In this document: one piece after another, positions 1 through 64,000 of the stretch | Position numbering within the stretch: the first letter of the stretch is position 1 | Layout: each line of letters opens with the position of its first letter | Origin: a virus | DNA length: 64,000 nucleotides | Strand: one strand, 5' to 3' | Virus record (IMG/VR): IMGVR_UViG_3300032080_000002 | Location: 1-64,000 of that record | Notes under the pieces: model-generated | What the model saw: the letters and a program-made list of their open reading frames with translations, nothing else | What the model was told of the DNA's origin: nothing | Database searches by the model: none | Position numbers and translations under genes: made by a program

Positions 1-13
1 CAAAAATAAAAAT

Positions 14-238
14 ATGAAATCAAGACAAGAATTTACAAAGGAAACCGACTACAAAGATTATTTAAAATATTACTTTGCAGGTCAAGCCCTAGCAGGGATA
101 ACAGTCTATACAGACTCAAACGACCCTCTAAAAATATCAAAAAACGCATCTGAAATAGGAAGGCAGACAGTAATAAGGTTAGAGACAGACGACAAAGAAC
201 AAAGGGAATATAATCAACCGGAAGAAATACCAGAATAA
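14..238 (+). CDS. hypothetical protein (74 aa)
   Basis: Unrecognised small hydrophilic protein with a strongly charged second half and an acidic C-terminus ending in PEEIPE. It has no membrane segment or known motif that I can see. The ATG follows an A-rich stretch, as is common in this window. It lies at the open left edge, so it may belong to an operon that starts outside. The composition is protein-like, but no function can be given. Confidence 0.55.
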   Translation: MKSRQEFTKETDYKDYLKYYFAGQALAGITVYTDSNDPLKISKNASEIGRQTVIRLETDDKEQREYNQPEEIPE

Positions 239-285
239 GACATGAAAAGAATTAAATTAATTGAAAACAACTAAAATAAATTACA

Positions 286-477
286 ATGGAGACAATTAAA
301 GCAAAAATAGGTGCAGTTCATACATTTGATTTAAGTACTAAATCTCACAATGTATCTATAATCAAAAAAGAAATTACAGATATTATTAATAATTTTGGTA
401 ACTACATACCACTTTACACAAAGTTAGGAAATAGAAAGTCCCCGATTATTATTCGAGGACTTTTATTTTTAGTTTAA
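286..477 (+). CDS. doubtful small ORF (63 aa)
   Basis: Short frame with a plausible N-terminal half (METIKAKIGAVHTFDL...). Its last 12 or so codons run through the terminator hairpin at 435-469, giving a hydrophobic, unconvincing tail. It could be a genuine short gene whose end overlaps its terminator, or the remnant of a longer gene. No family recognised. Confidence 0.3.
   Translation: METIKAKIGAVHTFDLSTKSHNVSIIKKEITDIINNFGNYIPLYTKLGNRKSPIIIRGLLFLV
435..469 (+). terminator. convergent intrinsic terminator
   Basis: Hairpin with arms AAAGTCCCCGA and TCGAGGACTTT (one mismatch), a 6-nt loop, then TTTTATTTTT. It sits between the rightward ORF at 286 and the leftward BRO gene that ends at 469, so it can serve both strands. 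Confidence 0.7.
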
Positions 478-1233
478 TAATTTTGGAAGATAATCTAACG
501 CCATTGGATCTTTACCTTTAAAATATTTTGGAGCTTGATTTGGTATCCACACATCATAAACAAACTTTCTAAAAGCTGGCAGCGCTTCTATTGGATACAT
601 TCTACAATCAAATTCTCTTCCATCTGGAAAGGTATGTGAATAAGCCTTATGTGTACCATCATGTTCTGAATTACTATCCTTTAGATATTTAGAGAACATT
701 TTTCCTACTGAAATGTCAGGATACATTCCTTTTCCATCAACACCCTTATCTGGTATTGTGTAACCAACTTTCTCAAATTCAGAATTTAGAGTTACAAAAA
801 GCTCACTAATTACTGAAAAATAATTACGATCTATTTTATGGAAGTTGTCTTGATATCTTAAATAAAAATTTGGGACTTGAGATCTATCTATTTTTCCATA
901 AAATCCTTTCTTTCTTATTGATGGTATTACCTCTTCAAATAACCAATTCTCAAAAGCTTCAGCAGAAGGCAATTGTGACTTAATAATCAATCTATAAACA
1001 TTTGGTTCGTTTATCAATAAAACATCTTGTATTCCACCTTTTGTAGGGATACCTTGTTTCACGGTACCCTTTTCTTTACAATGAGTTCTTACTGCATCTG
1101 CAGGTTTTTTATATCCAAGAGTTTTTGCAACATCAGATGCTACAAACCATATTTCACCATCTATTTCGACAGTTTTAATTTCATTCAACATTTCCTCTTC
1201 GGGTAATTGGTACTTAAAAATTGCTAATTGCAT
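469..1233 (-). CDS. BRO family (Bro-N) phage antirepressor-like protein
   Basis: 254 aa. Residues about 15-110 have the Bro-N layout: an opening like TVEIDGEIWFVASDVAKTLGY, then NEPNVYRLIIKSQLPSAEAFENWLFEEVIPSIRKKG. Bro-N domains bind DNA and occur in phage antirepressors and baculovirus BRO proteins. The C-terminal half (about 115-254) is a separate domain ending in LDYLPKLL, which I recognise only as the kind of variable C-terminal domain such proteins carry. A TTG-N19-TATATTTA promoter lies upstream at 1263-1292, giving a short leader. The gene is monocistronic between two terminators, which fits a regulatory role in a lysis/lysogeny decision or a moron gene. Target repressor unknown. Confidence 0.85.
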   Translation of the reverse strand: MQLAIFKYQLPEEEMLNEIKTVEIDGEIWFVASDVAKTLGYKKPADAVRTHCKEKGTVKQGIPTKGGIQDVLLINEPNVYRLIIKSQLPSAEAFENWLFEEVIPSIRKKGFYGKIDRSQVPNFYLRYQDNFHKIDRNYFSVISELFVTLNSEFEKVGYTIPDKGVDGKGMYPDISVGKMFSKYLKDSNSEHDGTHKAYSHTFPDGREFDCRMYPIEALPAFRKFVYDVWIPNQAPKYFKGKDPMALDYLPKLLN

Positions 1234-1262
1234 TGTTTAATTTTTATGAGTTATTAGTTTTC

Positions 1263-1292
1263 TAAATATAGAGATATATTTAAATAAACCAA
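1263..1292 (-). promoter_or_regulatory. promoter for the BRO gene
   Basis: On the minus strand, TTG (1292-1290), a 19-nt spacer and TATATTTA (1270-1263) match the Bacteroidota consensus TTG-N19..21-TAnnTTTG except for the last base. The BRO start codon at 1233 is about 30 nt downstream of the -7 box. Confidence 0.55.
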
Positions 1293-1293
1293 A

Positions 1294-1327
1294 AAAAATA
1301 CTCTCTAATTATTTAGAGAGTATTTTT
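1294..1327. terminator. strong bidirectional terminator
   Basis: Perfect 15-bp stem (arms AAAAATACTCTCTAA and TTAGAGAGTATTTTT) around a 4-nt TTAT loop. A-tracts on one side and T-tracts on the other make it usable in both directions. It separates the transposase/small-gene pair from the BRO gene promoter. The stop codon of the small gene at 1326 touches it. Confidence 0.85.
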
Positions 1328-1547
1328 AGTTTTTAACATTGAACAAACTTTTCATAACCTTGTCGAAATCAGTAAGCTGTTCTATGTATTCTGAGAGTAT
1401 GTACGACTTTCTTCCGACGATAAGAATCTTCTTAATGTCTATCTTTAAATCAGGATGATTTTCTTTTATGTCGACAACGTCAAAGTATTCGATGCCATTC
1501 ATTATTACGCTTTTCACGCCTTTTTGTTTTAGTTCTTGTACTAACAT
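1326..1547 (-). CDS. small companion protein of the transposase (73 aa)
   Basis: Starts 2 nt after the transposase stop codon and ends at the 1294-1327 terminator, so the two genes are almost certainly co-transcribed. It shows IMNGIEYFDVVDIKENHPDLK, a short domain-like pattern with a repeated DIK motif, and a lysine-rich middle. It could be a DNA-binding accessory or a passenger of the insertion sequence. I do not recognise the family. Confidence 0.6.
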   Translation of the reverse strand: MLVQELKQKGVKSVIMNGIEYFDVVDIKENHPDLKIDIKKILIVGRKSYILSEYIEQLTDFDKVMKSLFNVKN

Positions 1548-1549
1548 TT

Positions 1550-2476
1550 TTAAGCTGCTAAGTCTTTATATTTTGTTCTTACATCACTATTGACTAATAA
1601 ATGTTTGAACTTTTCATTATCAGGAGTTTTTCTTAAATTGAATCTGTAAACAAATTCGTCAACATATTTTTGAAGATGCTTTCTGGAAACGTGATTATAC
1701 ATTCCGGAAACACTCTTCTTTAAAATATTCCAACTTCCTTCTATATTGTTTGTATGGATATTACTATCCTGTAAACTTACGTATTCTTTTTTGGAATGAT
1801 CGATTATCTTATGGTCGTAATATTTGTTTAATCCTGTGTATCCATGCCATTCGTCACTTATCAGAACTGTAGTTTCAGGATTTACCAACCTACAAATTAA
1901 TGGCTGTATACTAATTCTCTTTGTGTCCGGAACTACAAAAGCATTCATCTTTCCATCCCTCTGCAGCATTCCCATTACAGGTGTTTTATCTTTAAAGCTT
2001 CTACCCTGAGAATTATGTATTTTCTTATCCTTATGCCTGTTTTTATTTTTCCCTCCGATAAAAGTTTCGTCACATTCTACTATTCCTTCAAGTTCATTAT
2101 TGTTTTCGATACCGAAACAAGCTCTGATTCTTTGAAGTACAAACCATGCTGTCTTTTGAGTAACATCAATATCTTTTGAAAGTTGGATAGAGCTGATTCC
2201 TTTTTTATGTGAAGTTACAAGCCAGATTGCCAAGAACCATTTACGTAAACCGATCTTTGTATTTTCAAACATTGATCCTGTTTTAACATTGAAATATTTA
2301 CCAGTGTTTTTGCATCTATATCTATCACCTTTACATTTATAAACAGCCGATGATGGATCAAAAGGACTGACAACAATCCCGCCCCACCTCATTTGTTCTA
2401 AATGTTCAATGCATTTTTCCTCTGTAGAAAAGGTATTAAGAAGCTGTAATACCGATTTAATATCTGTGTTTATCAT
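1550..2476 (-). CDS. IS1595 family (ISXO2-like) transposase
   Basis: 308 aa DDE-type transposase. Seen: a zinc-ribbon remnant around residues 47-57 (KCKGDRYRC; the usual first Cys pair is missing), then TGSMFENTKIGLRKWFLAIWL, an HTH (about 95-120) and the catalytic core. The core has VECDETFIGG (D136), LISDEWHGY (D208) and HTNNIEGSW (E246), the spacing expected of the ISXO2-like DDE domain. The length is normal and there is no frameshift, so it is probably intact. The family moves DNA by cut/copy mechanisms using short terminal repeats, which I could not locate here. Confidence 0.9.
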   Translation of the reverse strand: MINTDIKSVLQLLNTFSTEEKCIEHLEQMRWGGIVVSPFDPSSAVYKCKGDRYRCKNTGKYFNVKTGSMFENTKIGLRKWFLAIWLVTSHKKGISSIQLSKDIDVTQKTAWFVLQRIRACFGIENNNELEGIVECDETFIGGKNKNRHKDKKIHNSQGRSFKDKTPVMGMLQRDGKMNAFVVPDTKRISIQPLICRLVNPETTVLISDEWHGYTGLNKYYDHKIIDHSKKEYVSLQDSNIHTNNIEGSWNILKKSVSGMYNHVSRKHLQKYVDEFVYRFNLRKTPDNEKFKHLLVNSDVRTKYKDLAA

Positions 2477-2597
2477 TACGTGTAAAATAGCAACACAAAT
2501 TTACAAAATATTTTTAGTTAGATATTGTTTTTTAACACTTTAAACCATTATTTTTGCTGCAATATTTATCGAAAAAATAAAGCGTTTGCTTTTATTC

Positions 2598-2716
2598 TGT
2601 TGAAAGGAATCTGACAATTCAAAACAACACTGCAGAATAAACAGTTGATGCTCATGCCTATGGCGTGGGTCTATACTTGTTTGTGGTGTTGGGTTTTGTC
2701 AGAACCTCTTTCAACA
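2598..2716. repeat. 119-nt imperfect hairpin, attC-like
   Basis: The ends are perfect inverted repeats (TGTTGAAAG at 2598-2606 and CTTTCAACA at 2708-2716). The pairing continues inward with mismatches and bulges: TCTGACAA with TTTGTCAGA, CAAAAC-AACAC with GTGTTGGGTTTTG, and AACAG...ATGCC with GGCGT...TTGTT, closing on GCC-TAT-GGC near 2655-2663. The length, bulged stem and GTTGAAA/TTTCAAC-like ends resemble an integron attC recombination site, but the exact GTTRRRY/RYYYAAC cores are not met. Two non-phage-looking genes follow immediately. It could instead be a structured RNA or a repetitive palindromic element of the host. Confidence 0.6.
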
Positions 2717-2789
2717 AATTAAGTAATAGTTCCACGCTTTCGCATTTTATTAACTTTCATTTTGGGACTGAGTGAAACAAAACAGACAC

Positions 2790-3164
2790 ATGAAAAACAT
2801 AAGTATTCCTGTTCTATTATTTATTTCTATTGTTCTGCAAATTGTATCATGCTATTTATTTTTAGGGAAAAACTCTGAAATTAGCTTTTCTATAATTTCT
2901 GCTTTAGGGAGTTTTACAGCTACTTTTTTAGCTTATGCCTTAATCTATTATTTCACATTTAGTTCCGGAGACAAAAGATCTGAATCTGATATTAAAATAG
3001 CATTTACAGTTTGTCATTACTTAATCATTTCAACGTTTGTAGTGTTTTTATTTCTTCTCATAGATAATTCACTTTATAAAAATACAGCCATTGGATTAAA
3101 TGGGATTATCCTAGCTATCTACGGACGTCAAATATTAAACAAAGAAATTAAAAATCTTAAATAA
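2790..3164 (+). CDS. small integral membrane protein (124 aa)
   Basis: Four hydrophobic segments are visible: residues about 5-25 (PVLLFISIVLQIVSCYLFL), 33-60, 75-95 and 98-115. They are followed by a lysine-rich tail. A GTG frame opens 18 nt earlier, but the ATG at 2790 gives the cleaner start. The stop overlaps the ATG of the next gene (TAATG), so the pair is translationally coupled. Function unknown. It lies directly after the attC-like hairpin and looks like cargo rather than a phage core gene. Confidence 0.65.
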   Translation: MKNISIPVLLFISIVLQIVSCYLFLGKNSEISFSIISALGSFTATFLAYALIYYFTFSSGDKRSESDIKIAFTVCHYLIISTFVVFLFLLIDNSLYKNTAIGLNGIILAIYGRQILNKEIKNLK

Positions 3165-3784
3165 TGAAAAAAACAATTACAGTTGTTAGTATTATCGTGT
3201 CAACTATTTTATATTCTCAAGATGTATATCAAAATGGATTTTCTGCGGGTTATAGATCAGGTTACTGTTATAATATTTTAGGATGTGTTGCACCTGTCGC
3301 CCCTATAGGATTTAGAGATATAAAAAACGATTATCAAACAGGATATAATAATGGTTTCGTAAAAGGTCAGCAAGATCAAATTTCCCAAAAAAGTTCTAAT
3401 AATACAGGTATTGTTCAGGGGCAATTAAGACCATCAATCCCAGATATGGATTTAAATATAGATCCAAATGTATCTCGGGAAATGTGGGCAAATTATTATG
3501 AAAAAAGAAGTGCTAAAAAAGCAGAAAAAGATAAACAAAATAAATTGTTGATTCAAATGATTACCGATCATACAATTGAAGTTATGGTCGAAATGGATAA
3601 ATTGAAACTAAGATTAAAAGAAAGAAATTTAAGTGATAAAGAAATTGAAAATATAATTTATGATTTACATTATGAAAATCAAAATATTTATGTTGCTTAT
3701 AGGGATAAGCCCGAGGATTATAAGAAATACTACAAAAAATATTTAGAATTAAAAGAGAGAATAATTAAAATGAGTCCACTTTAA
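3164..3784 (+). CDS. secreted protein with GY-rich repeats and coiled coil (206 aa)
   Basis: An N-terminal signal peptide is visible (MKKTITVVSIIVSTILYSQ). It is followed by two related repeats rich in G and Y (YQNGFSAGYRSGYC, then YQTGYNNGFVKGQQDQ), a short linker, and a Lys/Glu-rich helical C-terminal half (about 110-200). It is probably exported to the periplasm or cell surface of a Bacteroidota host. It is coupled to the membrane protein upstream. The content is typical of host accessory genes, suggesting this pair was acquired. Confidence 0.65.
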   Translation: MKKTITVVSIIVSTILYSQDVYQNGFSAGYRSGYCYNILGCVAPVAPIGFRDIKNDYQTGYNNGFVKGQQDQISQKSSNNTGIVQGQLRPSIPDMDLNIDPNVSREMWANYYEKRSAKKAEKDKQNKLLIQMITDHTIEVMVEMDKLKLRLKERNLSDKEIENIIYDLHYENQNIYVAYRDKPEDYKKYYKKYLELKERIIKMSPL

Positions 3785-3839
3785 TAAGCAGGCCCATAAG
3801 AATTCTAAACGGTTTAATAACCGGCTGATCAAATTTACA

Positions 3840-3869
3840 AACTTTTCTCTATATGGGGAAAGTTTTTTA
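3840..3869 (+). terminator. intrinsic terminator
   Basis: A ten-pair stem (AACTTTTCTC with GGGGAAAGTT, some G-T pairs), a short TATAT loop and a following T-tract, 56 nt after the secreted-protein gene. Confidence 0.65.
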
Positions 3870-3898
3870 TATTAGTGGAAACTAAAAACTTATAAATT

Positions 3899-4192
3899 AT
3901 GGCAAAATTTATAATCTTCATTGATGCAGATGATATAACTATTCAAGAACAAGAAAAACTCAATGAAGATTTGATGAACTTGGGGTATTATACCGTTATT
4001 TCTGATTCAAAAGATAATAAAAGGTATATTCTACCCATATATCAATATTATTATGAATCATCCAATGATGACCTAGAAGACGTTATTGAACGTGTTGATA
4101 ATCTTGTAAAAAAATCAGCCATTCGCTACGAGATAACTGCTCATGAAGTTCTTAATTCTAAATATAGAGGCTTAAAAGAATATAGAACTTAG
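3899..4192 (+). CDS. hypothetical protein (97 aa)
   Basis: A soluble acidic protein starting MAKFIIFIDADD. It has a beta-alpha-beta-like start and an acidic helix (NDDLEDVIERVDNL). It follows a terminator, so it needs its own promoter, which I did not pin down. Its end overlaps the convergent gene 4189-4377 by 4 nt. No family recognised. Confidence 0.55.
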   Translation: MAKFIIFIDADDITIQEQEKLNEDLMNLGYYTVISDSKDNKRYILPIYQYYYESSNDDLEDVIERVDNLVKKSAIRYEITAHEVLNSKYRGLKEYRT

Positions 4193-4377
4193 AACGAGCC
4201 GTTACCTCTTGGGTGTTTATCCCAATCAGGAGTATGCTTAAATAATACTCTTTCTTTTGGAGGATTAACTGAAACCACAAAACTATCTATAGGAGTTCTT
4301 GTATCAGACATAACCCAAAAACCACGAGCTTTTAATTCTTCAAATAATTGCTCGTTTGTAATTTTTAAATCTGCCAT
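4189..4377 (-). CDS. hypothetical protein (62 aa)
   Basis: Small protein starting MADLKITNEQLFEELKARGF, with an N-terminal helix and a basic C-terminus ending HPRGNGSF. A weak copy of the late-promoter motif lies upstream on the same strand (TTAGCAA starting at 4431, TAACTTCG starting at 4400; spacing 31 rather than 32). The gene is convergent with 3899-4192. Function unknown. Confidence 0.5.
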   Translation of the reverse strand: MADLKITNEQLFEELKARGFWVMSDTRTPIDSFVVSVNPPKERVLFKHTPDWDKHPRGNGSF

Positions 4378-4424
4378 AGCTTTATTTTTAAACGAAGTTA
4401 CGGCAGATTATTTTTTTTGGCGAG

Positions 4425-4456
4425 TTGCTAACTATCGTACCTATTTTTTACCTTTG
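4425..4456 (+). promoter_or_regulatory. promoter of the 41-aa gene
   Basis: TTG (4425-4427), a 21-nt spacer and TACCTTTG (4449-4456) match the Bacteroidota TTG-N19..21-TAnnTTTG pattern. The gene it would serve starts at 4499 and ends at a terminator, making a self-contained transcription unit. Confidence 0.65.
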
Positions 4457-4498
4457 TGTAAACTAGTATATACTTACCATAATTTTCAACCTTTAAAC

Positions 4499-4624
4499 AT
4501 GTTAAAAGAAGGCGTAAAAGAATATCGAGACAGATATAAAAATGTAGAAGTAATTGTATGGGTAGGATACAATAAAGATAATCCTATTTTAAAATTTAAC
4601 ACAAAAGAACTTCCTTTGATATAA
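4499..4624 (+). CDS. small hypothetical protein (41 aa)
   Basis: Encodes a 41-residue peptide starting MLKEGVKEYRDRYKNVEVIVWVGY. It has a basic helix followed by a short hydrophobic strand. It has its own promoter (4425-4456) and terminator (4647-4672), which argues that it is a real transcription unit. No family recognised. A small toxin, inhibitor or regulator is possible but unproven. Confidence 0.55.
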   Translation: MLKEGVKEYRDRYKNVEVIVWVGYNKDNPILKFNTKELPLI

Positions 4625-4646
4625 ATAAAAATCTCAAACAATAATC

Positions 4647-4672
4647 AACCGCTTTAAATAAGGCGGTTTTTT
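4647..4672 (+). terminator. intrinsic terminator
   Basis: Stem AACCGC/GCGGTT with a ten-nt loop, followed directly by TTTTTT, 22 nt after the 41-aa gene. From here to 4825 I see no gene, only purine-rich sequence. Confidence 0.75.
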
Positions 4673-4825
4673 GTGTTTAAAATTTAGTTTACATACAAAC
4701 TGCCAACGAAAACAAATGCACGTAATTTTTACGGTTTAAAGTGACAAGAATCCAAACGAGCCAACAGAAAGAAAGCACAAGGAAGTAGGGAGAAGGCGAA
4801 GCAAGGAGAGAAAGAACAAAGCTAA

Positions 4826-5140
4826 TTATCTTTTAAGTAGTCGCTTTATTGAATCAGATGTTAACTGCCGTATTAATGTTTTAGGCATTTTGATTCCGGA
4901 TGATAGATTTTTACTTTCCTTTAAATCTAAATCCTGATCAAATAATTTTAATTGCTTATCATCTTTTACAATAATATTTTTTGATTTATTTTCTTTCAAA
5001 GCAAATAAATAAGCTTCAAATGTTTCAATGTATCCAGATTGTTTTTTATACCACATTTTATTGCTTGATAATTTTAGCCATCCTTCAGAAACTAAAAAAT
5101 CTTCTATAATTTCAAAATCTTGTTTAGTAAATTCTTTCAT
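4826..5140 (-). CDS. hypothetical protein (104 aa)
   Basis: The frame is open to 5209, but the upstream part looks non-coding and MKEFTKQDFEIIEDFLVSEG is the credible start. The protein is Lys-rich, with an N-terminal helix, a WYKK patch and a basic C-terminus (LIRQLTSDSIKRLLKR). No known domain. It is the last gene of the leftward group 6203-4826, though a terminator at 5249-5275 lies before it. Confidence 0.5.
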   Translation of the reverse strand: MKEFTKQDFEIIEDFLVSEGWLKLSSNKMWYKKQSGYIETFEAYLFALKENKSKNIIVKDDKQLKLFDQDLDLKESKNLSSGIKMPKTLIRQLTSDSIKRLLKR

Positions 5141-5248
5141 AATATTATTTTTATTCAAATTTAAGTCATTTAAAGCATATATACATAAAACCTGCTGCAC
5201 AATTACCAAAGAATTTTAGTACAAACGATTCTCAGGAACTACAAAAGC

Positions 5249-5275
5249 AAAAACACCGCCCGAAGACAGTGTTTT
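5249..5275 (-). terminator. intrinsic terminator with UUCG-type loop
   Basis: On the minus strand, an eight-pair stem (ACACTGTC with GGCGGTGT) closes on a TTCG tetraloop and is followed by TTTTT. It ends the leftward operon 6203-5295. Confidence 0.75.
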
Positions 5276-5294
5276 AATTATTAGTATAAAAAAA

Positions 5295-5453
5295 TTAAGA
5301 TGTTACAATAAATGTTTTAATCTCAAATGTTTTATTGATATTCTGGTTATAGGACTTGATCCAATAAACACACTCTTCTAATGAATCCATGAAATTACAT
5401 TCTATAGATTTTGTTTGGGTATCAATTACCTGATAATATATTTTAATTTCCAT
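5295..5453 (-). CDS. small hypothetical protein (52 aa)
   Basis: The credible start is MEIKIYYQVIDTQTKSIEC at 5453. The longer frame would overlap the upstream regulator gene and has an implausible hydrophobic lead. It has a beta-rich pattern and ends in TFEIKTFIVTS. It lies between the HTH gene and a terminator. Function unknown. Confidence 0.45.
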   Translation of the reverse strand: MEIKIYYQVIDTQTKSIECNFMDSLEECVYWIKSYNQNINKTFEIKTFIVTS

Positions 5454-5472
5454 TTTTTTATATTTAATTAGT

Positions 5473-5976
5473 TTATTTTCCGTAAAGAATAACAGCCAAA
5501 TGAAAGTTAGATTTTGCATTGAACTTATCTCGAATAGCTTTTAAGCGTTTTTCTATGATGCTAAGCGAGTTTGGTTTAATATCCAGAGACTTTAATAAAT
5601 CGCTTATTTCTGCCTGGGTTTTGCCTTCTTTCAAGTACTGAAGTATCAATCGGTCTACACGATCTAAATCATCATTATCATAAACTAAATTCTTTTTTCG
5701 TTCAGCCAACAAGCCAAGAGAAAGAAGAAAATTTCTTTGTTTAAAGCTCATATGATTGCCGGACAGCCTACCAATAGAATGACGCTTAAATAATTCATTA
5801 TACATTTTATTACGTAGGGCATCAGGAACAAAACCACGCGAAGCGGTAGCTAAATGAAGTTTAATAATGTTCTGCAATTCTTTATCGTCAAGCTCCGCAA
5901 GGAGTGTAACAACGTTGGCAGACTGAATGCCGGCAAGGTCTAAAAGTAACTGTTTTAATTCGGTTGATGTTTTCAT
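5473..5976 (-). CDS. LuxR/GerE-type HTH transcription regulator (167 aa)
   Basis: The C-terminal region (about 105-167) has the four-helix LuxR/GerE pattern: VDRLILQYLKEGKTQAEISDLL, then a recognition-helix region (NSLSIIEKRLKAIRDKF) and FNAKSNFHLAVIL. The N-terminal two thirds are helical with no receiver or ligand domain that I recognise. It is a plausible DNA-binding activator encoded by the phage and one candidate for the factor that reads the TTAGCAA late promoters. That link is inference only. Confidence 0.7.
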   Translation of the reverse strand: MKTSTELKQLLLDLAGIQSANVVTLLAELDDKELQNIIKLHLATASRGFVPDALRNKMYNELFKRHSIGRLSGNHMSFKQRNFLLSLGLLAERKKNLVYDNDDLDRVDRLILQYLKEGKTQAEISDLLKSLDIKPNSLSIIEKRLKAIRDKFNAKSNFHLAVILYGK

Positions 5977-5978
5977 AA

Positions 5979-6203
5979 TTATTTATTTTGATCGGTTAAA
6001 TATCTTAATGCATAATCGTTAACAGCATCTTTCATGACTTCTAAATATCTATAATCAGGAGAGCAATAATAAACCTCACCGTTAATTCCGTAAGCCATAA
6101 CCAATCCGTTTTCATCCTCATTAATAGTATACCCATCAAAATGAGTTACGCCATTATCATCTACAAAATCAAAGTCAATGCAAGTAATTTTTTCTGTATT
6201 CAT
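5979..6203 (-). CDS. hypothetical protein (74 aa)
   Basis: The credible start is MNTEKITCIDFDFVDDNG at 6203; the frame to 6263 runs through the promoter region (TATCTTTG box at 6257-6250). It is an acidic, beta-rich small protein ending YALRYLTDQNK. It is the first gene of the leftward operon that includes the LuxR-type regulator. No family recognised. Confidence 0.55.
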   Translation of the reverse strand: MNTEKITCIDFDFVDDNGVTHFDGYTINEDENGLVMAYGINGEVYYCSPDYRYLEVMKDAVNDYALRYLTDQNK

Positions 6204-6263
6204 AATATTTTTTAGTTTGATTGAGGTGGTTTGTCTCTCAATTCTAAAGCAAAGATAAAACAA

Positions 6264-6868
6264 ATATTTTAATTAATACACTTTTATGTAATTTATTTTA
6301 GATTATTTTTATTTTAATCATCAAATGAGGTATTTTAAATAGAATATTCCGCACAGATGCCAAGATAAAAACGTACAGCCGATTCTCAGAGGGTTTAAAT
6401 TGATTAAATAGGGACATCGGGAAACACGACCCCCCCCGAAAGCCAACAATAAAACATCTACCCTAAGCAATACTGAGACCAACCAAAACAGCCAACAATA
6501 AGAGAGAATATCTAACAAAGAGCATAGAAGAATAATAACAATACACAGTGCGAGAGAAGGAGCGAAGCGACCAACACATGCAACTCAATCAATCCAGACA
6601 AAGCAAACCAGTATACAATACAGCAAAAATACGTCCTGAAATACTTTATTCTTTAATATAATTAAACTAACTAACGTTTGTTAGGTAAAATATAAATCAT
6701 TACCAATATCAAGTCCTACATATGTCAGTGCCTATTATTGTACAGGTAAACATCTACAAGTAAACTATCGATGCCATATTGTACACAGTCTGAAATGTTT
6801 AATTAAATCGTGTAAATATTTGTTCAGTTGTGTTTTTAAACTGTTACAAAAACAAGTTCTAACCGAAT
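6264..6868. other. non-coding control region
   Basis: About 600 nt with no convincing gene on either strand; the only open frame (6321-6518, minus) has an unlikely composition. It holds a run of C residues near 6430, one operator-like inverted repeat at 6671-6685, and the promoter sides of two divergent units (leftward operon from 6203, repressor from 6926). This makes it the likely regulatory hub. An origin could hide here, but I see no clear iteron array. Confidence 0.5.
6671..6685. promoter_or_regulatory. operator-like inverted repeat O1
   Basis: CTAACGTTTGTTAGG holds the half-sites CTAAC and GTTAG around a 4-nt centre. The same half-sites recur in the operator at 7121-7138 on the other side of the repressor gene, so both are probably bound by that repressor. 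Confidence 0.55.
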
Positions 6869-6874
6869 ATTTTA

Positions 6875-6904
6875 TTGTTATTCAAATAAAAAATGCTAAT
6901 TTTG
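6875..6904 (+). promoter_or_regulatory. promoter of the repressor gene
   Basis: TTG (6875-6877), a 19-nt spacer and TAATTTTG (6897-6904) form a full match to the Bacteroidota consensus. Transcription would begin near 6911, which rules out the earlier in-frame ATG at 6893 and supports the start at 6926. Confidence 0.75.
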
Positions 6905-6925
6905 TGCTTACGAAGGATAACATTT

Positions 6926-7117
6926 ATGACAATACACCAATTAAAAGAGAATATTCACAGGGAGAGAAGATTCCGGAACATTAAAGTTTCTGATCTGTGT
7001 AAGAACATAGGCAAAGATAGATTCTATATTAGCCAAATGATTAACCCGCCATTTAACACGATCATAGATATTGCCAATGCAATAGGATGCACACCTGCTG
7101 ACCTGATGAAAGAATAG
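6926..7117 (+). CDS. Cro/CI-type (XRE) HTH repressor (63 aa)
   Basis: A minimal HTH_3 domain: TIHQLKENIHRERRFR, then VSDLCKNIGKDRFYISQMI (helix-turn-helix), then PPFNTIIDIANAIGCTPADLMKE, the usual end of this fold. At 63 residues it is only the DNA-binding domain, with no peptidase domain, so it is more like Cro than LexA/CI. The promoter position fixes the start. Related inverted repeats lie on both sides (6671-6685, 7121-7138), so it likely controls itself and the two flanking transcription units, including the early operon from 7479. Confidence 0.8.
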   Translation: MTIHQLKENIHRERRFRNIKVSDLCKNIGKDRFYISQMINPPFNTIIDIANAIGCTPADLMKE

Positions 7118-7120
7118 TTT

Positions 7121-7138
7121 ACCTAACAAGTGTTAGGT
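7121..7138. promoter_or_regulatory. operator-like inverted repeat O2
   Basis: ACCTAACA-AG-TGTTAGGT: two perfect 8-nt arms around 2 nt, beginning 3 nt after the repressor stop codon and about 90 nt before the early promoter. It shares the CTAAC/GTTAG half-sites with O1. Confidence 0.65.
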
Positions 7139-7225
7139 TTTAGTTCTGTTTTGTATACGGAAACAGAACAAGAATAAATAAATTTGAATACCCCTTTTAT
7201 TTTATTCACCTTTTTAGTGTACCCA

Positions 7226-7257
7226 TTGCAGTAATTAATATATTTTGTATATATTTG
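7226..7257 (+). promoter_or_regulatory. early rightward promoter
   Basis: TTG (7226-7228), a 21-nt spacer and TATATTTG (7250-7257). It is the only strong consensus promoter found ahead of the small-gene operon that starts at 7479. Confidence 0.7.
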
Positions 7258-7478
7258 TAGTAAGATTATTTGATGGTTGATCAATGAGTATGCAAGTGTG
7301 CAGGAAAATCGACTTTCATTTTCAAAAACATTTTGCCAAAATCGGAAGGGCGGGGGTAATTTTTTTCATCGATCCGGTCAATTTTTTTTCGTGCTGTATA
7401 GATAGTATTTAACATTCAACTCCCTAATACGTTATCTAAATTTATATAAACATGCTAACATAAATTAATTTAATAATT
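7258..7478 (+). other. early transcript leader
   Basis: About 220 nt between the early promoter and the methyltransferase gene with no convincing ORF. It contains GGGCGGGGG followed by T-tracts, and sequence able to form weak local hairpins, so antitermination or an attenuator is possible. I could not identify a known riboswitch. Confidence 0.35.
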
Positions 7479-7910
7479 ATGAAAATACACATTAACAACG
7501 ACGACAATTATGCAACACCTCCTGAATTGTACAATGAATTAAATGAAAGGTTTAATTTTGATTTTGACCCTTGTCCTTATAACGATGGAGAAATTATAAA
7601 TGACGGTTTAAAAATAGATTGGGGAAAATCTAATTATGTGAATCCACCATATTCAAGAAAGTTAAAAGAAGCATTCATTTTAAAAGCTATTGAAGAGCAG
7701 GAAAAAGGGAATCAATCAGTTTTTTTAATTCCTGTTTCAATATCAACAAAAGTTTTTCATGATTTAATTTTACCAAATGCTGAGATTGAATTTTTAAAAG
7801 GCAGAGTTAAATTTGGAAAAAGGGACGCTGATGGTGTTTTTTACTATCCTAATAATAAAGCTACTAGTGGAACTAAAGATTCAATGATAGTTATTTTTAG
7901 AGGTAAATAA
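7479..7910 (+). CDS. phage DNA N6-adenine methyltransferase
   Basis: 143 aa, the compact phage Dam-like family (DNA_N6_MT type). Seen: DNYATPPELYNELNERFNFDFDPCPYND at the N-terminus, the catalytic (D/N)PPY motif as NYVNPPYSR (about residues 52-60), and FLIPVSIST in the next strand. It transfers a methyl group from S-adenosylmethionine to adenine in DNA, usually to protect phage DNA from restriction. It is the first gene of the early operon. Position and family fit early self-modification against host restriction. Confidence 0.88.
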   Translation: MKIHINNDDNYATPPELYNELNERFNFDFDPCPYNDGEIINDGLKIDWGKSNYVNPPYSRKLKEAFILKAIEEQEKGNQSVFLIPVSISTKVFHDLILPNAEIEFLKGRVKFGKRDADGVFYYPNNKATSGTKDSMIVIFRGK

Positions 7911-7992
7911 CATACAACTCATTCACTCAATATCAGAATTAATAAACTAAACCAAAATAAAAATAATTTAACATTAAAACCATAAAATATTT

Positions 7993-8328
7993 ATGAAAGA
8001 ATTAATTCAGAAAAAAGAAACTAAGTATGTGAGAGAAGTTCCATATTGGTTAAAAGATTCAAAGAGAAGCGCAGTAGTAGCGTTAAGTACTAAAGATGAA
8101 TGTGTTTGTTTTTTAAAACACACGTATCATAATCAAGAGTTATGCTTTAAGTGGCTATCTGTGAATGTTGGATCAGGTGCTGATTTGTCTATTCCACACA
8201 AAAATATTCAAGATGCTTGTGATGAAGCATTAAGTGAGGGATGGAGAGTTTTATTTTTAGGAGAAGAAAAGGACACTAAGTTTGGAGAGAATAAGGAGGT
8301 CTTTGATATATTCAGTTCTTTAAAATAA
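7993..8328 (+). CDS. hypothetical early protein (111 aa)
   Basis: Starts MKELIQKKETKYVREVPYWLKDS and has an alpha/beta pattern with hydrophobic strands (VVALSTKDECVCFL, WRVLFLGEE). It lies in the early operon, 9 nt before the next gene, with no recognisable family or motif. It is possibly one of the host-takeover or anti-defence proteins common at this position in phages, but that is inference from position only. Confidence 0.6.
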   Translation: MKELIQKKETKYVREVPYWLKDSKRSAVVALSTKDECVCFLKHTYHNQELCFKWLSVNVGSGADLSIPHKNIQDACDEALSEGWRVLFLGEEKDTKFGENKEVFDIFSSLK

Positions 8329-8336
8329 TTTCAACA

Positions 8337-8741
8337 ATGAAAATACAATTTAGATGGGTTGGGCTGAATAAGCATTTTAAAGAGATACAAATTCAAGATG
8401 GATTAACCTTAGATAAAATTAGAAACGGTCATGCTTGGACTTTCTTCGCTGAATCAAATAAAGGAGAATATGGTAATTGTAAATTCCTTGGAGAGGATTT
8501 ATTTTCGGGATTAGTAAGTCAAGATGGAGTCGATGCTTATTTTAATGATGTTATTCTTTACCAAAACACAGAAGGACAAACTCGTGAAGCTAAGTTATGG
8601 TATGACAACAGAGAGAATTGTTTAATGGTTGGTAATTTTCCATATCATGTACTTTTCAACTCAGCATATATTCAACCATCAAAACTAGAATTTAAGATAG
8701 TAGGGAATACTTATGAAATTCCTGATATTAACAAACAATAA
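8337..8741 (+). CDS. hypothetical early protein, possibly YopX-like at the C-terminus
   Basis: 134 aa. The last strand (KIVGNTYEIPD) recalls the conserved end of YopX-family phage proteins (VIGNIYENPEL). The opening (MKIQFRWVGLNKHFKEI) and length also fit loosely, but the middle does not clearly match. Alternatively it is a beta-rich protein of another family. Co-transcribed with neighbours; function unknown. Confidence 0.5.
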   Translation: MKIQFRWVGLNKHFKEIQIQDGLTLDKIRNGHAWTFFAESNKGEYGNCKFLGEDLFSGLVSQDGVDAYFNDVILYQNTEGQTREAKLWYDNRENCLMVGNFPYHVLFNSAYIQPSKLEFKIVGNTYEIPDINKQ

Positions 8742-8754
8742 ATAAAAATTCATC

Positions 8755-9024
8755 ATGAAAAAATTAGAAACGCTTTTAGAGATATTCAGAGACTTTGAAA
8801 CGATAATCCATCAAGAAGAATACAGTCAGTTTACTATTGATTTTATTCAGAACGAGGAAATGCATATTAGTGAACAATTGGAAGATAATTATTTATCAGA
8901 ACTTCAGGTGAATGATTTAATATCGTCTTACGTTTATCAAATTGATAACATATTAGCTATTATTAAAAATGGAAAAGATTGTACGCTATTCTTCGATTTG
9001 AAATCATGCTTAGAAAAAATATAA
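8755..9024 (+). CDS. hypothetical acidic early protein (89 aa)
   Basis: A small, mostly helical, strongly acidic protein (many E/D, few K/R) starting MKKLETLLEIFRDFETII. Acidic helical proteins at such positions can be DNA mimics or inhibitors, but nothing in the sequence proves it. It sits 3 nt before the cysteine-peptidase-like gene, so the two are likely co-translated. Confidence 0.55.
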   Translation: MKKLETLLEIFRDFETIIHQEEYSQFTIDFIQNEEMHISEQLEDNYLSELQVNDLISSYVYQIDNILAIIKNGKDCTLFFDLKSCLEKI

Positions 9025-9027
9025 ATT

Positions 9028-9489
9028 ATGCTAAAACAAAAACAACCTTATGGATGCGGATTGTATGCAGTATCGAATGCTTGTAATTTAAAAAATTTCA
9101 TTACTGAGGAAAGATTAGAAAAAAGCAAAACAGGAAATGTTGTAGGTCAGCTTTCTAAATGGCTGCAGGACGATGGATTGCCTTACTACATTGACAGCCT
9201 ATACTATAATCATCTAGGAAAGAAACTTCCTAATTCGGTATTAAGTTATGTTCCTATGGGCGAGGGAGTAGAATATCTTCCGGTGCTTTTAAATGTGAGG
9301 TTTTCAGATGAAGGTAAGAATCATTTAGTCGGTGGTAAAATCGGAAAGAATGGCACGCTTTATCTTTACGATAGTCTTGGGGAAGCTATGGTTGAAACTA
9401 CATTGAAGAAGGTCAATAAAATGTATCATCATGTTTATGGACTGTTTTTATTTATGAGCGACGAGGATGGCTCGTATGTCTTTATCTAA
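9028..9489 (+). CDS. papain-fold cysteine peptidase-like protein (153 aa)
   Basis: The N-terminus KQKQPYGCGLYAVSNAC has the layout of papain-like/C39-like active sites: Q6 (oxyanion), C10 nucleophile at the start of a helix. H99 (NHLVGG) and D115 (LYLYDS) then follow on successive strands, giving a full Cys-His-Asp set in the right order. It is predicted to be a cytoplasmic peptidase or deconjugase with no signal sequence. In an early operon it could process a host protein or reverse ubiquitin-like tagging used in defence, but the substrate is unknown. An inactive papain-like fold remains possible. Confidence 0.6.
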   Translation: MLKQKQPYGCGLYAVSNACNLKNFITEERLEKSKTGNVVGQLSKWLQDDGLPYYIDSLYYNHLGKKLPNSVLSYVPMGEGVEYLPVLLNVRFSDEGKNHLVGGKIGKNGTLYLYDSLGEAMVETTLKKVNKMYHHVYGLFLFMSDEDGSYVFI

Positions 9490-9512
9490 ATTAACTTAAA
9501 ACAAAATAAATT

Positions 9513-9719
9513 ATGTACGAATTTTCATTTATAGATTTCGGATGGAAAAGATTTCTTGAAGATGGCAATGGCAACGTTTTGATTATGAAATTTAATTCTT
9601 TTGATGAAGCAGAAGAATGGCTTTTAACTCATGGAAAAAAATACGGTTGGACTAATGAGGGAGTAAAATATTGGTGTTGGGATGTTGAGACAGGAAAAAT
9701 TGATGAAGATGATATTTAA
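9513..9719 (+). CDS. hypothetical protein (68 aa)
   Basis: A small acidic, Trp-rich protein (MYEFSFIDFGWKRFLEDGNG, then WTNEGVKYWCWDVE). It looks like a compact alpha/beta domain of a kind common in phage early regions. No family recognised. It is followed by a CTACC-TAAC-GGTAG mini-hairpin at about 9730 that is too weak to call a terminator. Confidence 0.55.
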   Translation: MYEFSFIDFGWKRFLEDGNGNVLIMKFNSFDEAEEWLLTHGKKYGWTNEGVKYWCWDVETGKIDEDDI

Positions 9720-9768
9720 AATAAAAAATCTACCTAACGGTAGTATAATGATTAAAACGAAATAAAAC

Positions 9769-10230
9769 ATGGGAAATTACGACAGTAAATCGGATACACT
9801 ACTTCACATAAAAAGAGTAGCACAATTATTAACAGAGGCTTCTATTGGTTTAATACTAAGAGCTAACGTGCATGATAATTCTAAATTAGAAAGTCCAGAG
9901 AAAGAACTTTTTGATGAATACACTCCCAAATTAGCGTCTTGCACTTATGGTAGTGAAGAATACAAAGGTTATTTAATTGGTTTAAAAAAAGCACTTGATC
10001 ATCATTATAAAAATAACAGTCATCATCCAGAACATTACGAAAACGGTATTGATGGATTTGATTTATTCGATCTGATAGAAATGTTTTTTGATTGGAAGGC
10101 AGCAACCGAAAGACATAATGATGGTGATATTTATAATTCCATTAAGATTAATCAGGAAAGATTTAATATGAGTGATCAATTAGCATCTATACTTCATAAC
10201 ACCGCTAAACGATTAGGATATAAAAAATGA
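9769..10230 (+). CDS. DUF5662-like protein, HD-like helical fold (153 aa)
   Basis: All-helical protein with conserved histidine/aspartate patches: RANVHDNSKLESPEKELFDEY (about 29-49), LDHHYKNNSHHPEHYE (about 74-89), FDLIEMFFDWKAATERHNDGDI (about 100-121). This set matches the phage/bacterial DUF5662 family as I remember it and suggests a metal-binding, HD-like site, possibly a phosphohydrolase acting on nucleotides. The activity is inference. Its stop overlaps the next start by 4 nt (ATGA). Confidence 0.65.
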   Translation: MGNYDSKSDTLLHIKRVAQLLTEASIGLILRANVHDNSKLESPEKELFDEYTPKLASCTYGSEEYKGYLIGLKKALDHHYKNNSHHPEHYENGIDGFDLFDLIEMFFDWKAATERHNDGDIYNSIKINQERFNMSDQLASILHNTAKRLGYKK

Positions 10231-10490
10231 AAACAATAACAGCCGAATTTGAAATAGAATTCAAAGATGGAAAGAGAACGATTGAAATGCAGTTGAAAGA
10301 AGATTATGAAATTGATGACTGTGAGGTAGATAAAGTTGTTATGCTGAATCTATGTAACGGAGAAACCTATACAGGAGTTTTTAAAGGCATTGACAGTCAG
10401 GATATAATGATTGAATCATTAAGTTCCCAAACTACAATAGGTCTAGGAGCTTCGTTTATAAATGATTATTTTGAAGAAATTAAAAACTAA
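10227..10490 (+). CDS. hypothetical protein, beta-barrel-like (87 aa)
   Basis: Starts at an ATGA overlap with the upstream gene, so the two are translationally coupled. It is beta-rich with an Sm/Hfq-like flavour in the middle (VMLNLCNGETYTGVFKGIDSQDIMIES): a strand-turn-strand with 'xxL.NGe.y.G.f.gid'. That suggests a small beta-barrel (SH3/Sm-like), possibly binding RNA or DNA. Family not certain. Confidence 0.55.
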   Translation: MKTITAEFEIEFKDGKRTIEMQLKEDYEIDDCEVDKVVMLNLCNGETYTGVFKGIDSQDIMIESLSSQTTIGLGASFINDYFEEIKN

Positions 10491-10494
10491 AATT

Positions 10495-10728
10495 ATGTCA
10501 GTAAAAAAAGTAGAAATGTTCACGGTAGTATGTGATAACTGTGGAGTAGACAATGGGAAAGATCAAGAGTTTTCTTGTTGGGGCGACGAAGGATACGCAA
10601 AAGAGCAGGCAATGGAATCCAATTGGATCGAAGAAGGCGACAAGCATTATTGCGAGGATTGTTACGAATATGACGACGAGGATAATTTAGTTATCAAAAC
10701 AGTTTTACATAAACAAAGATCACTTTAA
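10495..10728 (+). CDS. small zinc-ribbon protein (77 aa)
   Basis: The credible start is MSVKKVEMFTVVCDNCGVDNG at 10495; the earlier ATG at 10462 would overlap the upstream gene. Two CxxC pairs, CDNC (about 13-16) and CEDC (about 50-53), make a zinc ribbon interrupted by an acidic helix. Such proteins bind nucleic acid or act as adaptors. Precise role unknown. Confidence 0.6.
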   Translation: MSVKKVEMFTVVCDNCGVDNGKDQEFSCWGDEGYAKEQAMESNWIEEGDKHYCEDCYEYDDEDNLVIKTVLHKQRSL

Positions 10729-10729
10729 A

Positions 10730-10873
10730 ATGAAAAAGTATAAATTTACTTCTAAGAGAAGTCCAATAGAATTTATAATCGAAGCAAACAATGAATATGA
10801 TGCTATTCAAAAAGCTTATGATTTATATGGAAATGTAGTAACAATTATGGATTATAAAGAAATAGAAGAATGA
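10730..10873 (+). CDS. small hypothetical protein (47 aa)
   Basis: Starts MKKYKFTSKRSPIEFIIEA and contains a short helix (EYDAIQKAYDLYG), a pattern common in phage early mini-proteins. It begins 1 nt after the upstream stop and its own stop overlaps the next start as ATGA, supporting it as a real coding unit. Function unknown. Confidence 0.55.
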   Translation: MKKYKFTSKRSPIEFIIEANNEYDAIQKAYDLYGNVVTIMDYKEIEE

Positions 10874-10971
10874 AACTAACAAAATATGAATCGATATTAT
10901 ACTTCTATGGAATTTCAATAATTCTATTTGGCGCATTTATGATTTACAGAATATATTCAGCATTAATTTAA
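10870..10971 (+). CDS. single-pass membrane peptide (33 aa)
   Basis: Short peptide with one clear membrane segment (LYFYGISIILFGAFMIYRIY). It is coupled to the preceding gene by an ATGA overlap. Such tiny membrane peptides in phage early regions can alter the host envelope or block superinfection; the role here is unknown. Confidence 0.5.
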   Translation: MKLTKYESILYFYGISIILFGAFMIYRIYSALI

Positions 10972-10975
10972 AATT

Positions 10976-11260
10976 ATGAAAGCATATAAAATACTAAAAC
11001 GATATCCCGCATTGCCTGATTATTTTCAGGAAGACGATATCATTTACCATTATCCGATAGAAGGAAACTATCCATTAAGTATGCCGTCCAATCAAAGTTT
11101 TGTTGTAGAACGAGCAGATGTGTACAAAAAGATTTTACACCAACAAAAAGATCCTTTTTTATGGGCTGACCATGTTGAAAATAATCCAGATTACTTTATG
11201 AGATTAGATTTGATAGAGATTCAGTCGGAAGGAAATACGGTAACATTAAATACTATTTAA
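10976..11260 (+). CDS. hypothetical early protein (94 aa)
   Basis: Starts MKAYKILKRYPALPDYFQED. A mixed alpha/beta protein with several aromatic residues, ending VTLNTI. It begins 4 nt after the membrane peptide gene. I do not recognise a family; only the tight packing supports a shared transcript. Confidence 0.55.
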   Translation: MKAYKILKRYPALPDYFQEDDIIYHYPIEGNYPLSMPSNQSFVVERADVYKKILHQQKDPFLWADHVENNPDYFMRLDLIEIQSEGNTVTLNTI

Positions 11261-11275
11261 AACAAGACAATTATT

Positions 11276-11521
11276 ATGTATACAATCAAAGATTTAAAAA
11301 ACTTCATTGAGAAGAACAATTTACCGGATGATATGCCGGTAGGATTATTAGACACGACAACGGACGACACGTATTATATGAACTACTCATTATCCGAAGA
11401 AAACTTTCAAGTGGAGGATTACTTCTCTCAGGAAGATGAAGGTACTGATGACTACGGCAAGCCAAGAGGAAAAATACTATTTATCAATTTTGATAATAAA
11501 TTAAACGAAAACCCAATTTAG
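11276..11521 (+). CDS. hypothetical acidic protein (81 aa)
   Basis: Strongly acidic (runs such as DDMPVGLLDTTTDD and SQEDEGTDDYG) with an N-terminal helix (MYTIKDLKNFIEKNNLPDDM). This opening recurs in small Bacteroidota phage proteins. The charge could suit a DNA mimic or protein inhibitor, but nothing specific is visible. Confidence 0.55.
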   Translation: MYTIKDLKNFIEKNNLPDDMPVGLLDTTTDDTYYMNYSLSEENFQVEDYFSQEDEGTDDYGKPRGKILFINFDNKLNENPI

Positions 11522-11523
11522 TT

Positions 11524-11694
11524 ATGCTAAATTTCTTTAAAAAACTATTTTGCAGCCACAGGTATCAAATTAAAGATATATACGAAAGATGGTAAGGAGA
11601 TCCTGTTTATGATTGTTATAAAAAAAGATTTACTGTTTATGAATGCCCAAAATGTAAAAAACAAAAAATAGAGATTAAAATAATATATTTATGA
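11524..11694 (+). pseudogene. zinc-finger mini-gene split by an in-frame TAA
   Basis: From ATG 11524 the frame reads MLNFFKKLFCSHRYQIKDIY-ERW, then TAA at 11593-11595. The same frame continues through DPVYDCYKKRFTVYECPKCKKQ to a TGA that overlaps the next gene's ATG (ATGA at 11691-11694). The downstream part keeps a CxxC pair (ECPKCKK), a proper coding texture and a coupled end, so the gene was recently intact at about 56 aa. Either a nonsense mutation broke it, or the stop is read through. Compare 10495, another small zinc-ribbon protein. Confidence 0.6.
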
Positions 11695-11969
11695 AACAAT
11701 ATGAAAAACTAAAAATTTACATGGATTATGTGATTACACAAATTGCATTAAAATATGATCTATCAATAGATGCCGGACAAATCAAAAACGAAGGTTGGAA
11801 ATTTTATCCAATTTTAAATGTGTCAACAACAAAAATAATTGATTGTAAAAATGTGAAGCCAATAAGCTATAAATCATTTGAAGAATTTAGTCAAGATTTA
11901 AATGACGAAAGAATTTCTGGATGGTATGGCGGTTGGTATTGGAGATTTAAAGATCGTATAAAATTATAG
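11691..11969 (+). CDS. hypothetical protein (92 aa)
   Basis: Starts at an ATGA overlap with the interrupted zinc-finger gene. An N-terminal helix (KLKIYMDYVITQIALKYD) is followed by beta structure and a Gly/Trp-rich end (ISGWYGGWYWRFKDRI). No family recognised. The coupling means its expression may drop if the upstream gene is truncated at its early stop. Confidence 0.55.
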   Translation: MKQYEKLKIYMDYVITQIALKYDLSIDAGQIKNEGWKFYPILNVSTTKIIDCKNVKPISYKSFEEFSQDLNDERISGWYGGWYWRFKDRIKL

Positions 11970-11971
11970 TT

Positions 11972-12196
11972 ATGGCAACACCACGAGAAATAGAATACCT
12001 GCTTGAAAAATTTGATTATAAAAGTTTTAGAGTATTAGGATTCTACGATAAATCCATAAAGGAAAAAGATTACGACGCACAGATAAAACGAATCTGCGAA
12101 TGGTTTGGCATAACCACAATTTTCCAATACGACACAATTGGAATTGAAACCAATAAATTTATTAAATCGGATCTACAAACATTTTCAAAGAATTAA
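11972..12196 (+). CDS. hypothetical protein (74 aa)
   Basis: Starts MATPREIEYLLEKFDYKSFRV; helical start, then a short mixed region. It is separated from both neighbours by 2 nt. No motif identified; it is supported by coding composition and tight packing. Confidence 0.5.
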   Translation: MATPREIEYLLEKFDYKSFRVLGFYDKSIKEKDYDAQIKRICEWFGITTIFQYDTIGIETNKFIKSDLQTFSKN

Positions 12197-12198
12197 TT

Positions 12199-12621
12199 AT
12201 GATTAGACAAAGAGATTATGTACCATACGAAAAATCAGTTAGTGTAAACGAACACAAAGCTGCCACTGATGAATCTATAAAATTACTAAACGAGTTCCAA
12301 GAAAAAGCAAAAGAAAATCTTTGTTACTCAGTTAGGATAAATCAAACATATCTTAATGCCGTAGCATTCTGGTTTAGAGAAGATCAAATGGATGGAGGAT
12401 TTGAAGTTTATTATAAGTTTGGGCTCAATGGTTCAGAGTTTAAAGTAAAGACTTTTGTGAGCGACGAGGATTGGCATGAAGAACAAATGAAGAACCCACT
12501 CGGAGAGCCATCAATAAATATTGCTTTAAAAATTGTTTACGATGGAATAGCTGCCGAAATTGCCAAAGGATTAATAAATGCAACCCTTCCAGAATTAAAT
12601 AAACACATGAAATATAGATGA
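12199..12621 (+). CDS. hypothetical protein (140 aa)
   Basis: An N-terminal helix (TDESIKLLNEFQEKAKENL), a central beta sheet (YSVRINQTYLNAVAFWF, FEVYYKFGLNGSEFKVKTFVS) and a C-terminal helix (ALKIVYDGIAAEIAKGLI). This order looks like a small compact domain, but no known family comes to mind. It is the last gene before an internal promoter at 12627-12657. Confidence 0.55.
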   Translation: MIRQRDYVPYEKSVSVNEHKAATDESIKLLNEFQEKAKENLCYSVRINQTYLNAVAFWFREDQMDGGFEVYYKFGLNGSEFKVKTFVSDEDWHEEQMKNPLGEPSINIALKIVYDGIAAEIAKGLINATLPELNKHMKYR

Positions 12622-12626
12622 TTAAT

Positions 12627-12657
12627 TTGTGTATATCAAATACATTTACTAAATTTA
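12627..12657 (+). promoter_or_regulatory. internal promoter, one mismatch
   Basis: TTG (12627-12629), a 20-nt spacer and TAAATTTA (12650-12657; the consensus ends in G). It lies in a 60-nt gap and could restart transcription for the second half of the early operon. Confidence 0.45.
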
Positions 12658-12681
12658 CCTCACAAACAAATACACACACTT

Positions 12682-12972
12682 ATGTACACACTTAGAATGG
12701 TTGATTCAAACCAAAAACAAACAAATCAATTAATCGGGAATATTTATTCATTAATTGACAGAAATTCAAATTATAATGAGTTTTCTGGTAATTTTAGAAT
12801 GCTTTTTGGGAAATCGCATGTTGCTGATTTAGATGAAAATTCCGATGAGCATACTAAAAATGTTTATGCAATTCTTGATTTCATGGGAGATATGATTCCG
12901 TTATATAAAGATACGGCTTATTACATCATGACAGAATCCGGAAAAACATTTAGTAATTTAAGTTACAGATAA
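12682..12972 (+). CDS. hypothetical protein (96 aa)
   Basis: Starts MYTLRMVDSNQKQTNQLIGN; polar, mostly helical, no recognisable motif. It follows a possible promoter (12627-12657) and is followed by a terminator-like hairpin at 13002-13035, so it may be expressed partly on its own. Function unknown. Confidence 0.5.
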   Translation: MYTLRMVDSNQKQTNQLIGNIYSLIDRNSNYNEFSGNFRMLFGKSHVADLDENSDEHTKNVYAILDFMGDMIPLYKDTAYYIMTESGKTFSNLSYR

Positions 12973-13001
12973 AATTCAGTTTCCATTGATGATTTTTGAT
13001 T

Positions 13002-13035
13002 CCCTAGTATTAGCATTAGCTGTGCTAGGGTTTTT
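13002..13035 (+). terminator. internal terminator or attenuator
   Basis: CCCTAG/CTAGGG stem (13002-13007 with 13025-13030) with additional inner pairing (TTAGC/GCTG), followed by TTTTT. It lies between 12682-12972 and the start at 13055, so it may reduce expression of the distal early genes. Confidence 0.65.
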
Positions 13036-13054
13036 AAAAACTAAAAACAATATT

Positions 13055-13243
13055 ATGCACGCAGATTTAAAAGGCTCATTAAAAGCCATCGAAAAAAGTT
13101 GGAAGGTATTTGAGCACAACGGAAAACCGATGACTAAGAATCAGGTGATAAAAGTTCTGGAATATGGAATCGCCAAAGGATATGAAACCACAAGAGACTT
13201 TAAAGAAAATGAAGTTGACGAAATACTAAAATTAAAACCATGA
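13055..13243 (+). CDS. hypothetical protein (62 aa)
   Basis: An earlier in-frame ATG (12986) would place the terminator hairpin inside the gene and gives a hydrophobic leader, so the start at 13055 (MHADLKGSLKAIEKSWKVFEH) is preferred. Small basic helical protein (KNQVIKVLEYGIAKGYETT). Its stop overlaps the next start (ATGA). No family recognised. Confidence 0.5.
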   Translation: MHADLKGSLKAIEKSWKVFEHNGKPMTKNQVIKVLEYGIAKGYETTRDFKENEVDEILKLKP

Positions 13244-13662
13244 GCGAACTACAAAAAGAACTAAGACTTGGAAATTTAATCTTAGATAGAGGAAAGTCAA
13301 CAACATTAAAGCCTAGTCAATTAGTAAATCTAATACAAGGTATTGCTTCTTATGAAGCCATTCCCCTCACCAAAGAAAACATTGAAAAATATATCGATTG
13401 GGGTTTTGAATTTGGATTTAATAAATCGATTGTTGAAAAAGAATATTGGATAGAGCACCAGTTCTTAATGGAGAATGCAATTGATGGATCTAGTAGTTTT
13501 GAAATAATATTTTCTGAAAGTAAATCCGACCAAAATGATATTCAAATATCTTATTACATCGACGATAAATTATTAGAATTCGGACTCGATGACACTTTGC
13601 ATAATTTACAGAATCTTTTTTTCATTTCGTGCGGACAAGAATTACCAATTAATAAATACTAA
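13240..13662 (+). CDS. hypothetical protein (140 aa)
   Basis: Coupled to the preceding gene through ATGA. It starts MSELQKELRLGNLILDRGK and contains LVNLIQGIASYEAIPLTKENIEKYIDWGFEF. This layout ('LRIGNYI...V..I......I.LTEEWL.KFGF') is familiar from small Bacteroidota phage/prophage proteins of unknown function. No catalytic motif visible. Confidence 0.6.
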   Translation: MSELQKELRLGNLILDRGKSTTLKPSQLVNLIQGIASYEAIPLTKENIEKYIDWGFEFGFNKSIVEKEYWIEHQFLMENAIDGSSSFEIIFSESKSDQNDIQISYYIDDKLLEFGLDDTLHNLQNLFFISCGQELPINKY

Positions 13663-13666
13663 TAAT

Positions 13667-13840
13667 ATGATAACATTTAGAGACATAAGTGGAAATGAAA
13701 TAAAGATCAATATTAGATATGTAGTAGCGATTTATTGTGATAGCGAAATATTATTATCAACAGGTGATCGAATCAATATAGATATGGCTTATGATCAATT
13801 AAGAGCGATAATAAATAGTGCAATATCAATGATTAAATAA
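13667..13840 (+). CDS. small hypothetical protein (57 aa)
   Basis: The credible start is MITFRDISGNEIKINIRYVVA at 13667; the frame open from 13589 overlaps the upstream gene. It is beta-rich, with a pattern like a small LytTR/Sm-like barrel fragment (VVAIYCDSEILLSTGDRINI). Function unknown. Confidence 0.5.
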   Translation: MITFRDISGNEIKINIRYVVAIYCDSEILLSTGDRINIDMAYDQLRAIINSAISMIK

Positions 13841-13847
13841 AAAAAAT

Positions 13848-13973
13848 ATGACACTCGAAGAAATTAAAATTAATTGGAGTAAAACGGATGACACCATCTA
13901 CGGAGACAATGAATACGAAAAGAAACTAAAATCCTTGGAAGCAGCCAAGACTAAAGTAATCGCAAAAAATTAA
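13848..13973 (+). CDS. small hypothetical protein (41 aa)
   Basis: A 41-residue charged peptide, MTLEEIKINWSKTDDTIYG... ending TKVIAKN. It is packed between two genes with 7 and 3 nt gaps. Its composition resembles the neighbouring mini-genes. No function visible. Confidence 0.45.
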   Translation: MTLEEIKINWSKTDDTIYGDNEYEKKLKSLEAAKTKVIAKN

Positions 13974-13976
13974 GTT

Positions 13977-14219
13977 ATGGCAAAGAAAAGATTTTTTGAA
14001 ATCATCGATCAGATGAATATTCAAGACACAGAAAATAATACGGAAAATATTCAGGTATGTCCGACTTTTATTTCTGCAAACTTCAGTAAAAAAGGAACAC
14101 AAGTTACAATGGGAGTTCCAGGAAATATTGTTTTCGATTTAGAATCTGACAAATTAATTCCTGTTTTACTATTAATAAACAGAGAGGAATACGATAAACT
14201 TCAAATCGAAAACAAATGA
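13977..14219 (+). CDS. hypothetical protein (80 aa)
   Basis: Starts MAKKRFFEIIDQMNIQDTEN and has a beta-rich core (KKGTQVTMGVPGNIVFDL, LIPVLLLINREEYDKL). Its stop overlaps the next start as ATGA. No known family. Confidence 0.55.
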   Translation: MAKKRFFEIIDQMNIQDTENNTENIQVCPTFISANFSKKGTQVTMGVPGNIVFDLESDKLIPVLLLINREEYDKLQIENK

Positions 14220-14443
14220 GAAATGCAAAATATCTCCGCAACAAACCAAAAGGATTTGGAAATAACATTCTAGGTGGAGAAGGAATATCCGGAATACGAT
14301 TGGAATCAGGCTCAAAAATGGACTTTAATGGAAAAGAGGTAATTGTCGTAACCCAAAGAGCTTTAAGGAATTTTACCACGGTATCTGATGGTGATAAAGA
14401 GTTTGAAGTTGAGACTGATAAATTGAAAATAATAAATGAATAA
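14216..14443 (+). CDS. hypothetical protein (75 aa)
   Basis: Coupled to the gene before (ATGA) and overlapping the next start by 8 nt. It has a Gly-rich N-terminal stretch (LGGEGISGIRLESGS) then a basic strand-helix. Unrecognised. Confidence 0.5.
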   Translation: MRNAKYLRNKPKGFGNNILGGEGISGIRLESGSKMDFNGKEVIVVTQRALRNFTTVSDGDKEFEVETDKLKIINE

Positions 14444-14777
14444 AGAAATCCTAAAACAAAACTTTGAAAAAGCCTGCGCAGATTATATCGAATACTTCTG
14501 TAAAAAACAAGAAATGTATTTTGAGTTTTGGGTTGCTGATGAAATAGGTGGAGTAGCTTGTTTTGGGGATTACTTTTTTAGCCTCACAGATATAATATTA
14601 GATATAGAAACTGATCAGCCTGCAGAATTAATTTTAGATTGGCAAAATGAAATTGCTGATCAAGATCCTCAAAACAAAAAATCAGTATTCATAAATTACA
14701 GATCGTACATTAAAGGATTACGATTGATAAATTTAGATGATGATTGGAATTCTGGAAATGGATCACATTACAAATAA
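14436..14777 (+). CDS. hypothetical protein (113 aa)
   Basis: Starts MNKEILKQNFEKACADYIEYF; an N-terminal helix is followed by a beta hairpin (MYFEFWVADEIGGVACFGDYF) and an acidic helix. This helix-then-sheet pattern is seen in several Bacteroidota phage early proteins of unknown role. No motif. Confidence 0.55.
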   Translation: MNKEILKQNFEKACADYIEYFCKKQEMYFEFWVADEIGGVACFGDYFFSLTDIILDIETDQPAELILDWQNEIADQDPQNKKSVFINYRSYIKGLRLINLDDDWNSGNGSHYK

Positions 14778-14790
14778 CAAATAAATACTT

Positions 14791-15309
14791 ATGAAATTAA
14801 CAGTAATTTTAGAAAAGACTTCAACCGGATATTCTGCATATTGCAAAGAAATTGACGGAATGACAACTGTAGGAAAAACTTCTGCAGAGATTAAAGAAAA
14901 CTTCCAAGAATTAATTCAGATGCGATCTGATTATTTGGATGAACAAGGCAAAGAAAAAGAAGCTAACGAAATGTCAAAAGCTAAATTTGAATTTGTTTTT
15001 GAAAAAGAGATTTATAAAAAAACTAATCTTACAGGAAAGCATGTCGTTTGTAAAGATGTAGACTTTCTGGATTTTGAAAAAGATAAAAATGGATTAGTTA
15101 AAATCTACGATACGCTTGACAAGGCAATTGAAAGTACGGTAGATAACGACTACCCCTCTACATTAATTCTTCAGGTTGTAGGTTGTGGATTTTCAAAAGT
15201 AGAAGGCGAAGAAGAGCCAGATGAATCAAATTCTATTTCTGTTGATTTAGAAGCTGAAAATATATCATTTACTGAAGCGATTGTAAAATATGGAAAGCGT
15301 ATAAAATAA
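14791..15309 (+). CDS. HicB-like N-terminal domain protein (172 aa)
   Basis: Residues 1-45 match the HicB/HicB_lk antitoxin fold: MKLTVILEKTSTGYSAYC, EIDGMTTVGKTSAEI and ENFQELI, the partial RNase H-like sheet of that family. The rest (about 70-172) is an extra domain not found in ordinary HicB, and no HicA toxin gene lies next to it. It may be a stand-alone antitoxin, able to counter a host HicA, or a regulator. The activity is inference. It is the last gene of the early operon before a convergent terminator. Confidence 0.6.
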   Translation: MKLTVILEKTSTGYSAYCKEIDGMTTVGKTSAEIKENFQELIQMRSDYLDEQGKEKEANEMSKAKFEFVFEKEIYKKTNLTGKHVVCKDVDFLDFEKDKNGLVKIYDTLDKAIESTVDNDYPSTLILQVVGCGFSKVEGEEEPDESNSISVDLEAENISFTEAIVKYGKRIK

Positions 15310-15357
15310 TATACTTTTCTTGCCTCTAAAATAAGCACACTAGAAGATTTTTTTCAT

Positions 15358-15386
15358 ATCACCATTCAATCCGAGTGGTGATTTTA
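15358..15386 (+). terminator. terminator of the early operon
   Basis: Stem ATCACCA (15358-15364) with TGGTGAT (15376-15382), then TTTTAG. It sits 50 nt after the HicB-like gene and overlaps the end of the convergent gene 15384-15737. Confidence 0.65.
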
Positions 15387-15737
15387 GTTTAGGTGATATT
15401 TTGGCTGAGTAACAGACTTATAAATATCTTCGTCCATTAAATATAAAAGAGTCTCCTCAATACATTTGCCCACGGATTCATAGATAACTTCTTCCAGGTT
15501 TTCATCCTCACGATCATACAATTGCATATTACACATTTTATCTCTTTTGTATCGGGGATTATCCGGAGTCAGAATAGTAATCTGGGCAGCGAAGTATTCT
15601 GTATCAATTGAAAAGCCAATGAACATCTTTTCTTGGCTTATTTCAAAATACCTGACCGAATACTTTATATCCGCGAGAACTTCAAAAATTTCATTAGATA
15701 CTGCGTTGAAATAATCTATAGTATGATTCGTTTTCAT
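15384..15737 (-). CDS. hypothetical protein (117 aa)
   Basis: The credible start is MKTNHTIDYFNAVSNEIFEVL; the upstream extension runs into a terminator. Alpha/beta protein with acidic C-terminal helices (DEDIYKSVTQ). It is separated from the large leftward operon by the terminator at 15777-15804, so it must have its own promoter or rely on readthrough. Function unknown. Confidence 0.5.
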   Translation of the reverse strand: MKTNHTIDYFNAVSNEIFEVLADIKYSVRYFEISQEKMFIGFSIDTEYFAAQITILTPDNPRYKRDKMCNMQLYDREDENLEEVIYESVGKCIEETLLYLMDEDIYKSVTQPKYHLN

Positions 15738-15776
15738 ATGTAATTGTTTTTCTAAAGTTACTAAATATAATAACAC

Positions 15777-15804
15777 AAAAAACACCGATCATAGTTGACC
15801 GGTG
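15777..15804 (-). terminator. terminator of the leftward module
   Basis: On the minus strand, CACCGGTCA-ACTA-TGATCGGTG (nine pairs, one G-T) is followed by TTTTTT. It lies downstream of the tRNA-like gene and ends the long leftward transcript. Confidence 0.8.
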
Positions 15805-15877
15805 AATTAACCACTAAAAAACTAAAATAATAATGAAAACAATTAAACCATTCACGAAATGAAAAGTAAAAATTTGG

Positions 15878-15974
15878 GAATTTAGAAGGGCTCGAACCTC
15901 CGACCTCACATTCTTTTCGAATGTCCTTTTCAGGATCATTTCTGAAGCACTCTACCTACTGAGCTATAAATTCC
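15878..15974 (-). tRNA. degenerate or unusual tRNA-like gene, anticodon unclear
   Basis: On the minus strand the outer parts are canonical. There is an acceptor stem GAATTTA/TAAATTC (extendable by one G-C pair), U8-A9, D-arm GCTC-AGTAGGTA-GAGT, and T-arm GGAGG-TTCGAGC-CCTTC preceded by AGGTC as in normal variable loops. Between the D-arm and AGGTC there are two hairpins instead of one: TTCAG-AAATGATC-CTGAA and ACATTC-GAAAA-GAATGT. If the second is the anticodon arm, the loop would read like tRNA-Phe (GAA) but with C instead of U33, and the first is a 24-nt insertion. If the first is the anticodon arm, it has an 8-nt loop and a long variable arm. Neither is a standard tRNA. No CCA is encoded. 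Confidence 0.6.
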
Positions 15975-15979
15975 GTTTT

Positions 15980-16010
15980 AAAAAAGCCTACACCATAATT
16001 GATACAGGCT
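15980..16010 (-). terminator. terminator just upstream of the tRNA-like gene
   Basis: On the minus strand, AGCCTGTATC-AATTAT-GGTGTAGGCT (ten pairs, three G-T) is followed by TTTTTT. The tRNA-like gene starts about 6 nt later, so it would be made only by readthrough. Confidence 0.65.
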
Positions 16011-16095
16011 CAAATTAACTATAAAAAAACCATTATGTCTTAATGATAACATTGATACAAATATATATAATATGTTTATTAAAAACAAATGTTTT

Positions 16096-16716
16096 TTAAT
16101 AAATTTCAATTTCTCCGTCTTTTAAATTTGGGCTTGGGTGGATTTTTAATAAATATCCTGCGATCCAAACTGAATGTATTTTGAAATCATGCATTGATTG
16201 TAATGCATGGTAATCTGAATAACTCATAATAGCCACTTCGCATTCTTTGCCAGATAATTTTCTTTCATGAATTTTATCTACGATATTATGAATTACATCG
16301 CGGGGCTGATTTTCGTTCTTAAATTTTTCTACTACCAAATCGAAAGCCTCAGCAATATCTTTATTAATTGCTGGATAATCAAATTTAATCCCAGGTTTGG
16401 TTAATGGTTCAAAATCCCATAGATTAACTCTTCCGAATGGGCTTACTTCATCCTTATAATTTAAAGGAATTGGTGGAGCATCATAACAAGGAGTTTGAAT
16501 TTTCATCTGACCTATTTCATCTAATAAAAATAAACTAGGCTCAGTACTTTTTTTAGATTTTGCCTTTTTGAAAACTAACCCATCTAGATTATCACAATTC
16601 CTCAAACGATCACTTGCTTCATTAATTAGATCTTGCTTAGTTTTATTATGATGAAATCCTGTAAATGGTGGAATAGCATCTAATTCTTCCTGCGTATATT
16701 TCTCATTTAAACTCAT
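16096..16716 (-). CDS. hypothetical protein (206 aa)
   Basis: Soluble protein starting MSLNEKYTQEELDAIPPFTGF. It has a Lys-rich middle, a Pro-rich segment (CYDAPPIPLNYKDEV) and a C-terminal alpha/beta part (ECEVAIMSYSDYHALQ, HSVWIAGYLL). Its start overlaps the stop of the ClpP-like gene by 4 nt. Last protein gene of the leftward module. No known family; possibly a partner of the ClpP-like protein, judging only from the coupling. Confidence 0.55.
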   Translation of the reverse strand: MSLNEKYTQEELDAIPPFTGFHHNKTKQDLINEASDRLRNCDNLDGLVFKKAKSKKSTEPSLFLLDEIGQMKIQTPCYDAPPIPLNYKDEVSPFGRVNLWDFEPLTKPGIKFDYPAINKDIAEAFDLVVEKFKNENQPRDVIHNIVDKIHERKLSGKECEVAIMSYSDYHALQSMHDFKIHSVWIAGYLLKIHPSPNLKDGEIEIY

Positions 16717-17219
16717 AGCTGTATATTTTTAGTGTAAGCGTTTTCTATTTCTTTGAACCGGTCGTATTGAAAATAAACATCGTGACCTTTCTTTATTTTC
16801 TTAGATTCTTTTTTAGTAAATTCACATATCTCCATGAATTTGATTAATTCCGGATAAAAGGTTTTTTTCTTTCTTTTTAGATATGCCTCACCATCAAAGT
16901 AGGAAGGTTTTCCTTTATCGTCCAAGAATATCTTATTTGTACTTTGGTGATACATTCCAATACATCCTGGAATAAGTGTTTTCTGGCAATTCACTTTAAT
17001 ATAAAACTCAAATCCACAAGAACATAATTCATCGTAGCCAACTACTTTAAATCTTTTGGGATCTAGATTTATAGCATGAAGCATTGTGTCTAAAACCGAA
17101 ACCAAACCTCCATCCGAGGATATGTAAATTGTTATTAACTTTTCTTTCGAATTTAATGCTGTAAAGAATTTCTCAAGCATTTCTTTATCTAATGACTGAT
17201 CGTGGAATAATAGATTCAT
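16713..17219 (-). CDS. ClpP/crotonase-fold serine peptidase-like protein (168 aa)
   Basis: The motif order is that of ClpP: IYISSDGG at 31-38 (equivalent of the IN(S/P)PGG strand), GYDELCSCGFEFY with S67 at the nucleophile position (GxxxSxG-like), and CIGMYHQS with H91 at the catalytic His position. The usual length (about 190) is slightly reduced. ClpP-like enzymes in phages are often prohead proteases, but this one lies in the leftward nucleic-acid module away from the capsid genes. A role in turning over a host or regulatory protein is as likely. The third catalytic residue is not obvious, so an inactive fold is possible. Confidence 0.6.
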   Translation of the reverse strand: MNLLFHDQSLDKEMLEKFFTALNSKEKLITIYISSDGGLVSVLDTMLHAINLDPKRFKVVGYDELCSCGFEFYIKVNCQKTLIPGCIGMYHQSTNKIFLDDKGKPSYFDGEAYLKRKKKTFYPELIKFMEICEFTKKESKKIKKGHDVYFQYDRFKEIENAYTKNIQL

Positions 17220-17401
17220 TAGAATGTAGTTTTTTGTTTTAATTTATTATATTGTATAAGTAAATCTGAGTAAGCGTCGATAGTTCGTTCATAATCTTTT
17301 TTGTAATTATGAGTATAGATATGAATATTTAATACCTTAATCAGTAGTAAACAGACTAGTCCAGTAATTAATGTAATTAGTATTATTTCTATAATATCCA
17401 T
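17219..17401 (-). CDS. small membrane-anchored protein (60 aa)
   Basis: One strong N-terminal membrane segment (IIEIILITLITGLVCLLLI) followed by a cytoplasmic or periplasmic basic coiled-coil-like tail. Its stop overlaps the ClpP-like start (TAATG), so the two proteins are made together. It could anchor that protein at the membrane; this is inference from coupling. Confidence 0.6.
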   Translation of the reverse strand: MDIIEIILITLITGLVCLLLIKVLNIHIYTHNYKKDYERTIDAYSDLLIQYNKLKQKTTF

Positions 17402-17421
17402 TTTATTTAGTTTTTTAAATT

Positions 17422-17453
17422 AAAAAAATCCCTCCAAATTAATAGAGGGATTT
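17422..17453 (-). terminator. intrinsic terminator after the histone-like gene
   Basis: Nine-pair stem AAATCCCTC/GAGGGATTT with a T7 tract on the minus strand, 16 nt after the histone-like gene's stop. It divides the leftward module into two parts. Confidence 0.8.
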
Positions 17454-17468
17454 GGCTTAGTGTTATTT

Positions 17469-17636
17469 TTAAGATTTTAGAGATTCTTTTCTAAATTCCT
17501 TAAAAAGCTTTGTAAGTTGTAAGGAAGATTTTCTTGCTCTCCCGCCGGCTGCATTGTTTCCTTTTTCTAATTGACTTGTAGCATTAGTTTGAAATGCTTC
17601 GATTTGTTTGTTGATTTCGTCTAGTAAATCTTTCAT
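17469..17636 (-). CDS. histone H1-like (Hc1-type) DNA-binding protein (55 aa)
   Basis: A 55-residue protein: MKDLLDEINKQIEAFQTNA, then LEKGNNAAGGRARKSSLQL, then TKLFKEFRKESLKS. The helix-basic-helix pattern with the central 'EKGNkAAG.RARK.sL.L.KL.KEFRK.S' signature is that of the Bacteroidota histone H1 (Hc1) family, which binds and compacts DNA. Phage copies are unusual to my knowledge. It is placed between DNA-metabolism genes and followed by its own strong terminator, so it may be highly expressed. It could condense phage DNA, silence host genes or mimic the host chromatin protein. Confidence 0.8.
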   Translation of the reverse strand: MKDLLDEINKQIEAFQTNATSQLEKGNNAAGGRARKSSLQLTKLFKEFRKESLKS

Positions 17637-17690
17637 GTTGTTTTAAATTTAAATTGTTAATGAATATTGTATATAGCAAATATACTATAT

Positions 17691-18314
17691 TTATTTGAGT
17701 TGACCATCAACTAATGCTAAAAATTGCTTCTGACTGCAATATTTTATTTTATTGAAAAGATTAAAGTAAATTCCATGCTTGAATTTCGTATTGCTTAATG
17801 CTTGAAATCTCTTATCGAAAACCGATTTTAGCGATTTATGTTCTTTCTCAATTTCCTCTAATAACTTCTTATTCGGAACGTCACCATTCTGAATCACAAC
17901 AAATGGAGAGCTAATCATAATAAACTCATAAACTATAATAGCATATAGTAAATCTACCAGAAAAGGGTCGTTTGATTTTTGATAGTCTGACAATAATTGC
18001 GCCGAAAGCCCTCCAAAATACTCCACAACCAAAGCGTAATCATTCTTGTATTCCTTAGCTCTTTGATTTCGCTCATAGATAGTAAACATATCATCCGAGT
18101 CCATAATGGAAACTCTCTGAAGATATTTGTAAAAATTATTCTTTGGCAGAACTTTTTTCTCTTGTAAATGCTCAATCGTCGGAACAATATCTTGACTTAA
18201 AAAAGTAATCAACTGATAATTTAATGTAACATTCTCTGTTAGTTTTTTCTTTTTTGGAACCGGAAATTTTACTTTTGCTTCTATTTTGTTTTCTAAAAAG
18301 TCTAATGCTCCCAT
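17691..18314 (-). CDS. hypothetical protein (207 aa)
   Basis: Starts 2 nt after the stop of the 46-aa gene. It has a Lys/Pro N-terminal patch (VKFPVPKKKKLTENV), then all-helical structure with a hydrophobic segment (VDLLYAIIVYEFIMIS, about 120-135) and a helical C-terminus. Not recognised. An upstream-neighbour role in recombination or repair is suggested only by the RuvC-like gene in the same operon. Confidence 0.55.
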   Translation of the reverse strand: MGALDFLENKIEAKVKFPVPKKKKLTENVTLNYQLITFLSQDIVPTIEHLQEKKVLPKNNFYKYLQRVSIMDSDDMFTIYERNQRAKEYKNDYALVVEYFGGLSAQLLSDYQKSNDPFLVDLLYAIIVYEFIMISSPFVVIQNGDVPNKKLLEEIEKEHKSLKSVFDKRFQALSNTKFKHGIYFNLFNKIKYCSQKQFLALVDGQLK

Positions 18315-18315
18315 C

Positions 18316-18456
18316 TTAAATTACTTTTACTTTATTTCCTACGATTTCAAAACTCATTTCTACCAAAGCTAAATCTGATAATATTGAGAATGTTTGTTTT
18401 TCTTTGCCAAATTCTTGGACTGTATTTTGTTCTATTTTTAGGTATAGTTTATTCAT
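18316..18456 (-). CDS. small hypothetical protein (46 aa)
   Basis: MNKLYLKIEQNTVQEFGKE... ending EIVGNKVKVI. Beta-rich; it overlaps the upstream stop by ATGA and is followed after 1 nt by the next start, so coding is well supported by coupling. Function unknown. Confidence 0.55.
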   Translation of the reverse strand: MNKLYLKIEQNTVQEFGKEKQTFSILSDLALVEMSFEIVGNKVKVI

Positions 18457-18665
18457 TTTTTGAAAAGTTTCTTAATTATTTGTTTTTGTTCTTCCAGAGA
18501 AAATCCATTTGATTCTCCAATTTTCAATTCATTTTCTATCTCATTAAAATCTACTTCTTTTTTAATTTCATAAAGAAATAAATCCCAATCATTATCATTC
18601 ATCCATTCTTCCTTAAATGTTTCTGAAAGCATTTGAATAACAAATTGTTGATATATATTTTCCAT
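18453..18665 (-). CDS. hypothetical acidic helical protein (70 aa)
   Basis: Starts MENIYQQFVIQMLSETFKEEW. Acidic and helical with a basic end (KQIIKKLFKK). It sits between the RuvC-like gene and a coupled 46-aa gene. No family recognised. Confidence 0.5.
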   Translation of the reverse strand: MENIYQQFVIQMLSETFKEEWMNDNDWDLFLYEIKKEVDFNEIENELKIGESNGFSLEEQKQIIKKLFKK

Positions 18666-18668
18666 GAT

Positions 18669-19157
18669 TTAGTATAAGCAGATTAATATTGCATCGCGTA
18701 CGTCGCTGTTCGATTTTTTTGGCATTTGAATTCCTAGAGGTTTTAGTAAATTAACAATCTCTTCATGGGTTATTTTACCTCCTGCACCTTTCCATCTTTT
18801 TGTTAATGGCAATGAAAGCTTGTAAGGAATTTCTAGATCGACACAAAGCTGTTCTATCTTCCTCCCGACCTCATGGTTTGCTCCAACTTTTTTACCAATG
18901 GTTGCAGATATATTTGAGTATTTTAGAACCTCAGAATATGAATAAAGACTTTTCTTTGGAATACTAGAATGAAAATCTGATTTAGAAATTTTCCATCCGG
19001 CTTCAATCTTAACTTGTGTGATTTCTGATTTATTTTCAACAAGCCAACGTTGCAAATCAAAGAATTTTATTGCTGAGTATTGTAATTCTTTTGTTTCTTT
19101 GTTATAAGATGAGAAACCTATTTTTAAAATATCCGGATCAAGACCTACTATTTTCAT
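18669..19157 (-). CDS. RuvC-like Holliday junction resolvase (162 aa)
   Basis: RNase H-like nuclease pattern: [15 protein letters not shown] with D7 in the first strand, VKIEAGW with E52, and a C-terminal helix [12 protein letters not shown] with D152/D155. These acidic residues in this order form the RuvC catalytic site, which resolves four-way DNA junctions. In phages this clears recombination or replication intermediates before packaging. Length is normal. Its start overlaps the end of the HNH gene by 20 nt, consistent with that gene having been inserted upstream. Confidence 0.8.
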
Positions 19158-19677
19158 TTAATTTTATTTCATTTAAAAGATTTATGTGGGATTCTTTCGT
19201 ATCCAATAAATTCCCATTTTTATCTCTGTACATTTTTAAAGGCTGATCGTAAACTAAAAACCGATGTAATAACGCGTGATCAGATTTTGATACTATAATA
19301 ACATCTGTAGCTAATTTTAAATCATAATTCCAATGATGTCGTTCAAAGCCTTTTTTGCATTTTGCTTTTTTAGACATAATTTTTGATTTATATTTTTCAG
19401 GATATTTATCATAGTAATTTTTCATAGCCAATTTCTTTTCTTCTTTAGTTGGCTTATGTTTTTCTTTATAGTTTAATCTATGGTATTTTTCCCTATGTCT
19501 AGCGTGCTCTTTTTCTAGCCATTCAGGATTTAGCCTAAGAATCTCTTCTCGTTCTTTAACATCTTTTCTATTGCAAGTTTTGCATTTGTTTAAATGTCCA
19601 TCAGCCATTTGAGAGTGTCTGTAATATTCTGACAAAGGTTTTTCTTGTAAACATTTGAAACATTTTTTAATAACCAT
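19138..19677 (-). CDS. HNH endonuclease, likely homing type (179 aa)
   Basis: The N-terminal zinc finger [19 protein letters not shown]...NKCKTC is the common DNA-recognition finger of phage HNH enzymes. A basic helical linker follows (about 50-110). The nuclease end [20 protein letters not shown], then [10 protein letters not shown], fits the HNH beta-beta-alpha-metal motif. Free-standing HNH genes in phages often act as homing endonucleases inserted between genes. The 20-nt overlap into the RuvC-like gene and a TATATTTG box just upstream (19700-19693) suit a mobile gene with its own promoter. Confidence 0.75.
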
Positions 19678-19787
19678 CTTAAATTATTTTTACAAATATA
19701 TAAAAATTATTCAAAATGGTTATTATTTAATGAAATTAATTTAACCTGAAATCCTTCACTATTAAAAGTTTCTATCGTATTTGAAAC

Positions 19788-20162
19788 TCAGAATGGAAGC
19801 GAGTCGTCATCTGAGTCCTCTGCAAAAGGATTTTCAAACGCTTGTTCAGGTGTTCCTTGTGGAATGTTATTATTTGTATTTGCGGGTCGGGTGATTTTCC
19901 AAGCCAAAATTGTATTAAAATATTTATCTTCTGCGCCATTAGGTGGTGACCATTGACGCCCTCGTAAATTTATTCCGATTTCTACTTCGTCACCCACTTT
20001 GAAAGGATCTATAATATCCACTTTATCTTGTAGCAACTCGATCATAATTGGTTGAGGGAATTGTTCAGAGGTGAGTAAAACAAATTCCCTCTTTTGAAAT
20101 CCAGAAGCGAATGTTTGAATATCCCCTATCTTTTTAATTGTTCCTTTTAATTCTAATGACAT
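19788..20162 (-). CDS. DUF3127-type OB-fold, SSB-like protein (124 aa)
   Basis: Matches the Bacteroidota DUF3127 family: MSLELKGTIKKIGDIQTFASGFQKREFVL with a central OB-fold (KVGDEVEIGINLRGRQW, YFNTILAWKI). It ends in an acidic tail DSDDDSLPF like the protein-interaction tip of single-stranded DNA-binding proteins. It probably binds ssDNA during phage replication or recombination and recruits partners by the acidic tip. It is placed with RuvC-like and MazG-like genes. No separate ordinary SSB gene is visible in the window. Confidence 0.8.
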   Translation of the reverse strand: MSLELKGTIKKIGDIQTFASGFQKREFVLLTSEQFPQPIMIELLQDKVDIIDPFKVGDEVEIGINLRGRQWSPPNGAEDKYFNTILAWKITRPANTNNNIPQGTPEQAFENPFAEDSDDDSLPF

Positions 20163-20164
20163 AA

Positions 20165-20836
20165 TTATTGTTTTAATTTGTTTTGGTTTTTAATAATGAT
20201 ATCCTCGTTGAGCCACTGTTTATTAATTTCTTTTCTGATTGCTTTCTTTATTTTGTCATTAGTTTTCTCGTCCTTTTCATTGAAATACTGCATCATTGTA
20301 GGAACAACAAAATCCATTAATTTATACCTGCCAATTTTGCTAATTAACTTCTCTTTTCCAAAGTCAATTTCTAAATCACTTAAATCATTTGGATTGAAAT
20401 TAATATGCATTTTTGGATAAGTATTTCTCTTTACTATTACCCGATCTAATTCTTCAGTAACCTGATAAACCGGCAAGTATCTCATTACCCTGAAAATTTC
20501 TTTTTCTGTTTGGTTAAATACTAAAGAATAATCTGCTGCTCTTAAAATGTGATCTAATTCGTAAAGATGTGTTTCTTCACGACCTTCCATCTTTTTTTCT
20601 ATAGAGGCTGCTGTTAATCCACAACTGCTTAAAATTCTAGGAATCTCACTTTTATTAATTCCGTACTTTTGCATATCTTCGATTAATGCATCCCAAATCC
20701 TTTTTGTAATTCCAGATTGATAGTTGTAGTGATTTTTTCTTTTACCGTTTTTAGTCTCGATTATTTGAAATAGGTCTATGTGTTTACATTTCCACTTCTC
20801 TTTTTCGATATACCAACGAAGTTTTCCATTGTACAT
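20165..20836 (-). CDS. hypothetical protein (223 aa)
   Basis: Starts at a TAATG junction with the upstream gene and ends 2 nt before the SSB-like gene. It is basic at the start (KLRWYIEKEKWKCKHIDLFQII) and helical, with EIPRILSSCGLTAASIEKKMEG resembling an HTH-like helix pair at about 60-85. The second half is charged and helical. It may bind DNA; no known family recognised. Operon position suggests a replication or recombination role. Confidence 0.55.
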   Translation of the reverse strand: MYNGKLRWYIEKEKWKCKHIDLFQIIETKNGKRKNHYNYQSGITKRIWDALIEDMQKYGINKSEIPRILSSCGLTAASIEKKMEGREETHLYELDHILRAADYSLVFNQTEKEIFRVMRYLPVYQVTEELDRVIVKRNTYPKMHINFNPNDLSDLEIDFGKEKLISKIGRYKLMDFVVPTMMQYFNEKDEKTNDKIKKAIRKEINKQWLNEDIIIKNQNKLKQ

Positions 20837-21556
20837 TATTGTGTATTTTTATTTAAAATTTGTATTACTTCTGCGAAATCTTCTCCTTTGGAATATATTT
20901 CTTTTATGATGCCTTTTTCGCTGTTCAATCTGTTGGCGTATATTTTTGGATGGTTTAGATTCGTAGCTAACAGTATTGACTTTTGGTAAGGTTTGATACA
21001 CAGTACGAAAGAGGCATGGTCTTTGGTTGAGATACTGTCTAAGCTCGATACAAGCACTGTCTTTAGCAAGGGCTCGAAGAATAATTCTATACCATTCGGC
21101 ATTATTTTCACCTCTTCTACTTTCAGTAAAAAGCCTATGCCGACCTCTGTGTTTCTGGATTGCATAAATAAATTTAGGTTTTAGATTTTTATCGTTCTGA
21201 TATCGCACGTACGGTAATACTTTCTCCGTAAGGCAATTTTCTCTATAATATTTAAATAATGCTCTGTGAAATAAATAGCATAAATGAAAGATATTATATT
21301 CTTTTAAAAATGAGTTGAATAATTTCGTTATGTCTAAATATCTCGAAGTTTCATCGACTGAAGAATAAATCTCGATATTATAGCATAATACTTTGTTATC
21401 GTAAAAAAGAAATCCCATAAAAGAACTATTGCCATATTCGTTGTAAAACTTATTTAAAGATTCTTCTCCATGAAAATTATAGAACTTGCGTTGTATATTT
21501 ATGGGAGCATCTAAAATATAAGGAAATAATTTTGCAGTATGTAGATTCTTAGTCAA
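20836..21556 (-). pseudogene. gene split by an apparent +1 frameshift (about 235 aa)
   Basis: The first frame, from ATG 21556, is convincing for about 130 codons (MTKNLHTAKLFPYILDAPI ... NLKPKFIYAIQ). It then turns into an Arg/His-rich low-quality sequence that ends at 20849. The +1 frame from about 21165 (NTEVGIGFLLKVEEV, IELFFEPLLKTVLV) reads as normal protein and ends at 20836 in a TAATG overlap with the next gene, as real genes do here. The two halves probably form one protein. Explanations are a one-base error or mutation near 21140-21175, or programmed frameshifting. Alternatively the second half starts independently at ATG 21165. Confidence 0.6.
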
Positions 21557-21573
21557 TGGTTTGGTTTTTTATT

Positions 21574-21948
21574 TTAAAATGTTTTACCTCCTTCCTTCGA
21601 TCTGTTTTCTAATTTATGATCGGATCTATTTTTATTGTACTCCATCTTTTCTTTTATAGCTCCGGAAATATCATAATTCCATCTTCCACAATAATCCATT
21701 ATTCTTATAATAGCATCTGCCATTTCGACTTCAGCCATTAACCTGTGTGGTAGATGATCATCCATCAATCCTTTTCTTTCGCCTTCCATTGCTTCAGATA
21801 ATTCAGAGTGAATAAGGCAAATCATTTCTGCTTTATTTCTATCTTTTAATTTTCCTGTTTCTAAATTTGTATGCCAACCTGCGTTTTTAGAAGCTTCATA
21901 ACATTTATCTCTTAAAATGTTTATTGATTCAAAATCTTTATTTGTCAT
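21574..21948 (-). CDS. MazG-like NTP pyrophosphohydrolase (124 aa)
   Basis: All-alpha NTP-PPase pattern: AEMICLIHSELSEAMEGERKG with the metal-binding ExxE, then LMAEVEMADAIIRIMDYCG with the ExxD pair. The family hydrolyses (d)NTPs to NMP and pyrophosphate, and phage MazG-like proteins are thought to adjust nucleotide pools or alarmone levels. Single-domain length is usual for phage members. Leftward module, upstream of the frameshifted gene. Confidence 0.82.
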   Translation of the reverse strand: MTNKDFESINILRDKCYEASKNAGWHTNLETGKLKDRNKAEMICLIHSELSEAMEGERKGLMDDHLPHRLMAEVEMADAIIRIMDYCGRWNYDISGAIKEKMEYNKNRSDHKLENRSKEGGKTF

Positions 21949-21954
21949 TTTTTA

Positions 21955-22575
21955 TTATATTATTTTTTTTATTGGTGTTTCTAATATTTTTTCAATACTC
22001 CATCCTCTGACTGTTCTGCTATAAAATGAACTATATTTTATTTTATAAATTTCACACCATTCTGCAATACTTCTTGAAACTCCTTTATATTCAAACAATC
22101 TATTATTGGTTCTATTTCTACATTGTTGAGTGTTTGTAGCCCACCTGCAGTTTCTTGGTGAGTAATCTTTATTGTTGTCTTTTCTATCTAATGAATATCC
22201 TTTAGGTCTGTCTCCCATGTCGTTTATAAAGTTTTCTAGACCATTGATTTTATTTCTCCATCTATCACAAACTTTGATTCCTCTACCTCCATAATTTTTA
22301 TAATATTGTGCTTTAGGATAATAACATCTAGAATTCATATCTTTCCACGTTACAAATAACTCATGTTTGAGAAAAGAATTTCTTCTAATTCTTACACAGC
22401 CGCAGTCAGTATATATTCCTTTCCTAAGAAGTAATGATCGAATGCTTTTTATGTTTCCGCAATCACATAAGCACTTTACTTTAGATGAGTCATTTATTGT
22501 TTTATTTTCAATATTTTCTAAAACTAATATTTTCCCAAATTTTTTACCGATCATATCTATTTTCTTTCTGCCCAT
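21955..22575 (-). CDS. HNH homing endonuclease with recognition domains (206 aa)
   Basis: The N-terminal part resembles the KFGKILVL...KCLCDCGN...SLLLRKGIYTDCGC recognition module, with a zinc-binding Cys set. The centre has SRCYYPKAQYYKNYGGRGI, VCDRW, DMGDRPKGYSLDRKDNNKDY and RNCRWATNTQQCRNR, typical of phage homing nucleases. A C-terminal helix pair (GVSRSIAEWCEIYKI) is the DNA-binding part often found with them. It probably nicks or cuts intron- or gene-less alleles to spread itself. Second free-standing HNH gene in this module. Confidence 0.85.
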   Translation of the reverse strand: MGRKKIDMIGKKFGKILVLENIENKTINDSSKVKCLCDCGNIKSIRSLLLRKGIYTDCGCVRIRRNSFLKHELFVTWKDMNSRCYYPKAQYYKNYGGRGIKVCDRWRNKINGLENFINDMGDRPKGYSLDRKDNNKDYSPRNCRWATNTQQCRNRTNNRLFEYKGVSRSIAEWCEIYKIKYSSFYSRTVRGWSIEKILETPIKKII

Positions 22576-22576
22576 A

Positions 22577-22870
22577 TTATTTCTTCCATTTTTTTAGCGG
22601 ACAAATTCCTGCATGATATCCTGAAAAATATTTTCCCGCCAAATAGCACCCGCAACCTCTCTTTGAAGTATATTTACCATCGACTTCTATGATCACAATT
22701 CTTTTCTTTGAGCACCAACCATTACGATTTAACTCACATACTTTGCATTGTTCTTTTCGGTGGGAGATTTGTTCGTTGAGCTCTTCATCTTTTATAAAGG
22801 CAAAATTGTGACCTAAGTAAATTAAATAGCTTTCAAATATTTCCCAAATTTTGTTTTTAATATCTCGCAT
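22577..22870 (-). CDS. cysteine-rich hypothetical protein (97 aa)
   Basis: Start chosen at MRDIKNKIWEIFESYL (22870) rather than five codons upstream, to reduce overlap with the preceding gene. It has a Cys pattern CKVCELNRNGWC ... GCGCYLAGKYF ... GICPLKKW, likely one or two zinc sites and familiar from Bacteroidota phage proteins of unknown role. Its helical N-terminus and metal-binding C-terminus suggest an adaptor or nucleic-acid-binding protein. Confidence 0.6.
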   Translation of the reverse strand: MRDIKNKIWEIFESYLIYLGHNFAFIKDEELNEQISHRKEQCKVCELNRNGWCSKKRIVIIEVDGKYTSKRGCGCYLAGKYFSGYHAGICPLKKWKK

Positions 22871-23072
22871 TGTCGTAGTGTGCATATTGCCTCATGAGAG
22901 AATTCACTTCTTCGCAGTCATCGAAAAGCATTTTTCTTTCTTCCCACCATTTTTCGAATTCAAACCTTCTGGTATCTTTCCATTTAGCGAATTGAATTGC
23001 TTCTGTTGTTTTAGAGATTGCTTTTTGCTTTAGATCTTTTAAAGCGTTTAGTGAGATTACTTTTTCTTCCAT
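22857..23072 (-). CDS. hypothetical helical protein (71 aa)
   Basis: Starts MEEKVISLNALKDLKQKAIS; one or two long helices, Glu/Lys/Trp-rich (FEFEKWWEERKMLFDD). It overlaps the next gene by 14 nt, so they are coupled. Unrecognised. Confidence 0.5.
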   Translation of the reverse strand: MEEKVISLNALKDLKQKAISKTTEAIQFAKWKDTRRFEFEKWWEERKMLFDDCEEVNSLMRQYAHYDNARY

Positions 23073-23080
23073 AGTATTAT

Positions 23081-23173
23081 TTAAAATTTATTCTTAATGT
23101 ATTCTGTTATCGATTCGATAGCCATTGCGATTGTTAGTGCGCCAAAAAATATTGATAATTTTATTAATGTCAT
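23081..23173 (-). CDS. tiny membrane peptide (30 aa)
   Basis: MTLIKLSIFFGALTIAMAI followed by ESITEYIKNKF: one membrane helix and a polar tail. The start overlaps the stop of the upstream gene as TAATG, which supports translation by coupling. Function unknown. Confidence 0.5.
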   Translation of the reverse strand: MTLIKLSIFFGALTIAMAIESITEYIKNKF

Positions 23174-23475
23174 TAATCTAATTCTTCGTAAGTCTGTTCA
23201 AAAATTTCTGGTTTGCAAGGATAAAAATCTCTATCTCCTGTTGGGAAAGCTTCTTTAATGATATAGTCATTTTGCATAGCTTTCATAAATCCTTCTTTTG
23301 TTTCAATGAACAAACTAAAAATAGGTGCGCCTTGTCCTGCGACATAAGCCGTTTCACTTTGGAGTTCTGCTTTCAATTCTTTGCCCACAAATTTTTCAAC
23401 ATCTGATCTGTTTGAGTTACCATTGAATTGAATAGCTTCTACGATTACTGGTTTTTTTTTGTAATTTCTTACCAT
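23173..23475 (-). CDS. PGDYG-type phage protein (100 aa)
   Basis: The opening KKKPVIVEAIQFNGN and the closing pattern NDYIIKEAFPTGDRDFYPCKPEIFEQTYEEL match a small protein very widespread in tailed phages and prophages ('KPVVVEAIQ...GDYII...GE.YPCKPDIFE.TYE'). Its biochemical role is not known. The gene is next to the HNH-like first gene of the module. Confidence 0.7.
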   Translation of the reverse strand: MVRNYKKKPVIVEAIQFNGNSNRSDVEKFVGKELKAELQSETAYVAGQGAPIFSLFIETKEGFMKAMQNDYIIKEAFPTGDRDFYPCKPEIFEQTYEELD

Positions 23476-23476
23476 T

Positions 23477-23851
23477 TTATTTGCTGTTATGTTTTATTTT
23501 TAATCCAAGTTCATAAGCCTGAGCCCCAATTTCCTCTATACGTCCATTACATTTTATACAACTTGCCATCCAGAATTTCTTATCAAGGTATAATTCTTTG
23601 CTATGTTTAGATTTCATATGATGAATACAAGTTGAATAATTAGTGCAACCGTCTAATTTGACTTGACAAAATGGATTCGCTTCTAAGAAATCTTTTCTTT
23701 CTGGCTTATATTCATGTAAAGTCTGTTGCATAGAACTTGAAACTTTCTTAATCGGTTTTCCAAATTTCATTTTCCAACAATATTGACAAAGTCCTTTACT
23801 GAAAATATAAGGTTTATTGCAGTCTAAGCATTTCTTTTTGCCGATTATCAT
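23477..23851 (-). CDS. zinc-finger HNH/NinG-like nuclease (124 aa)
   Basis: The N-terminal zinc finger KKKCLDCNKPYIFSKGLCQYC is followed by FLEANPFCQVKLDGC, TCIHHMKSK (HH pair) and SCIKCNGRIEEIG (Asn and Cys), which fits an HNH nuclease of the Rap/NinG type that processes recombination branches. Start 23851 lies only about 5 nt after a strong -7 box (23863-23856), so the transcript may be nearly leaderless. It is the first gene of the leftward module. Confidence 0.65.
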   Translation of the reverse strand: MIIGKKKCLDCNKPYIFSKGLCQYCWKMKFGKPIKKVSSSMQQTLHEYKPERKDFLEANPFCQVKLDGCTNYSTCIHHMKSKHSKELYLDKKFWMASCIKCNGRIEEIGAQAYELGLKIKHNSK

Positions 23852-23855
23852 ATGA

Positions 23856-23886
23856 CAAATATATACAATCTATGTATATAATCCAA
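23856..23886 (-). promoter_or_regulatory. early leftward promoter
   Basis: On the minus strand TTG (23886-23884), a 20-nt spacer and TATATTTG (23863-23856) make a full Bacteroidota consensus. It has no TTAGCAA element at the late-promoter position. It drives the 23.8-16 kb module and lies back-to-back with the late promoter at 23904-23943. Confidence 0.8.
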
Positions 23887-23903
23887 ATACAATGTGATAA
23901 ATT

Positions 23904-23943
23904 TTAGCAAACCTTTAAAAAACTTCACTTATACATATTTTTG
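23904..23943 (+). promoter_or_regulatory. late promoter P1 (scaffold/capsid operon)
   Basis: TTAGCAA starts at 23904 and TATTTTTG starts at 23936, exactly 32 nt apart. There is no TTG at the -33 position. The scaffold start codon is 20 nt after the -7 box. Confidence 0.8.
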
Positions 23944-23963
23944 TTTCAAAATATACAAGACAT

Positions 23964-25025
23964 ATGAGCATATTAGACGAATACGGCATTAAGTCAGAGA
24001 GGGAAGAATCCACTACGAATATGCAGACTCCGGAGGTGACTCCCGAAACTCCGATTGTAGCAGAAACAACTGCTGCCGAGACGACGCAAGAACAAACACA
24101 AGAAACTACCCAGATTGCAGATACGCAGTCTACAACCAATCAAGAACCAATAGTTCGAACTGAGGAAAATCAAGTAATCCAATTTGCAAATGAAGAAGTT
24201 GCTAAAATGAATTCTTACTTCAAGAAGTACCCAGAGAAATCTATTGATGATTACAAAGCTTTAACGACTCCGGTTGAGCAGTTGAAAGAAGAAGATTTAC
24301 TAAGGTCATATCTTTCTGAAAAAGAAGGAAAGACTAAATCCGAAATCGAGTATGCTTTAAAACAACTAGAGTTGAAAGAACAAGATCCAGATTTTGATCC
24401 GGAATTCGACGATGACAAAGATAACTTGGAAGAGTTAAAAAAGAAAGGAGATCGAGAGAGGATGATTCAGAATGCTAGAGAATGGCATGAAGACTTCGTT
24501 AAAAGTGAATTAAACTTTGACGGTGACAATCAACCTACTCAGGAGGCTCAGCCTTCAGAAATCCCTTCAATCGAAAAATTCATTGAGGATGCTCAGGTTA
24601 AACACCAAGAGTACACACAAAATTATCTGACTAAAATTTACGAAGCTTTACCCCAATTAGATAAGATTGATTTGGAAATTGACGGCAAAACTATTTCATT
24701 TGTTCCGGATGAAAATTTCAAAACGGAAATGAGAAAAGGTGCTGAGGATATTTCGAAGATCGGAAATGAATATTTCGATGAAACCGGAAACATTAAAGAT
24801 GCGAAAGGTTTTATTAAAGAGAATGCTTTATGGGCAAATCCTAAAACTCGCCAACCATTGGTTGATTTTATAAAGGAACAAGCTGTAAATAATTATATAG
24901 CTAAAACTGATAAAGCAAGAAGAAATATTACATTGGATGATGCGACGACAAGATCTGTTCCACAATCTGCAGAAAGAGGGGATGTTGTAGACAAAATATT
25001 CAGCAACAAGAGAGGTGGTTTTTAA
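23964..25025 (+). CDS. probable capsid scaffolding protein (353 aa)
   Basis: Directly upstream of the major capsid gene. The N-terminal 60 residues are a disordered Thr/Glu/Gln-rich stretch (TPEVTPETPIVAETTAAETT). The rest is acidic and helical, with charged coiled-coil-like segments (residues about 100-160) and a basic C-terminal end (IFSNKRGGF). This is the usual composition and position of internal scaffolding proteins that shape the procapsid and then leave. No protease motif is seen in it. First gene after late promoter P1. Confidence 0.7.
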   Translation: MSILDEYGIKSEREESTTNMQTPEVTPETPIVAETTAAETTQEQTQETTQIADTQSTTNQEPIVRTEENQVIQFANEEVAKMNSYFKKYPEKSIDDYKALTTPVEQLKEEDLLRSYLSEKEGKTKSEIEYALKQLELKEQDPDFDPEFDDDKDNLEELKKKGDRERMIQNAREWHEDFVKSELNFDGDNQPTQEAQPSEIPSIEKFIEDAQVKHQEYTQNYLTKIYEALPQLDKIDLEIDGKTISFVPDENFKTEMRKGAEDISKIGNEYFDETGNIKDAKGFIKENALWANPKTRQPLVDFIKEQAVNNYIAKTDKARRNITLDDATTRSVPQSAERGDVVDKIFSNKRGGF

Positions 25026-25054
25026 TTTAATTTAAAAATTTAAACAAAGAAAAA

Positions 25055-26455
25055 ATGGCAATAGCAATTACGACTCAACCAGAAAAATATTTCGTTAGTC
25101 AAATCGAAGAGGAACAAAGACCTCTAATCTCAGAACTTGAAATCACCGGTTTATGGAAGCCTGAATATCTAGGGAGATATGTGGCAGAGAAAATGGATGA
25201 TACTTCTTTAATGGCTCAGTTAATGATCCAGGGAAGAGAAATGGCGGTATCTACCGATCAGATCATCTGGAAAGAAGAAGATAATAATTTCTCAGTAAAT
25301 AGTATTACCGGTAAAGGGCTTATTACAAGAGCTGCAAACGTGTTCACTTTGAATACTTCTGCTATCCCTGAAGATACTTATGATATTGATTCTAATAGAC
25401 CTGCGAATGCTCAGATCATCGCAGAGGTTGGAATGAACTTTATGGTTGTTGACTCTGCCGGCGAAATGAATCACGGAGAGATTACAGCAATCGCTGCCGA
25501 TCATCAATCATTCACTGCTAAGTGGATTGGAGAAGGAGCTACAGCATGGACTATTGGAACAACTGATTTAGATATTTTCTTCTACGGTTACAACTTGGAT
25601 CATTGCGAGTGTGCGCCTTGTATCGGTTATAAAACGTATGCACCAACCAGAGAGAACTCGATGTTCAAAGATGGTCAGTGTACAGAATATTGTGATGAAA
25701 CAATCGCTAATGAAGGAGGTGGAGCATATAATCTTTTAGAAGTAGGAAACGGTGATTTCGTTACAGTTGACGAAAGATTACAACAAGCACAAATGTCTTT
25801 ACTTGAAAGAGCTGAATGGCAGATGGCTTTCGGAAGAAGATTAACTGCAGCACAAGCTACAGCTTCCGGAAAAGTAGCTAGAGGTTTGAATGGGATCTTC
25901 CCAATCCTTGATGAAAGAGCATTAAAGTTTGAAGGAATGATTGAATCTTTCGCAGACTTGACAGAAATTGCTAAATATCTAAAAAGAGAAGGTATTAAAT
26001 ATGCAACTCTTAGATGTAGTGATGACCAAATGGCTAAGATTAATGAGTTGATTCCTAACTTTACTCAGTTGCAATTTGATCCATTCGTAGATCATACAAA
26101 TCAAATGTTCTACATCGGATTTGGAGGACTTAAAGTTAATGGTGTTACATTAATTTTCAAAGAGTGGTCAGCATTAAATTCTCTTTCTGAAAATCTTGCA
26201 GCAAGATATCACTATGTAATTATTCCGGAAGGAAATCTTACAAGAGTAATGAATGGTGTAAAAACTAAAGTAGGTTACTTACAACTAGTTTGGTTTAAAG
26301 ACTTAAACAATAGACCGTATAAATTCATGAGAGTTGAAAGCGGAGAACAGTCTTGCGGAAATCATAAGATTGATTATGTAAACAAAATGAGCATCGCCTT
26401 ATTCCATCCTGAAAAATGGATTATTGGAGTAAATGTTGCAGAAGTAACACCGTAG
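25055..26455 (+). CDS. major capsid protein (466 aa)
   Basis: Length, position after the scaffold and before connector genes, and the content (VTVDERLQQAQMSLLERAEWQMAFGRRL, DFVTVDE, RYHYVIIPEGN) fit an HK97-fold capsid protein of the crAss-like/Bacteroidota podovirus type. It has an unusual Cys cluster at about residues 184-212 (HCECAPCIGYK ... CTEYC), which may form a zinc site or disulfides in an insertion domain. Spacing to the scaffold gene is 29 nt. A strong hairpin terminator follows, suggesting that most transcripts end here and give high capsid yield. Confidence 0.82.
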   Translation: MAIAITTQPEKYFVSQIEEEQRPLISELEITGLWKPEYLGRYVAEKMDDTSLMAQLMIQGREMAVSTDQIIWKEEDNNFSVNSITGKGLITRAANVFTLNTSAIPEDTYDIDSNRPANAQIIAEVGMNFMVVDSAGEMNHGEITAIAADHQSFTAKWIGEGATAWTIGTTDLDIFFYGYNLDHCECAPCIGYKTYAPTRENSMFKDGQCTEYCDETIANEGGGAYNLLEVGNGDFVTVDERLQQAQMSLLERAEWQMAFGRRLTAAQATASGKVARGLNGIFPILDERALKFEGMIESFADLTEIAKYLKREGIKYATLRCSDDQMAKINELIPNFTQLQFDPFVDHTNQMFYIGFGGLKVNGVTLIFKEWSALNSLSENLAARYHYVIIPEGNLTRVMNGVKTKVGYLQLVWFKDLNNRPYKFMRVESGEQSCGNHKIDYVNKMSIALFHPEKWIIGVNVAEVTP

Positions 26456-26471
26456 TCTAGTATTATTTTTT

Positions 26472-26515
26472 GTACCTCTGCGGAATAATATTTCCGTAGG
26501 GGTACTTTTATTTTA
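26472..26515 (+). terminator. terminator/attenuator after the capsid gene
   Basis: Long stem GTACCTCTGCGGAA / TTTCCGTAGGGGTAC (26472-26505) with a TAATA loop, then TTTTATTTT. No new promoter is apparent before 26534, so distal genes depend on readthrough. Confidence 0.8.
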
Positions 26516-26533
26516 ACAAATTCATAAAACAAA

Positions 26534-27463
26534 ATGGCAAAAGCAAAAAGCGTAATTTATATGTTCGACAAATCATTGGTTAATATGGTTCTTAAACCCG
26601 AACATGAAGTAATTGTAGATGATCAAGGTACTATGGAAACATGGCGACTTGTCAAAGGTGACTCTACTTTAAATGTAAAAAAACAAAGACCAAATGCAGT
26701 AATCAATCGATTCAGAGTTGGTACACAAAAGATGGTGATTTCAGATGCTACTACTCAAAAGTGGCTTGAATCAAAACCTTACTTCGGAACAAAAATAAAA
26801 ATATACGATCAGGCTCAAGAAAATAAAAAAGCTTTAGAAAGTGTTATGGCTAACGTCAACACGGTACTAAAAGTTTCTAATTTAAACAACGAAGAATTAT
26901 TAGGGTTAGGGTATCAAGTATTTGGTCAGAAAGCACTGAATATGGTAAAAGATGAAGGAAGCTACGATGGTCTTAAAATGCAGTTGTTAGCTAAAGCTAA
27001 TAACGAAGCCGATACAATCGAAAAACTTTTAGATAAAGAGAAAAGCTCTTCTTCTACATGGTGGGCTCTCGCTTTCGCAAAAGGAATTATTAAAGAAGAT
27101 CAATCTGGAACTAAAGTTTCTTGGGGAGACAAGCATGGTGGAGCAGAAATAATCAGTGTTACAGTTGGTATGAAACCTATTGATGCTATCACTGAATATG
27201 CAACAACTCAGGAAGGAGCTACTGTAAAACAGATGATAGGTCAAAAGATGATTGATAAAGCGACATCGAAAAATTCGAAAGTATTAAATGAAGAAGCAGG
27301 AGAAGATAATAATGACGAGGAAGATGTAAATGAATATCCAGATAAGCTTGTAGACATGAAAGAGTTTGCAAAACAAAAAGGATACGATGTTGAAGAATAT
27401 GTAGAAATCAACCGTAAAGAGAAGATGGTTGAATATCTTGACAGTAAAAAAACAGGTGAGTAA
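26534..27463 (+). CDS. virion-module protein (309 aa)
   Basis: Unrecognised. N-terminal half (about 1-90) beta-rich (VIYMFDKSLVNMVLKPEHEV, GTMETWRLVKG); middle helical (residues 95-160); C-terminal part acidic with a Glu/Asp run (EEAGEDNNDEEDVNEYPD) and a helix-extension-helix-like end (DMKEFAKQKGYDVEEYV). Position between capsid and connector genes suggests a head component or head-tail protein. Its stop overlaps the next start (TAATG). Confidence 0.6.
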   Translation: MAKAKSVIYMFDKSLVNMVLKPEHEVIVDDQGTMETWRLVKGDSTLNVKKQRPNAVINRFRVGTQKMVISDATTQKWLESKPYFGTKIKIYDQAQENKKALESVMANVNTVLKVSNLNNEELLGLGYQVFGQKALNMVKDEGSYDGLKMQLLAKANNEADTIEKLLDKEKSSSSTWWALAFAKGIIKEDQSGTKVSWGDKHGGAEIISVTVGMKPIDAITEYATTQEGATVKQMIGQKMIDKATSKNSKVLNEEAGEDNNDEEDVNEYPDKLVDMKEFAKQKGYDVEEYVEINRKEKMVEYLDSKKTGE

Positions 27464-28143
27464 TGATTAATATACTTTATAACATCATAAACACAGCTTT
27501 AAATAAAAATCAGATGGGGAAAATTTCTCCATCTGAATATAATTCAGCTTTGTTCCAGGCAATGTCTAAAAACTACGCAGAGATTTATGGTAACTTCCGA
27601 AAGCTAAGCTACCGTAAAATGCGTTTCCAAGATTCTGCAGGATATGGTGATGAAGTATTTAATTTGAAGCAGGTTCTTGAATTCTATATAAATGAAAAAG
27701 AGTTTGATCTGACTAATGGAATCGGTACAATGCCGGAAGAAGTGAATTTGATTGATTCTGTTTTTGATGATGATGTAGAATTCGAGAAAACTGATTTAAA
27801 GATTTTCAATATCCTAAAGAGGTCAAATAAATTTGAGCCCACAATATGCAGTCCTATTTATACTTTAAATGATTCTACACTCAAATTATTGCCGGCTAAA
27901 AATAAAGTTGATATTACATACTTCCGAAAGCTTAAACAGCCGAAATGGACTTATGTAATCGCTAATGGAGTTGAAATGTTTAATCCGGATGCCACCGACT
28001 TCCAAGACATTGATATGCATTATTTAATGCTGCCAAACTTATTTATTGACGTACTCGCTATCTGCGGATTAAATCTCCAAATGGATCAGGTACAAAATTA
28101 TGTGAATATGTTGAAGCAGGAAGCGATGGTGAATAAACAATAG
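27463..28143 (+). CDS. probable connector/ring protein (226 aa)
   Basis: Helical N-terminus (INILYNIINTALNKNQMGKIS, SEYNSALFQAMSKNYAEIYG) and a central beta region (SPIYTLNDSTLKLLPAKNKVDITYFRKLKQPKW). It ends in a helical tail. This is the layout of small structural proteins next to capsid genes in Bacteroidota podoviruses ('stabilization/ring' type), but the family is not certain. Translationally coupled to the preceding gene and followed by a terminator. Confidence 0.55.
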   Translation: MINILYNIINTALNKNQMGKISPSEYNSALFQAMSKNYAEIYGNFRKLSYRKMRFQDSAGYGDEVFNLKQVLEFYINEKEFDLTNGIGTMPEEVNLIDSVFDDDVEFEKTDLKIFNILKRSNKFEPTICSPIYTLNDSTLKLLPAKNKVDITYFRKLKQPKWTYVIANGVEMFNPDATDFQDIDMHYLMLPNLFIDVLAICGLNLQMDQVQNYVNMLKQEAMVNKQ

Positions 28144-28168
28144 TAATTATTTCATATTTAAAAACAGA

Positions 28169-28197
28169 ATCCCCAACATTAGTTGAGGGTTTTTTTA
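28169..28197 (+). terminator. terminator of the capsid operon
   Basis: CCC-CAAC-ATTA-GTTG-A-GGG stem with one bulge, then TTTTTTT. It lies at the convergence with the leftward portal operon. Confidence 0.75.
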
Positions 28198-28320
28198 TTA
28201 TCGCTTACCACAGCTTTTACATCCTTTTTTAGATTTAGCCACTGCCATCTGCGTTACTTTCTCTTCTATCTTTTGCTTCCAAACTGTTGGTTGCAATGCT
28301 TTAATTTTTAAAATATTCAT
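28198..28320 (-). CDS. small basic CxxC protein (40 aa)
   Basis: MNILKIKALQPTVWKQKIEEK... ending GCKSCGKR. Short basic helix plus one CxxC pair. It starts 3 nt after the portal stop codon, so it is part of the portal/terminase transcript. Unknown role; perhaps a packaging or head accessory protein. Confidence 0.5.
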   Translation of the reverse strand: MNILKIKALQPTVWKQKIEEKVTQMAVAKSKKGCKSCGKR

Positions 28321-28323
28321 AAT

Positions 28324-30699
28324 TTATATTGTATTTGATAAACTCATTTCAGGAACTTCGGATTCTCTAATATCCGATATTTCCCCTCTACGAAGTTTGA
28401 TTAGTTTCTCTTGATCGTTTGCGCTTTCGTTGATTCCTTTGATTCTAATTTCCTCGTCTCTGTCTTTTTTATACTGAGTCTGAGTCGCTTCAAATTCCAT
28501 TCTCATTTGTTCTAGTCTCGCTTTGAATGAAGTTCTTTCTTGTTCTGTTTGGAGTTTTAATAATCCCTCGGCTTCCAAAATTTTCATCTGAGAATTAAAA
28601 TCAATTTCTTTTTGTCTCAGTTTTAAATCAGCTTCTAATTGGATTGTAATTCTTTTCTCTTCATTAGAAATTCTTGATGCCTGGATATTTCCGTTATTGG
28701 CTTCCTGAATTTTTTGCATTTCCAAATCCTGATTCTCTTTTTTACGCTTATCTATTTTAAGTCTCAAAGTTCTCAGTGCAACTTTCTTGTTTCGGATATT
28801 CAGAATTTCTTCACCATCCAAAGGATCTATAACTCCCTGAGTAACGTAAGTGTTAATATTCTGAATCAAAGCCATTCTCTCTTGTCTTGTCGGAACGTAG
28901 TCTTGGTATATTCCGAAATAATGTGATGATCTATTTTTATATTTTTCCAGAATCTCTACATCATCTGTGCCAATCATATCAATATACTTGTCTCTGATAT
29001 TACTCCATTTGAAAATATCATTAATTCTTGAACTTACAACTTGGAAAACTAATATTGACCACGTATGTAAAGCATCGCTGTAATCCTTCATTTGAGTGTT
29101 GTCCGACAATCTGTAAGGCTCAACATCAAACAATGTTTTATTATCTGGCTTAGCCTGATCAAACCCTAAATAACCAAACGATTCATCAAGTAATTTTATA
29201 TCTTCCACAAACTGAATCATTAATGCTTGAAGCGCATAAGGAATTCCTGTGGGTATTTCAGATAATGCTCTATTTCCTTGTGTTGGCTCTCCGTCTTCAT
29301 CCAATGTTTTTCTGAATGCAATATCCAAAGAAAAGTAAAATGATAACACTTCTTCCGGAGTAAGTTTTTTATTGCCCAACGAAATGTTCGCGATCATATC
29401 CGGATCTATTTCAGAAATAATTCCACGTAGTTTATTTCGTTGGTGTAGGATTCTGTATCTCAACTCCTGAATAGAGTCTACTCTTCCTTTAACTTCTTCT
29501 ACAATAGAATTGTATCCTTCATCTGTAATACGTGGCGCAAATGGGATGTATGGTGGCAGAATGTTTCCTTTATACTCTGGCATATTATCCATTAATCTAT
29601 GTCTGATTACTTTTCTTTCGCCACTAAGCACCATAATGCCTTCATACCAAACATTCCAATTTGAATCTATTTTTTCTGAAACATCTGATTTGTAATTGGG
29701 ATCAGGTTTATATTCCTTTGGTGTGCCAATGTCACTTGTCCTATCTATAATTTTTACAGCGTTTGTTTTTCTATCAACTTTCTTTTTAAATACAGATTGA
29801 TGAAATGTTTCAAAGTTATAATAAAGAACTCTAATCAAAGTTTTATTATCATCAATATCATCAGCAATAGTTGCGTTTACCATTTTCTGAATATCGTCAT
29901 CAGTCAAAGTTATTTTAGAAGCTTTTGCAATATTTTTTATTTGAGATATTGTAATTAGTCTTTCTTCGCCAAAATAACTACAGTCGCTAAAATATGGATC
30001 ATTTGTTTTTGAGTGAATAAAGTTTTCAGGTCTTACCCATCTAATTTTAATTCCTTCGACTTTACATGTCTCAACGGCAGCTACAGCAAGTCCGCATTCT
30101 ACTGCATCCTTTAAGGCTTTCTTCTGTGTTGAGTTAAATTTATTTTCATGGGAAACTGATTGTAAAACTAATTCTTCTGCAGTCTCAATTGATAATGGTT
30201 GTTCTGTTAATTCTTCAAGTTCAACTTGTTCTTGTGATTCCGGAATTTGTTCTGCAGGAATGTCTGTAAAGCCTCCATTAATTTGAGCCATCTGTTGAAT
30301 GAAGTCTTTTGCATAAAACAAATCCATCTTCTCATTCTTCCTTGCAGACTTTTCTTCTCTAGCTGTTGGATCTAAAGCATAAACAGAAGGTGAAAACTCC
30401 TTCATGTCAACACTATTGTAAACCTTTCTTAAAAGCCTTGGAAGTAGATTTAATTTATCTTCCCAATCTATATGCAGGAATTCGTCGCTAATATATCTAC
30501 GCTTGATATTTTTCTTACATCTATCAATGGGTTGTTTACCGACAGCGTACAATCGATTTTCTTTAAATGTCTGTTTGTTTCTGTCAAGTTTATTTGCCCA
30601 TTCGCTCCAAATAGCTTCGGCATACTTTTTCCCAAAGTCAAAAGAATCTTTCTCTTCGTTGGAAACTAATTCGTTTGGATAATTGTAACTGTTTATCAT
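28324..30699 (-). CDS. portal protein (791 aa)
   Basis: A large protein right after the large terminase in the same operon. N-terminal helical region (FGKKYAEAIWSEWANKLDRNKQTFKENR), a central body with beta elements and conserved aromatic/charged patches, and a long C-terminal coiled coil (about 650-760, repeated K/E/Q heptads such as QLEADLKLRQKEIDFNSQM). Length and C-terminal barrel/coiled coil match crAss-like portals. Forms the dodecameric ring for DNA entry and the base of the tail. Start set at MINSYNYPNEL (30699), after the terminase stop, rather than at the overlapping 30729. Confidence 0.75.
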   Translation of the reverse strand: MINSYNYPNELVSNEEKDSFDFGKKYAEAIWSEWANKLDRNKQTFKENRLYAVGKQPIDRCKKNIKRRYISDEFLHIDWEDKLNLLPRLLRKVYNSVDMKEFSPSVYALDPTAREEKSARKNEKMDLFYAKDFIQQMAQINGGFTDIPAEQIPESQEQVELEELTEQPLSIETAEELVLQSVSHENKFNSTQKKALKDAVECGLAVAAVETCKVEGIKIRWVRPENFIHSKTNDPYFSDCSYFGEERLITISQIKNIAKASKITLTDDDIQKMVNATIADDIDDNKTLIRVLYYNFETFHQSVFKKKVDRKTNAVKIIDRTSDIGTPKEYKPDPNYKSDVSEKIDSNWNVWYEGIMVLSGERKVIRHRLMDNMPEYKGNILPPYIPFAPRITDEGYNSIVEEVKGRVDSIQELRYRILHQRNKLRGIISEIDPDMIANISLGNKKLTPEEVLSFYFSLDIAFRKTLDEDGEPTQGNRALSEIPTGIPYALQALMIQFVEDIKLLDESFGYLGFDQAKPDNKTLFDVEPYRLSDNTQMKDYSDALHTWSILVFQVVSSRINDIFKWSNIRDKYIDMIGTDDVEILEKYKNRSSHYFGIYQDYVPTRQERMALIQNINTYVTQGVIDPLDGEEILNIRNKKVALRTLRLKIDKRKKENQDLEMQKIQEANNGNIQASRISNEEKRITIQLEADLKLRQKEIDFNSQMKILEAEGLLKLQTEQERTSFKARLEQMRMEFEATQTQYKKDRDEEIRIKGINESANDQEKLIKLRRGEISDIRESEVPEMSLSNTI

Positions 30700-30703
30700 G
30701 TTA

Positions 30704-32965
30704 TTAATTTGCGACTTTAAATAAATCAAATATTTCTATGTTAGTAATTGTCTCTTCTGTTTTAGGCTGTCTCTTTCTATACTTGGTTGTATTGGCTAAG
30801 ACCGCTAATTGTAAAGCCACGGTACTATCACATTTCTTCCTAATATCGCCTGTGTATATTTGGAGTTCTTCTAATAATTTTAGATAAGGAATTTTCATAT
30901 CATCTTCATCTACATCATCATTAATATTTTCAAAGATAAAGGTTTTTAATGATTCTTCCTGATAAGGAACAGTTGCCGGTGAAGAATAAATTCCTCCATA
31001 CTTTTTACCATCATTCGACAATTCTGATTTAAGTTTGGTCGGATCTTCTAAAACGTAACCTCTATAACCTCTTTTATAAAGCGTAGTCACTAATTTATCT
31101 TTGTTAGTTTCGGGTAAAACCGGCATAGAAAAATAAACCATTGCTTTAATTACATCATCGATTGCTTCTTCAATTGTGTTCGGTCTGTGATTATAGTATA
31201 AAAATACTTTATTTCTTTCATTCTCCGCAAGTAAAAATTCATTATTTTTTGTAACTCCAACGAATCCCTGATTTGAACCGGTTCCATATTTTGCTCTGTC
31301 TGATTGATATGGATCGACACCGAATGCTCCAAGATCAGTATTCACAGGACAACGTCTACCTCCGTCTTTTACGTTAACCTGATTTCTAAATTCAACTAAT
31401 GGCATCCATGAAGATTGAAATCTACCATTTTTTGATCTTTTCATTTCTACTCCTTCCGGATTATCTTGAATTCCGTTCTTCCAAAATAAATCAAATCTTG
31501 TCACTAATAATTCGTACTTAGGATTCTTTTCAAAAGTCTTTAGGAAGTTTGCGTGATTGGTAACACCTTCTGTTCCGTACATACTGCTTGCATCTTCATC
31601 TAAGAATGCATCGGTGTCTACTCTTGGGTTGTTACGTTTCTGAGCATTTAGTTTCTTTTGATTGCCGGCACAGGCAGATTCTTTTGAATCTAAATATTGT
31701 TTTGCACCAATAGTCACTGTTGTTCCTCTTTCATTTGCTATTTCTAATCCATCTGGATTATCATAGATTACCCATCCATATTCATCAAAGAAACCTCTTG
31801 TTGAATAATCTGCAGGAATAAATATTGCGTATAATCCGGTACTCGTTTGACCAATATCATTTCTGTTATTTGTCTTTGAGTTTGTATAAAATTCCTCGTA
31901 GTTCTTTCCCCCTTTATTTGGTGGATTGGCTGTTGATCCGCAAATTGCTTTTCCTACAATATCCGAACCTACCTCATGTGTCATTTTGTGAGCTTGTTCC
32001 CAATACTCATTAATGTCGAGATTACCTTTAAATTTTCCAATCTCGTCATTTCCAGATAATGTTACCTCCGATCCATCATAAGCATCGACTGTTGTTGCTA
32101 ATGGCTCTATATAAGTATCAAGTCCTGTATCATCCGTGGAAGATTTATTATTAAGTGTAATTTTCTTCTGAGGGGAGTTGAATTCTAATTTAGATTTTGG
32201 TTTAGCTTCACCGGTTCTTTGTGGCTGTAGATGTTTTGGGAATTTAAGAAATGGTCTTACAATGTGTTTTGTAAATAAATTCTTGGCATCACCATCAGTT
32301 TTAGAAACAATTGGATAATAACCTTGTCTCTTTGTGATTGAACTCCGTAGCATTTCACTTGCCAAAGTAACAGTGAAAGAAGATCTTCTTCCTTTTAGCA
32401 TGAGACTGCCATAGCATCTATTATCAGCATAACAAGCTTCTAGAAATATAAAATAATCTCGTTGTGTAATCCTGAAATCCGGAAATTTACCATCAGTTAA
32501 AGTATAGTGTTGAAGGAAGAAATAATATCCTCCTGGAATATAAATTACTTCACCATCGATATAAATGAATTCACCTTCAAACTTTCTCTTGATATCAGCA
32601 TCAATAAATGATTTATTATTATTGAATACAGAAACAATTATACTATCTTTATTTGATTCGTCGGTATTGTTTTTATCGAAGTTAGCAAGTTGTTTAGGTA
32701 CATCGTACCGTTTCCATTTCTGAAACTTAGCTTGTAGATTATATCCTCTTGCTTGTTTAGGTGCTTTAGGAAGTCCTATTTTGAGATTTTCTATTTCTAC
32801 GATCTGACCTAATGTACCGTCTTTTGAAATTATAATTAAATCATATTCTTTATTGTATCCGTATTTCCATGACAATTTTTTATTACCTTCCTCGATTACA
32901 TCTTCTGAGATATAATCATTTAAAATAGTATGTAGACTTCTTCTATATTTTTTTTCAGACTGCAT
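30704..32965 (-). CDS. terminase large subunit (753 aa)
   Basis: ATPase-nuclease motor that packages DNA. The ATPase region has SLMLKGRRSSFTV (about 185-197), the deviant Walker A with an Arg pair typical of terminases of Bacteroidota podoviruses, followed by the adenine-binding and Walker B parts less clearly. The nuclease region starts near NTDLGAFGVDPYQSDRAKYG (D about 550), with a later acidic site (GYVLEDPTKL). Long N-terminal domain (about 1-170) with a predicted sheet (FIYIDGEVIYIPGGYYFFL). It overlaps its upstream neighbour by 11 nt and is followed by the portal gene, the standard order. Confidence 0.8.
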   Translation of the reverse strand: MQSEKKYRRSLHTILNDYISEDVIEEGNKKLSWKYGYNKEYDLIIISKDGTLGQIVEIENLKIGLPKAPKQARGYNLQAKFQKWKRYDVPKQLANFDKNNTDESNKDSIIVSVFNNNKSFIDADIKRKFEGEFIYIDGEVIYIPGGYYFFLQHYTLTDGKFPDFRITQRDYFIFLEACYADNRCYGSLMLKGRRSSFTVTLASEMLRSSITKRQGYYPIVSKTDGDAKNLFTKHIVRPFLKFPKHLQPQRTGEAKPKSKLEFNSPQKKITLNNKSSTDDTGLDTYIEPLATTVDAYDGSEVTLSGNDEIGKFKGNLDINEYWEQAHKMTHEVGSDIVGKAICGSTANPPNKGGKNYEEFYTNSKTNNRNDIGQTSTGLYAIFIPADYSTRGFFDEYGWVIYDNPDGLEIANERGTTVTIGAKQYLDSKESACAGNQKKLNAQKRNNPRVDTDAFLDEDASSMYGTEGVTNHANFLKTFEKNPKYELLVTRFDLFWKNGIQDNPEGVEMKRSKNGRFQSSWMPLVEFRNQVNVKDGGRRCPVNTDLGAFGVDPYQSDRAKYGTGSNQGFVGVTKNNEFLLAENERNKVFLYYNHRPNTIEEAIDDVIKAMVYFSMPVLPETNKDKLVTTLYKRGYRGYVLEDPTKLKSELSNDGKKYGGIYSSPATVPYQEESLKTFIFENINDDVDEDDMKIPYLKLLEELQIYTGDIRKKCDSTVALQLAVLANTTKYRKRQPKTEETITNIEIFDLFKVAN

Positions 32966-33485
32966 ATCTTTCTATCATTGTTGGTAGTTCATATTTTTCT
33001 TGTTTCTCATTATTGACTGATTCGGGATCATCAAGCATTGCTATTCTATCTAATATTAATTTCGCTAAATTAGAAGCGATAACTTTTGATTTTGCAATAG
33101 ATGAAAGATGATCATCAGAAACATCTTCTGAGTCAAACAAAACAGCTCCTTCTAATTCAGACTCTTCTATTTCTCCAATATCTCTACAGATTATTGTGGT
33201 TAATTCATGCCACGTTGTAATCATTCCTTGAATAATTCTTTTCTTATATTTTGAATCATTACTCTTATCTATATTGATAATATCCATTAATTCAACAATC
33301 GAAAGATATATCTGCTCCCTAGACTGTACAACTTTCAAAAGTCGAGACTCTACCACCTTGCCTTGTTTCCTTGGATATGTAATCTTAGAATCCAACTTAG
33401 TAAGTAAACCATCAATAGCCTGTTTAATAAAATCAGGCATATCTTTTTTGGCTTGCTTAATAAAGGCTGATTGACTTCCTATCAT
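32955..33485 (-). CDS. hypothetical packaging-operon protein (176 aa)
   Basis: Helical protein starting MIGSQSAFIKQAKKDMPDF. Position directly before the large terminase, size and helical content would suit a small terminase or an adaptor, but I see no HTH clear enough to call it. Acidic middle (IGEIEESELEGAVLFDSEDV). Co-transcribed from the late promoter at 33929-33890. Confidence 0.5.
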   Translation of the reverse strand: MIGSQSAFIKQAKKDMPDFIKQAIDGLLTKLDSKITYPRKQGKVVESRLLKVVQSREQIYLSIVELMDIINIDKSNDSKYKKRIIQGMITTWHELTTIICRDIGEIEESELEGAVLFDSEDVSDDHLSSIAKSKVIASNLAKLILDRIAMLDDPESVNNEKQEKYELPTMIERYAV

Positions 33486-33487
33486 AG

Positions 33488-33874
33488 TTAATCCATTAAT
33501 AAATCTATTCCGATTCTGCTTTCTAAAATGTTTCTAATTGAAACATCTACGTCGCTTTCACCTCTTTTTTTATTCTTCTTAAAATAGCGGATGCTAATTT
33601 TTTTATTTAAATATGCACATATCGCCTCTTCATTTTTATAAGTTTTCCAAAAGAAATTTTTTAATGCTAATCTTTTTTCGTCGCCAAATAAATATTGTGA
33701 ATGACAACTTCTTTGTACAGCACTTAAATTATCTTCTTCACACTCCATTAAAGCTAATAATACAGCATTATAAGCATTGGATGAATACATTTTGTTCGCT
33801 GTTATCTCCAAAGCCCCTAAGAGTCTTGAAGTCTTACTTAATGGTACAGCAAAGCCTGCTTTTGAATTTTGCAT
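33488..33874 (-). CDS. hypothetical packaging-operon protein (128 aa)
   Basis: First gene of the leftward packaging operon. The in-frame ATG at 33892 lies inside the -7 box (33897-33890) and cannot be transcribed, so MQNSKAGFAVPLSKTSRLLG at 33874 is the start. Helical with a basic Lys/Arg-rich segment (RYFKKNKKRGE) near the C-terminus, so it may contact DNA. Candidate for a small-terminase-like role; not recognised. Confidence 0.5.
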   Translation of the reverse strand: MQNSKAGFAVPLSKTSRLLGALEITANKMYSSNAYNAVLLALMECEEDNLSAVQRSCHSQYLFGDEKRLALKNFFWKTYKNEEAICAYLNKKISIRYFKKNKKRGESDVDVSIRNILESRIGIDLLMD

Positions 33875-33885
33875 GTCTATATTTG
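33846..33885 (+). promoter_or_regulatory. late promoter P3 (ring/muzzle/ejection operon)
   Basis: ACAGCAA starts at 33846 (two differences from TTAGCAA) and TATATTTG starts at 33878, again exactly 32 nt apart. It lies inside the 5' end of the divergent gene and points to the genes from 33934 to 50141. Confidence 0.6.
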
Positions 33886-33889
33886 ATAA

Positions 33890-33929
33890 CAAATGTAATC
33901 TTAAACACGTTAAAGTTGCACTTTGCTAA
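33890..33929 (-). promoter_or_regulatory. late promoter P2 (terminase/portal operon)
   Basis: On the minus strand TTAGCAA starts at 33929 and TACATTTG starts at 33897, 32 nt apart, with no TTG at the -33 position. It fixes the start of the first packaging gene at 33874. Confidence 0.8.
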
Positions 33930-33933
33930 TGTT

Positions 33934-34722
33934 ATGAAGACAACCATCCAAGATATAGTTGAAGAAATTTTTTTAGAATCTCAGTCGGCAGATAGTATAT
34001 TTAGAAATAAAGAAAGGTATCTAATGTATAGATATGCAAAATCGGGATTGAATAAACTGAATCTATCTTTTGCTTCTAATTTAAAGGGAATTAATACAGA
34101 AATTCCATTTAGTTGTAAAGTTCAAAAACCGGACGACTACTACCAATTTGTTCGCGCATATTTAATTAATTGTGATGGAAGGACTATTGAAATTAATCGT
34201 AACCCAAATATTCCTGATAAAATTTTTCACTATCTTTTAAATTGTGATGGAACATTGATAGAAACTTGCGATGAAAATTCATTGGTAGACGAATGTTTAA
34301 CATGTAATCCTTCAAAGGGAAACACGTGTGATATTAATTGCGGAACTTGTCATGGGGATGGATATTACTTACCAAAAGTAATGAAACAATTATTAGATGA
34401 CTTGGCTAAATATAAGGATTCTTGGATTAGTACGGATGGAGATTTTTTCGAGTTTAGTTCTGATTTGGAAGGAATGTCGGTAATAATTGAATACATCGGA
34501 AATCAGGCGGGAAGCTTATCTGAATGTCAGATATTTATTGATGAAGAAATGGCAGATCCTCTTATGTATTATATTCGATGGAAGCTTTTAGAGAATGGTC
34601 AGGATACAATGCAGCAGTCTCAATATTTTAAAAATATGTTTAAGAATGCAAGAAATAAAGTAGCTATAAGTAGAAACGCTTTGAGTGCTGAGGATGTTTA
34701 TTCCATAATGTTAATGCGATAA
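33934..34722 (+). CDS. head-tail ring/connector-like protein (262 aa)
   Basis: The frame is open from 33613, but that part overlaps a real gene on the other strand. MKTTIQDIVEEIFLESQSADS at 33934 is the start. Helical N-terminus, a beta core repeating 'LINCDGRTIEI... LLNCDGTLIET', a Cys-rich insert (CLTCNPSKGNTCDINCGTC, likely metal-binding), and a C-terminal helical part (QQSQYFKNMFKNARNKVAISR). Position immediately before the muzzle protein fits a ring or tail-tube connector of crAss-like podoviruses; family assignment is inference. Confidence 0.55.
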   Translation: MKTTIQDIVEEIFLESQSADSIFRNKERYLMYRYAKSGLNKLNLSFASNLKGINTEIPFSCKVQKPDDYYQFVRAYLINCDGRTIEINRNPNIPDKIFHYLLNCDGTLIETCDENSLVDECLTCNPSKGNTCDINCGTCHGDGYYLPKVMKQLLDDLAKYKDSWISTDGDFFEFSSDLEGMSVIIEYIGNQAGSLSECQIFIDEEMADPLMYYIRWKLLENGQDTMQQSQYFKNMFKNARNKVAISRNALSAEDVYSIMLMR

Positions 34723-34723
34723 A

Positions 34724-37700
34724 ATGGCAAAAGTAATAAATAATTTTACATCAGGAAAAATGGATAGTGATACTCATTATTCATTACTTGAAAATAAGGA
34801 CTATGTACGAAGTGAAAACCTTCGTATTATTGGAGAAGGTGACGATGGTTCATTAAAAAATTTACGTGGAAGTTTGGAAGTTTCAAACTATTCTGAAAAT
34901 AAACAAATGACCGTAATTGGTCATTATGAAGGATTGAATAATAAATCTTTTTATTTTCTTGCTCAGCCAAACGGAAAATCTAAAATTATTGAATATGATG
35001 TAGAGACAAAAGTTTCCAGAGTCATAATTCAGGACACTACTGTTTTAAGATTTGATTTAATCAGATGGAATCAAGGTCAATTAATTTTTCCATTTAAATT
35101 TTTACTTAGCATTAATCAGGTTGGAGACTTGTTGATATTCTCACATGAGGTATGGAGAAATATTAGATGCGTAAACCTATCAAGACTTCAAGATTACGCT
35201 TCCGGATTTACTGAGGAAGATATTATGTTGGCTAAAAAACCACCATTCCAAGAGCCTAAAATACTTACTCTTTATAATGATCCAAAATTAAATGATGAAT
35301 CAAGAAAAGACAAGTTTATAAGTTTCGCATATCGTTTCAAATATAAAGATGGAGATTATTCTTCATTATCATTTTTCTCCAAAGTAGCTTTTCAAACAAA
35401 AGAGGTTAATCAATTTGCTATAAACGCTGAGCGAGAGAATCTTGCAATGGTAAACAAAACTAATGCTGTAAAGTTATTAGTATATTCAGGAGGTAAGGAT
35501 GTTACTGATATTGAAGTTTACGCAAGAGAGCATAATAAAGGTTCTACTTATCTTATTTTTTCATTCAATAAAGCAAACAATAATAATTACGGAAATAATA
35601 TTTTACTTCCTGAGATTACTTATACATATTCTAATAACTACAAAGTATTACCAAAGGATGATGCCAACTTAATTTATAATAATGTACCCACATTCCCTAA
35701 AGCACAGGACGTAGCAGGAAATAGAGTCTTTTTCGGAAACTATAAAGAGGGATATGATTTAGGTGATGCTGCCAAAATCCAAATGGATTTAAAAATAACA
35801 TTCGAACAGCCAACCGGTAACAATAATGAATCAGTAGTTTCTTTATTCTCAAATAAAGTCGGGATAGTATATTATGATGACTATAACGTAAGCACAACTG
35901 TTTTAGGAAATCAAAACCAAGAATTAAATGAAATACTTGTTCCCTTCGAAAGAAGGTTTACAAAAAATTCTATCAAGGCAAAATTAAGTAATCAACCACC
36001 TGCTTGGGCTACCAAATTTAAATTCGTAGTAAATTCCCAGGAATTAACTTATGAAATTCTTTACATTACACTTGCTAAAAAATTAGGATCAAAGATATAT
36101 TTATTTCTTTCCGGAGATAATTTAAATAGAGTAAAAAAAGGAGATATTCTTACAAGAATAGATTCATTAGAAACAACACCAATAGAATATAAGGTTTCAG
36201 ACGTAAAAGAATATGGAACTAATGATGGTCTAACTATAAAAGGAACTTATGCATTAATAGAATCAGACACCCCTTTTCCTGTAAGTGGAAACGGAGCATC
36301 AAATGTTTCAATGTCTTATAAAATATGGAATGGTGATGGTAGTGTTATTGACTCAGTAAATGGGTCTACAGATTCACGAAGATTTGATTCTACAAGCGGA
36401 TATCAAGGTAACGGAATGAGTGGAGATTATTATGAATCTGCGCTAAATAAAACTAGACTTAAGAAAAGCGACTACGGGACAATATTTGAAGGAGATACAG
36501 TTCGTGTATCAATAAGATTCCATTATTCATTAGATACGAAAGGAAGAGGCGACGGTTCTCATCCTGCAGATATGGGAAGCATTACAGTAGTCAAAGAAAT
36601 GTACGCTTCAAAAAACTACCCAAGTATTTATGAACTTCTCATAGAACAATTTCAATATTCATATTTAAACATTTCTTCAGGATCAAATGATATTTGGATT
36701 GGCACAAATAGAGAATATATTGATATAGTTCAAGCGTCCGGTATTCAAGCTTATACGATAAATCCACATGAAACAAGTTCAGGTAGAAACAGACGATTAT
36801 TGGTGCAAGTATTCAATGATATTAATGTAACTAGAGGAATTAAACCTATAATATTTAGAACAAGAAACTTAGAATTACAAAGCGATTTTTATTTTGAAAC
36901 CCCAAATACTTTTAGCATACAGAATGGTCAACATATTGGTGCGGGATCAGATGGCTATTTTGATACAGGATTTCATAATTGTTATTGTTGGGGCAATGGT
37001 ATCGAAAGTTACAAAATAAAAGACAAGTTTAATGCTAAAAAATTAAGATATGATTTTAGACCGAATGCAGTAGAAATAAAAGGATATAGACAAGTTCATA
37101 GAAAGTTTGATATTACTTATTCAGGAATATATAATTATGATCTTGGTATAAATAATCTATCGGAATTCAATGCCACATTAGCGAATTGGATTACGTTACC
37201 AATAAATTACGGAGAGATCCAAAGACTGATTTCTTTAGGCGGGAATATTACTGCTTGTCTTACAAATAAATTCATTGATGTATTTTATGAAAAGTCCATT
37301 ATTGCAGATATGCAAGGAATTGAAACAGTAGCATTGAGCGATAAAGTATTAGGAGGATATAAAGCCTTAGATTACGAATATGGAGTTTCTTACAATCCTG
37401 AAAGCGTAGTTAAGTCAGGAAACGCAATTATGGCTGTGGATAAAAATAGATCAAGATTCCTACTAAAGCAAGGATTTGAAGTTCAAGAGCTAAATGCAGC
37501 AACAACAGGTTTTCATAAAGAAGGAATTGAATTACTCGAAACATATGATTCTTTCCAGGCAGTTTACGATGATGCCCACGGAGAATATATTGTAAGCTTA
37601 AATAATGAAAAATCTATTTCATTCTCATTGATGACAAAAGGATTTGTTAATTATTACACATATAAATCTGATTTTTTATTTAGTATGAATGGAAAACCAT

Positions 37701-38317
37701 TTGTTTCTTATAAAGGAATTCTTTACCAAAATGAAGTAACCGAAAATTATAGCAATTTTGCAGGACAAGGAACACTAAACGTAAAAGTAGTTTATGTAGT
37801 AAACCCAGAAATTGATAGTGATAAAGTATTCAAGGCAATATTCTTACAAAGTAATACACCCTGGAATACTAAAATTAGAACTAATTATACAGAGAGTGAA
37901 ATTACAGAAAGTCTTTATGAAAAGAAAGAAAGTTTCTATTATACAAACTGTTTCAGGAATGTTTCAGGATACAACACTTCTGCAGGACTTGGAATTATAA
38001 AATCCATTAATTTAAACCTCGTTGAATTCGGAAGAAGTTTTGATAATAATGTAAGTGTTGGAGATTTTTTAATGTTAGAAAATTCAACTACAGAATATGA
38101 AATTTTAGAGATTAATGGAAATTCACTAACTTTATCAAATGTAATAGGTTTAATGGTAGGAAGTTTTGCTTTTGCAATAAAAAAATATGTTGGAGGATAT
38201 AGACCTGATGGAGATCCAATTCGAGGAAAATGGATGGAGATCACATTAGAGAAAATGACGGACGAATCAATTTACATAACTTCAGCATCGACAGAAATAA
38301 TTAAAAGTTACTTATGA
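34724..38317 (+). CDS. tail muzzle/stabilization protein (1197 aa)
   Basis: The opening MAKVINNFTSGKMDSDTHYSLLE, then DYVRSENLRIIGEGDDGS and LKNLRGSLEVSNY, is the pattern of the crAss-like 'stabilization' or muzzle protein ('GKmn.D.d..ll..geYrda.Ni.v...dgs...i.N..G'). That protein forms the distal tail tube. Later regions are beta-rich, with sections resembling propeller blades (FLISLNQVGDLLIFSHE..., SLGGNITACLTNKFIDVF). About the expected length. It begins 1 nt after the ring-like gene and overlaps the GNAT-like gene by ATGA. The muzzle closes the DNA channel until ejection. Confidence 0.75.
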   Translation: MAKVINNFTSGKMDSDTHYSLLENKDYVRSENLRIIGEGDDGSLKNLRGSLEVSNYSENKQMTVIGHYEGLNNKSFYFLAQPNGKSKIIEYDVETKVSRVIIQDTTVLRFDLIRWNQGQLIFPFKFLLSINQVGDLLIFSHEVWRNIRCVNLSRLQDYASGFTEEDIMLAKKPPFQEPKILTLYNDPKLNDESRKDKFISFAYRFKYKDGDYSSLSFFSKVAFQTKEVNQFAINAERENLAMVNKTNAVKLLVYSGGKDVTDIEVYAREHNKGSTYLIFSFNKANNNNYGNNILLPEITYTYSNNYKVLPKDDANLIYNNVPTFPKAQDVAGNRVFFGNYKEGYDLGDAAKIQMDLKITFEQPTGNNNESVVSLFSNKVGIVYYDDYNVSTTVLGNQNQELNEILVPFERRFTKNSIKAKLSNQPPAWATKFKFVVNSQELTYEILYITLAKKLGSKIYLFLSGDNLNRVKKGDILTRIDSLETTPIEYKVSDVKEYGTNDGLTIKGTYALIESDTPFPVSGNGASNVSMSYKIWNGDGSVIDSVNGSTDSRRFDSTSGYQGNGMSGDYYESALNKTRLKKSDYGTIFEGDTVRVSIRFHYSLDTKGRGDGSHPADMGSITVVKEMYASKNYPSIYELLIEQFQYSYLNISSGSNDIWIGTNREYIDIVQASGIQAYTINPHETSSGRNRRLLVQVFNDINVTRGIKPIIFRTRNLELQSDFYFETPNTFSIQNGQHIGAGSDGYFDTGFHNCYCWGNGIESYKIKDKFNAKKLRYDFRPNAVEIKGYRQVHRKFDITYSGIYNYDLGINNLSEFNATLANWITLPINYGEIQRLISLGGNITACLTNKFIDVFYEKSIIADMQGIETVALSDKVLGGYKALDYEYGVSYNPESVVKSGNAIMAVDKNRSRFLLKQGFEVQELNAATTGFHKEGIELLETYDSFQAVYDDAHGEYIVSLNNEKSISFSLMTKGFVNYYTYKSDFLFSMNGKPFVSYKGILYQNEVTENYSNFAGQGTLNVKVVYVVNPEIDSDKVFKAIFLQSNTPWNTKIRTNYTESEITESLYEKKESFYYTNCFRNVSGYNTSAGLGIIKSINLNLVEFGRSFDNNVSVGDFLMLENSTTEYEILEINGNSLTLSNVIGLMVGSFAFAIKKYVGGYRPDGDPIRGKWMEITLEKMTDESIYITSASTEIIKSYL

Positions 38318-38724
38318 TACATGATAAATTTAGAACGATACTTCCAGAAGATATAACCGAGGTTAATAATTGGCTTCATCATCAAGGTTTAAATAAAATC
38401 CCTGAGCCAATGTATCCGGATACAGGAATTATTATGCAGGATGAAAATACAGGGGAAGGAATTTATATGGGTTTTGTATGGAAGACTAATAGTAAGCTTT
38501 GTCAGGTTGGTTTTATAGCAAGGAATAAATCTTATATAAAGACAAATCCTTCGGAGCAAACCCTTAAGATATTTGTACATCAGTTACTTTTGTATGCAAA
38601 TAGTCTAGGTTTCGATTTTATAGCAACGTGGTCTCAAGATACTACTTTAGTTAATTGTTTTAAAGAAATTGGATTCACAGAAGCTTCGAATCGAACATCA
38701 GAATTAATAATTCAAATTAAATAA
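38314..38724 (+). CDS. GNAT-like acetyltransferase fold protein (136 aa)
   Basis: The pattern TILPEDITEVNNWLHHQGL, YMGFVWKTNSKLCQVGFIARN and the final LGFDFIATWSQDTTLVNCFKEIGFTE fits a short GNAT fold (acceptor strand, helix, then 'a...n....~~lGF'). Such proteins also sit next to tail genes in other Bacteroidota phages. The acetyl-CoA loop (Q/RxxGxG/A) is not clear, so it may be structural or catalytically reduced. Coupled to the muzzle gene (ATGA). Confidence 0.6.
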   Translation: MIHDKFRTILPEDITEVNNWLHHQGLNKIPEPMYPDTGIIMQDENTGEGIYMGFVWKTNSKLCQVGFIARNKSYIKTNPSEQTLKIFVHQLLLYANSLGFDFIATWSQDTTLVNCFKEIGFTEASNRTSELIIQIK

Positions 38725-38726
38725 AT

Positions 38727-39437
38727 ATGCCAATAGCATTAGTAGCAGTAGCAGCAGTAGGATTAGGACTCAGTGTATATCAAACTGTAGATGCTAAGAA
38801 AAAAGAAAAAGAGGCTAAAAAAGCTGCCGAAGAATACGAAAGACAACAATTGAAGAATCCTTACGAAAATCTTCAAGTCTCTACGTTAGGTGCAGAATTA
38901 CAACAACAGAATTTAAATAATCAGGTTGGTACGGCTGTAGACACTTTGAGAGCAGGGGGAACAAGAGCAATTCTTGGTGGATTGCCAACTATCTATGATA
39001 GCGTTATACAATCTAACAATCAAATAGCAGCAGGTTTAGATCAGCAATATAATCAAAACCAACAATTAGCGGCACAAGGTTCGGCAATGGTTCAGAACAT
39101 GAATGAGCAAAGAGAAAACAATGATCTGTTAGGAATTGGAAATGCAATTAACACCTACAGACAAGAATATAATCAAGGATTAAATAATACTATAAAATCA
39201 GGCGTAAATGTTGCAAATGCTGTATCTACACTTCCAACATCTAATACTACTTCTACAACAAACAATAATTCAAATCCTAATTTTGGAAGAGCAGGTATTT
39301 TTGGAACACCTGCAGTAGCAATAAAATCAACTAATTTAAATAATAATTTAATTGCACCAACGAATACTTCATCTACGCAAAGTTATCAAGACTTGATTAA
39401 TAAATACAATAATTCTTTATATAGAATAAGAGGATAA
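38727..39437 (+). CDS. internal virion protein-like (236 aa)
   Basis: An N-terminal hydrophobic helix (MPIALVAVAAVGLGLSVYQTV) is followed by a charged coiled coil (AKKKEKEAKKAAEEYERQQ) and a long Gln/Asn-rich helical region (QQNLNNQVGTAVDTLRAG, LDQQYNQNQQLAAQG), ending in a low-complexity Ser/Thr/Asn tail. This is the usual look of the small ejection proteins of podoviruses that leave the head with the DNA and insert in the host membrane. Sits before two larger internal proteins. Confidence 0.65.
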   Translation: MPIALVAVAAVGLGLSVYQTVDAKKKEKEAKKAAEEYERQQLKNPYENLQVSTLGAELQQQNLNNQVGTAVDTLRAGGTRAILGGLPTIYDSVIQSNNQIAAGLDQQYNQNQQLAAQGSAMVQNMNEQRENNDLLGIGNAINTYRQEYNQGLNNTIKSGVNVANAVSTLPTSNTTSTTNNNSNPNFGRAGIFGTPAVAIKSTNLNNNLIAPTNTSSTQSYQDLINKYNNSLYRIRG

Positions 39438-39438
39438 T

Positions 39439-40890
39439 ATGGCTACAATTCCCAAAGGCAATGCAATAGCACTTCAAGCTTTACGACCATCTGAATTTAA
39501 GGTGGCTGATTTTATTGATGACAAAATTACCAACTATATAAAAGATGGCAGAGCTGCCGAAGCTGCAAGAATAAAAAGACTTCAAGACGAAGGTAAACAA
39601 TTGATGGATATCAATAAGGATATAAAAGTTGACGCAATCAATACCATTCCAAACCTGCAGAATGAAGCTAATAAACTAGTGAAAGAAGCCATGGAGGATA
39701 AGGCTTATGCCGGAAGAATTGCAAACAATTATAACCTAACATACGCCGAGAGGGCAGAAGCAAACAGAAAGGCACAAGCTAAAGCTGATAATGTAGTTCT
39801 ACTAAGTAAACATTTGTCTGATCCAAACTTTATTAAATCTTACAACGAAAAATTATCAACTGACCCCGCAACAATATTTGAAGGTGATGATACACTTCAA
39901 TTTATCAATGCCTTAAAAAATGCGGAGATAAAAATGAAATTTGATGCTAATGGAAACCCTTTAGTAGCATATCCAAATCAGAATCAAAAACCCGATGATC
40001 CTGTAGAATGGAAAGATTTTTCAGATTTAGCAATGAGATTAGGACAAGGATTTGAAAAAGATTTATCCGGAGATATTGAAGATCTTGCCAAGCAACAAGC
40101 TTCTAATATGTATTCAAAATTTGAGGAAAACAAATCAGGTAATGTTAAAATATCTGGAACAAAGTTTTTGAAGGATGAAGCTAGCACCAGTTTCGATGCA
40201 ACATTCGGTGGATATGATATAAATAATAAAGATCCATACCTAAAACAATTCTCTTATGAGGTACTAGGTAAGAAGTTTATCAGTAATGAAGAAGACTACA
40301 AAAAAGTAAAAGATGCTTGGGTTAATAAATTAGAATCTTACACACCAAAAGAAAGTTCGTATATTGTTCAAAAGTCTGCTGCAGAATTAGAATTAGAAAG
40401 ATTAAGGATCGAACAAGCCAAAAAAGATTTAAGAACAAATCCTTCATCAGCAGCAACACCGCAAAGTAAAGTAAGTATTACTCAAGCCGGTGGAATTATG
40501 CAAATAGACGGTACAGGAAAAGGAAGATTAGTTGAAGGTGGAACACTTTTCAATTTAAATAATAAAGAGTATATTGCAGGATATAAAGTGCCAAATTCAA
40601 ACAATAAAGGATTCCATACCGAGTACGCAATTGTTGGTCGTGACGAACAAGGAAGAATGGCTTTTAAGGAAAAAACAACAAGAGGCGATATCGCGGTAAG
40701 GTTAGCAGGGTATAATATTGATCCTATAATGGTTGAAAACGCAATCTTATCAGGAACAGCATCTAAAAACAATGCTTGGAAGCCTACAACTTCTAAAAAC
40801 TTAAAATCATTTAATCAAGCAAGAACTACAGACGAAGAAGATGAATCTGTAGGATTAGTCGGAATAGTAAGAAGAACACCTACAAATTAA
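39439..40890 (+). CDS. internal virion protein-like (483 aa)
   Basis: A helical, Lys/Ala/Asn-rich protein (ARIKRLQDEGKQLMDINKDIK, YAERAEANRKAQAKADNVV) with a charged coiled coil at about 310-330. It begins 1 nt after the previous gene and ends 8 nt before the giant gene. Composition, size and position suit an ejected cargo protein of a crAss-like or related podovirus. No catalytic motif is apparent. Confidence 0.6.
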   Translation: MATIPKGNAIALQALRPSEFKVADFIDDKITNYIKDGRAAEAARIKRLQDEGKQLMDINKDIKVDAINTIPNLQNEANKLVKEAMEDKAYAGRIANNYNLTYAERAEANRKAQAKADNVVLLSKHLSDPNFIKSYNEKLSTDPATIFEGDDTLQFINALKNAEIKMKFDANGNPLVAYPNQNQKPDDPVEWKDFSDLAMRLGQGFEKDLSGDIEDLAKQQASNMYSKFEENKSGNVKISGTKFLKDEASTSFDATFGGYDINNKDPYLKQFSYEVLGKKFISNEEDYKKVKDAWVNKLESYTPKESSYIVQKSAAELELERLRIEQAKKDLRTNPSSAATPQSKVSITQAGGIMQIDGTGKGRLVEGGTLFNLNNKEYIAGYKVPNSNNKGFHTEYAIVGRDEQGRMAFKEKTTRGDIAVRLAGYNIDPIMVENAILSGTASKNNAWKPTTSKNLKSFNQARTTDEEDESVGLVGIVRRTPTN

Positions 40891-40898
40891 AAATTAAA

Positions 40899-43800
40899 AT
40901 GAATCAAGAATTAATTCCATTATTCAACCAATATAAATCAGTTAATCCAGCTGTTACTGAGGAAATGTTTACTGAAACATATAATAATTTTGGTGAATCA
41001 TACATTATTACAATCCAAGAGGAAATAAAAAAAAAAGTAGAGCCGTCAGATTCAGAACAGCCAATAATCCCCGACGTCGTAACCGAACAATTATCAGGTC
41101 AACCAACAAACCAGGTGGATCAGAGATTCGAACAAGCAACGACTCAACCAATTCTACCAAAAGAAAATTCTACGGAATCGGTTTCTATTTCGGCAGCACC
41201 TTTATTGGGATCGGATTCTACATCACCACTTGACATACCTGTTAATTTAGAGCAAACTAGCGAACCTGTATTAAAACCAATTCAGGTTGCTCCTGTTTTT
41301 CCAGGAAGTACACAGCCAAATAATAATTTAGATTTATTAGCAGGCAAAGATAATACGACAACTGAAACTTCACCATCGGTATTTAAGCCAATGACTGAGG
41401 AAGAAACATCTTTGGAATCTGAGGCACAAACAGCGAAAGAGGCTGAAACAAATATATTCTTAAAACAATTCTCCGATAAAGATTATTTAAACTCTAAAAT
41501 ACCTCCTGTTGAAAAAGGTATTGAATATACAGCATGGGTTACTTCTCCTGAAGAAGTTCAAAAAAGTAATGATAATTTATCTGCATTAGAGAAAAAAGGC
41601 GATGTAGTAATCAACGGTATTGATGAAAAAACAGGAAATTTTAAATATGAAATATTAAGTGACTCTTATGAACAAGATTTTAATCAATACATTACTAATC
41701 TAAATTCTGCAGCCGGAGAAGAAAATGTTGATAGAGCAAGATTTAATCAAGGCAATATTGGCAATACACCACAAGCTTCCGAAAGTGTTGATTACCTAAA
41801 TGAACTTCAAAAAGAATATGGAGTTTTATTTACCGAAGAGCAAGTTCAACAATTAGGAACTCCGGAAACAAGAAGACAATTAGAAATTAACCTTGAAACA
41901 GAAAAGAGATTAAAAGAAAATCCTGATCTTGATTACAATATTGTTTTACAACAAGTAACATCCGAAAAACAAGGCTTATCTGAACAGCAAAAACTAGCAG
42001 TTGGAAACAGTTATGTTCGCGACATGTTCACAGGAACACCTGACAACTTTAGAGAAGACGAAAAAGACGAGTATAGATTCTACCAACAGTATTTCAACAG
42101 TCCTGAAAATATCGCTGAATTTGGTGACTTCATGCATGATACAGGCAAGGCAATGTTTGATAGTTCTTGGATCAAAAGCAACCAAACTAAGAAAGAGCAA
42201 ATCCGTAGAAAGGAAATGTTTGAAACATTCCTAAATTGGAAAGGAAGAAATGATAGATTGGATTTAGAAATTAACCAACGTGCATTTGAAGATTCAGAAG
42301 CTAAAGCAAAAAAATATAGAGTAGATAATAACATAGAAGCTTATCAGTCTGAGGTTGAAAACATGAATGGATATTTATCAAATTACAATTCAGTCAATGA
42401 TAAATTACAAGTAAGAAATCAAGAATACCAATCTATTCAAAATAATTTTTCTAAAGCTTTAAAGACTCAAAAAGAAAGAGACGAGTTTCAATTAAGAGTA
42501 CAGAATGGAGAGACTTCTGCTAATGTTCAAAATGTATTAGGAAATGTTTTGCTTGGTGCAGAAACATCTGTACAAAATGCAGTAACCGGAATATTAAGAA
42601 TTGCATCAGTTCCTTTAGGTGAAGGCAATGTTAGTGATGCCATAGATATTCTATCAGAACCTATCTCAGTTGGAAATGTTAACATAGCAAGAATTTCTGA
42701 TAAAGTCGTAAACTACAAGCAAGGAAATAAATCTTTCAAAGAAGTAAACGGAACACTATATGGAATAAATAATGACGGAACATTATCCAGAGCAAATAAT
42801 ACTTCAATCAATGATTTACAAAAAGTAAGCGAAGAATCTGAATATAATGTTTCGGGATTAGCATTTGTTACATCAAAAATGTTAGCTGATATTTTAATTA
42901 CCCAAAGAGTAGGAGGCGCGATTTCCGGAACAACATCAAGATTATCTACAGCCTTAGCAAATTCAAAAAGAATAGCGTCAGTTTTTGGTGAAGAAAGCCA
43001 ACTCGCAAAACTAGCTTCTAGTTACGCGAGAATATCAAATTCACCATCAAGCGCAATGGTTAATGGATGGACTGTTCAAATGTATAATGATAATTACATG
43101 GCAGCGAAACAAGGTGGTATTCAATCTGATCTGAATGCCCATTTATATGCAGCAACAACATCTTATGCATTAGCATTAATCCAAAAGATTAATCCGGACA
43201 CAAACTTCCTTAAAACAATTAATACAGAACAAAAAGCCATCGTATCTGCTTTAATGGAAAACAATACTCAAAAGGCATTATTGGCAATTGAATCATTTTC
43301 TAAAAAAGCACTTACAAATACTTCCAAAGAATTAGTAGAAGAAAATATTCAGCAGTTAACACAAGACTTTATAAACCTTACAATAAACACTGCTAAAAAT
43401 AAAAACTTGCAGGTTTCAGATGTTCAAGGCTACAAAGATACATTCGTAGGTACAATCGTTCCTTCAATCATCGCTTCAGGATTAGGAGGGAGAGTAAATT
43501 CTGCAGAAGTAGGGGGAAGAAAATTAGATATTACAAATCTTACCAGAAATGAATTGGTAACAGAATTAGCGAGAACACAAGAAGGAATTTCTTTATTAGA
43601 AGACTTTAGAGATAATTCATTTTTCACTTCACAAGAAAATGAAGCTAATAAAATTATTGATGAAGTAAAATTAAGACAGAAATATATCAATAAAATACCT
43701 GATGCTGAAAAATATTCAACTCAGACTATCAATGAAGTAATTCCTTTATTGCAGGAAATCGATAATAAAAAGCAAAAACAAAGTACAGCCGAAGATACTT

Positions 43801-46800
43801 TCAAGGAAAGGATTCAGCAAGAAGTACAAACCATTTCAACTGAAGTAAATTCACTATTAGATAACGATCAAAATAATGAACAAACAACACAACCCTCACA
43901 GGAATCAGAAACAGTTCAAGAGCAAGCCTCAATTATCGAAAGTCAACCCGAACAAATTACGACACCAACCGTTGCCGAAAGCAGCATAAATACAACAGAA
44001 AATGCGAGCCAAGAAAACAATCAGAACATCACCGAACAAACCGTTACAGAAACACCTATTCAATTTGGGAATCAGACCAATGACACCATTGAGAACATTC
44101 AGCCAACCCAAAGTCAAGCCAATCAAACTGCCCAAACTGTTCAGATAGATGAAACGGTTTTTAATGATGATAATGAAAATATAACAGAAGAAAAACTAGA
44201 CAAGTCTGGGAATGAATTATCTTCTGCAGTTTCCTTATTTGAATCTTTCAACGCTCCAAGCCAAGAATCAGTTTCAACAGAAATCCAAACCGTAACACCT
44301 ACTCAAAATTCAAGAGTAAGTACCAATGGTAAATATAATGTAGTTGAAAGAACCTCAGACAACGGAAGTACATCTTTTGAGCTATTAGACATTAATGATA
44401 ATCCTGTAAAGCTTACAAATAAACAAAAGGATGTTTATGTAGCAGAATACATCAATTCAAAAGAGTATCCGGAAACTGAAATTGATTTAGTTGAAGGAAT
44501 GCAACCTGATGAAGTTGTAAAAGAAACAATTGATAAAACTCAAAATCCAAAAGAATTAGCACAGGTAATTGTCTCTACTCCACAGTTTGATTCACAAGCT
44601 GTCGTTGGTTCAAAAGATTGGGCAATCGCACAAGTAATCGGTGGAAATAATGTAAGCAGACAAAGCTTTATTGAAAATGATGATGCCAATAATATTACAA
44701 ACGCAATTGGCAGAACTTATTTTGGTAAAAACAAATCAGGGAAATCCTTAGACAATATCGCTCAGGAAGCTTCGGAACAACTTACCGGTGATTATAGCGG
44801 TGAATCAGTTACTCCACAAGATATTGTTTATTTCATTAAAGCATATCCAAATGATCCTTCAAAAGCAGAAAGACCAAACAATCCTTTATACGACGAAGCG
44901 GTTGCAAAATTCATTTCCTTAACCGGTCAGAATCCTACCAAGAATCTTTTAGATAAATTAATCCCTGCACAAAGTATTGAGGCTACAAGATTAAATTTAC
45001 AATCGGCAGAATCAGAATACAATAATTTAACGGCAGAGCAACAAAACGCATTAAGCCAAGAATATGATAATTGGTTTAGTGGATTATCAAACGAACAAAA
45101 AACAGAAGAATTAAATAAAACATACCCAGACTATGAGCAAAGCAACGGACAAAATAATATCGAATCTCCAAACCAATCCACACCTAACGGATCAGGAGAA
45201 AGCAATCAGAATGCTAGCAATGAACAAACAGCAGAAGCCCAACGTCAACAAGGAAACCAAGATGTAAATACTATTTCTGAATCAGATTTTAACTCATTAA
45301 TCGAACAGCTTAAAAAGCCATTTAAAAACGCTTTTAACAATCTAAACGTTACAACAAATTTAGAGGAAGCTACTCAGCGAGCAAATGAATTAGGAGAAAA
45401 TACTACTGATTTAGAATTAAATGCAAATGGAAATATTTATGGATTTAAATTATCGGATGGTACAATTTATATCAATCCGAATAATTTAAACGCTAATACT
45501 CCAATTCACGAATTCTCTCACCTTTGGGAGCAATTGATGCCCAATGCATGGAAAACAGGATTAGCTACTTTTAAAGAAACGGCTACAGGAAAAAGAATAT
45601 TCAACCAATTAAAATCAGAAGGTAATTATTCAAATTTAACTGATGATCAGATTTGGAGCGAAGCACTGAATACGCATATTGGTAATTACGGTGAATGGAG
45701 AAACAATAATCCTAAAGGTAAAATGAAAGAATTTGCAGATTGGATTAAAAGAACATTTGCGAAAATTGGAAATTACTTTGGAATAAAAACTACTCCGGAA
45801 ACTAATTTAAGAAACTTTACCGAAGGAGTCCTTGGAGATTTATTAGGAGAAAGAGAAATTAACGCAGAGGTAAGTATTCAAAATGCTATTTCAACAAATA
45901 ATGAAACTAAAAGAATAAAAGAGGAATCAATTCAAAACGGAACATTTTTAAATGCTCCAAATGGAAATAAAAGCAAGCTTAATGAAGACCAATGGCTTTC
46001 AGTTAGAACAAAAAACTTTAAAAACTGGTTTGGCGATTGGGAAAATAATCCAAATGAATCTTCTAAATTATTAGATGAAAACGGAGAACCTAAAGTTTAT
46101 TATCATGGTAGCCCAACTTTATTTGATAGTTTTTCTGATAGAACTGATCTATATTTTACAGATGACATACAATATGCTGAAAAATTTTCAAACTATGACA
46201 ATAGAAATAAAATCCAAAAAGCTATTGGAGGCAAGGCTACACCAAAAGTATATGAAGTATTTATTAATGCTAGAGAATTAAATAGAGATTATAGATTTGA
46301 AAATAGTTTTGGTGAAACAATTATTTTACAAAATCCAAATCAAATAAAATCTGCGATTGATAATGTTGGAACTTATTCAAATGGTGATAATAGAATACAA
46401 TTCTCAAAAGGAAATCTTGATAAAAACGTTATTCCAAAAAATACATTTGCCAAAGTTGTAAACGCTACAAGTTCACAAGGTAAGCAAGCAGGATTTGATG
46501 AATTAACAAATTCATCATGGTTTAATAATCTACGAGATTCAGCAAAAGAAGGAATTACCGTTGATAATTTCCATAATTTAATGTTGGATCAGGCAAAATT
46601 AATTCAAGATAATGACGCTGTAAGAAGAGAAAATATCAGAAAGCAAGCATCTGAAAAAACTAAAGAGAAAGTTGCCAAAGTAAAACAGGATGCAAAAGAA
46701 AAGATTGCTGATATAATCGACAAGTACAAAAAGAAAATTGCAGACATAAAAGCCGACGCTAAAAAATCTGCAAGGGATAAATCATTAGAACAAAAGCGTG

Positions 46801-49800
46801 CATTAAGAACTGCGGTAAAAGATATTAAATCACATTTAGCGAGTAACTTATATATTGGAAGGATTACACCAACTGAAACTAATAGACTAATCAGAAAAGC
46901 TTCTGAGATAGGAACTCGTAAAGATATTTCAGCAGCAGTGAATGAGTTTACAAAACTATACGACGATATCAGAGCAAAAGCCGAAAGCCGATTGAAGCAA
47001 AAGGAATTTACTCTTGATGAATATAATGAATTGAAACCCATTATTGAAGAAGCTATTGATAATAATAAATCATTAGCAGATATTTATAATGCAATCAGAT
47101 CACTAGCGTTATCAAATAAAAGAGCAGGAGTTTTAAACGAAATGTACGAAACACAGATTCAGAATATTTATAATGAAATAAACAACGAAAGACTAACTCC
47201 CGAAGAAGCTTACGCACAGATGAAAGCTAAACAAAATGAAGCTTTAGAATCTATACAGGATAAAAGGACTCGTCAACAGAAAATTAAATCTGCAGTCAGA
47301 AGCTTTATTAAATACGTTTCTGACAGACAATATTTACCGAAGAAATTACTTCAAGAAATTGGAGCAAATAATACGGTAAATAGAATGATTACAATGGCGG
47401 GATCATCATCAAGAGCAAGCGAAATATATTCTCAATTAGATAAAAAAATATTCAAAGGATTAAAACTAGAAGATAAAACCGAACTAAATGCAATGATCAT
47501 TGCAAAACGTATTCTATCTATTGAGAAAAACAGATTAGATCGCGGGCTTCCACCAATCAAACATCCTTATGCTAATCCTATAAAGGCATTAGAAGAAATG
47601 AAATCTAAATTAGGTGATGCAAAATATTCTGATTTAGAAAATAGAGCAACCGAATATTTCAAGGCATTTAAAAACATCCTTGGAGATATGCGTGATAATG
47701 GATTAATCAGTCAGGATTCATACGATAACATGCTTGATATTGATTATCAGCCAAGAATATTCATTGATAGACTTTTAAATGCCGAAGGAAATCTTGATGA
47801 AGATGGAAATTTCCAAAACTTTAGCGGACAAAATGGAGGATTGAAATCTGAAATAATTAAAAGCTTAGATGGAGGTAGCGACAGCGCAATCATCGATAAT
47901 GCAGAATGGTTATTGAAAACAGCTTTATCAAGTAGATATAAAGCTATGGCAATGAATGAAATCAATCGTAGATTTATGACTGATGAATTTTGGAAAGCAA
48001 AAGACAGATTCGACAACATAGATCCTCAAAACTTTGCCAATAAAGCCGATCAGAAGTTCTATGAATATTTCAAAGAGCTACAACCAAAAATAAAAGATAA
48101 TCCAATTATAGGAATTACCGAAGCAGGCAATCCTAAATATCAATATGATTCTACACCACAAGGATTTAAAAAAGCTTATTACTATGTTGATGGTGTAAGA
48201 AATGAATTCTTTTTAGCTGAGGATTTTCATCAGGAATGGCACGATGTAAAAGAAGGATTGATATTCGATCCCCAAGCGAAAGGACTTATCAATAAATGGT
48301 CAGGAGCAGGATTGATTAAAGCAATGGCAACCGGTTACAACCCAACATTTGCATTTACGAATACGCCACGAGATTTCATGCAGACCTTAGTATTTTCTCC
48401 GGAGTATAGTAACAATCTTTTAATGGGAACATTCCAATTAGGATATGACCAAGTAAAATCTATTACAAGAATGTTTAAATCTGATTTCCAAGGAAAAGAA
48501 GATGCTATATTCCAAAAATATATTGAATACGGTGGAGGAATGGATTTCTTACACGTACAAGGATTATTAGATAACGAACAGAAAACAAGTAAGGCAATTC
48601 AAAAAGTTTTAGATAGCAACATTTTCCAGGTAGCTACATTAATGAAGCTTTCTAAGTGGAGTGAAATGATGACTAGAATGGCTATTTTTGAAAGGTCAAT
48701 TCAAAATCAATTAAAAGATTTAGGAGTAAAATCATTAGATGATATTTCTACTGAAAATCAAAAAGATGATATTTATTATCAAGCTGTAGCTTCCGCAAGA
48801 AGTATTATGGATTTCAACCAAGGTGGTAAGCTTACTAAAGATTTAGATGCGGTTATGCCTTATTTAAATGCTGCGACACAAGGTACAAGAGTTGCGGTTG
48901 ACGCTTTCAGACGTGATCCATTAAATACTTCTATAAGAATGTTTCAAGCCGGTGGATTAATGGCAGCAACATCAATTGGAGTTTCTTATGCATTATTGGC
49001 TATGGCAAGGCAAATAGGCGACGATGATGAAGACGATAAAAAATCTATCAATGAAATAATTCTAAATGCTTATGATGGATTAAGCCAATACCAGAGAGCA
49101 AATTATATAAATATTGTATTACCTTCCAAAAATGATAAAGGTGAAAGACACGTATTTAAAATTGCTAAGACTCAATTTGTAGCACCATTATCTTACTTAA
49201 TGGAAGAAGGATTGTTGGGAGTAATGCGTAAAATTGAAGGTAAGCCTGAGAAAGATTTCACAAAAGTCATGAAGGAAACAGGATGGGTAGCTAATAAAAA
49301 TATGACACCAATTGAATTTGCAAAGCCACAAAACTTTATTACTTCGGTAGCGACAAAGAACCCATTAATGAAAGCTTCATTAACTTATGTCACCGGTTAT
49401 GATTTCTTCAAAGATGAAGTAGTAACATTCGATATTAAGAAAAGTAATTTTCCTAGAGAACTTGAAGGATATAAAGATGACAATGTAGAAGATTTCTACA
49501 AAGGAATTGGAGAACTTACAGGCGGATCGCCGGCGAGAACGAAAGCATTCGTAGAAAGCATTGTAACTACTCCGGAAACCAACCCATTTGTAACAATGAT
49601 GTATGGTGGAGCAGATTTGACTAATGCAGTAATTCAAGGGAATTCAAAAACAGAAGTAGCTCAGGAAGTAAAAGAAAATATAGCAAAAGTATTTACAAAA
49701 AGACTTATTGGTCAGGCAAGTGATTTCAATAGAATGAGACGTGAGCGTGAAGAGGTTGAAAAAGAAGTAAATAAAGCAATTCTAATTGATGAAAAAATTA

Positions 49801-50141
49801 AAATTGAAACTGATATTCTAGCTAAGAAATATGCAGCAGGAACAATAAACGATCAGGATATTGCTAATAAATTCAATGAAATGAAAGTTCAATATTTAGA
49901 GAAAGCTTATAAAAGATTGAACGATAAAATTTCAGGCAAGGCTTCCGATACTAGAATTTATGACATTAAATATTCAACCTCAAATTCTAATGTAGCCAAA
50001 GCAATTTTGATTAAGCAATATTTTCCTGAAGTTTATGAAAATTCTATTGAAGGTGATGCGATAAGAACTGAATTAAAACAGTTTAAAATATTTTCAAAAG
50101 ACGTTCAGCAAGAACTAGTCAATATTGCAGAAAATGAATAA
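40899..50141 (+). CDS. giant polyvalent virion protein: metallopeptidase + ADP-ribosyltransferase + LPD38 (3080 aa)
   Basis: Built from several parts. (a) Residues 1-200: disordered Thr/Pro/Gln-rich. (b) About 330-960: helical region with amphipathic Ala/Gly-rich stretches (GGAISGTTSRLSTALANS), as in ejected proteins. (c) About 985-1110: low-complexity Gln/Thr/Asn linker. (d) HEFSH at 1537-1541 in PIHEFSHLWEQLMP: zinc-metallopeptidase motif. (e) NFKNWFGDWENNP then LDENGEPKVYYHGS (H1736) and LYFTDDIQYAEKF: the ART-PolyVal ADP-ribosyltransferase layout. (f) About 1905-1995: basic coiled coil. (g) About 2469-2680: TGYNPTFAFTNTPRDFMQTL and MPYLNAATQGTRVAVDAFRRD, the LPD38-type domain, then a hydrophobic helix. 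Large polyvalent proteins are injected with phage DNA, so this likely delivers enzymes into the host. No RNA polymerase motif is seen. Confidence 0.8.
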   Translation: MNQELIPLFNQYKSVNPAVTEEMFTETYNNFGESYIITIQEEIKKKVEPSDSEQPIIPDVVTEQLSGQPTNQVDQRFEQATTQPILPKENSTESVSISAAPLLGSDSTSPLDIPVNLEQTSEPVLKPIQVAPVFPGSTQPNNNLDLLAGKDNTTTETSPSVFKPMTEEETSLESEAQTAKEAETNIFLKQFSDKDYLNSKIPPVEKGIEYTAWVTSPEEVQKSNDNLSALEKKGDVVINGIDEKTGNFKYEILSDSYEQDFNQYITNLNSAAGEENVDRARFNQGNIGNTPQASESVDYLNELQKEYGVLFTEEQVQQLGTPETRRQLEINLETEKRLKENPDLDYNIVLQQVTSEKQGLSEQQKLAVGNSYVRDMFTGTPDNFREDEKDEYRFYQQYFNSPENIAEFGDFMHDTGKAMFDSSWIKSNQTKKEQIRRKEMFETFLNWKGRNDRLDLEINQRAFEDSEAKAKKYRVDNNIEAYQSEVENMNGYLSNYNSVNDKLQVRNQEYQSIQNNFSKALKTQKERDEFQLRVQNGETSANVQNVLGNVLLGAETSVQNAVTGILRIASVPLGEGNVSDAIDILSEPISVGNVNIARISDKVVNYKQGNKSFKEVNGTLYGINNDGTLSRANNTSINDLQKVSEESEYNVSGLAFVTSKMLADILITQRVGGAISGTTSRLSTALANSKRIASVFGEESQLAKLASSYARISNSPSSAMVNGWTVQMYNDNYMAAKQGGIQSDLNAHLYAATTSYALALIQKINPDTNFLKTINTEQKAIVSALMENNTQKALLAIESFSKKALTNTSKELVEENIQQLTQDFINLTINTAKNKNLQVSDVQGYKDTFVGTIVPSIIASGLGGRVNSAEVGGRKLDITNLTRNELVTELARTQEGISLLEDFRDNSFFTSQENEANKIIDEVKLRQKYINKIPDAEKYSTQTINEVIPLLQEIDNKKQKQSTAEDTFKERIQQEVQTISTEVNSLLDNDQNNEQTTQPSQESETVQEQASIIESQPEQITTPTVAESSINTTENASQENNQNITEQTVTETPIQFGNQTNDTIENIQPTQSQANQTAQTVQIDETVFNDDNENITEEKLDKSGNELSSAVSLFESFNAPSQESVSTEIQTVTPTQNSRVSTNGKYNVVERTSDNGSTSFELLDINDNPVKLTNKQKDVYVAEYINSKEYPETEIDLVEGMQPDEVVKETIDKTQNPKELAQVIVSTPQFDSQAVVGSKDWAIAQVIGGNNVSRQSFIENDDANNITNAIGRTYFGKNKSGKSLDNIAQEASEQLTGDYSGESVTPQDIVYFIKAYPNDPSKAERPNNPLYDEAVAKFISLTGQNPTKNLLDKLIPAQSIEATRLNLQSAESEYNNLTAEQQNALSQEYDNWFSGLSNEQKTEELNKTYPDYEQSNGQNNIESPNQSTPNGSGESNQNASNEQTAEAQRQQGNQDVNTISESDFNSLIEQLKKPFKNAFNNLNVTTNLEEATQRANELGENTTDLELNANGNIYGFKLSDGTIYINPNNLNANTPIHEFSHLWEQLMPNAWKTGLATFKETATGKRIFNQLKSEGNYSNLTDDQIWSEALNTHIGNYGEWRNNNPKGKMKEFADWIKRTFAKIGNYFGIKTTPETNLRNFTEGVLGDLLGEREINAEVSIQNAISTNNETKRIKEESIQNGTFLNAPNGNKSKLNEDQWLSVRTKNFKNWFGDWENNPNESSKLLDENGEPKVYYHGSPTLFDSFSDRTDLYFTDDIQYAEKFSNYDNRNKIQKAIGGKATPKVYEVFINARELNRDYRFENSFGETIILQNPNQIKSAIDNVGTYSNGDNRIQFSKGNLDKNVIPKNTFAKVVNATSSQGKQAGFDELTNSSWFNNLRDSAKEGITVDNFHNLMLDQAKLIQDNDAVRRENIRKQASEKTKEKVAKVKQDAKEKIADIIDKYKKKIADIKADAKKSARDKSLEQKRALRTAVKDIKSHLASNLYIGRITPTETNRLIRKASEIGTRKDISAAVNEFTKLYDDIRAKAESRLKQKEFTLDEYNELKPIIEEAIDNNKSLADIYNAIRSLALSNKRAGVLNEMYETQIQNIYNEINNERLTPEEAYAQMKAKQNEALESIQDKRTRQQKIKSAVRSFIKYVSDRQYLPKKLLQEIGANNTVNRMITMAGSSSRASEIYSQLDKKIFKGLKLEDKTELNAMIIAKRILSIEKNRLDRGLPPIKHPYANPIKALEEMKSKLGDAKYSDLENRATEYFKAFKNILGDMRDNGLISQDSYDNMLDIDYQPRIFIDRLLNAEGNLDEDGNFQNFSGQNGGLKSEIIKSLDGGSDSAIIDNAEWLLKTALSSRYKAMAMNEINRRFMTDEFWKAKDRFDNIDPQNFANKADQKFYEYFKELQPKIKDNPIIGITEAGNPKYQYDSTPQGFKKAYYYVDGVRNEFFLAEDFHQEWHDVKEGLIFDPQAKGLINKWSGAGLIKAMATGYNPTFAFTNTPRDFMQTLVFSPEYSNNLLMGTFQLGYDQVKSITRMFKSDFQGKEDAIFQKYIEYGGGMDFLHVQGLLDNEQKTSKAIQKVLDSNIFQVATLMKLSKWSEMMTRMAIFERSIQNQLKDLGVKSLDDISTENQKDDIYYQAVASARSIMDFNQGGKLTKDLDAVMPYLNAATQGTRVAVDAFRRDPLNTSIRMFQAGGLMAATSIGVSYALLAMARQIGDDDEDDKKSINEIILNAYDGLSQYQRANYINIVLPSKNDKGERHVFKIAKTQFVAPLSYLMEEGLLGVMRKIEGKPEKDFTKVMKETGWVANKNMTPIEFAKPQNFITSVATKNPLMKASLTYVTGYDFFKDEVVTFDIKKSNFPRELEGYKDDNVEDFYKGIGELTGGSPARTKAFVESIVTTPETNPFVTMMYGGADLTNAVIQGNSKTEVAQEVKENIAKVFTKRLIGQASDFNRMRREREEVEKEVNKAILIDEKIKIETDILAKKYAAGTINDQDIANKFNEMKVQYLEKAYKRLNDKISGKASDTRIYDIKYSTSNSNVAKAILIKQYFPEVYENSIEGDAIRTELKQFKIFSKDVQQELVNIAENE

Positions 50142-50148
50142 TAAGAAA

Positions 50149-50178
50149 ATCCCCGCTTTAATCAGTGGGGATATTTTT
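50149..50178. terminator. terminator after the giant gene
   Basis: ATCCCCGC/GTGGGGAT stem (eight pairs) with a TTTAATCA loop, then ATTTTTT. Rightward terminator for the operon and convergent end for the leftward fibre operon. Confidence 0.8.
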
Positions 50179-50580
50179 TAATCTTTCTAAATTATGAATC
50201 ATCTTCAATCTATTTTCGTAGCTTCCATTGAAAGTGTATTTCAAAGTTTTCTCACGGAGCTCAATCATGGATTCTATTGTCTGACATTTAAATCCATTAA
50301 CCATAATAAACTTTGGCTTTACAACATCAATAAAAATATCTATCAACACACTCTTTAAAGGAATCAAAGCACGGTCTCCGGAAAGCCCATAGAATGAGTT
50401 ATCAAAACTAGTGTGTACGTAACCAAATTCTTTTAAAGGATTAATATTTGTGATTGAAATATCAATATCATTTAATTCATTTTTATAACCTTGAATGTAT
50501 TCAGATGCGCCACCAACAAATATTACGTCATCAATTTCAGATAGCTTTTTTAAAGCCTCTTTTTTTGAAATATTAAGCAT
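50158..50580 (-). CDS. nucleotidyltransferase-fold protein (140 aa)
   Basis: The start overlaps the upstream stop (ATGCTTAA), so MLNISKKEALKKLSEIDD at 50580 is used. VIFVGGASEYIQGYKNELNDIDISI has the NTase signature GG-x-S... D-x-D (minimal nucleotidyltransferase fold). LIDIFIDVVKPKF gives the third acidic strand, and a C-terminal helix pair follows. In a tail-fibre operon the role is unclear: it could modify a fibre, a tRNA or a host protein. Activity inferred only. Confidence 0.6.
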   Translation of the reverse strand: MLNISKKEALKKLSEIDDVIFVGGASEYIQGYKNELNDIDISITNINPLKEFGYVHTSFDNSFYGLSGDRALIPLKSVLIDIFIDVVKPKFIMVNGFKCQTIESMIELREKTLKYTFNGSYENRLKMIHNLERLKNIPTD

Positions 50581-51412
50581 TGTCAACTTGTAAACTAAAA
50601 TAAACCCAATTATCAATTCCGTTCAAACTAAATTGAAAAACATAATAAGCAGGAACAGGTTGGGAAGGATATCCGTATGGATAAGCTGCAGGATCTGAAA
50701 TTCCAGAAGCAGATAAAGTAGCAGTTAAATCAGTATTTACATCCATAATCTCCATTAAAATTAATGCGCCTGAGTTTTGTTTTGACAAACCAATCTCAGG
50801 GCTACCACCATCAGTCGTCATTCTTACATAACCGATATTAGTATTTAATACCTGTGCAAAACTGAAACTAACTTCACCAGTACAATAAACATCATAATTA
50901 GTTGGTGAATTTCCTGTATTACTACAAGTCTGAGGAATATATAAATCATATTTTTCTCCAATAGAAACCTGGGCATCAACCATATTTAACTTTACTGATG
51001 CTATAATATTATTTGAAACTAATCCACAGAATCTTTCTATTCGAAATTCTGTTAAATAATTTCCGGAAAATTGATTGTTAAAATCACCTTCTGCATTAAA
51101 TTTCAATACTTTATTATCAGTTAAATCTCTCACCAAAATCATTTGACCGACAAACACATTTGAATATATCGGATTTCCTGCATTTGGATTAGTTAAATAA
51201 AACAACCTTCCTTTGTCTGGAAGAGATAATATTTTTATTTTATCATTTTGCCATATCCCACAAGTTACCTGGTAACAATAATCACTGAAAGGATTACTGT
51301 CAACATTTAAATAACCATCATCTTTAAATTGACTATAATTTGTCAGCGAATTATAATTACGACTTATAATTAATTCTTTAAAACCTTTATTTCTAATTAT
51401 AAACTCTCCCAT
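50573..51412 (-). CDS. fibre/decoration protein with Ig/cadherin-like part (279 aa)
   Basis: Beta-rich throughout. Residues about 60-125 (KILSLPDKGRLFYL, GNPIYSNVFVGQMILV, KVLKFNAEGDFNNQFSGNYLTEFRI) follow the 'LPx-G-L...G..v..G..i....L.F.p' pattern of cadherin-like repeats seen more fully in the upstream proteins. The C-terminal domain (about 170-279) is another beta sandwich (YYVFQFSLNGIDNWVYFSLQ). Probably a virion surface protein; no enzyme motif. Part of the leftward operon from late promoter P4. Confidence 0.55.
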   Translation of the reverse strand: MGEFIIRNKGFKELIISRNYNSLTNYSQFKDDGYLNVDSNPFSDYCYQVTCGIWQNDKIKILSLPDKGRLFYLTNPNAGNPIYSNVFVGQMILVRDLTDNKVLKFNAEGDFNNQFSGNYLTEFRIERFCGLVSNNIIASVKLNMVDAQVSIGEKYDLYIPQTCSNTGNSPTNYDVYCTGEVSFSFAQVLNTNIGYVRMTTDGGSPEIGLSKQNSGALILMEIMDVNTDLTATLSASGISDPAAYPYGYPSQPVPAYYVFQFSLNGIDNWVYFSLQVDNA

Positions 51413-51414
51413 TA

Positions 51415-51756
51415 TTATATTGTTGAATTAATTGTAAAATTAATATCATAATTTGCCGCACCTGTTATTGTGAAATTTGTTGTTCCCGATGCAGAGACAC
51501 CATGAAGATATTCCACAACAATAATTCCATTATTAATATCATCGATATTAAACTGATCTCCTATATTCATATCTACTCCGGATTTTCTATAAATAACTGC
51601 AGGATCAAAAGAGTTTATAGTCCATAAATTAACCGAAAAACCATCAATTATTCCCGAAAATAGATTGTCTAACGTTGAATCTACAATATGAGTTTCCCAC
51701 GATGCACCAATATTTATCTCTTTGTATCCTGTAATTTTTAGTATTAAATCTGGCAT
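51415..51756 (-). CDS. small beta-sandwich virion protein (113 aa)
   Basis: Contains WTINSFDPAVIYRKSG then MNIGDQFNIDDINNGIIVVEYL, which follows the same 'G..v..Gd.f...di..g.i.f' pattern as the Ig/cadherin-like neighbours, but short. A single compact domain, likely a decoration or fibre component. Placed 2 nt before the 279-aa gene. Confidence 0.5.
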   Translation of the reverse strand: MPDLILKITGYKEINIGASWETHIVDSTLDNLFSGIIDGFSVNLWTINSFDPAVIYRKSGVDMNIGDQFNIDDINNGIIVVEYLHGVSASGTTNFTITGAANYDINFTINSTI

Positions 51757-51762
51757 AATTAT

Positions 51763-52401
51763 TTAATTTGAAATATTACCATTTATATCTTTCGCTTTCC
51801 ATGTATTATCTTTTTCATAATAAGCATCCTGATCAACACTTACATATTTCAGGTTTCCAGAACTTACATCACTCATATTTATCCACGTCCCTTCTATATA
51901 AGGCGATCCATTAAATTCATATCCAGTAACAACTCCAAATATTGCCACTTCAGATAAAGAGTCTAAATCAAAATCTTCGTAAGCATCTGTAAAATCAGTA
52001 TTTAAAAATGTATAAATTGACCTGTTTTCTATATCTTTTATTATATCTTCTGCAATTGGCTTAGAATTATAACTCACCCCAATTATTATAGGACTTGAAT
52101 CAAAATCAAAATTTATATTTTGATCACCTTGTGTAGCTGAAACCGTATGAGTCAAGTTTACATCAAGAACTCCTGATCCTGATAAAGTCTGATTTGATGC
52201 TGCTGTAATTTGTATATATCCATCAACACCAGGGCTTAAATGCGTATAAAGCACATCTCCAAAAAGAACTTGTTGACCAGAACCATTTGTATAAGGAATT
52301 GATAGAATTTTTGTAGTAGTAGTACCTCTTATAAATTCTATAAATGTATTTGAAAAAACTAAATCTTCTCTCGCTGCTATCCTAAATCGTAATATACCCA
52401 T
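51763..52401 (-). CDS. fibre/decoration protein with C-terminal shared module (212 aa)
   Basis: N-terminal beta domain (about 1-110). The C-terminal module (about 112-212: SKPIAEDIIKDIENRSIYTF, DFTDAYEDFDLDSLSEVAIFG, YEFNGSPYIEGTWINM, KDNTWKAKDINGNIS) is homologous by eye to the ends of the proteins at 52414 and 53216. The alignment of P(P/I)xxEDI-xxLxNR, DxDGDxxxxI, YxLNGxxxxxG and KAxDxxGxxS is unbroken. It looks like a cadherin/Ig-like virion adhesion module. Confidence 0.65.
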   Translation of the reverse strand: MGILRFRIAAREDLVFSNTFIEFIRGTTTTKILSIPYTNGSGQQVLFGDVLYTHLSPGVDGYIQITAASNQTLSGSGVLDVNLTHTVSATQGDQNINFDFDSSPIIIGVSYNSKPIAEDIIKDIENRSIYTFLNTDFTDAYEDFDLDSLSEVAIFGVVTGYEFNGSPYIEGTWINMSDVSSGNLKYVSVDQDAYYEKDNTWKAKDINGNISN

Positions 52402-52413
52402 TTTTTATTTTTT

Positions 52414-53097
52414 TTATATTGAGATACTTCCTGCTGAATCTACAGCTTTCCATATAGTTGCATCTTCATTGTAATTATCTGTGTCCGGTGCAGTAAATAT
52501 TAGTTGATTGCTTTCTATTGCTGATCTTGGTATTTGCGTTCCACTAATTATTGGAAGTCCATTCAATGTGTAATTTGAAGTGTTGCCCTCAATTATTACC
52601 GCCGCAAGAGTGTCACCATCAATATCACTGAAATGATTCAGAAACATATTTATATCCAAAACTTTATCTTCTCTATTATTTAGATCTACAATAATATCTT
52701 CTGCGACCGGAGGATTATTAATTTGTGGAACAGAAACTATTAATGAATAAATCGCATAATTCGCATTTATAGATATTTGATAATTAGGTGATAGGTTTGT
52801 TCCTAGATAGATTCCATCATAATAAACAGGAATATTTAAAGTTTGATTTGCACCAATTGAAAAATCTTTAATACTCGCAATAAAATTACTTCCATTTGTC
52901 GTATCTGAGAATAATTCCATTCCTAAAATATTGAAAGGAACACTACAAATATTTATTACAGATATAGTAATTTGATCTATATCTTGGTAATCAAAACCCT
53001 GAATAATACCATCACTGTAATTTACATTAGCACTTAGCTTAACGCAATCTATAGCAGTCATAGTCTTAGCTGAAACGAACGCTCTGATCTTATTCAT
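52414..53097 (-). CDS. fibre/decoration protein with C-terminal shared module (227 aa)
   Basis: Start set at MNKIRAFVSAKTMTAIDCVKL (53097); the upstream frame would run through the promoter. First gene after late promoter P4. The N-terminal beta domain (about 1-130) contains YYDGIYLGTNLSP. The C-terminal module (about 131-227: NPPVAEDIIVDLNNREDKVL, FSDIDGDTLAAVIIEG, NYTLNGLPIISG, IWKAVDSAGSIS) is the clearest copy of the module shared with 51763 and 53216. Ca-binding-like DxDGD suggests a cadherin/Ig-type fold. Confidence 0.65.
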   Translation of the reverse strand: MNKIRAFVSAKTMTAIDCVKLSANVNYSDGIIQGFDYQDIDQITISVINICSVPFNILGMELFSDTTNGSNFIASIKDFSIGANQTLNIPVYYDGIYLGTNLSPNYQISINANYAIYSLIVSVPQINNPPVAEDIIVDLNNREDKVLDINMFLNHFSDIDGDTLAAVIIEGNTSNYTLNGLPIISGTQIPRSAIESNQLIFTAPDTDNYNEDATIWKAVDSAGSISI

Positions 53098-53117
53098 AAT
53101 TATCAATATATAATACA

Positions 53118-53157
53118 CAAATATATCTGAATTATTCATTTTTATGCAACTTGCTAA
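53118..53157 (-). promoter_or_regulatory. late promoter P4 (leftward fibre operon)
   Basis: On the minus strand TTAGCAA starts at 53157 and TATATTTG starts at 53125, 32 nt apart. This copy also has a TTG 21 nt before the -7 box, so it could be used by the unmodified host polymerase as well. Confidence 0.8.
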
Positions 53158-53159
53158 CA

Positions 53160-53199
53160 TTAGCAAACCTATTAATTTTTACACATAGTATTATTTTTG
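53160..53199 (+). promoter_or_regulatory. late promoter P5 (rightward fibre/lysis operon)
   Basis: TTAGCAA starts at 53160 and TATTTTTG starts at 53192, 32 nt apart. With P4 it forms a back-to-back pair: TTGCTAA-CA-TTAGCAA (53151-53166, with its 5' arm shared) is a perfect inverted repeat. Confidence 0.8.
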
Positions 53200-53215
53200 A
53201 AACAAATAAAAGAAT

Positions 53216-53713
53216 ATGGCAACGCCGATCACTGATTATGTAAATTTAGATGACTATGTAATGATATTTCAAGATGGATGTATTAAAAATATTCGTTTTG
53301 AAGATTTTATTAGTGGTATTTCATTAGGTGGATTTAGCGTTTGTCAAGCTTGGCTTAATTGCGTAGGTGGTATTGGAGTATTTCCAGGAGAAGTTCCAGT
53401 TAATGAGCCACCAACAATGGAGGATTTGTTTATTCCTTTGCAAAATAGAGAGCAAAATAGAATATTCACATCTGATGATTTTTTAAGTAGATATTATGAT
53501 GCTGAAGGCGATGCTTTTGGTAAAATAATAATTACAGGTGGAGACGTTACTGGTTATAGCTTAAATGGAGTCGCGGTTTACATAGGAATGCTTATTCCTG
53601 TAAATCAATTAACAAGTCTACAATTTGATGCTAAAAATCAAGATGCTTCTTATACGCAAGATTTATTTTTTGAAGCCTATGATATTAATAATGTAAAAGC
53701 AATAAGCATATAA
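53216..53713 (+). CDS. fibre/decoration protein with C-terminal shared module (165 aa)
   Basis: First gene after P5. A short N-terminal region (about 1-65, CQAWLNCVGGIGVFPGE) is followed by the shared module at about 66-165: NEPPTMEDLFIPLQNREQNR, YYDAEGDAFGKIIITGG, GYSLNGVAVYIGMLIPV, FEAYDINNVKAISI. It is homologous by eye to the modules in the two divergent genes. It may form one half of an alternative or complementary pair of surface adhesins. Coupled to the next gene (stop at 53711-53713, ATG 53713). Confidence 0.65.
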   Translation: MATPITDYVNLDDYVMIFQDGCIKNIRFEDFISGISLGGFSVCQAWLNCVGGIGVFPGEVPVNEPPTMEDLFIPLQNREQNRIFTSDDFLSRYYDAEGDAFGKIIITGGDVTGYSLNGVAVYIGMLIPVNQLTSLQFDAKNQDASYTQDLFFEAYDINNVKAISI

Positions 53714-54117
53714 TGGAATTACAAGAATTCTTAGAGGAAAACTCTGAATTAAAACTTTTAAAATGGGTTGAAATAATAGCACAAGAAAATCTTGCTGTAA
53801 AGTCAGATTCCATGTATATAATACCAACTGATACTACTTATTGTGACGTGGTTTTCATAGATTCAAATGGCGGTAAAAGAAAGATTGGAGGCACTTCTTA
53901 TGAGCAAGTTCTAGAAAAATTTGCATTATTAGATGGTTCTAATTTTACAGAAGAGGATATTGAGGCTTTTAAAGAAAAATTAAATATACAAAACGGAGAA
54001 CTTTCAGTATTAAATTTCAATGTAAATGATGATATGCATTTAATAATGAATTTAGAAACTAATACAGATTTAAATTTCGAAATAGACAATAACGGACACT
54101 TAATACTTACAAATTAA
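53713..54117 (+). CDS. tail-fibre-type protein (134 aa)
   Basis: Contains the fibre-like signature SYEQVLEKFALLDGSNFTEEDIEAFKEKL, as found in phage tail fibre proteins. It is preceded by a beta domain (SMYIIPTDTTYCDVVFIDSNGG) and followed by short repeated beta segments. Likely a structural fibre or adaptor next to the SGNH tail protein. Length is short, so it may be a chaperone or collar of that fibre. Confidence 0.6.
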   Translation: MELQEFLEENSELKLLKWVEIIAQENLAVKSDSMYIIPTDTTYCDVVFIDSNGGKRKIGGTSYEQVLEKFALLDGSNFTEEDIEAFKEKLNIQNGELSVLNFNVNDDMHLIMNLETNTDLNFEIDNNGHLILTN

Positions 54118-54118
54118 T

Positions 54119-55687
54119 ATGGCAACAGATTTAGGGAAAATAGCAATAACATTAGAAGGTTCTTTTGATCCTGATCAAATATATAATAAACTAGACCAAG
54201 TAACTAATAACGGTAGTTCTTATACGTCTAAAATAGATAATAATGATCAACCTTTATCCAATCCAAATGCTTGGCAAATCTCTGCCGAAAAAGGCATAGA
54301 TGGAATCGACGGTGTTGATGGAACAAACGCACAGTCTTTTAATTATAAAAATAATGTTGACAGCTATTCAAATTTACCTGCTAGTGGTAATCTTATAAAT
54401 GATGCTTATTATAACTTAGAAGATAATTTATTATATGTTTATAACGGAACATCTTTCCCAATTGAGGGCAGCGGTATAAATTTAAAAGGAGTAAACGGAA
54501 CAGCAGAAATACCTGTTTGGATAGCGCAACCTTATTTACAAAATGCATTAGTACAAAATAATGGAGTTTATCAAGCATTGGAAGATACATTATCGACAGA
54601 CGTACCAGGAATATCTTTAAAATGGACAGCTTTAAAAATAAAACCTGAGAGTATAGGGGCAATTGAAGTTTTTGAGGAAATAAATGTAAGTCTTACATTT
54701 ACAGATAATGCGTATATTGACGAGGATGGAGTTTTACAAACACTATCTTCTTACGAAGTTTCTGATTTTATAGAATTACCTTTAGGAGAAAATGAGATAG
54801 AAGTTGATTATGGTTCTATGTTAACTATAGCTGAATTTAGTTCTAACAGTATGGATTCTTTTATAAGAAACGTTGGCACAGGTGGATTCCCAAATCCTGA
54901 TGAGATTCCGTTTAACTACACACCAACCGATTCAGAGGTAAAGTTTGTCAGATATAGTCATTATAAATTAAATGGTACTGCTTATTTTAAAATTACAAAT
55001 AATAGATATGAATTACCGTGGCTAAAAACAAACACGAATGAAGTAGATGAATTCCCTAAAATCTGTAAGATAGGAGATGTTAAATTACTAGATTTCAATG
55101 ATTATACCCTTACAGGTAATGTTATAATATCAGGAGACAGCACAATTGCTTCCTATTTAGGAGGTTCGGCATTAGCTTCAATAATTGAAAACACGGGTGT
55201 AATGACAGACATTTCAGAGCCAGGTGAAAATATTGAAGAACAAGTTGACCGATGGAATGCTTTATCATCACAAGTTAAATCAGCAGCTAATTTTGTTTTC
55301 GTCCAAATCGGTTTGAATAATATTAATATTCCAGCAACACCAACCACTACAATTATAGCCGAATTAAATTCCTATATTCAGACGATTAATACTGAATCTC
55401 CAAACGCATTCATTGTTGTTGGTCAGATGTTACCTTGTAAAGCTCGTTGGATTGCATCTTTTGGTGAAACGAATGGAAATTTAGCCCATAAACAATGGGA
55501 AGAGATAAATAAAGAAATGTTGTCAATATCAAATGTAAATAGTTTTGCAACAGTCCACACTTGGCTCTTAAATGATGGGAAGGGCAACCTAAGAGCTGAA
55601 TTTGAAACATCAGCTAATGATCATATACATGACAATACTAACGGTAGGAAAATGAATGCTTATAGTTGGTTAATAAGTGTTTATTGA
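54119..55687 (+). CDS. tail fibre/spike with SGNH (GDSL-like) hydrolase domain (522 aa)
   Basis: N-terminal virion-binding part (1-160), with a collagen-like stretch KGIDGIDGVDGTNAQ and a Tyr/Asn-rich section, then a beta region. The hydrolase occupies about 330-522. The GDST at 339-342 gives the nucleophile S341 (block I), FVQIGLNN gives N400 (block III), and NDHIHDNTNG gives D501 and H504 (block V DxxH). The Ser-Asn-Asp-His set is complete. SGNH enzymes on tails usually de-acetylate or de-esterify surface polysaccharides during adsorption, so it is a host-specificity determinant. Substrate unknown. Confidence 0.85.
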   Translation: MATDLGKIAITLEGSFDPDQIYNKLDQVTNNGSSYTSKIDNNDQPLSNPNAWQISAEKGIDGIDGVDGTNAQSFNYKNNVDSYSNLPASGNLINDAYYNLEDNLLYVYNGTSFPIEGSGINLKGVNGTAEIPVWIAQPYLQNALVQNNGVYQALEDTLSTDVPGISLKWTALKIKPESIGAIEVFEEINVSLTFTDNAYIDEDGVLQTLSSYEVSDFIELPLGENEIEVDYGSMLTIAEFSSNSMDSFIRNVGTGGFPNPDEIPFNYTPTDSEVKFVRYSHYKLNGTAYFKITNNRYELPWLKTNTNEVDEFPKICKIGDVKLLDFNDYTLTGNVIISGDSTIASYLGGSALASIIENTGVMTDISEPGENIEEQVDRWNALSSQVKSAANFVFVQIGLNNINIPATPTTTIIAELNSYIQTINTESPNAFIVVGQMLPCKARWIASFGETNGNLAHKQWEEINKEMLSISNVNSFATVHTWLLNDGKGNLRAEFETSANDHIHDNTNGRKMNAYSWLISVY

Positions 55688-55747
55688 AATGCAAAAACAT
55701 AACCCTATACAGAAACTCACCTCTTTTCAATTTAGAAGATTGATTTT

Positions 55748-55774
55748 AAACCGTCATTAATTTGGCGGTTATTT
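55748..55774 (+). terminator. terminator after the tail hydrolase gene
   Basis: AACCGTC/GGCGGTT stem (seven pairs, one G-T) with ATTTA after it, in the 98-nt gap before the lysis genes. The T-tract is short, so it may only attenuate. Confidence 0.6.
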
Positions 55775-55785
55775 AAAAATAAATT

Positions 55786-56262
55786 ATGAATTATACTTCC
55801 CCACCAAAAGAATCAATATGTAAAAAACTGATTAATGCTATCAGAATTAATTTTGAAGACAATAAACGTTGTTTAGATTTTATGATGGCATCTGTAATAT
55901 TTATTGTCACAATATTAGAGTTTATAAGTTGGAGGCTTTCTATTGGAGAGCCTGCAACTATTACTGATAGAGGAAATGGATATTTGGTTTTTTATTACCC
56001 ACTAATGACTTCTATTACACAATTGGTGTTTTCTTTGTTCTTTCTAGTGAAGATATTCAGATATAAAGCCTGTGTTTATACGGAATTAATAACTTTAGTT
56101 TATTTTTTAATCCAAGTATTTAATTTATCAGCATATATCATTCAGTTCGGAGGTGAATTTTATGATAAATATATTTTACCTACTTTCATATTTACGATTA
56201 TAGGAATAACAATAATTAAAATAATTAGATGGTTGTCAAAATTGCCAAAGCAGCAGTATTAA
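55786..56262 (+). CDS. membrane protein in the lysis cassette (158 aa)
   Basis: Four predicted membrane helices: about 32-50 (LDFMMASVIFIVTILEFIS), 65-88, 92-118 and 126-146. Short loops; a basic end. It overlaps the holin gene by 34 nt. It might be a holin partner or antiholin, judged only from position. Not otherwise recognised. Confidence 0.55.
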   Translation: MNYTSPPKESICKKLINAIRINFEDNKRCLDFMMASVIFIVTILEFISWRLSIGEPATITDRGNGYLVFYYPLMTSITQLVFSLFFLVKIFRYKACVYTELITLVYFLIQVFNLSAYIIQFGGEFYDKYILPTFIFTIIGITIIKIIRWLSKLPKQQY

Positions 56263-56888
56263 AACTAATATTCTATAAGAATGGAGCTTTGTTTTTAGTG
56301 AATGGAAGCTTCTCTGCAGGAATAGTTTTTTATTTTAACGAATTATTAAAAGGTACTGATACTAAAAATTTAGTCCTTCCAATATTTATTTATATCCTAG
56401 GATTCTTTATATATCATGCCTTTTCTTTGATAGATTTAATAACCGGATTAATGAATGCAAAATATCAAAATTCAATACTTGCTGATCCAAAGAAAAGTTA
56501 TATCCAAAATTACAAACTATGGTTCAGTATTTGGAAGAACTTAGGTATTACAGCTTTTGCTTTTATGGTAATGTGTATCTGTTTGCTTACTGAAGTAATT
56601 AAAGGTGACAGCGATGGCTTTGTAGGATATTCTATGTACACAATATCAATTTGGGTTTTAGTTACCACCTGGTTAATGGCTTCTGCATTTGAATTTCACT
56701 CAATTGGAGAAAATATAGAACGTAGAACAGGATCTAAACCTAGATTCTTTATTCTCGGAGACAAAATTATAAATATTGCAGAAAAAAAGATTATACTGAA
56801 AGCAAAAAAATCTGTTGAAATGATGGAGAAAACGCCAGAAGAAGTAGATTCAGAAATAAATACAGACAATAATGAGAAAGTTAATTAA
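56229..56888 (+). CDS. phage holin (phi29/Cp-1 type family) (219 aa)
   Basis: Membrane segments are visible near 22-38, 50-72 and 100-125. The FSLIDLITGLMNAKYQNSI stretch and the closing ENIERRTGSKPRFF match the phage holin family 'D.iTG..~Ak....~S' followed by 'EN....G...p.~'. It makes holes in the cytoplasmic membrane and so releases or activates the endolysin encoded just downstream. Overlap with the previous membrane gene and with the next gene by 17 nt suggests tight coupling. A Glu-rich soluble tail (about 190-219) is unusual for a holin. Confidence 0.72.
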   Translation: MVVKIAKAAVLKLIFYKNGALFLVNGSFSAGIVFYFNELLKGTDTKNLVLPIFIYILGFFIYHAFSLIDLITGLMNAKYQNSILADPKKSYIQNYKLWFSIWKNLGITAFAFMVMCICLLTEVIKGDSDGFVGYSMYTISIWVLVTTWLMASAFEFHSIGENIERRTGSKPRFFILGDKIINIAEKKIILKAKKSVEMMEKTPEEVDSEINTDNNEKVN

Positions 56889-57570
56889 TTTTTTAAAAGG
56901 ATTATCACCATTCGTGGTTCTATTAATAATAATGGTTTTGGCAATAGTAATAGTTTATTTCATGTCGAAATATGTAGACAATCCAAGCGATCCAATTACT
57001 AAATCTATATCTAATAAAATAGATGTATATAAAGATGAATTAGGAAAAGAGACAGCTCGGATTGAAACTAATAAACAACCTACCCTACAAGGCATTGACC
57101 CTTCTGTTTATGCAAGAGCATTGGCAGCATTGGATATTAAAGATAGCCAAATCCAGTCCCTAACCGATTTACAGGCTAAATATTCAGATAGTTTTCAATT
57201 GGCTAAAATCACCATTGACGAGCAAAACAATAAAAGATGGGAGTGGGAAAAAACATACGAATCCGGCAGTGTAGTAAAATCAATAATGTCAGAAAAAGAT
57301 AGTGTTCTACATTCGGATATTGATATTAAATTACAGACCACAGATTACATTGATAAGCGTGGGATTTTTAAAAAAGACATTCTATACACGGATATTTATA
57401 GTCCTGATCAGAATATCAAAGTAAATGGCGTTAAAACGTTTCGTAGGGAGACTATAATAAGACCAAAAAGGATTGGATTAGGTTTTACTGTCTCTTATGG
57501 TATTGGCGCAGACTTCAAGCCTCAGCCTTTTTTGGGTGTGGGCATTTCGTATAATTTCATTAATTTATAA
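56872..57570 (+). CDS. spanin-like lysis protein (232 aa)
   Basis: N-terminal membrane helix (FVVLLIIMVLAIVIVYFMS, about 13-31), a periplasmic helical part and a C-terminal beta end (RIGLGFTVSYGIGADFKPQPFLGVGISYNFINL) that resembles an outer-membrane beta segment. One polypeptide with an inner-membrane anchor and a possible outer-membrane end resembles a unimolecular spanin, which fuses the two membranes in the last step of lysis. This is inferred from topology and position after the holin. Confidence 0.6.
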   Translation: MRKLINFLKGLSPFVVLLIIMVLAIVIVYFMSKYVDNPSDPITKSISNKIDVYKDELGKETARIETNKQPTLQGIDPSVYARALAALDIKDSQIQSLTDLQAKYSDSFQLAKITIDEQNNKRWEWEKTYESGSVVKSIMSEKDSVLHSDIDIKLQTTDYIDKRGIFKKDILYTDIYSPDQNIKVNGVKTFRRETIIRPKRIGLGFTVSYGIGADFKPQPFLGVGISYNFINL

Positions 57571-57591
57571 ACTTTTAATTAAATTCGTATT

Positions 57592-58143
57592 ATGAAAGGA
57601 TTGACAGAACAAGATTATATCGACGCAGCAAATAAGCTACAATGTGAAATTGCTTGCATAAAAGCTGTGTCTGAAGTTGAAAGTAATGGTGGGGGATTCT
57701 TACCTAGTGGCGAACCTAAAATATTATTTGAAGGTCATGTTTTCTATCGATTGACAAAAGGCAAATTTGGAGTATCAAATGTATCTTATCCTAAATGGAT
57801 TTCTAAATACTATAACGAGAATCAACATGATCGATTAGCTAAAGCCGTTGCGCTAGATAGAAATGCAGCACTTCAGTCTGCTTCTTGGGGGCGATTCCAG
57901 GTTATGGGTGAAAATTGGAAATCATTAGGGTACTCTTCTCTACAGCAATTTATTACAGCAATGTATAAAGACGAAGGTGAGCATCTTGATTCTTTCGTGA
58001 GATTTGTAAAAGCTAATAAACTAGATGATGAGTTAAGAAGAAAAGATTGGGCAGGATTTGCAAGAGGTTATAATGGTTCTGGCTACGCTAAGAATAAATA
58101 TGATATTAAGATGGCAAATGCATATAAAAAATACAGTAAATAA
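57592..58143 (+). CDS. endolysin, N-acetylmuramidase family (183 aa)
   Basis: Matches the DUF3380-type N-acetylmuramidase: KAVSEVESNGGGFLPSGEPKILFEGHVF with catalytic E30, then SASWGRFQVMGENWKSLGY (the family's GxxQ-like region) and FARGYNGSGYAKNKYD at the end. It cuts the bond between MurNAc and GlcNAc in peptidoglycan. No signal peptide, so it depends on the holin for access to the wall. Normal length; no extra wall-binding domain. Confidence 0.87.
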   Translation: MKGLTEQDYIDAANKLQCEIACIKAVSEVESNGGGFLPSGEPKILFEGHVFYRLTKGKFGVSNVSYPKWISKYYNENQHDRLAKAVALDRNAALQSASWGRFQVMGENWKSLGYSSLQQFITAMYKDEGEHLDSFVRFVKANKLDDELRRKDWAGFARGYNGSGYAKNKYDIKMANAYKKYSK

Positions 58144-58163
58144 AACAATAAACAATTTATATT

Positions 58164-58397
58164 ATGAGCTTAGAAACCGCACCGCCTCGTGAATCAATTT
58201 CAGGAACACGACCAAAACAAATCGAAGCAATGGAAAGAGGAATCGAAATCTATGCTAGATTATTAGAATTAGATGAAGAAGTAAATTCTACTGATTATGC
58301 AGCTTACAGTCAGGATGAAAAAGATCTTGTAGATGCAGAATTCTCTACAGCACTTGCTTATTATGACAAAAATCAGTCAAGAGTAGCAACCTACTAA
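58164..58397 (+). CDS. hypothetical protein (77 aa)
   Basis: An acidic helical protein, MSLETAPPRESISGTRPKQIEA..., with a central helix (QIEAMERGIEIYARLLELDEEV). Last gene of the lysis cassette, 20 nt after the endolysin. It may be an accessory or regulator of lysis; no motif supports this. Confidence 0.5.
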   Translation: MSLETAPPRESISGTRPKQIEAMERGIEIYARLLELDEEVNSTDYAAYSQDEKDLVDAEFSTALAYYDKNQSRVATY

Positions 58398-58403
58398 TGA
58401 TAA

Positions 58404-58440
58404 AAACAGATACTCAACTATGAATATCTGTTTATTAGTT
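58404..58440. terminator. convergent terminator
   Basis: AAACAGATA/TATCTGTTT stem (58404-58412 with 58425-58433), loop about 12 nt, then ATTAGTTTTAATT. It separates the rightward lysis genes from the leftward replication module. Confidence 0.65.
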
Positions 58441-58502
58441 TTAATTAAAATAAAAAATGAGTACTATCTGTCTGCGCAATTCACTAAAGGTTTTGCGCTT
58501 TC

Positions 58503-59375
58503 TTATTTTGGTAATCTGTACATAATCCCAAGCCTCAGGGATGTTCCTTCTTTGTCTTCAATCAATCTTCCTTGTGCGACCAATTCCCTGCATTTTTTAT
58601 TTCTGGTTGGCGTAGTTAGATTACTTTTCATTCGGCAGTTAGCTTGATTTATCCAGGTGGAATAACAATAATTTACTTGATTTAATTTTGAAACTCGCTT
58701 TATAGCGGCAAGAATTTCTTTGTATTCAGATTCTACTTGTTCAGAAGATTTAGTATTATTAATCATCCTTAAATGGTAAGATACAGTATTTGATTCAATA
58801 TTTAAAGCTTCAGCCATTTTTGATACTGTATAGCCTTTGTTTTGCAAATCGATAATCTTTTCTCTAGTTTTATCTTTTGGTTCATAAATTCCTAGTTGAT
58901 TTTGTCTGACATAAATATTTGTCGAAACAATTCTTTTTTCATATCCGACGATTTTACTTATTTCCTCATTTGTTTTCCCTTCTAAATGAAGACTATATAT
59001 TTCGCTGATTAATGTATTCTGTGGAAACTCTTCCGGTTTACTTGGTTTATTAGTTATTGGTTTAGGCGGTTTTATTATCTGTGGTTTAGGTTGTTTTATT
59101 TTTACCTCTTTAATTGGTTTTTCTTTGATTGTTTTTACCTTAACCGGTTTTATTTTTTTAGGCTGTCTACTGCTTATATTTTTTTCTTTCCGTGATATTT
59201 TTACAAATTCTTTTACAAACTTTCCGGCATTAGGATCTACGGATATTTTATTATAGTAACGGCATTTACTTACCGGATCATACTTGGCTAAAACTTCAAC
59301 TGTTTCTGCATTGTATTTATTGTATCCGGCAACAACTTCTCTAGCTTTTACCGTGTCTTCATTTATCGAATTCAT
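58503..59375 (-). CDS. HTH DNA-binding protein with Lys/Pro-rich linker (290 aa)
   Basis: An N-terminal part (1-75) precedes a Lys/Pro linker (KKIKPVKVKTIKEKPIKEVK, about 77-115). Then come two HTH-like segments: LEGKTNEEISKIVGYEKRIV (about 132-151) and NKGYTVSKMAEALNIESNTVSYHL (about 175-198). A C-terminal domain (about 205-290) ends the protein. It lies 2 nt after the DnaC-like gene. It may be the replication-origin binder, or a transcription regulator, possibly the late activator. This choice is inference. Confidence 0.65.
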   Translation of the reverse strand: MNSINEDTVKAREVVAGYNKYNAETVEVLAKYDPVSKCRYYNKISVDPNAGKFVKEFVKISRKEKNISSRQPKKIKPVKVKTIKEKPIKEVKIKQPKPQIIKPPKPITNKPSKPEEFPQNTLISEIYSLHLEGKTNEEISKIVGYEKRIVSTNIYVRQNQLGIYEPKDKTREKIIDLQNKGYTVSKMAEALNIESNTVSYHLRMINNTKSSEQVESEYKEILAAIKRVSKLNQVNYCYSTWINQANCRMKSNLTTPTRNKKCRELVAQGRLIEDKEGTSLRLGIMYRLPK

Positions 59376-59377
59376 AG

Positions 59378-60370
59378 TTATTTTCTTAGGCTTTTTCCTT
59401 TTAGTTCTATAATATTAAACATTTCAAATAAGCGGTCATAAACACGACTTCCGTATCTCGACTCAATTGCATCTAGGGTTGTATTGACATCGCAATTATA
59501 TATTGACTCATTAGTAATTGGGTCGATTACATTCTTTCCAATATAATTCAAGGAAGCTATTAAAGGACAGACTCTATTATATTTAGTTTCCAAAATTTCG
59601 GTAAATAATTCATCTTTTCCAAAAGCTTTTTTCTCAGTCATTAAATCATCATAATAAGATAGTCCGGCTCTATGTTTTTTCCAGAATATTTCTTCGTGCT
59701 CCTTATTTTTTTCTCTTGCTGATGCATGGTAGTCCTGAACAACTTCATGGCAATTAAAAAATTTGAATCCTAATTTATATCGATTTAAATACTGATCAGT
59801 ATGTTTTACATCTTTTACTAAGATAGGATTCGTTGAAGAATATAAAAACATATCGTAGAAAGTCTTTATGATAGATGTTTTACCTGTTCCCATTTCTCCA
59901 ATGATAAGAATTCCCTTGCCCAAATTGGGTTCGTTAATTTCTTTATTTAATAATGGACTCTTATAAAAACTTTTGCTTTTCAATAGATACGAGCAAATGG
60001 TTCTAGCAAAAACACCACCTTCACCATATTCCCAACCTTCTTTTTTATTTAGATGTTCATTAAACTCTATTCCTCTGAAAACCGAATAAGCTTCTTTAAA
60101 TGATTGGTATAGACTTTCTTTATCTAAAGTAAACAATTCAGGTAATTCTTCTTGTACTTTTTTACTCTCAACAATCTGATTTATGTAATTGTTAAAATTA
60201 ATATCATACTTTTCTTTGGCTTCGAGATAAGCTTTGGCTAAAGGATGCTCAGGATTTGATTTAAGCAATATTGATATTGCAGATGTTCTACGTGGTGGAA
60301 AGAAGTTTTTATTACCTGTTTCGCCTTGGTTGAGCGATTGGCTGCTGTTGTTGTCCTGTTGTAAACTCAT
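59378..60370 (-). CDS. DnaC-like helicase loader AAA+ ATPase (330 aa)
   Basis: Walker A GEMGTGKTS at about 158-166 in GKGILIIGEMGTGKT, Walker B-like LSYYDDLMTE (about 235), and the closing region CDVNTTLDAIESRYGSRVYDRL (about 292-312), which is the 'sensor 2/R-finger' part of DnaC/IstB-like loaders. The N-terminal 110 residues are helical. It loads the replicative helicase, and since no helicase gene is visible, it probably recruits the host DnaB. Its start overlaps the DnaD-like gene by 59 nt, and there is no later credible Met before the ATPase core. Confidence 0.8.
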   Translation of the reverse strand: MSLQQDNNSSQSLNQGETGNKNFFPPRRTSAISILLKSNPEHPLAKAYLEAKEKYDINFNNYINQIVESKKVQEELPELFTLDKESLYQSFKEAYSVFRGIEFNEHLNKKEGWEYGEGGVFARTICSYLLKSKSFYKSPLLNKEINEPNLGKGILIIGEMGTGKTSIIKTFYDMFLYSSTNPILVKDVKHTDQYLNRYKLGFKFFNCHEVVQDYHASAREKNKEHEEIFWKKHRAGLSYYDDLMTEKKAFGKDELFTEILETKYNRVCPLIASLNYIGKNVIDPITNESIYNCDVNTTLDAIESRYGSRVYDRLFEMFNIIELKGKSLRK

Positions 60371-60755
60371 TTACTTTGTTTTTATAATTTCCTTCAAGTA
60401 TTTTTATGAAGTTGGCGGGCTTAATAATCCAATCTAAACTTGCCTTCCATGACTGAGGATTGTAGCCATTCATAAACTGTGATCGGGATGATAGCAAAAT
60501 TACTTCTTTTACCTTATCTATACCAAATTCTTTTACTCTTTTCTTTATGGCAGATTGCCTTGTTGCGCTTAATAATTCAGCTTTTGGCATTTGCCCTTTA
60601 TTCTGATTGTAGTAATCGAATATCTCTTGAATTACTAATTTATCGGATTTAGCATCTGATTTTTCTTGGGCAACCAAATCAATAATTTCCTGCAGTTCTT
60701 TTTCTGAAAGTGATAATTGATATTTTTCAAAAAAGTGTTTGAATAGATTATTCAT
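60312..60755 (-). CDS. DnaD-like phage replication protein (147 aa)
   Basis: The helical C-terminal core SQFMNGYNPQSWKASLDWIIKPANFIKILEGNYKN (about 90-125) is the 'F....W..s~dWllkp~N~~kIleG~Y' motif of DnaD/replisome-organiser-type phage proteins. It is followed by a Gln/Arg-rich tail (TTGQQQQPIAQPRRN). An N-terminal acidic helical part precedes it. With the DnaC-like gene it makes a loader pair. It overlaps the preceding gene by 8 nt. Confidence 0.7.
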   Translation of the reverse strand: MNNLFKHFFEKYQLSLSEKELQEIIDLVAQEKSDAKSDKLVIQEIFDYYNQNKGQMPKAELLSATRQSAIKKRVKEFGIDKVKEVILLSSRSQFMNGYNPQSWKASLDWIIKPANFIKILEGNYKNKVNEFTTGQQQQPIAQPRRNR

Positions 60756-61116
60756 TATCGTCTTTTTTTAAATTATCAGACATTGAATAATTAATCTCAT
60801 TCCTGGCAACAGATTCTTCTACTAATTTTTGAAAGCCTTCTTTACCTACACTTTTATTGAAGTACAAAAGTAAAGTAGAGACTAATCCGATTGTAGATTC
60901 TTTACTTAGTAGCATCAATTGTTTTGGAGCTCTACCGGATGACTCTGGATTTTCAATAGAAAGTATAAAATTTTCATTTTCTAATTTAACAACTGAAATC
61001 AGTCTGTTATCAATAAAATCTGCTTTTATAAATTCTACAATATCTAATTTATGTTCATTGGGAGTTCCGTATCCCAAAGTAGCTTGTCCGTAATCTTTTT
61101 TTTCTTCTGTTTTCAT
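60748..61116 (-). CDS. hypothetical protein (122 aa)
   Basis: Beta-rich protein with an acidic C-terminus ending DNLKKDDNE. It contains FIKADFIDNRLISVVKLEN and RAPKQLMLLSKESTIGLVSTLLLYF. Its stop overlaps the DnaD-like start, so it is likely part of the replication operon. No family recognised. Confidence 0.5.
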   Translation of the reverse strand: MKTEEKKDYGQATLGYGTPNEHKLDIVEFIKADFIDNRLISVVKLENENFILSIENPESSGRAPKQLMLLSKESTIGLVSTLLLYFNKSVGKEGFQKLVEESVARNEINYSMSDNLKKDDNE

Positions 61117-61126
61117 AATTTATTAT

Positions 61127-61351
61127 TTAAGGTTTAAATATTAATTGTCCGTTGCTTTCTTTTAAATCCATATTGAGTACCCGCAAGTCAAACTGTTTGT
61201 CGCCAACTTCCTTATTTGCAAATACTACTTTCTCAACTAAGCCGACTCCTTTGATTCGTACTTTGTTTATTCCTCTGTATTCATGGAGTCTGCCGTTTAT
61301 TTCTATCTGATCTTGCAGTTTTAGATCTTTAATTTTCTTGTGTGGGTTCAT
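61127..61351 (-). CDS. hypothetical protein (74 aa)
   Basis: Small beta-barrel-like protein: KIKDLKLQDQIEINGRLHEYRG, then VRIKGVGLVEKVVFANKEVG. Likely a nucleic-acid or protein-binding barrel. It overlaps the methyltransferase end by 23 nt. Unrecognised. Confidence 0.5.
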   Translation of the reverse strand: MNPHKKIKDLKLQDQIEINGRLHEYRGINKVRIKGVGLVEKVVFANKEVGDKQFDLRVLNMDLKESNGQLIFKP

Positions 61352-62687
61352 ATTTTAGTAGGTTTTTTAGTATAGCTTTCATTACTGTTACTGAAATTGT
61401 ATTTCCTGCTTGTTTGTAAAGTTGAGTATCTGAATTTACTTTCTGGCAATTATGAAAAAATGAATCTGAATATCCTTGTAAACGAAAACATTCTAAAGGT
61501 GTTAATTTTCTAATAGAAAAATCATTATAAATAAATGGTTGTCTATTTCCTCCTTGCATAGTATTCAGTGTTGGAGAAATTCCTTCTGCATCATAAATTC
61601 TATCATTTGAGTGTGTTGGATTGTTTATTTGGATTATAATATCACTTTTTTCTCTCATTAATGCGGGCGAAATACCGTTTGAGTCATAAATTCTATTCTG
61701 TTGGTACGGTTGTTTCCCTCCTGATTCTTTAGAATTGTTCAGTTGGATTACTGCATTATTTGGATTTGTTTTTAATGTAAAAGCTAAGTTCTTATTAACT
61801 CTACCCCTTCTTGTTTGGCTTTCAGGGTATTCAATATTTATTATATTATTGTCAAAAGTTTCCTCATATCTTTTTTTAGTGGCAGATTTAATTTTTAAAT
61901 ATCCATTAGCATATCCATGTGTTCCTGCTGATAACGTATGGAAAATTGATTCATCACTAAATACTTGACTTGCTTGTGTGTTTTGATTGATATAACCAAT
62001 ATTATTTTCATTGCTTTTAAAAACAATACCTTTGACCATATTTTCAGATAAATAATATTTTATATGAACATTTTGTTCTAATATGTTTTTTAAACGTATT
62101 TTTAAAGGTTTTTTAGCAGGAAAAACAAAATCATTAGGCAAGTCATTTCTAATACCTACTAAAAAAACTCTTTCTCTATTTTGCGGAAGCTCATAATCCT
62201 TAGTGTTTAAAACTTCCCAATGTAGATTGTAAAGTAAAGAATCTTCATGAGGGAAAAAATATGGAGTTCCATTTTCGCTACAGCCTAATAAATCTTTCCA
62301 ATTTCTAAAGGTTTTACCATCGTTATCTGAAATAAGACCTTTTACATTTTCAATAATGAAATATTTTGGTTGTTGTTCTTTTACATATCGATAAAAATCA
62401 TAAAATAATAAACCTCTTGGATCTAGTTCACCAAGTCTTTTACCTGCTAAACTGAATGATTGACAAGGAATTCCACCAACATAGAGGTCTGATTTAAATT
62501 CATTTCCTATCCAAGATTCTTTTGTCATATCTTCTAACATTAATTCTGGATTGAAATTCTCTAAATACGATTTTCTAGCGTATTTATCTTTCTCACATGC
62601 AAATTTAATCTTATGCGGAATTCCTAACTCTTTTAAAGCTTGCTCTGGCGATCCTATTCCTGTACATACAGTTCCTATTTCAATCAT
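61329..62687 (-). CDS. DNA (cytosine-5-)methyltransferase (452 aa)
   Basis: C5-MTase motifs in order: GTVCTGIGSPEQALKELG (motif I, about 6-22), ACEKDKYARKSYLENF (motif II), DLYVGGIPCQSFSLAGKR with the catalytic C75 (motif IV), FIIENVKGLISDNDG (motif VI ENV, 113-115), and KQAGNTISVTVMKAI near the end (motif X). The large variable region has two 'RIYD..GISPTL'-type repeats, known from phage enzymes of this class. Full length, no restriction partner nearby, so it likely modifies phage DNA to evade host restriction. Start overlaps the HAD gene stop as ATGA. Recognition sequence not predictable here. Confidence 0.9.
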   Translation of the reverse strand: MIEIGTVCTGIGSPEQALKELGIPHKIKFACEKDKYARKSYLENFNPELMLEDMTKESWIGNEFKSDLYVGGIPCQSFSLAGKRLGELDPRGLLFYDFYRYVKEQQPKYFIIENVKGLISDNDGKTFRNWKDLLGCSENGTPYFFPHEDSLLYNLHWEVLNTKDYELPQNRERVFLVGIRNDLPNDFVFPAKKPLKIRLKNILEQNVHIKYYLSENMVKGIVFKSNENNIGYINQNTQASQVFSDESIFHTLSAGTHGYANGYLKIKSATKKRYEETFDNNIINIEYPESQTRRGRVNKNLAFTLKTNPNNAVIQLNNSKESGGKQPYQQNRIYDSNGISPALMREKSDIIIQINNPTHSNDRIYDAEGISPTLNTMQGGNRQPFIYNDFSIRKLTPLECFRLQGYSDSFFHNCQKVNSDTQLYKQAGNTISVTVMKAILKNLLKYEPTQEN

Positions 62688-63085
62688 TTTAAAATATTTT
62701 TCTCTACAAGTAATTCACGCATTTTATCCCAATCAACGAATGGCCTTGATGATATGTTCAGATCGGTTTTAAGCGGTGTTCCGATTGCTGCATCGTCGAT
62801 AATCACTTGACCATACGCCTTCGGAGAATTCGTCCAAGTATGTTGCGTAGGATTTTTCTGGATGCCGTAAAGTGAAATGTTATTTTCTTCGAACCAGTTT
62901 ACCGCCTCTGTTAAATAATTACCTCTGAATGAATCTGAACGCATTGTAAATAATATCAGTCTATGTCCTGAATCTGTTAATTCCTTTAATACTTCTACTG
63001 CGCCAATATCATTTCCAATATTCGGAAATTCGTGGCTCATAACAGTTCCGTCGCAGTCGACAATTATATCTAGTGGTTTAATCAT
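62684..63085 (-). CDS. HAD-superfamily hydrolase (133 aa)
   Basis: The N-terminal IIVDCDGTVMSHEF has the DxDGT nucleophile motif; GHRLILFTMRSD gives the motif II Thr/Ser; later YGQVIIDDAAIGTPL gives the acidic motif IV. This short HAD type (no cap) is frequent in Bacteroidota phages and may act as a phosphatase on nucleotides or DNA ends. The specific substrate is unknown. Coupled with the methyltransferase gene. Confidence 0.75.
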   Translation of the reverse strand: MIKPLDIIVDCDGTVMSHEFPNIGNDIGAVEVLKELTDSGHRLILFTMRSDSFRGNYLTEAVNWFEENNISLYGIQKNPTQHTWTNSPKAYGQVIIDDAAIGTPLKTDLNISSRPFVDWDKMRELLVEKNILK

Positions 63086-63087
63086 AA

Positions 63088-63402
63088 TTAGAAAATGGGA
63101 TTTTGATGCGTTATTTTTACTTCTGGTTTATTTTTTAATTTTTTCTCCGGAATCAAATGCTTTGGCAGGAAATCTTGGAACTCGAAAATCATATTGCGTT
63201 TGGCTAATCCGGATTGTATTCTAAAGCTTTGTAATTGAAATGTATCATACAAAATATTCCAAGCGACGCCAATCGTAATTCCTTTATTTATCCTCGAAAC
63301 TTTCGTCCAATCTTTAATTCCCACTTTTGCATTCTCAAACATTTCAGTTATTTCTGCTTCGGTTATTTTGTCGGCTAATTCTCGGGCTTGGTATTTGTTC
63401 AT
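63088..63402 (-). CDS. hypothetical protein (104 aa)
   Basis: Starts MNKYQARELADKITEAEITEM and contains VSRINKGITIGVAWNILYDTFQL. Helical, basic C-terminus (KHLIPEKKLKNKPEVK). This kind of short helical protein sits in replication modules of Bacteroidota phages, but no function is known to me. Spacing to neighbours is 2-3 nt. Confidence 0.55.
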   Translation of the reverse strand: MNKYQARELADKITEAEITEMFENAKVGIKDWTKVSRINKGITIGVAWNILYDTFQLQSFRIQSGLAKRNMIFEFQDFLPKHLIPEKKLKNKPEVKITHQNPIF

Positions 63403-63405
63403 GTC

Positions 63406-63660
63406 CTATTGTTTAAATTCCGGAAGTGTTCCTAAATACCAAAACTTATTATCATCTTCTATAAATGTGAGATAGTAATATGTTCCTGCAATTTCATATG
63501 ATGATTCTCCTACTTGTAATATTCCTGCATCTAAATACCTAGGCTGAACTACATCCATAAAATAATTATACATTTCTTCATCAATCTCACAAGGAAATTT
63601 ACCTAAATACTGATCTAATTCTTGGGATAAATTCATTTCCCAATCGATAAATTTTTTCAT
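63406..63660 (-). CDS. hypothetical protein (84 aa)
   Basis: MKKFIDWEMNLSQELDQYLG... ending FWYLGTLPEFKQ. Mixed alpha/beta, acidic, aromatic. Two nt after the FtsK-like gene. Unrecognised. Confidence 0.5.
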   Translation of the reverse strand: MKKFIDWEMNLSQELDQYLGKFPCEIDEEMYNYFMDVVQPRYLDAGILQVGESSYEIAGTYYYLTFIEDDNKFWYLGTLPEFKQ

Positions 63661-63662
63661 AA

Positions 63663-64000
63663 TTAATCAGGCTTATAAAATGATTGAAATCTTTGAATTC
63701 CCAAGTAGTCGGCTGAACTAAACAAACAATCGCCACTTCCTGCTAATAACTCTGCTCCGTCTTCACCCAACATTACTTTACTGTCTACGGCTTTCGGAAC
63801 TCTCAAGCATGTAATAACACTTAGATTTACTTTCATGTCACCCTCTATCACTTTGACAGATGCTCTTTGTGTCGCTGCTAAAACTCTGAATCCAGAAGAA
63901 CGCCCTTTTTGTAGTATTCTTTTTAGATTGTTTGAAAGCTCACTTTTTTTACCTGCTGATGCTACTGCATCTGCGAATTCGTCAAATACAATGAGGACTT
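63663..64000 (-). CDS. FtsK/SpoIIIE-like DNA translocase, C-terminal part (cut by the window end)
   Basis: The last about 112 residues of a protein that continues past 64000. The frame reads VLIVFDEFADAVAS (Walker B with acidic DE), LKRILQKGRSSGFRVLAATQR (sensor region), VIEGDMKVNLSVITCLRVP, VDSKVMLGEDGAELLAG and SGDCLFSS. These are the FtsK/SpoIIIE motor-core motifs in the correct order. There is no sign of the gamma (DNA-recognition) domain after the motor. A hexameric dsDNA pump is expected for such proteins. In a phage it could help replication, segregation or plasmid-like transfer. The start is outside the window. Confidence 0.82.
   Translation of the reverse strand, partial: VLIVFDEFADAVASAGKKSELSNNLKRILQKGRSSGFRVLAATQRASVKVIEGDMKVNLSVITCLRVPKAVDSKVMLGEDGAELLAGSGDCLFSSADYLGIQRFQSFYKPD

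Follow-up and report, generated by a model that had tools for sequence, protein, structure and literature searches.

The roles discussed for the transfer RNAs of phages are to supplement codons or to replace tRNAs that have been cut. In bacteria, the tRNA-like domain of the Y RNA YrlA is circularly permuted and sits on a long stem. For this domain, competitive inhibition of an anticodon nuclease has been proposed (PMC7790460), and tmRNA, which lacks an anticodon, includes the upper half of a tRNA (PMC3985003). According to a review (PMC9976931), the tRNA-like structures of plant viruses can all form an N-1:N73 pair, and histidyl-tRNA synthetase (HisRS) charges minihelices that hold G-1:C73. 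The tRNA elbow is described as being gripped by RNase P, RNase Z, and many enzymes (PMC4810234). In the case of Cas12a3, tRNA ends are reported to be cleaved in vitro even as the loops of the tRNA are removed stepwise; since this removal left the cleavage unimpaired, defences that grip the acceptor end exist (PMC12851939).

In the present study, we analysed a stretch of viral DNA of 64,000 nt (hereafter the window; positions 1 to 64,000 of the IMG/VR record IMGVR_UViG_3300032080_000002) and examined a tRNA-like locus within it. The arms of the RNA are intact, its end is of the histidine type, the anticodon is absent, and the type recurs in many phages. The slot and the two hairpins that flank it are common to the window phage and to a related phage, in which a canonical tRNA occupies the slot.

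The tRNA-like gene and its slot

The gene is 98 nt long and lies on the minus strand, from G-1 at 15974 to C73 at 15877. The first-pass annotation described the locus correctly but omitted the strand: everything reads on the minus strand. The tRNA-like element that it had noticed is real, as the tRNA model of Rfam (RF00005) matched at 41.6 bits against a cut-off of 29. All other Rfam models at the element stayed under their cut-offs, RF00005 alone reached its cut-off in the window, the tmRNA model gave no match there, and the rest of the 88.3-kb record contained no second tRNA match. A standard tRNA call with a defined anticodon, which had been named as evidence to the contrary, was not obtained; ARAGORN called no tRNA anywhere in the window.

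The acceptor, D-, and T-arms had been described as canonical in appearance, and the pair check bore this out. The acceptor strands (5' strand with G-1, 15967..15974; 3' strand with C73, 15877..15884) form 7/7 pairs as GAAUUUA/UAAAUUC, or 8/8 if G-1:C73 is counted. The D arm (15949..15964) has 4/4 pairs in the Rfam alignment and the pair check, and the T arm (15885..15901, loop TTCGAGC) has 5/5; thus, all 16 pairs of the three stems are formed. The usual variable loop AGGTC (44-48) is found in the sequence at 15902..15906.

In contrast to these arms, the middle of the element departs from a canonical tRNA. The central gap is 51 nt versus 27 nt in canonical tRNAs, and the interval from G26 to A44 is 41 nt instead of the canonical 17 nt. 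A 41-nt domain (15907..15947, predicted fold) occupies the place of the anticodon arm. The first-pass annotation had placed two hairpins in this domain, and they fared differently. The second one, ACATTC-GAAAA-GAATGT (15908..15924), was predicted with pair probabilities of about 0.85 except for the outermost A-U. The first one, TTCAG..CTGAA (15946..15929), is ambiguous: with the arms fixed, a GAAA-tetraloop hairpin, UCCU-GAAA-AGGA (15924..15935), was predicted instead (about 0.85 for its three inner pairs, against about 0.16 for TTCAG..CTGAA), whereas folding of the central 41-mer in isolation preferred TTCAG..CTGAA. With the arms fixed, the two hairpins are possibly closed by a weaker stem. 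The energy of the central 41 nt was -10.0 kcal/mol versus a mean of -3.4 in 1000 mononucleotide shuffles, 0.4% of which were equal or better; against dinucleotide shuffles, the fold of the whole element was of modest stability and not exceptional (z -1.22).

The earlier statement that neither loop carries U33 holds for both predicted arrangements, as a 7-nt loop with U33 is absent from either. Neither ARAGORN nor fold prediction gave a 5-bp anticodon stem with a U33-bearing 7-nt loop in the element. As the element is without an anticodon loop, there is also no GUG anticodon of tRNA-His. Nevertheless, the G at 15974, which is encoded, faces the C at 15877, and G-1:C73 is the feature of bacterial tRNA-His (PMC9976931 and the canonical tRNAs described below).

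Terminator-like hairpins on both sides, reported at 6 nt and about 75 nt, were confirmed at 5 nt and 72 nt. The upstream hairpin (11 pairs, 16010..15985) and its T run (together 15980..16010) end 5 nt before G-1, and the downstream terminator hairpin with its T run (15777..15804, terminator scan) begins 72 nt past C73; both are on the minus strand. Because a hairpin and a T run stand directly upstream, transcription of the element needs read-through or a special polymerase. Upstream of the hairpin, a motif match, TTTG-N-TATATTTG (16058..16089, minus strand), is a possible promoter of what we take to be the Bacteroidota type. The TATATTTG half is kept in the related phage; the window contains 7 matches to the motif versus 5.2 expected, which is no excess over chance.

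The record encodes a terminase, a portal, and a virion protein (PHROGs). In its terminase, the phage shares about 30-33% identity with Cellulophaga phages (Pachyviridae), Tenacibaculum phage Gundel, and Flavobacterium elemo phages, and a terminase search gave 87 distant matches, all below 60% identity and mostly from Flavobacterium and Cellulophaga phages. The window phage is a phage of flavobacteria-like bacteria. A near-DNA search among named phages gave no relative.

The sole close relative found in the viral contigs, G001 (87.5 kb), has a terminase 89% identical to that of the window phage; scans of the viral contigs with the capsid protein, the Clp-like protease, the 117-aa neighbour, and the terminase each led to G001 only. 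In G001, the syntenic slot contains, in the same direction, a canonical tRNA-Met(CAT) of 64 bits. All pairs of the flanking hairpins are preserved between the two phages: 11/11 in the upstream hairpin, where three of the compensatory changes are double and three are single, and 9/9 in the downstream hairpin, which has one double compensatory change. Compared with the tRNA-Met, the element shows compensatory changes in all three stems (five double in the acceptor, a double and a single in the T stem, and a single in the D stem), and none of its pairs is broken; therefore, the tRNA top is well formed in the window. Either selection kept the acceptor or another tRNA-like replaced the gene, two histories that would leave the same pattern in a comparison with one relative. 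In the comparison with relatives proposed earlier, the flanking hairpins and the slot are common to G001, but the central domain is not, G001 having an ordinary tRNA. Initiator tRNAs have a weak first acceptor pair, and the tRNA-Met of G001 (L123 4867-4939) has a G1.A72 mismatch.

Remodelled tRNA-likes in other phages

We scanned viral contigs, many of which are fragments, with patterns that combined consensus D and T arms with non-canonical spacing; acceptor pairing was outside the pattern. Because consensus D and T arms were demanded in every pattern, the scans under-count. Short spacing was found in 41 and 53 contigs in two complete scans, and long spacing in at least 119 contigs in one scan and in 80 in a second, complete scan. 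The element set consisted of the scan loci, the window locus, and the locus of Polaribacter phage Danklef (see below), and the long set is a sample. Before counting, we dropped elements with fewer than 6/7 acceptor pairs or fewer than 2/3 outer T-stem pairs, elements less than 60 nt from the locus end, and, in the long set, tandem-tRNA artefacts.

The unique elements numbered 74 in the short set and at least 177 in the long set. At least 6/7 acceptor pairs were present in 58 short elements, in which the anticodon arm is absent, and in at least 141 long elements, in which it is replaced; a few are expected by chance. Among the matches listed, complete 7/7 acceptors occurred in 45/74 short and 122/177 long elements, versus 1.1 and 2.7 expected when strands were shuffled between elements. 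The linker from the D to the T consensus is 12-13 nt in 35 of the 58 short elements, which corresponds to the absence of the anticodon arm. The window element fits this set, with consensus D and T arms, 7/7 acceptor pairs, and a non-canonical gap. No homolog of its central domain was found elsewhere, by blastn against the named phages or by eye among the long elements listed.

The histidine mark is over-represented in the set. In the collapsed set of 177, which includes the window and Danklef elements, G-1 accompanied C73 in 18/23 elements and another base 73 in 10/154, among the matches listed. With stricter clusters and with the window and Danklef elements left out, the counts were 15/20 and 10/147 (p 4e-11; among the matches listed). 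As a control, G-1:C73 was counted among the canonical phage tRNAs of these loci: of 763 unique ones, 13 had the pair (11/18 tRNA-His and 2/745 others). The pair is thus about six times commoner among the remodelled elements (15/167 clusters versus 13/763; odds ratio 5.7, p 1.6e-5; among the matches listed). The alanine G3:U70 pair showed no clear enrichment among the matches listed (15/177; at the six remaining pairs, G:U occurred 1-12 times).

One sub-family, of which 13 sequences were aligned, shares a new central domain on a tRNA top with strong covariation: double changes occurred in 12/21 pairs, and none of 500 shuffles was as high. L110 and L039 of family A were left out; one of them has an additional insert, and the other is divergent. 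In the sub-family, a conserved two-helix domain, of which UCAUGG.GAAGG.CC.AAA.GC is the core, replaces the anticodon loop, and the covariation lies in the acceptor and the inner helix. Members of the UCAUGG-core family include L028, L048, L060, L062, L067, L069, L071, and L083, and in a scan of four member loci, tRNA was the only family that Rfam reported.

Other observations were made in the same collection. A CAGCA motif lies in the expanded loop of elements of about 111-118 nt (L046, L033, L091, L094, L115, L391, and others), some of them in tandem clusters; it occurs in 19/141 long elements versus 7 expected, among the matches listed. On the viral contig of L138 (1356-2052), a permuted/alpha tmRNA match lies near an anticodon-less tRNA-like and a 71-nt tRNA match.

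Several named phages carry such elements. In Polaribacter phage Danklef (MT732458), which was reached by a blastn match, a gene annotated as 'tRNA-OTHER' is a 58-nt tRNA-like in which the acceptor, D, and T arms are perfect and the anticodon arm is missing, and it stands directly behind a hairpin and a T run. Its sister phage Freya has the same downstream gene without the element before it. Lactococcus phages bIL309 (L366) and proPhi2 (L365) have an unannotated 61-nt anticodon-less tRNA-like. Two elements, of 108 nt and 61 nt, lie side by side in the Manatee Spring phage MW202828, whose terminase is distantly related to that of the window phage, and Vibrio phage PhiImVa-1 has a 115-nt element annotated as 'tRNA-Sup'.

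With regard to their surroundings, the Lactococcus element sits between the lysin gene and the record end and has blastn matches in 17 Lactococcus records. The Danklef gene directly after the tRNA-like (L121 1606-2067) is related, at 41% identity, to a gene near the tRNA-like of the window (14436-14777, phrog_35741).

A scan of bacterial genomes for short tRNAs gave 66 stretches, 25 of which no longer matched once N was excluded (L168, L169, L180, L205, L208, and 20 more); the five inspected were N runs inside tRNA genes of draft assemblies. The other 41 stretches included 13 with 7/7 acceptor pairs. Because many of the remaining stretches look permuted, pairing with the sequence just upstream, they were left out of the counts. 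Loci on Bacteroidota chromosomes (L184, L200, L212, and others) contain tRNA-likes in circularly permuted order. The frame after the tRNA-likes of L200 and L184 is presumably slipin-like, and we take the RNA to be a YrlA-type Y RNA.

Candidate explanations for the element

The first-pass annotation had offered three readings of the locus, namely a decayed tRNA, an insertion in the D/anticodon junction, and a tRNA mimic. We consider the mimic to be the best supported of them, decay to fit poorly, and the insertion to be unlikely; the earlier interpretation is supported in part, and the decoy role of a mimic is a candidate function. Our preferred explanation, to which we give a little less than even weight, is that the window element is a maintained tRNA mimic that does not decode, is probably matured like a tRNA, is perhaps charged with histidine, and serves as a decoy. 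The similar anticodon-free look-alikes in many other phages are probably mimics too, and not working tRNAs. Some points stand against the mimic: the central domain was found in no other phage, the sole relative has an ordinary tRNA, the stability of the whole fold is modest, and a hairpin with a T run lies directly upstream (see above).

The decay of this copy is a possibility, because the tRNA of G001 is normal and the central domain was found in no other phage. An insertion or replication slippage in the anticodon arm of the slot's canonical tRNA would then have produced a dying gene that is no longer used. The window copy is a singleton, its central fold is not unique, and after a recent event the stems would still be intact. 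However, all 16/16 stem pairs are formed, the acceptor alone has five compensatory changes relative to G001, G-1:C73 is present, and the pattern is class-wide across phages. We therefore regard decay as a poor fit and improbable, though one to be reckoned with for this copy. Nearly the same doubt attaches to the idea that the tRNA top is a tool: it would either shield the two hairpins as the cargo of a natural tRNA scaffold or mark the site at which RNase P/RNase Z cleavage fixes the transcript ends. The same top bears a variety of structured inserts in other phages, and an open frame starts within 90 nt downstream in 15/33 anticodon-less elements with at least 6 acceptor pairs. On the other hand, a cargo is not needed, because insert-free elements are common (those with the 12-13 nt linker), and in the window a terminator stands between the element and the next gene. 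We consider this use of the top doubtful.

That the RNA decodes, with the insert spliced out or an odd loop still reading a codon, appears very improbable to us. In the wider set, a loop of 21-50 nt is closed by a perfect anticodon stem in 27/92 long elements examined (1.6 expected; among the matches listed), so intron-like cases may exist there. For the window element, inspection revealed no removal of 24 nt that restores a normal anticodon arm with a paired 5-bp stem and a 7-nt loop, and positions 27-31 are unpaired with 39-43 if AGGTC is 44-48. Since no sensible exon junction was seen, the intron reading was rejected for this element. A remnant of an attachment site from a tRNA-integrating ancestor is also unlikely, and we give it hardly any weight. 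tRNA-like attP sites are known, as in P22-type phages (PMC9897764, PMC8022706), but the only integrase match of the window record is sub-threshold (23.5 bits) and 63 kb away. Among 44 records (43 with remodelled elements and G001), an integrase match was present in 13, and it lay within about 2 kb of the element in only two, as read by eye from the coordinates (Danklef, 2.1 kb; the L156 record, 1.3 kb).

If the element is a tRNA mimic, RNase P would cut its transcript, and the 3' end would be trimmed (presumably by RNase Z) before CCA is added. HisRS would perhaps charge the RNA through G-1:C73; given the enrichment of this pair in the set and the charging of minihelices by HisRS (PMC9976931), we can fairly predict, though not conclude, that the window element is histidylated. 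The RNA may then occupy host factors that grip the elbow and the acceptor end; the likeliest of these are tRNA-attacking nucleases or modifying toxins. To anticodon nucleases, it would offer nothing to cleave. The two central hairpins could be a stable cap or a docking site. A decoy role is perhaps the outcome of such binding; the inhibition suggested for YrlA (PMC7790460) and the cleavage by Cas12a3 of tRNAs with reduced loops (PMC12851939) speak for it by analogy.

As a broader and more tentative proposal, which we consider less likely than not, many phage lineages would encode anticodon-free tRNAs that keep the elbow and the acceptor end, with a marked excess of G-1:C73, drop or replace the reading arm, and are matured and charged like tRNAs but used as decoys or scaffolds. 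They would be a counterpart of the plant-virus structures, and the window element would be a histidine-type member with a two-hairpin cap.

Comparison with known systems

Our searches of an open-access library brought up no account of a class of anticodon-free tRNA-likes in phages, and a review of non-canonical tRNAs (PMC7609411) contains no word starting with 'phage'. Some such genes are now unannotated or are filed as undetermined or suppressor tRNAs. If the proposal is true, these non-decoding RNAs would show that phages also exploit the tRNA shape itself; if such RNAs are histidylated, selection would act on the acceptor end of an RNA that is never used to read codons.

Among the described systems, the tRNA-Tyr of phage T5, one of the phage tRNAs that rescue from a tRNA-cutting defence, in this case retron-Eco7 (PMC11555353), shares with the window element the coding by a phage, the tRNA top, and a plausible function in counter-defence. 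However, tRNAs of that type replace the cut tRNA and must decode, whereas the window element cannot. Like tmRNA, the element lacks an anticodon below a tRNA upper half; unlike tmRNA, it has a D stem and, at 3:70, A-U in place of the alanine G-U pair. With YrlA, it has in common a tRNA-like form without decoding and, in view of the inhibition suggested for that RNA, possibly an anti-nuclease role, but its acceptor strands pair in the normal arm order and are not permuted. The 'tRNA-OTHER' of Danklef resembles it in having a hairpin and a T run directly before the tRNA-like top and in the flavobacterial host; the Danklef element, at 58 nt, lacks the arm entirely and has A73, whereas the window element has C73. 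The plant-virus tRNA-like structures are also viral, have N-1:N73, and work outside protein synthesis, some of them being charged with histidine (PMC9976931). They are the 3' ends of RNA genomes and contain pseudoknots, whereas the DNA phage of the window encodes its element as a gene of its own.
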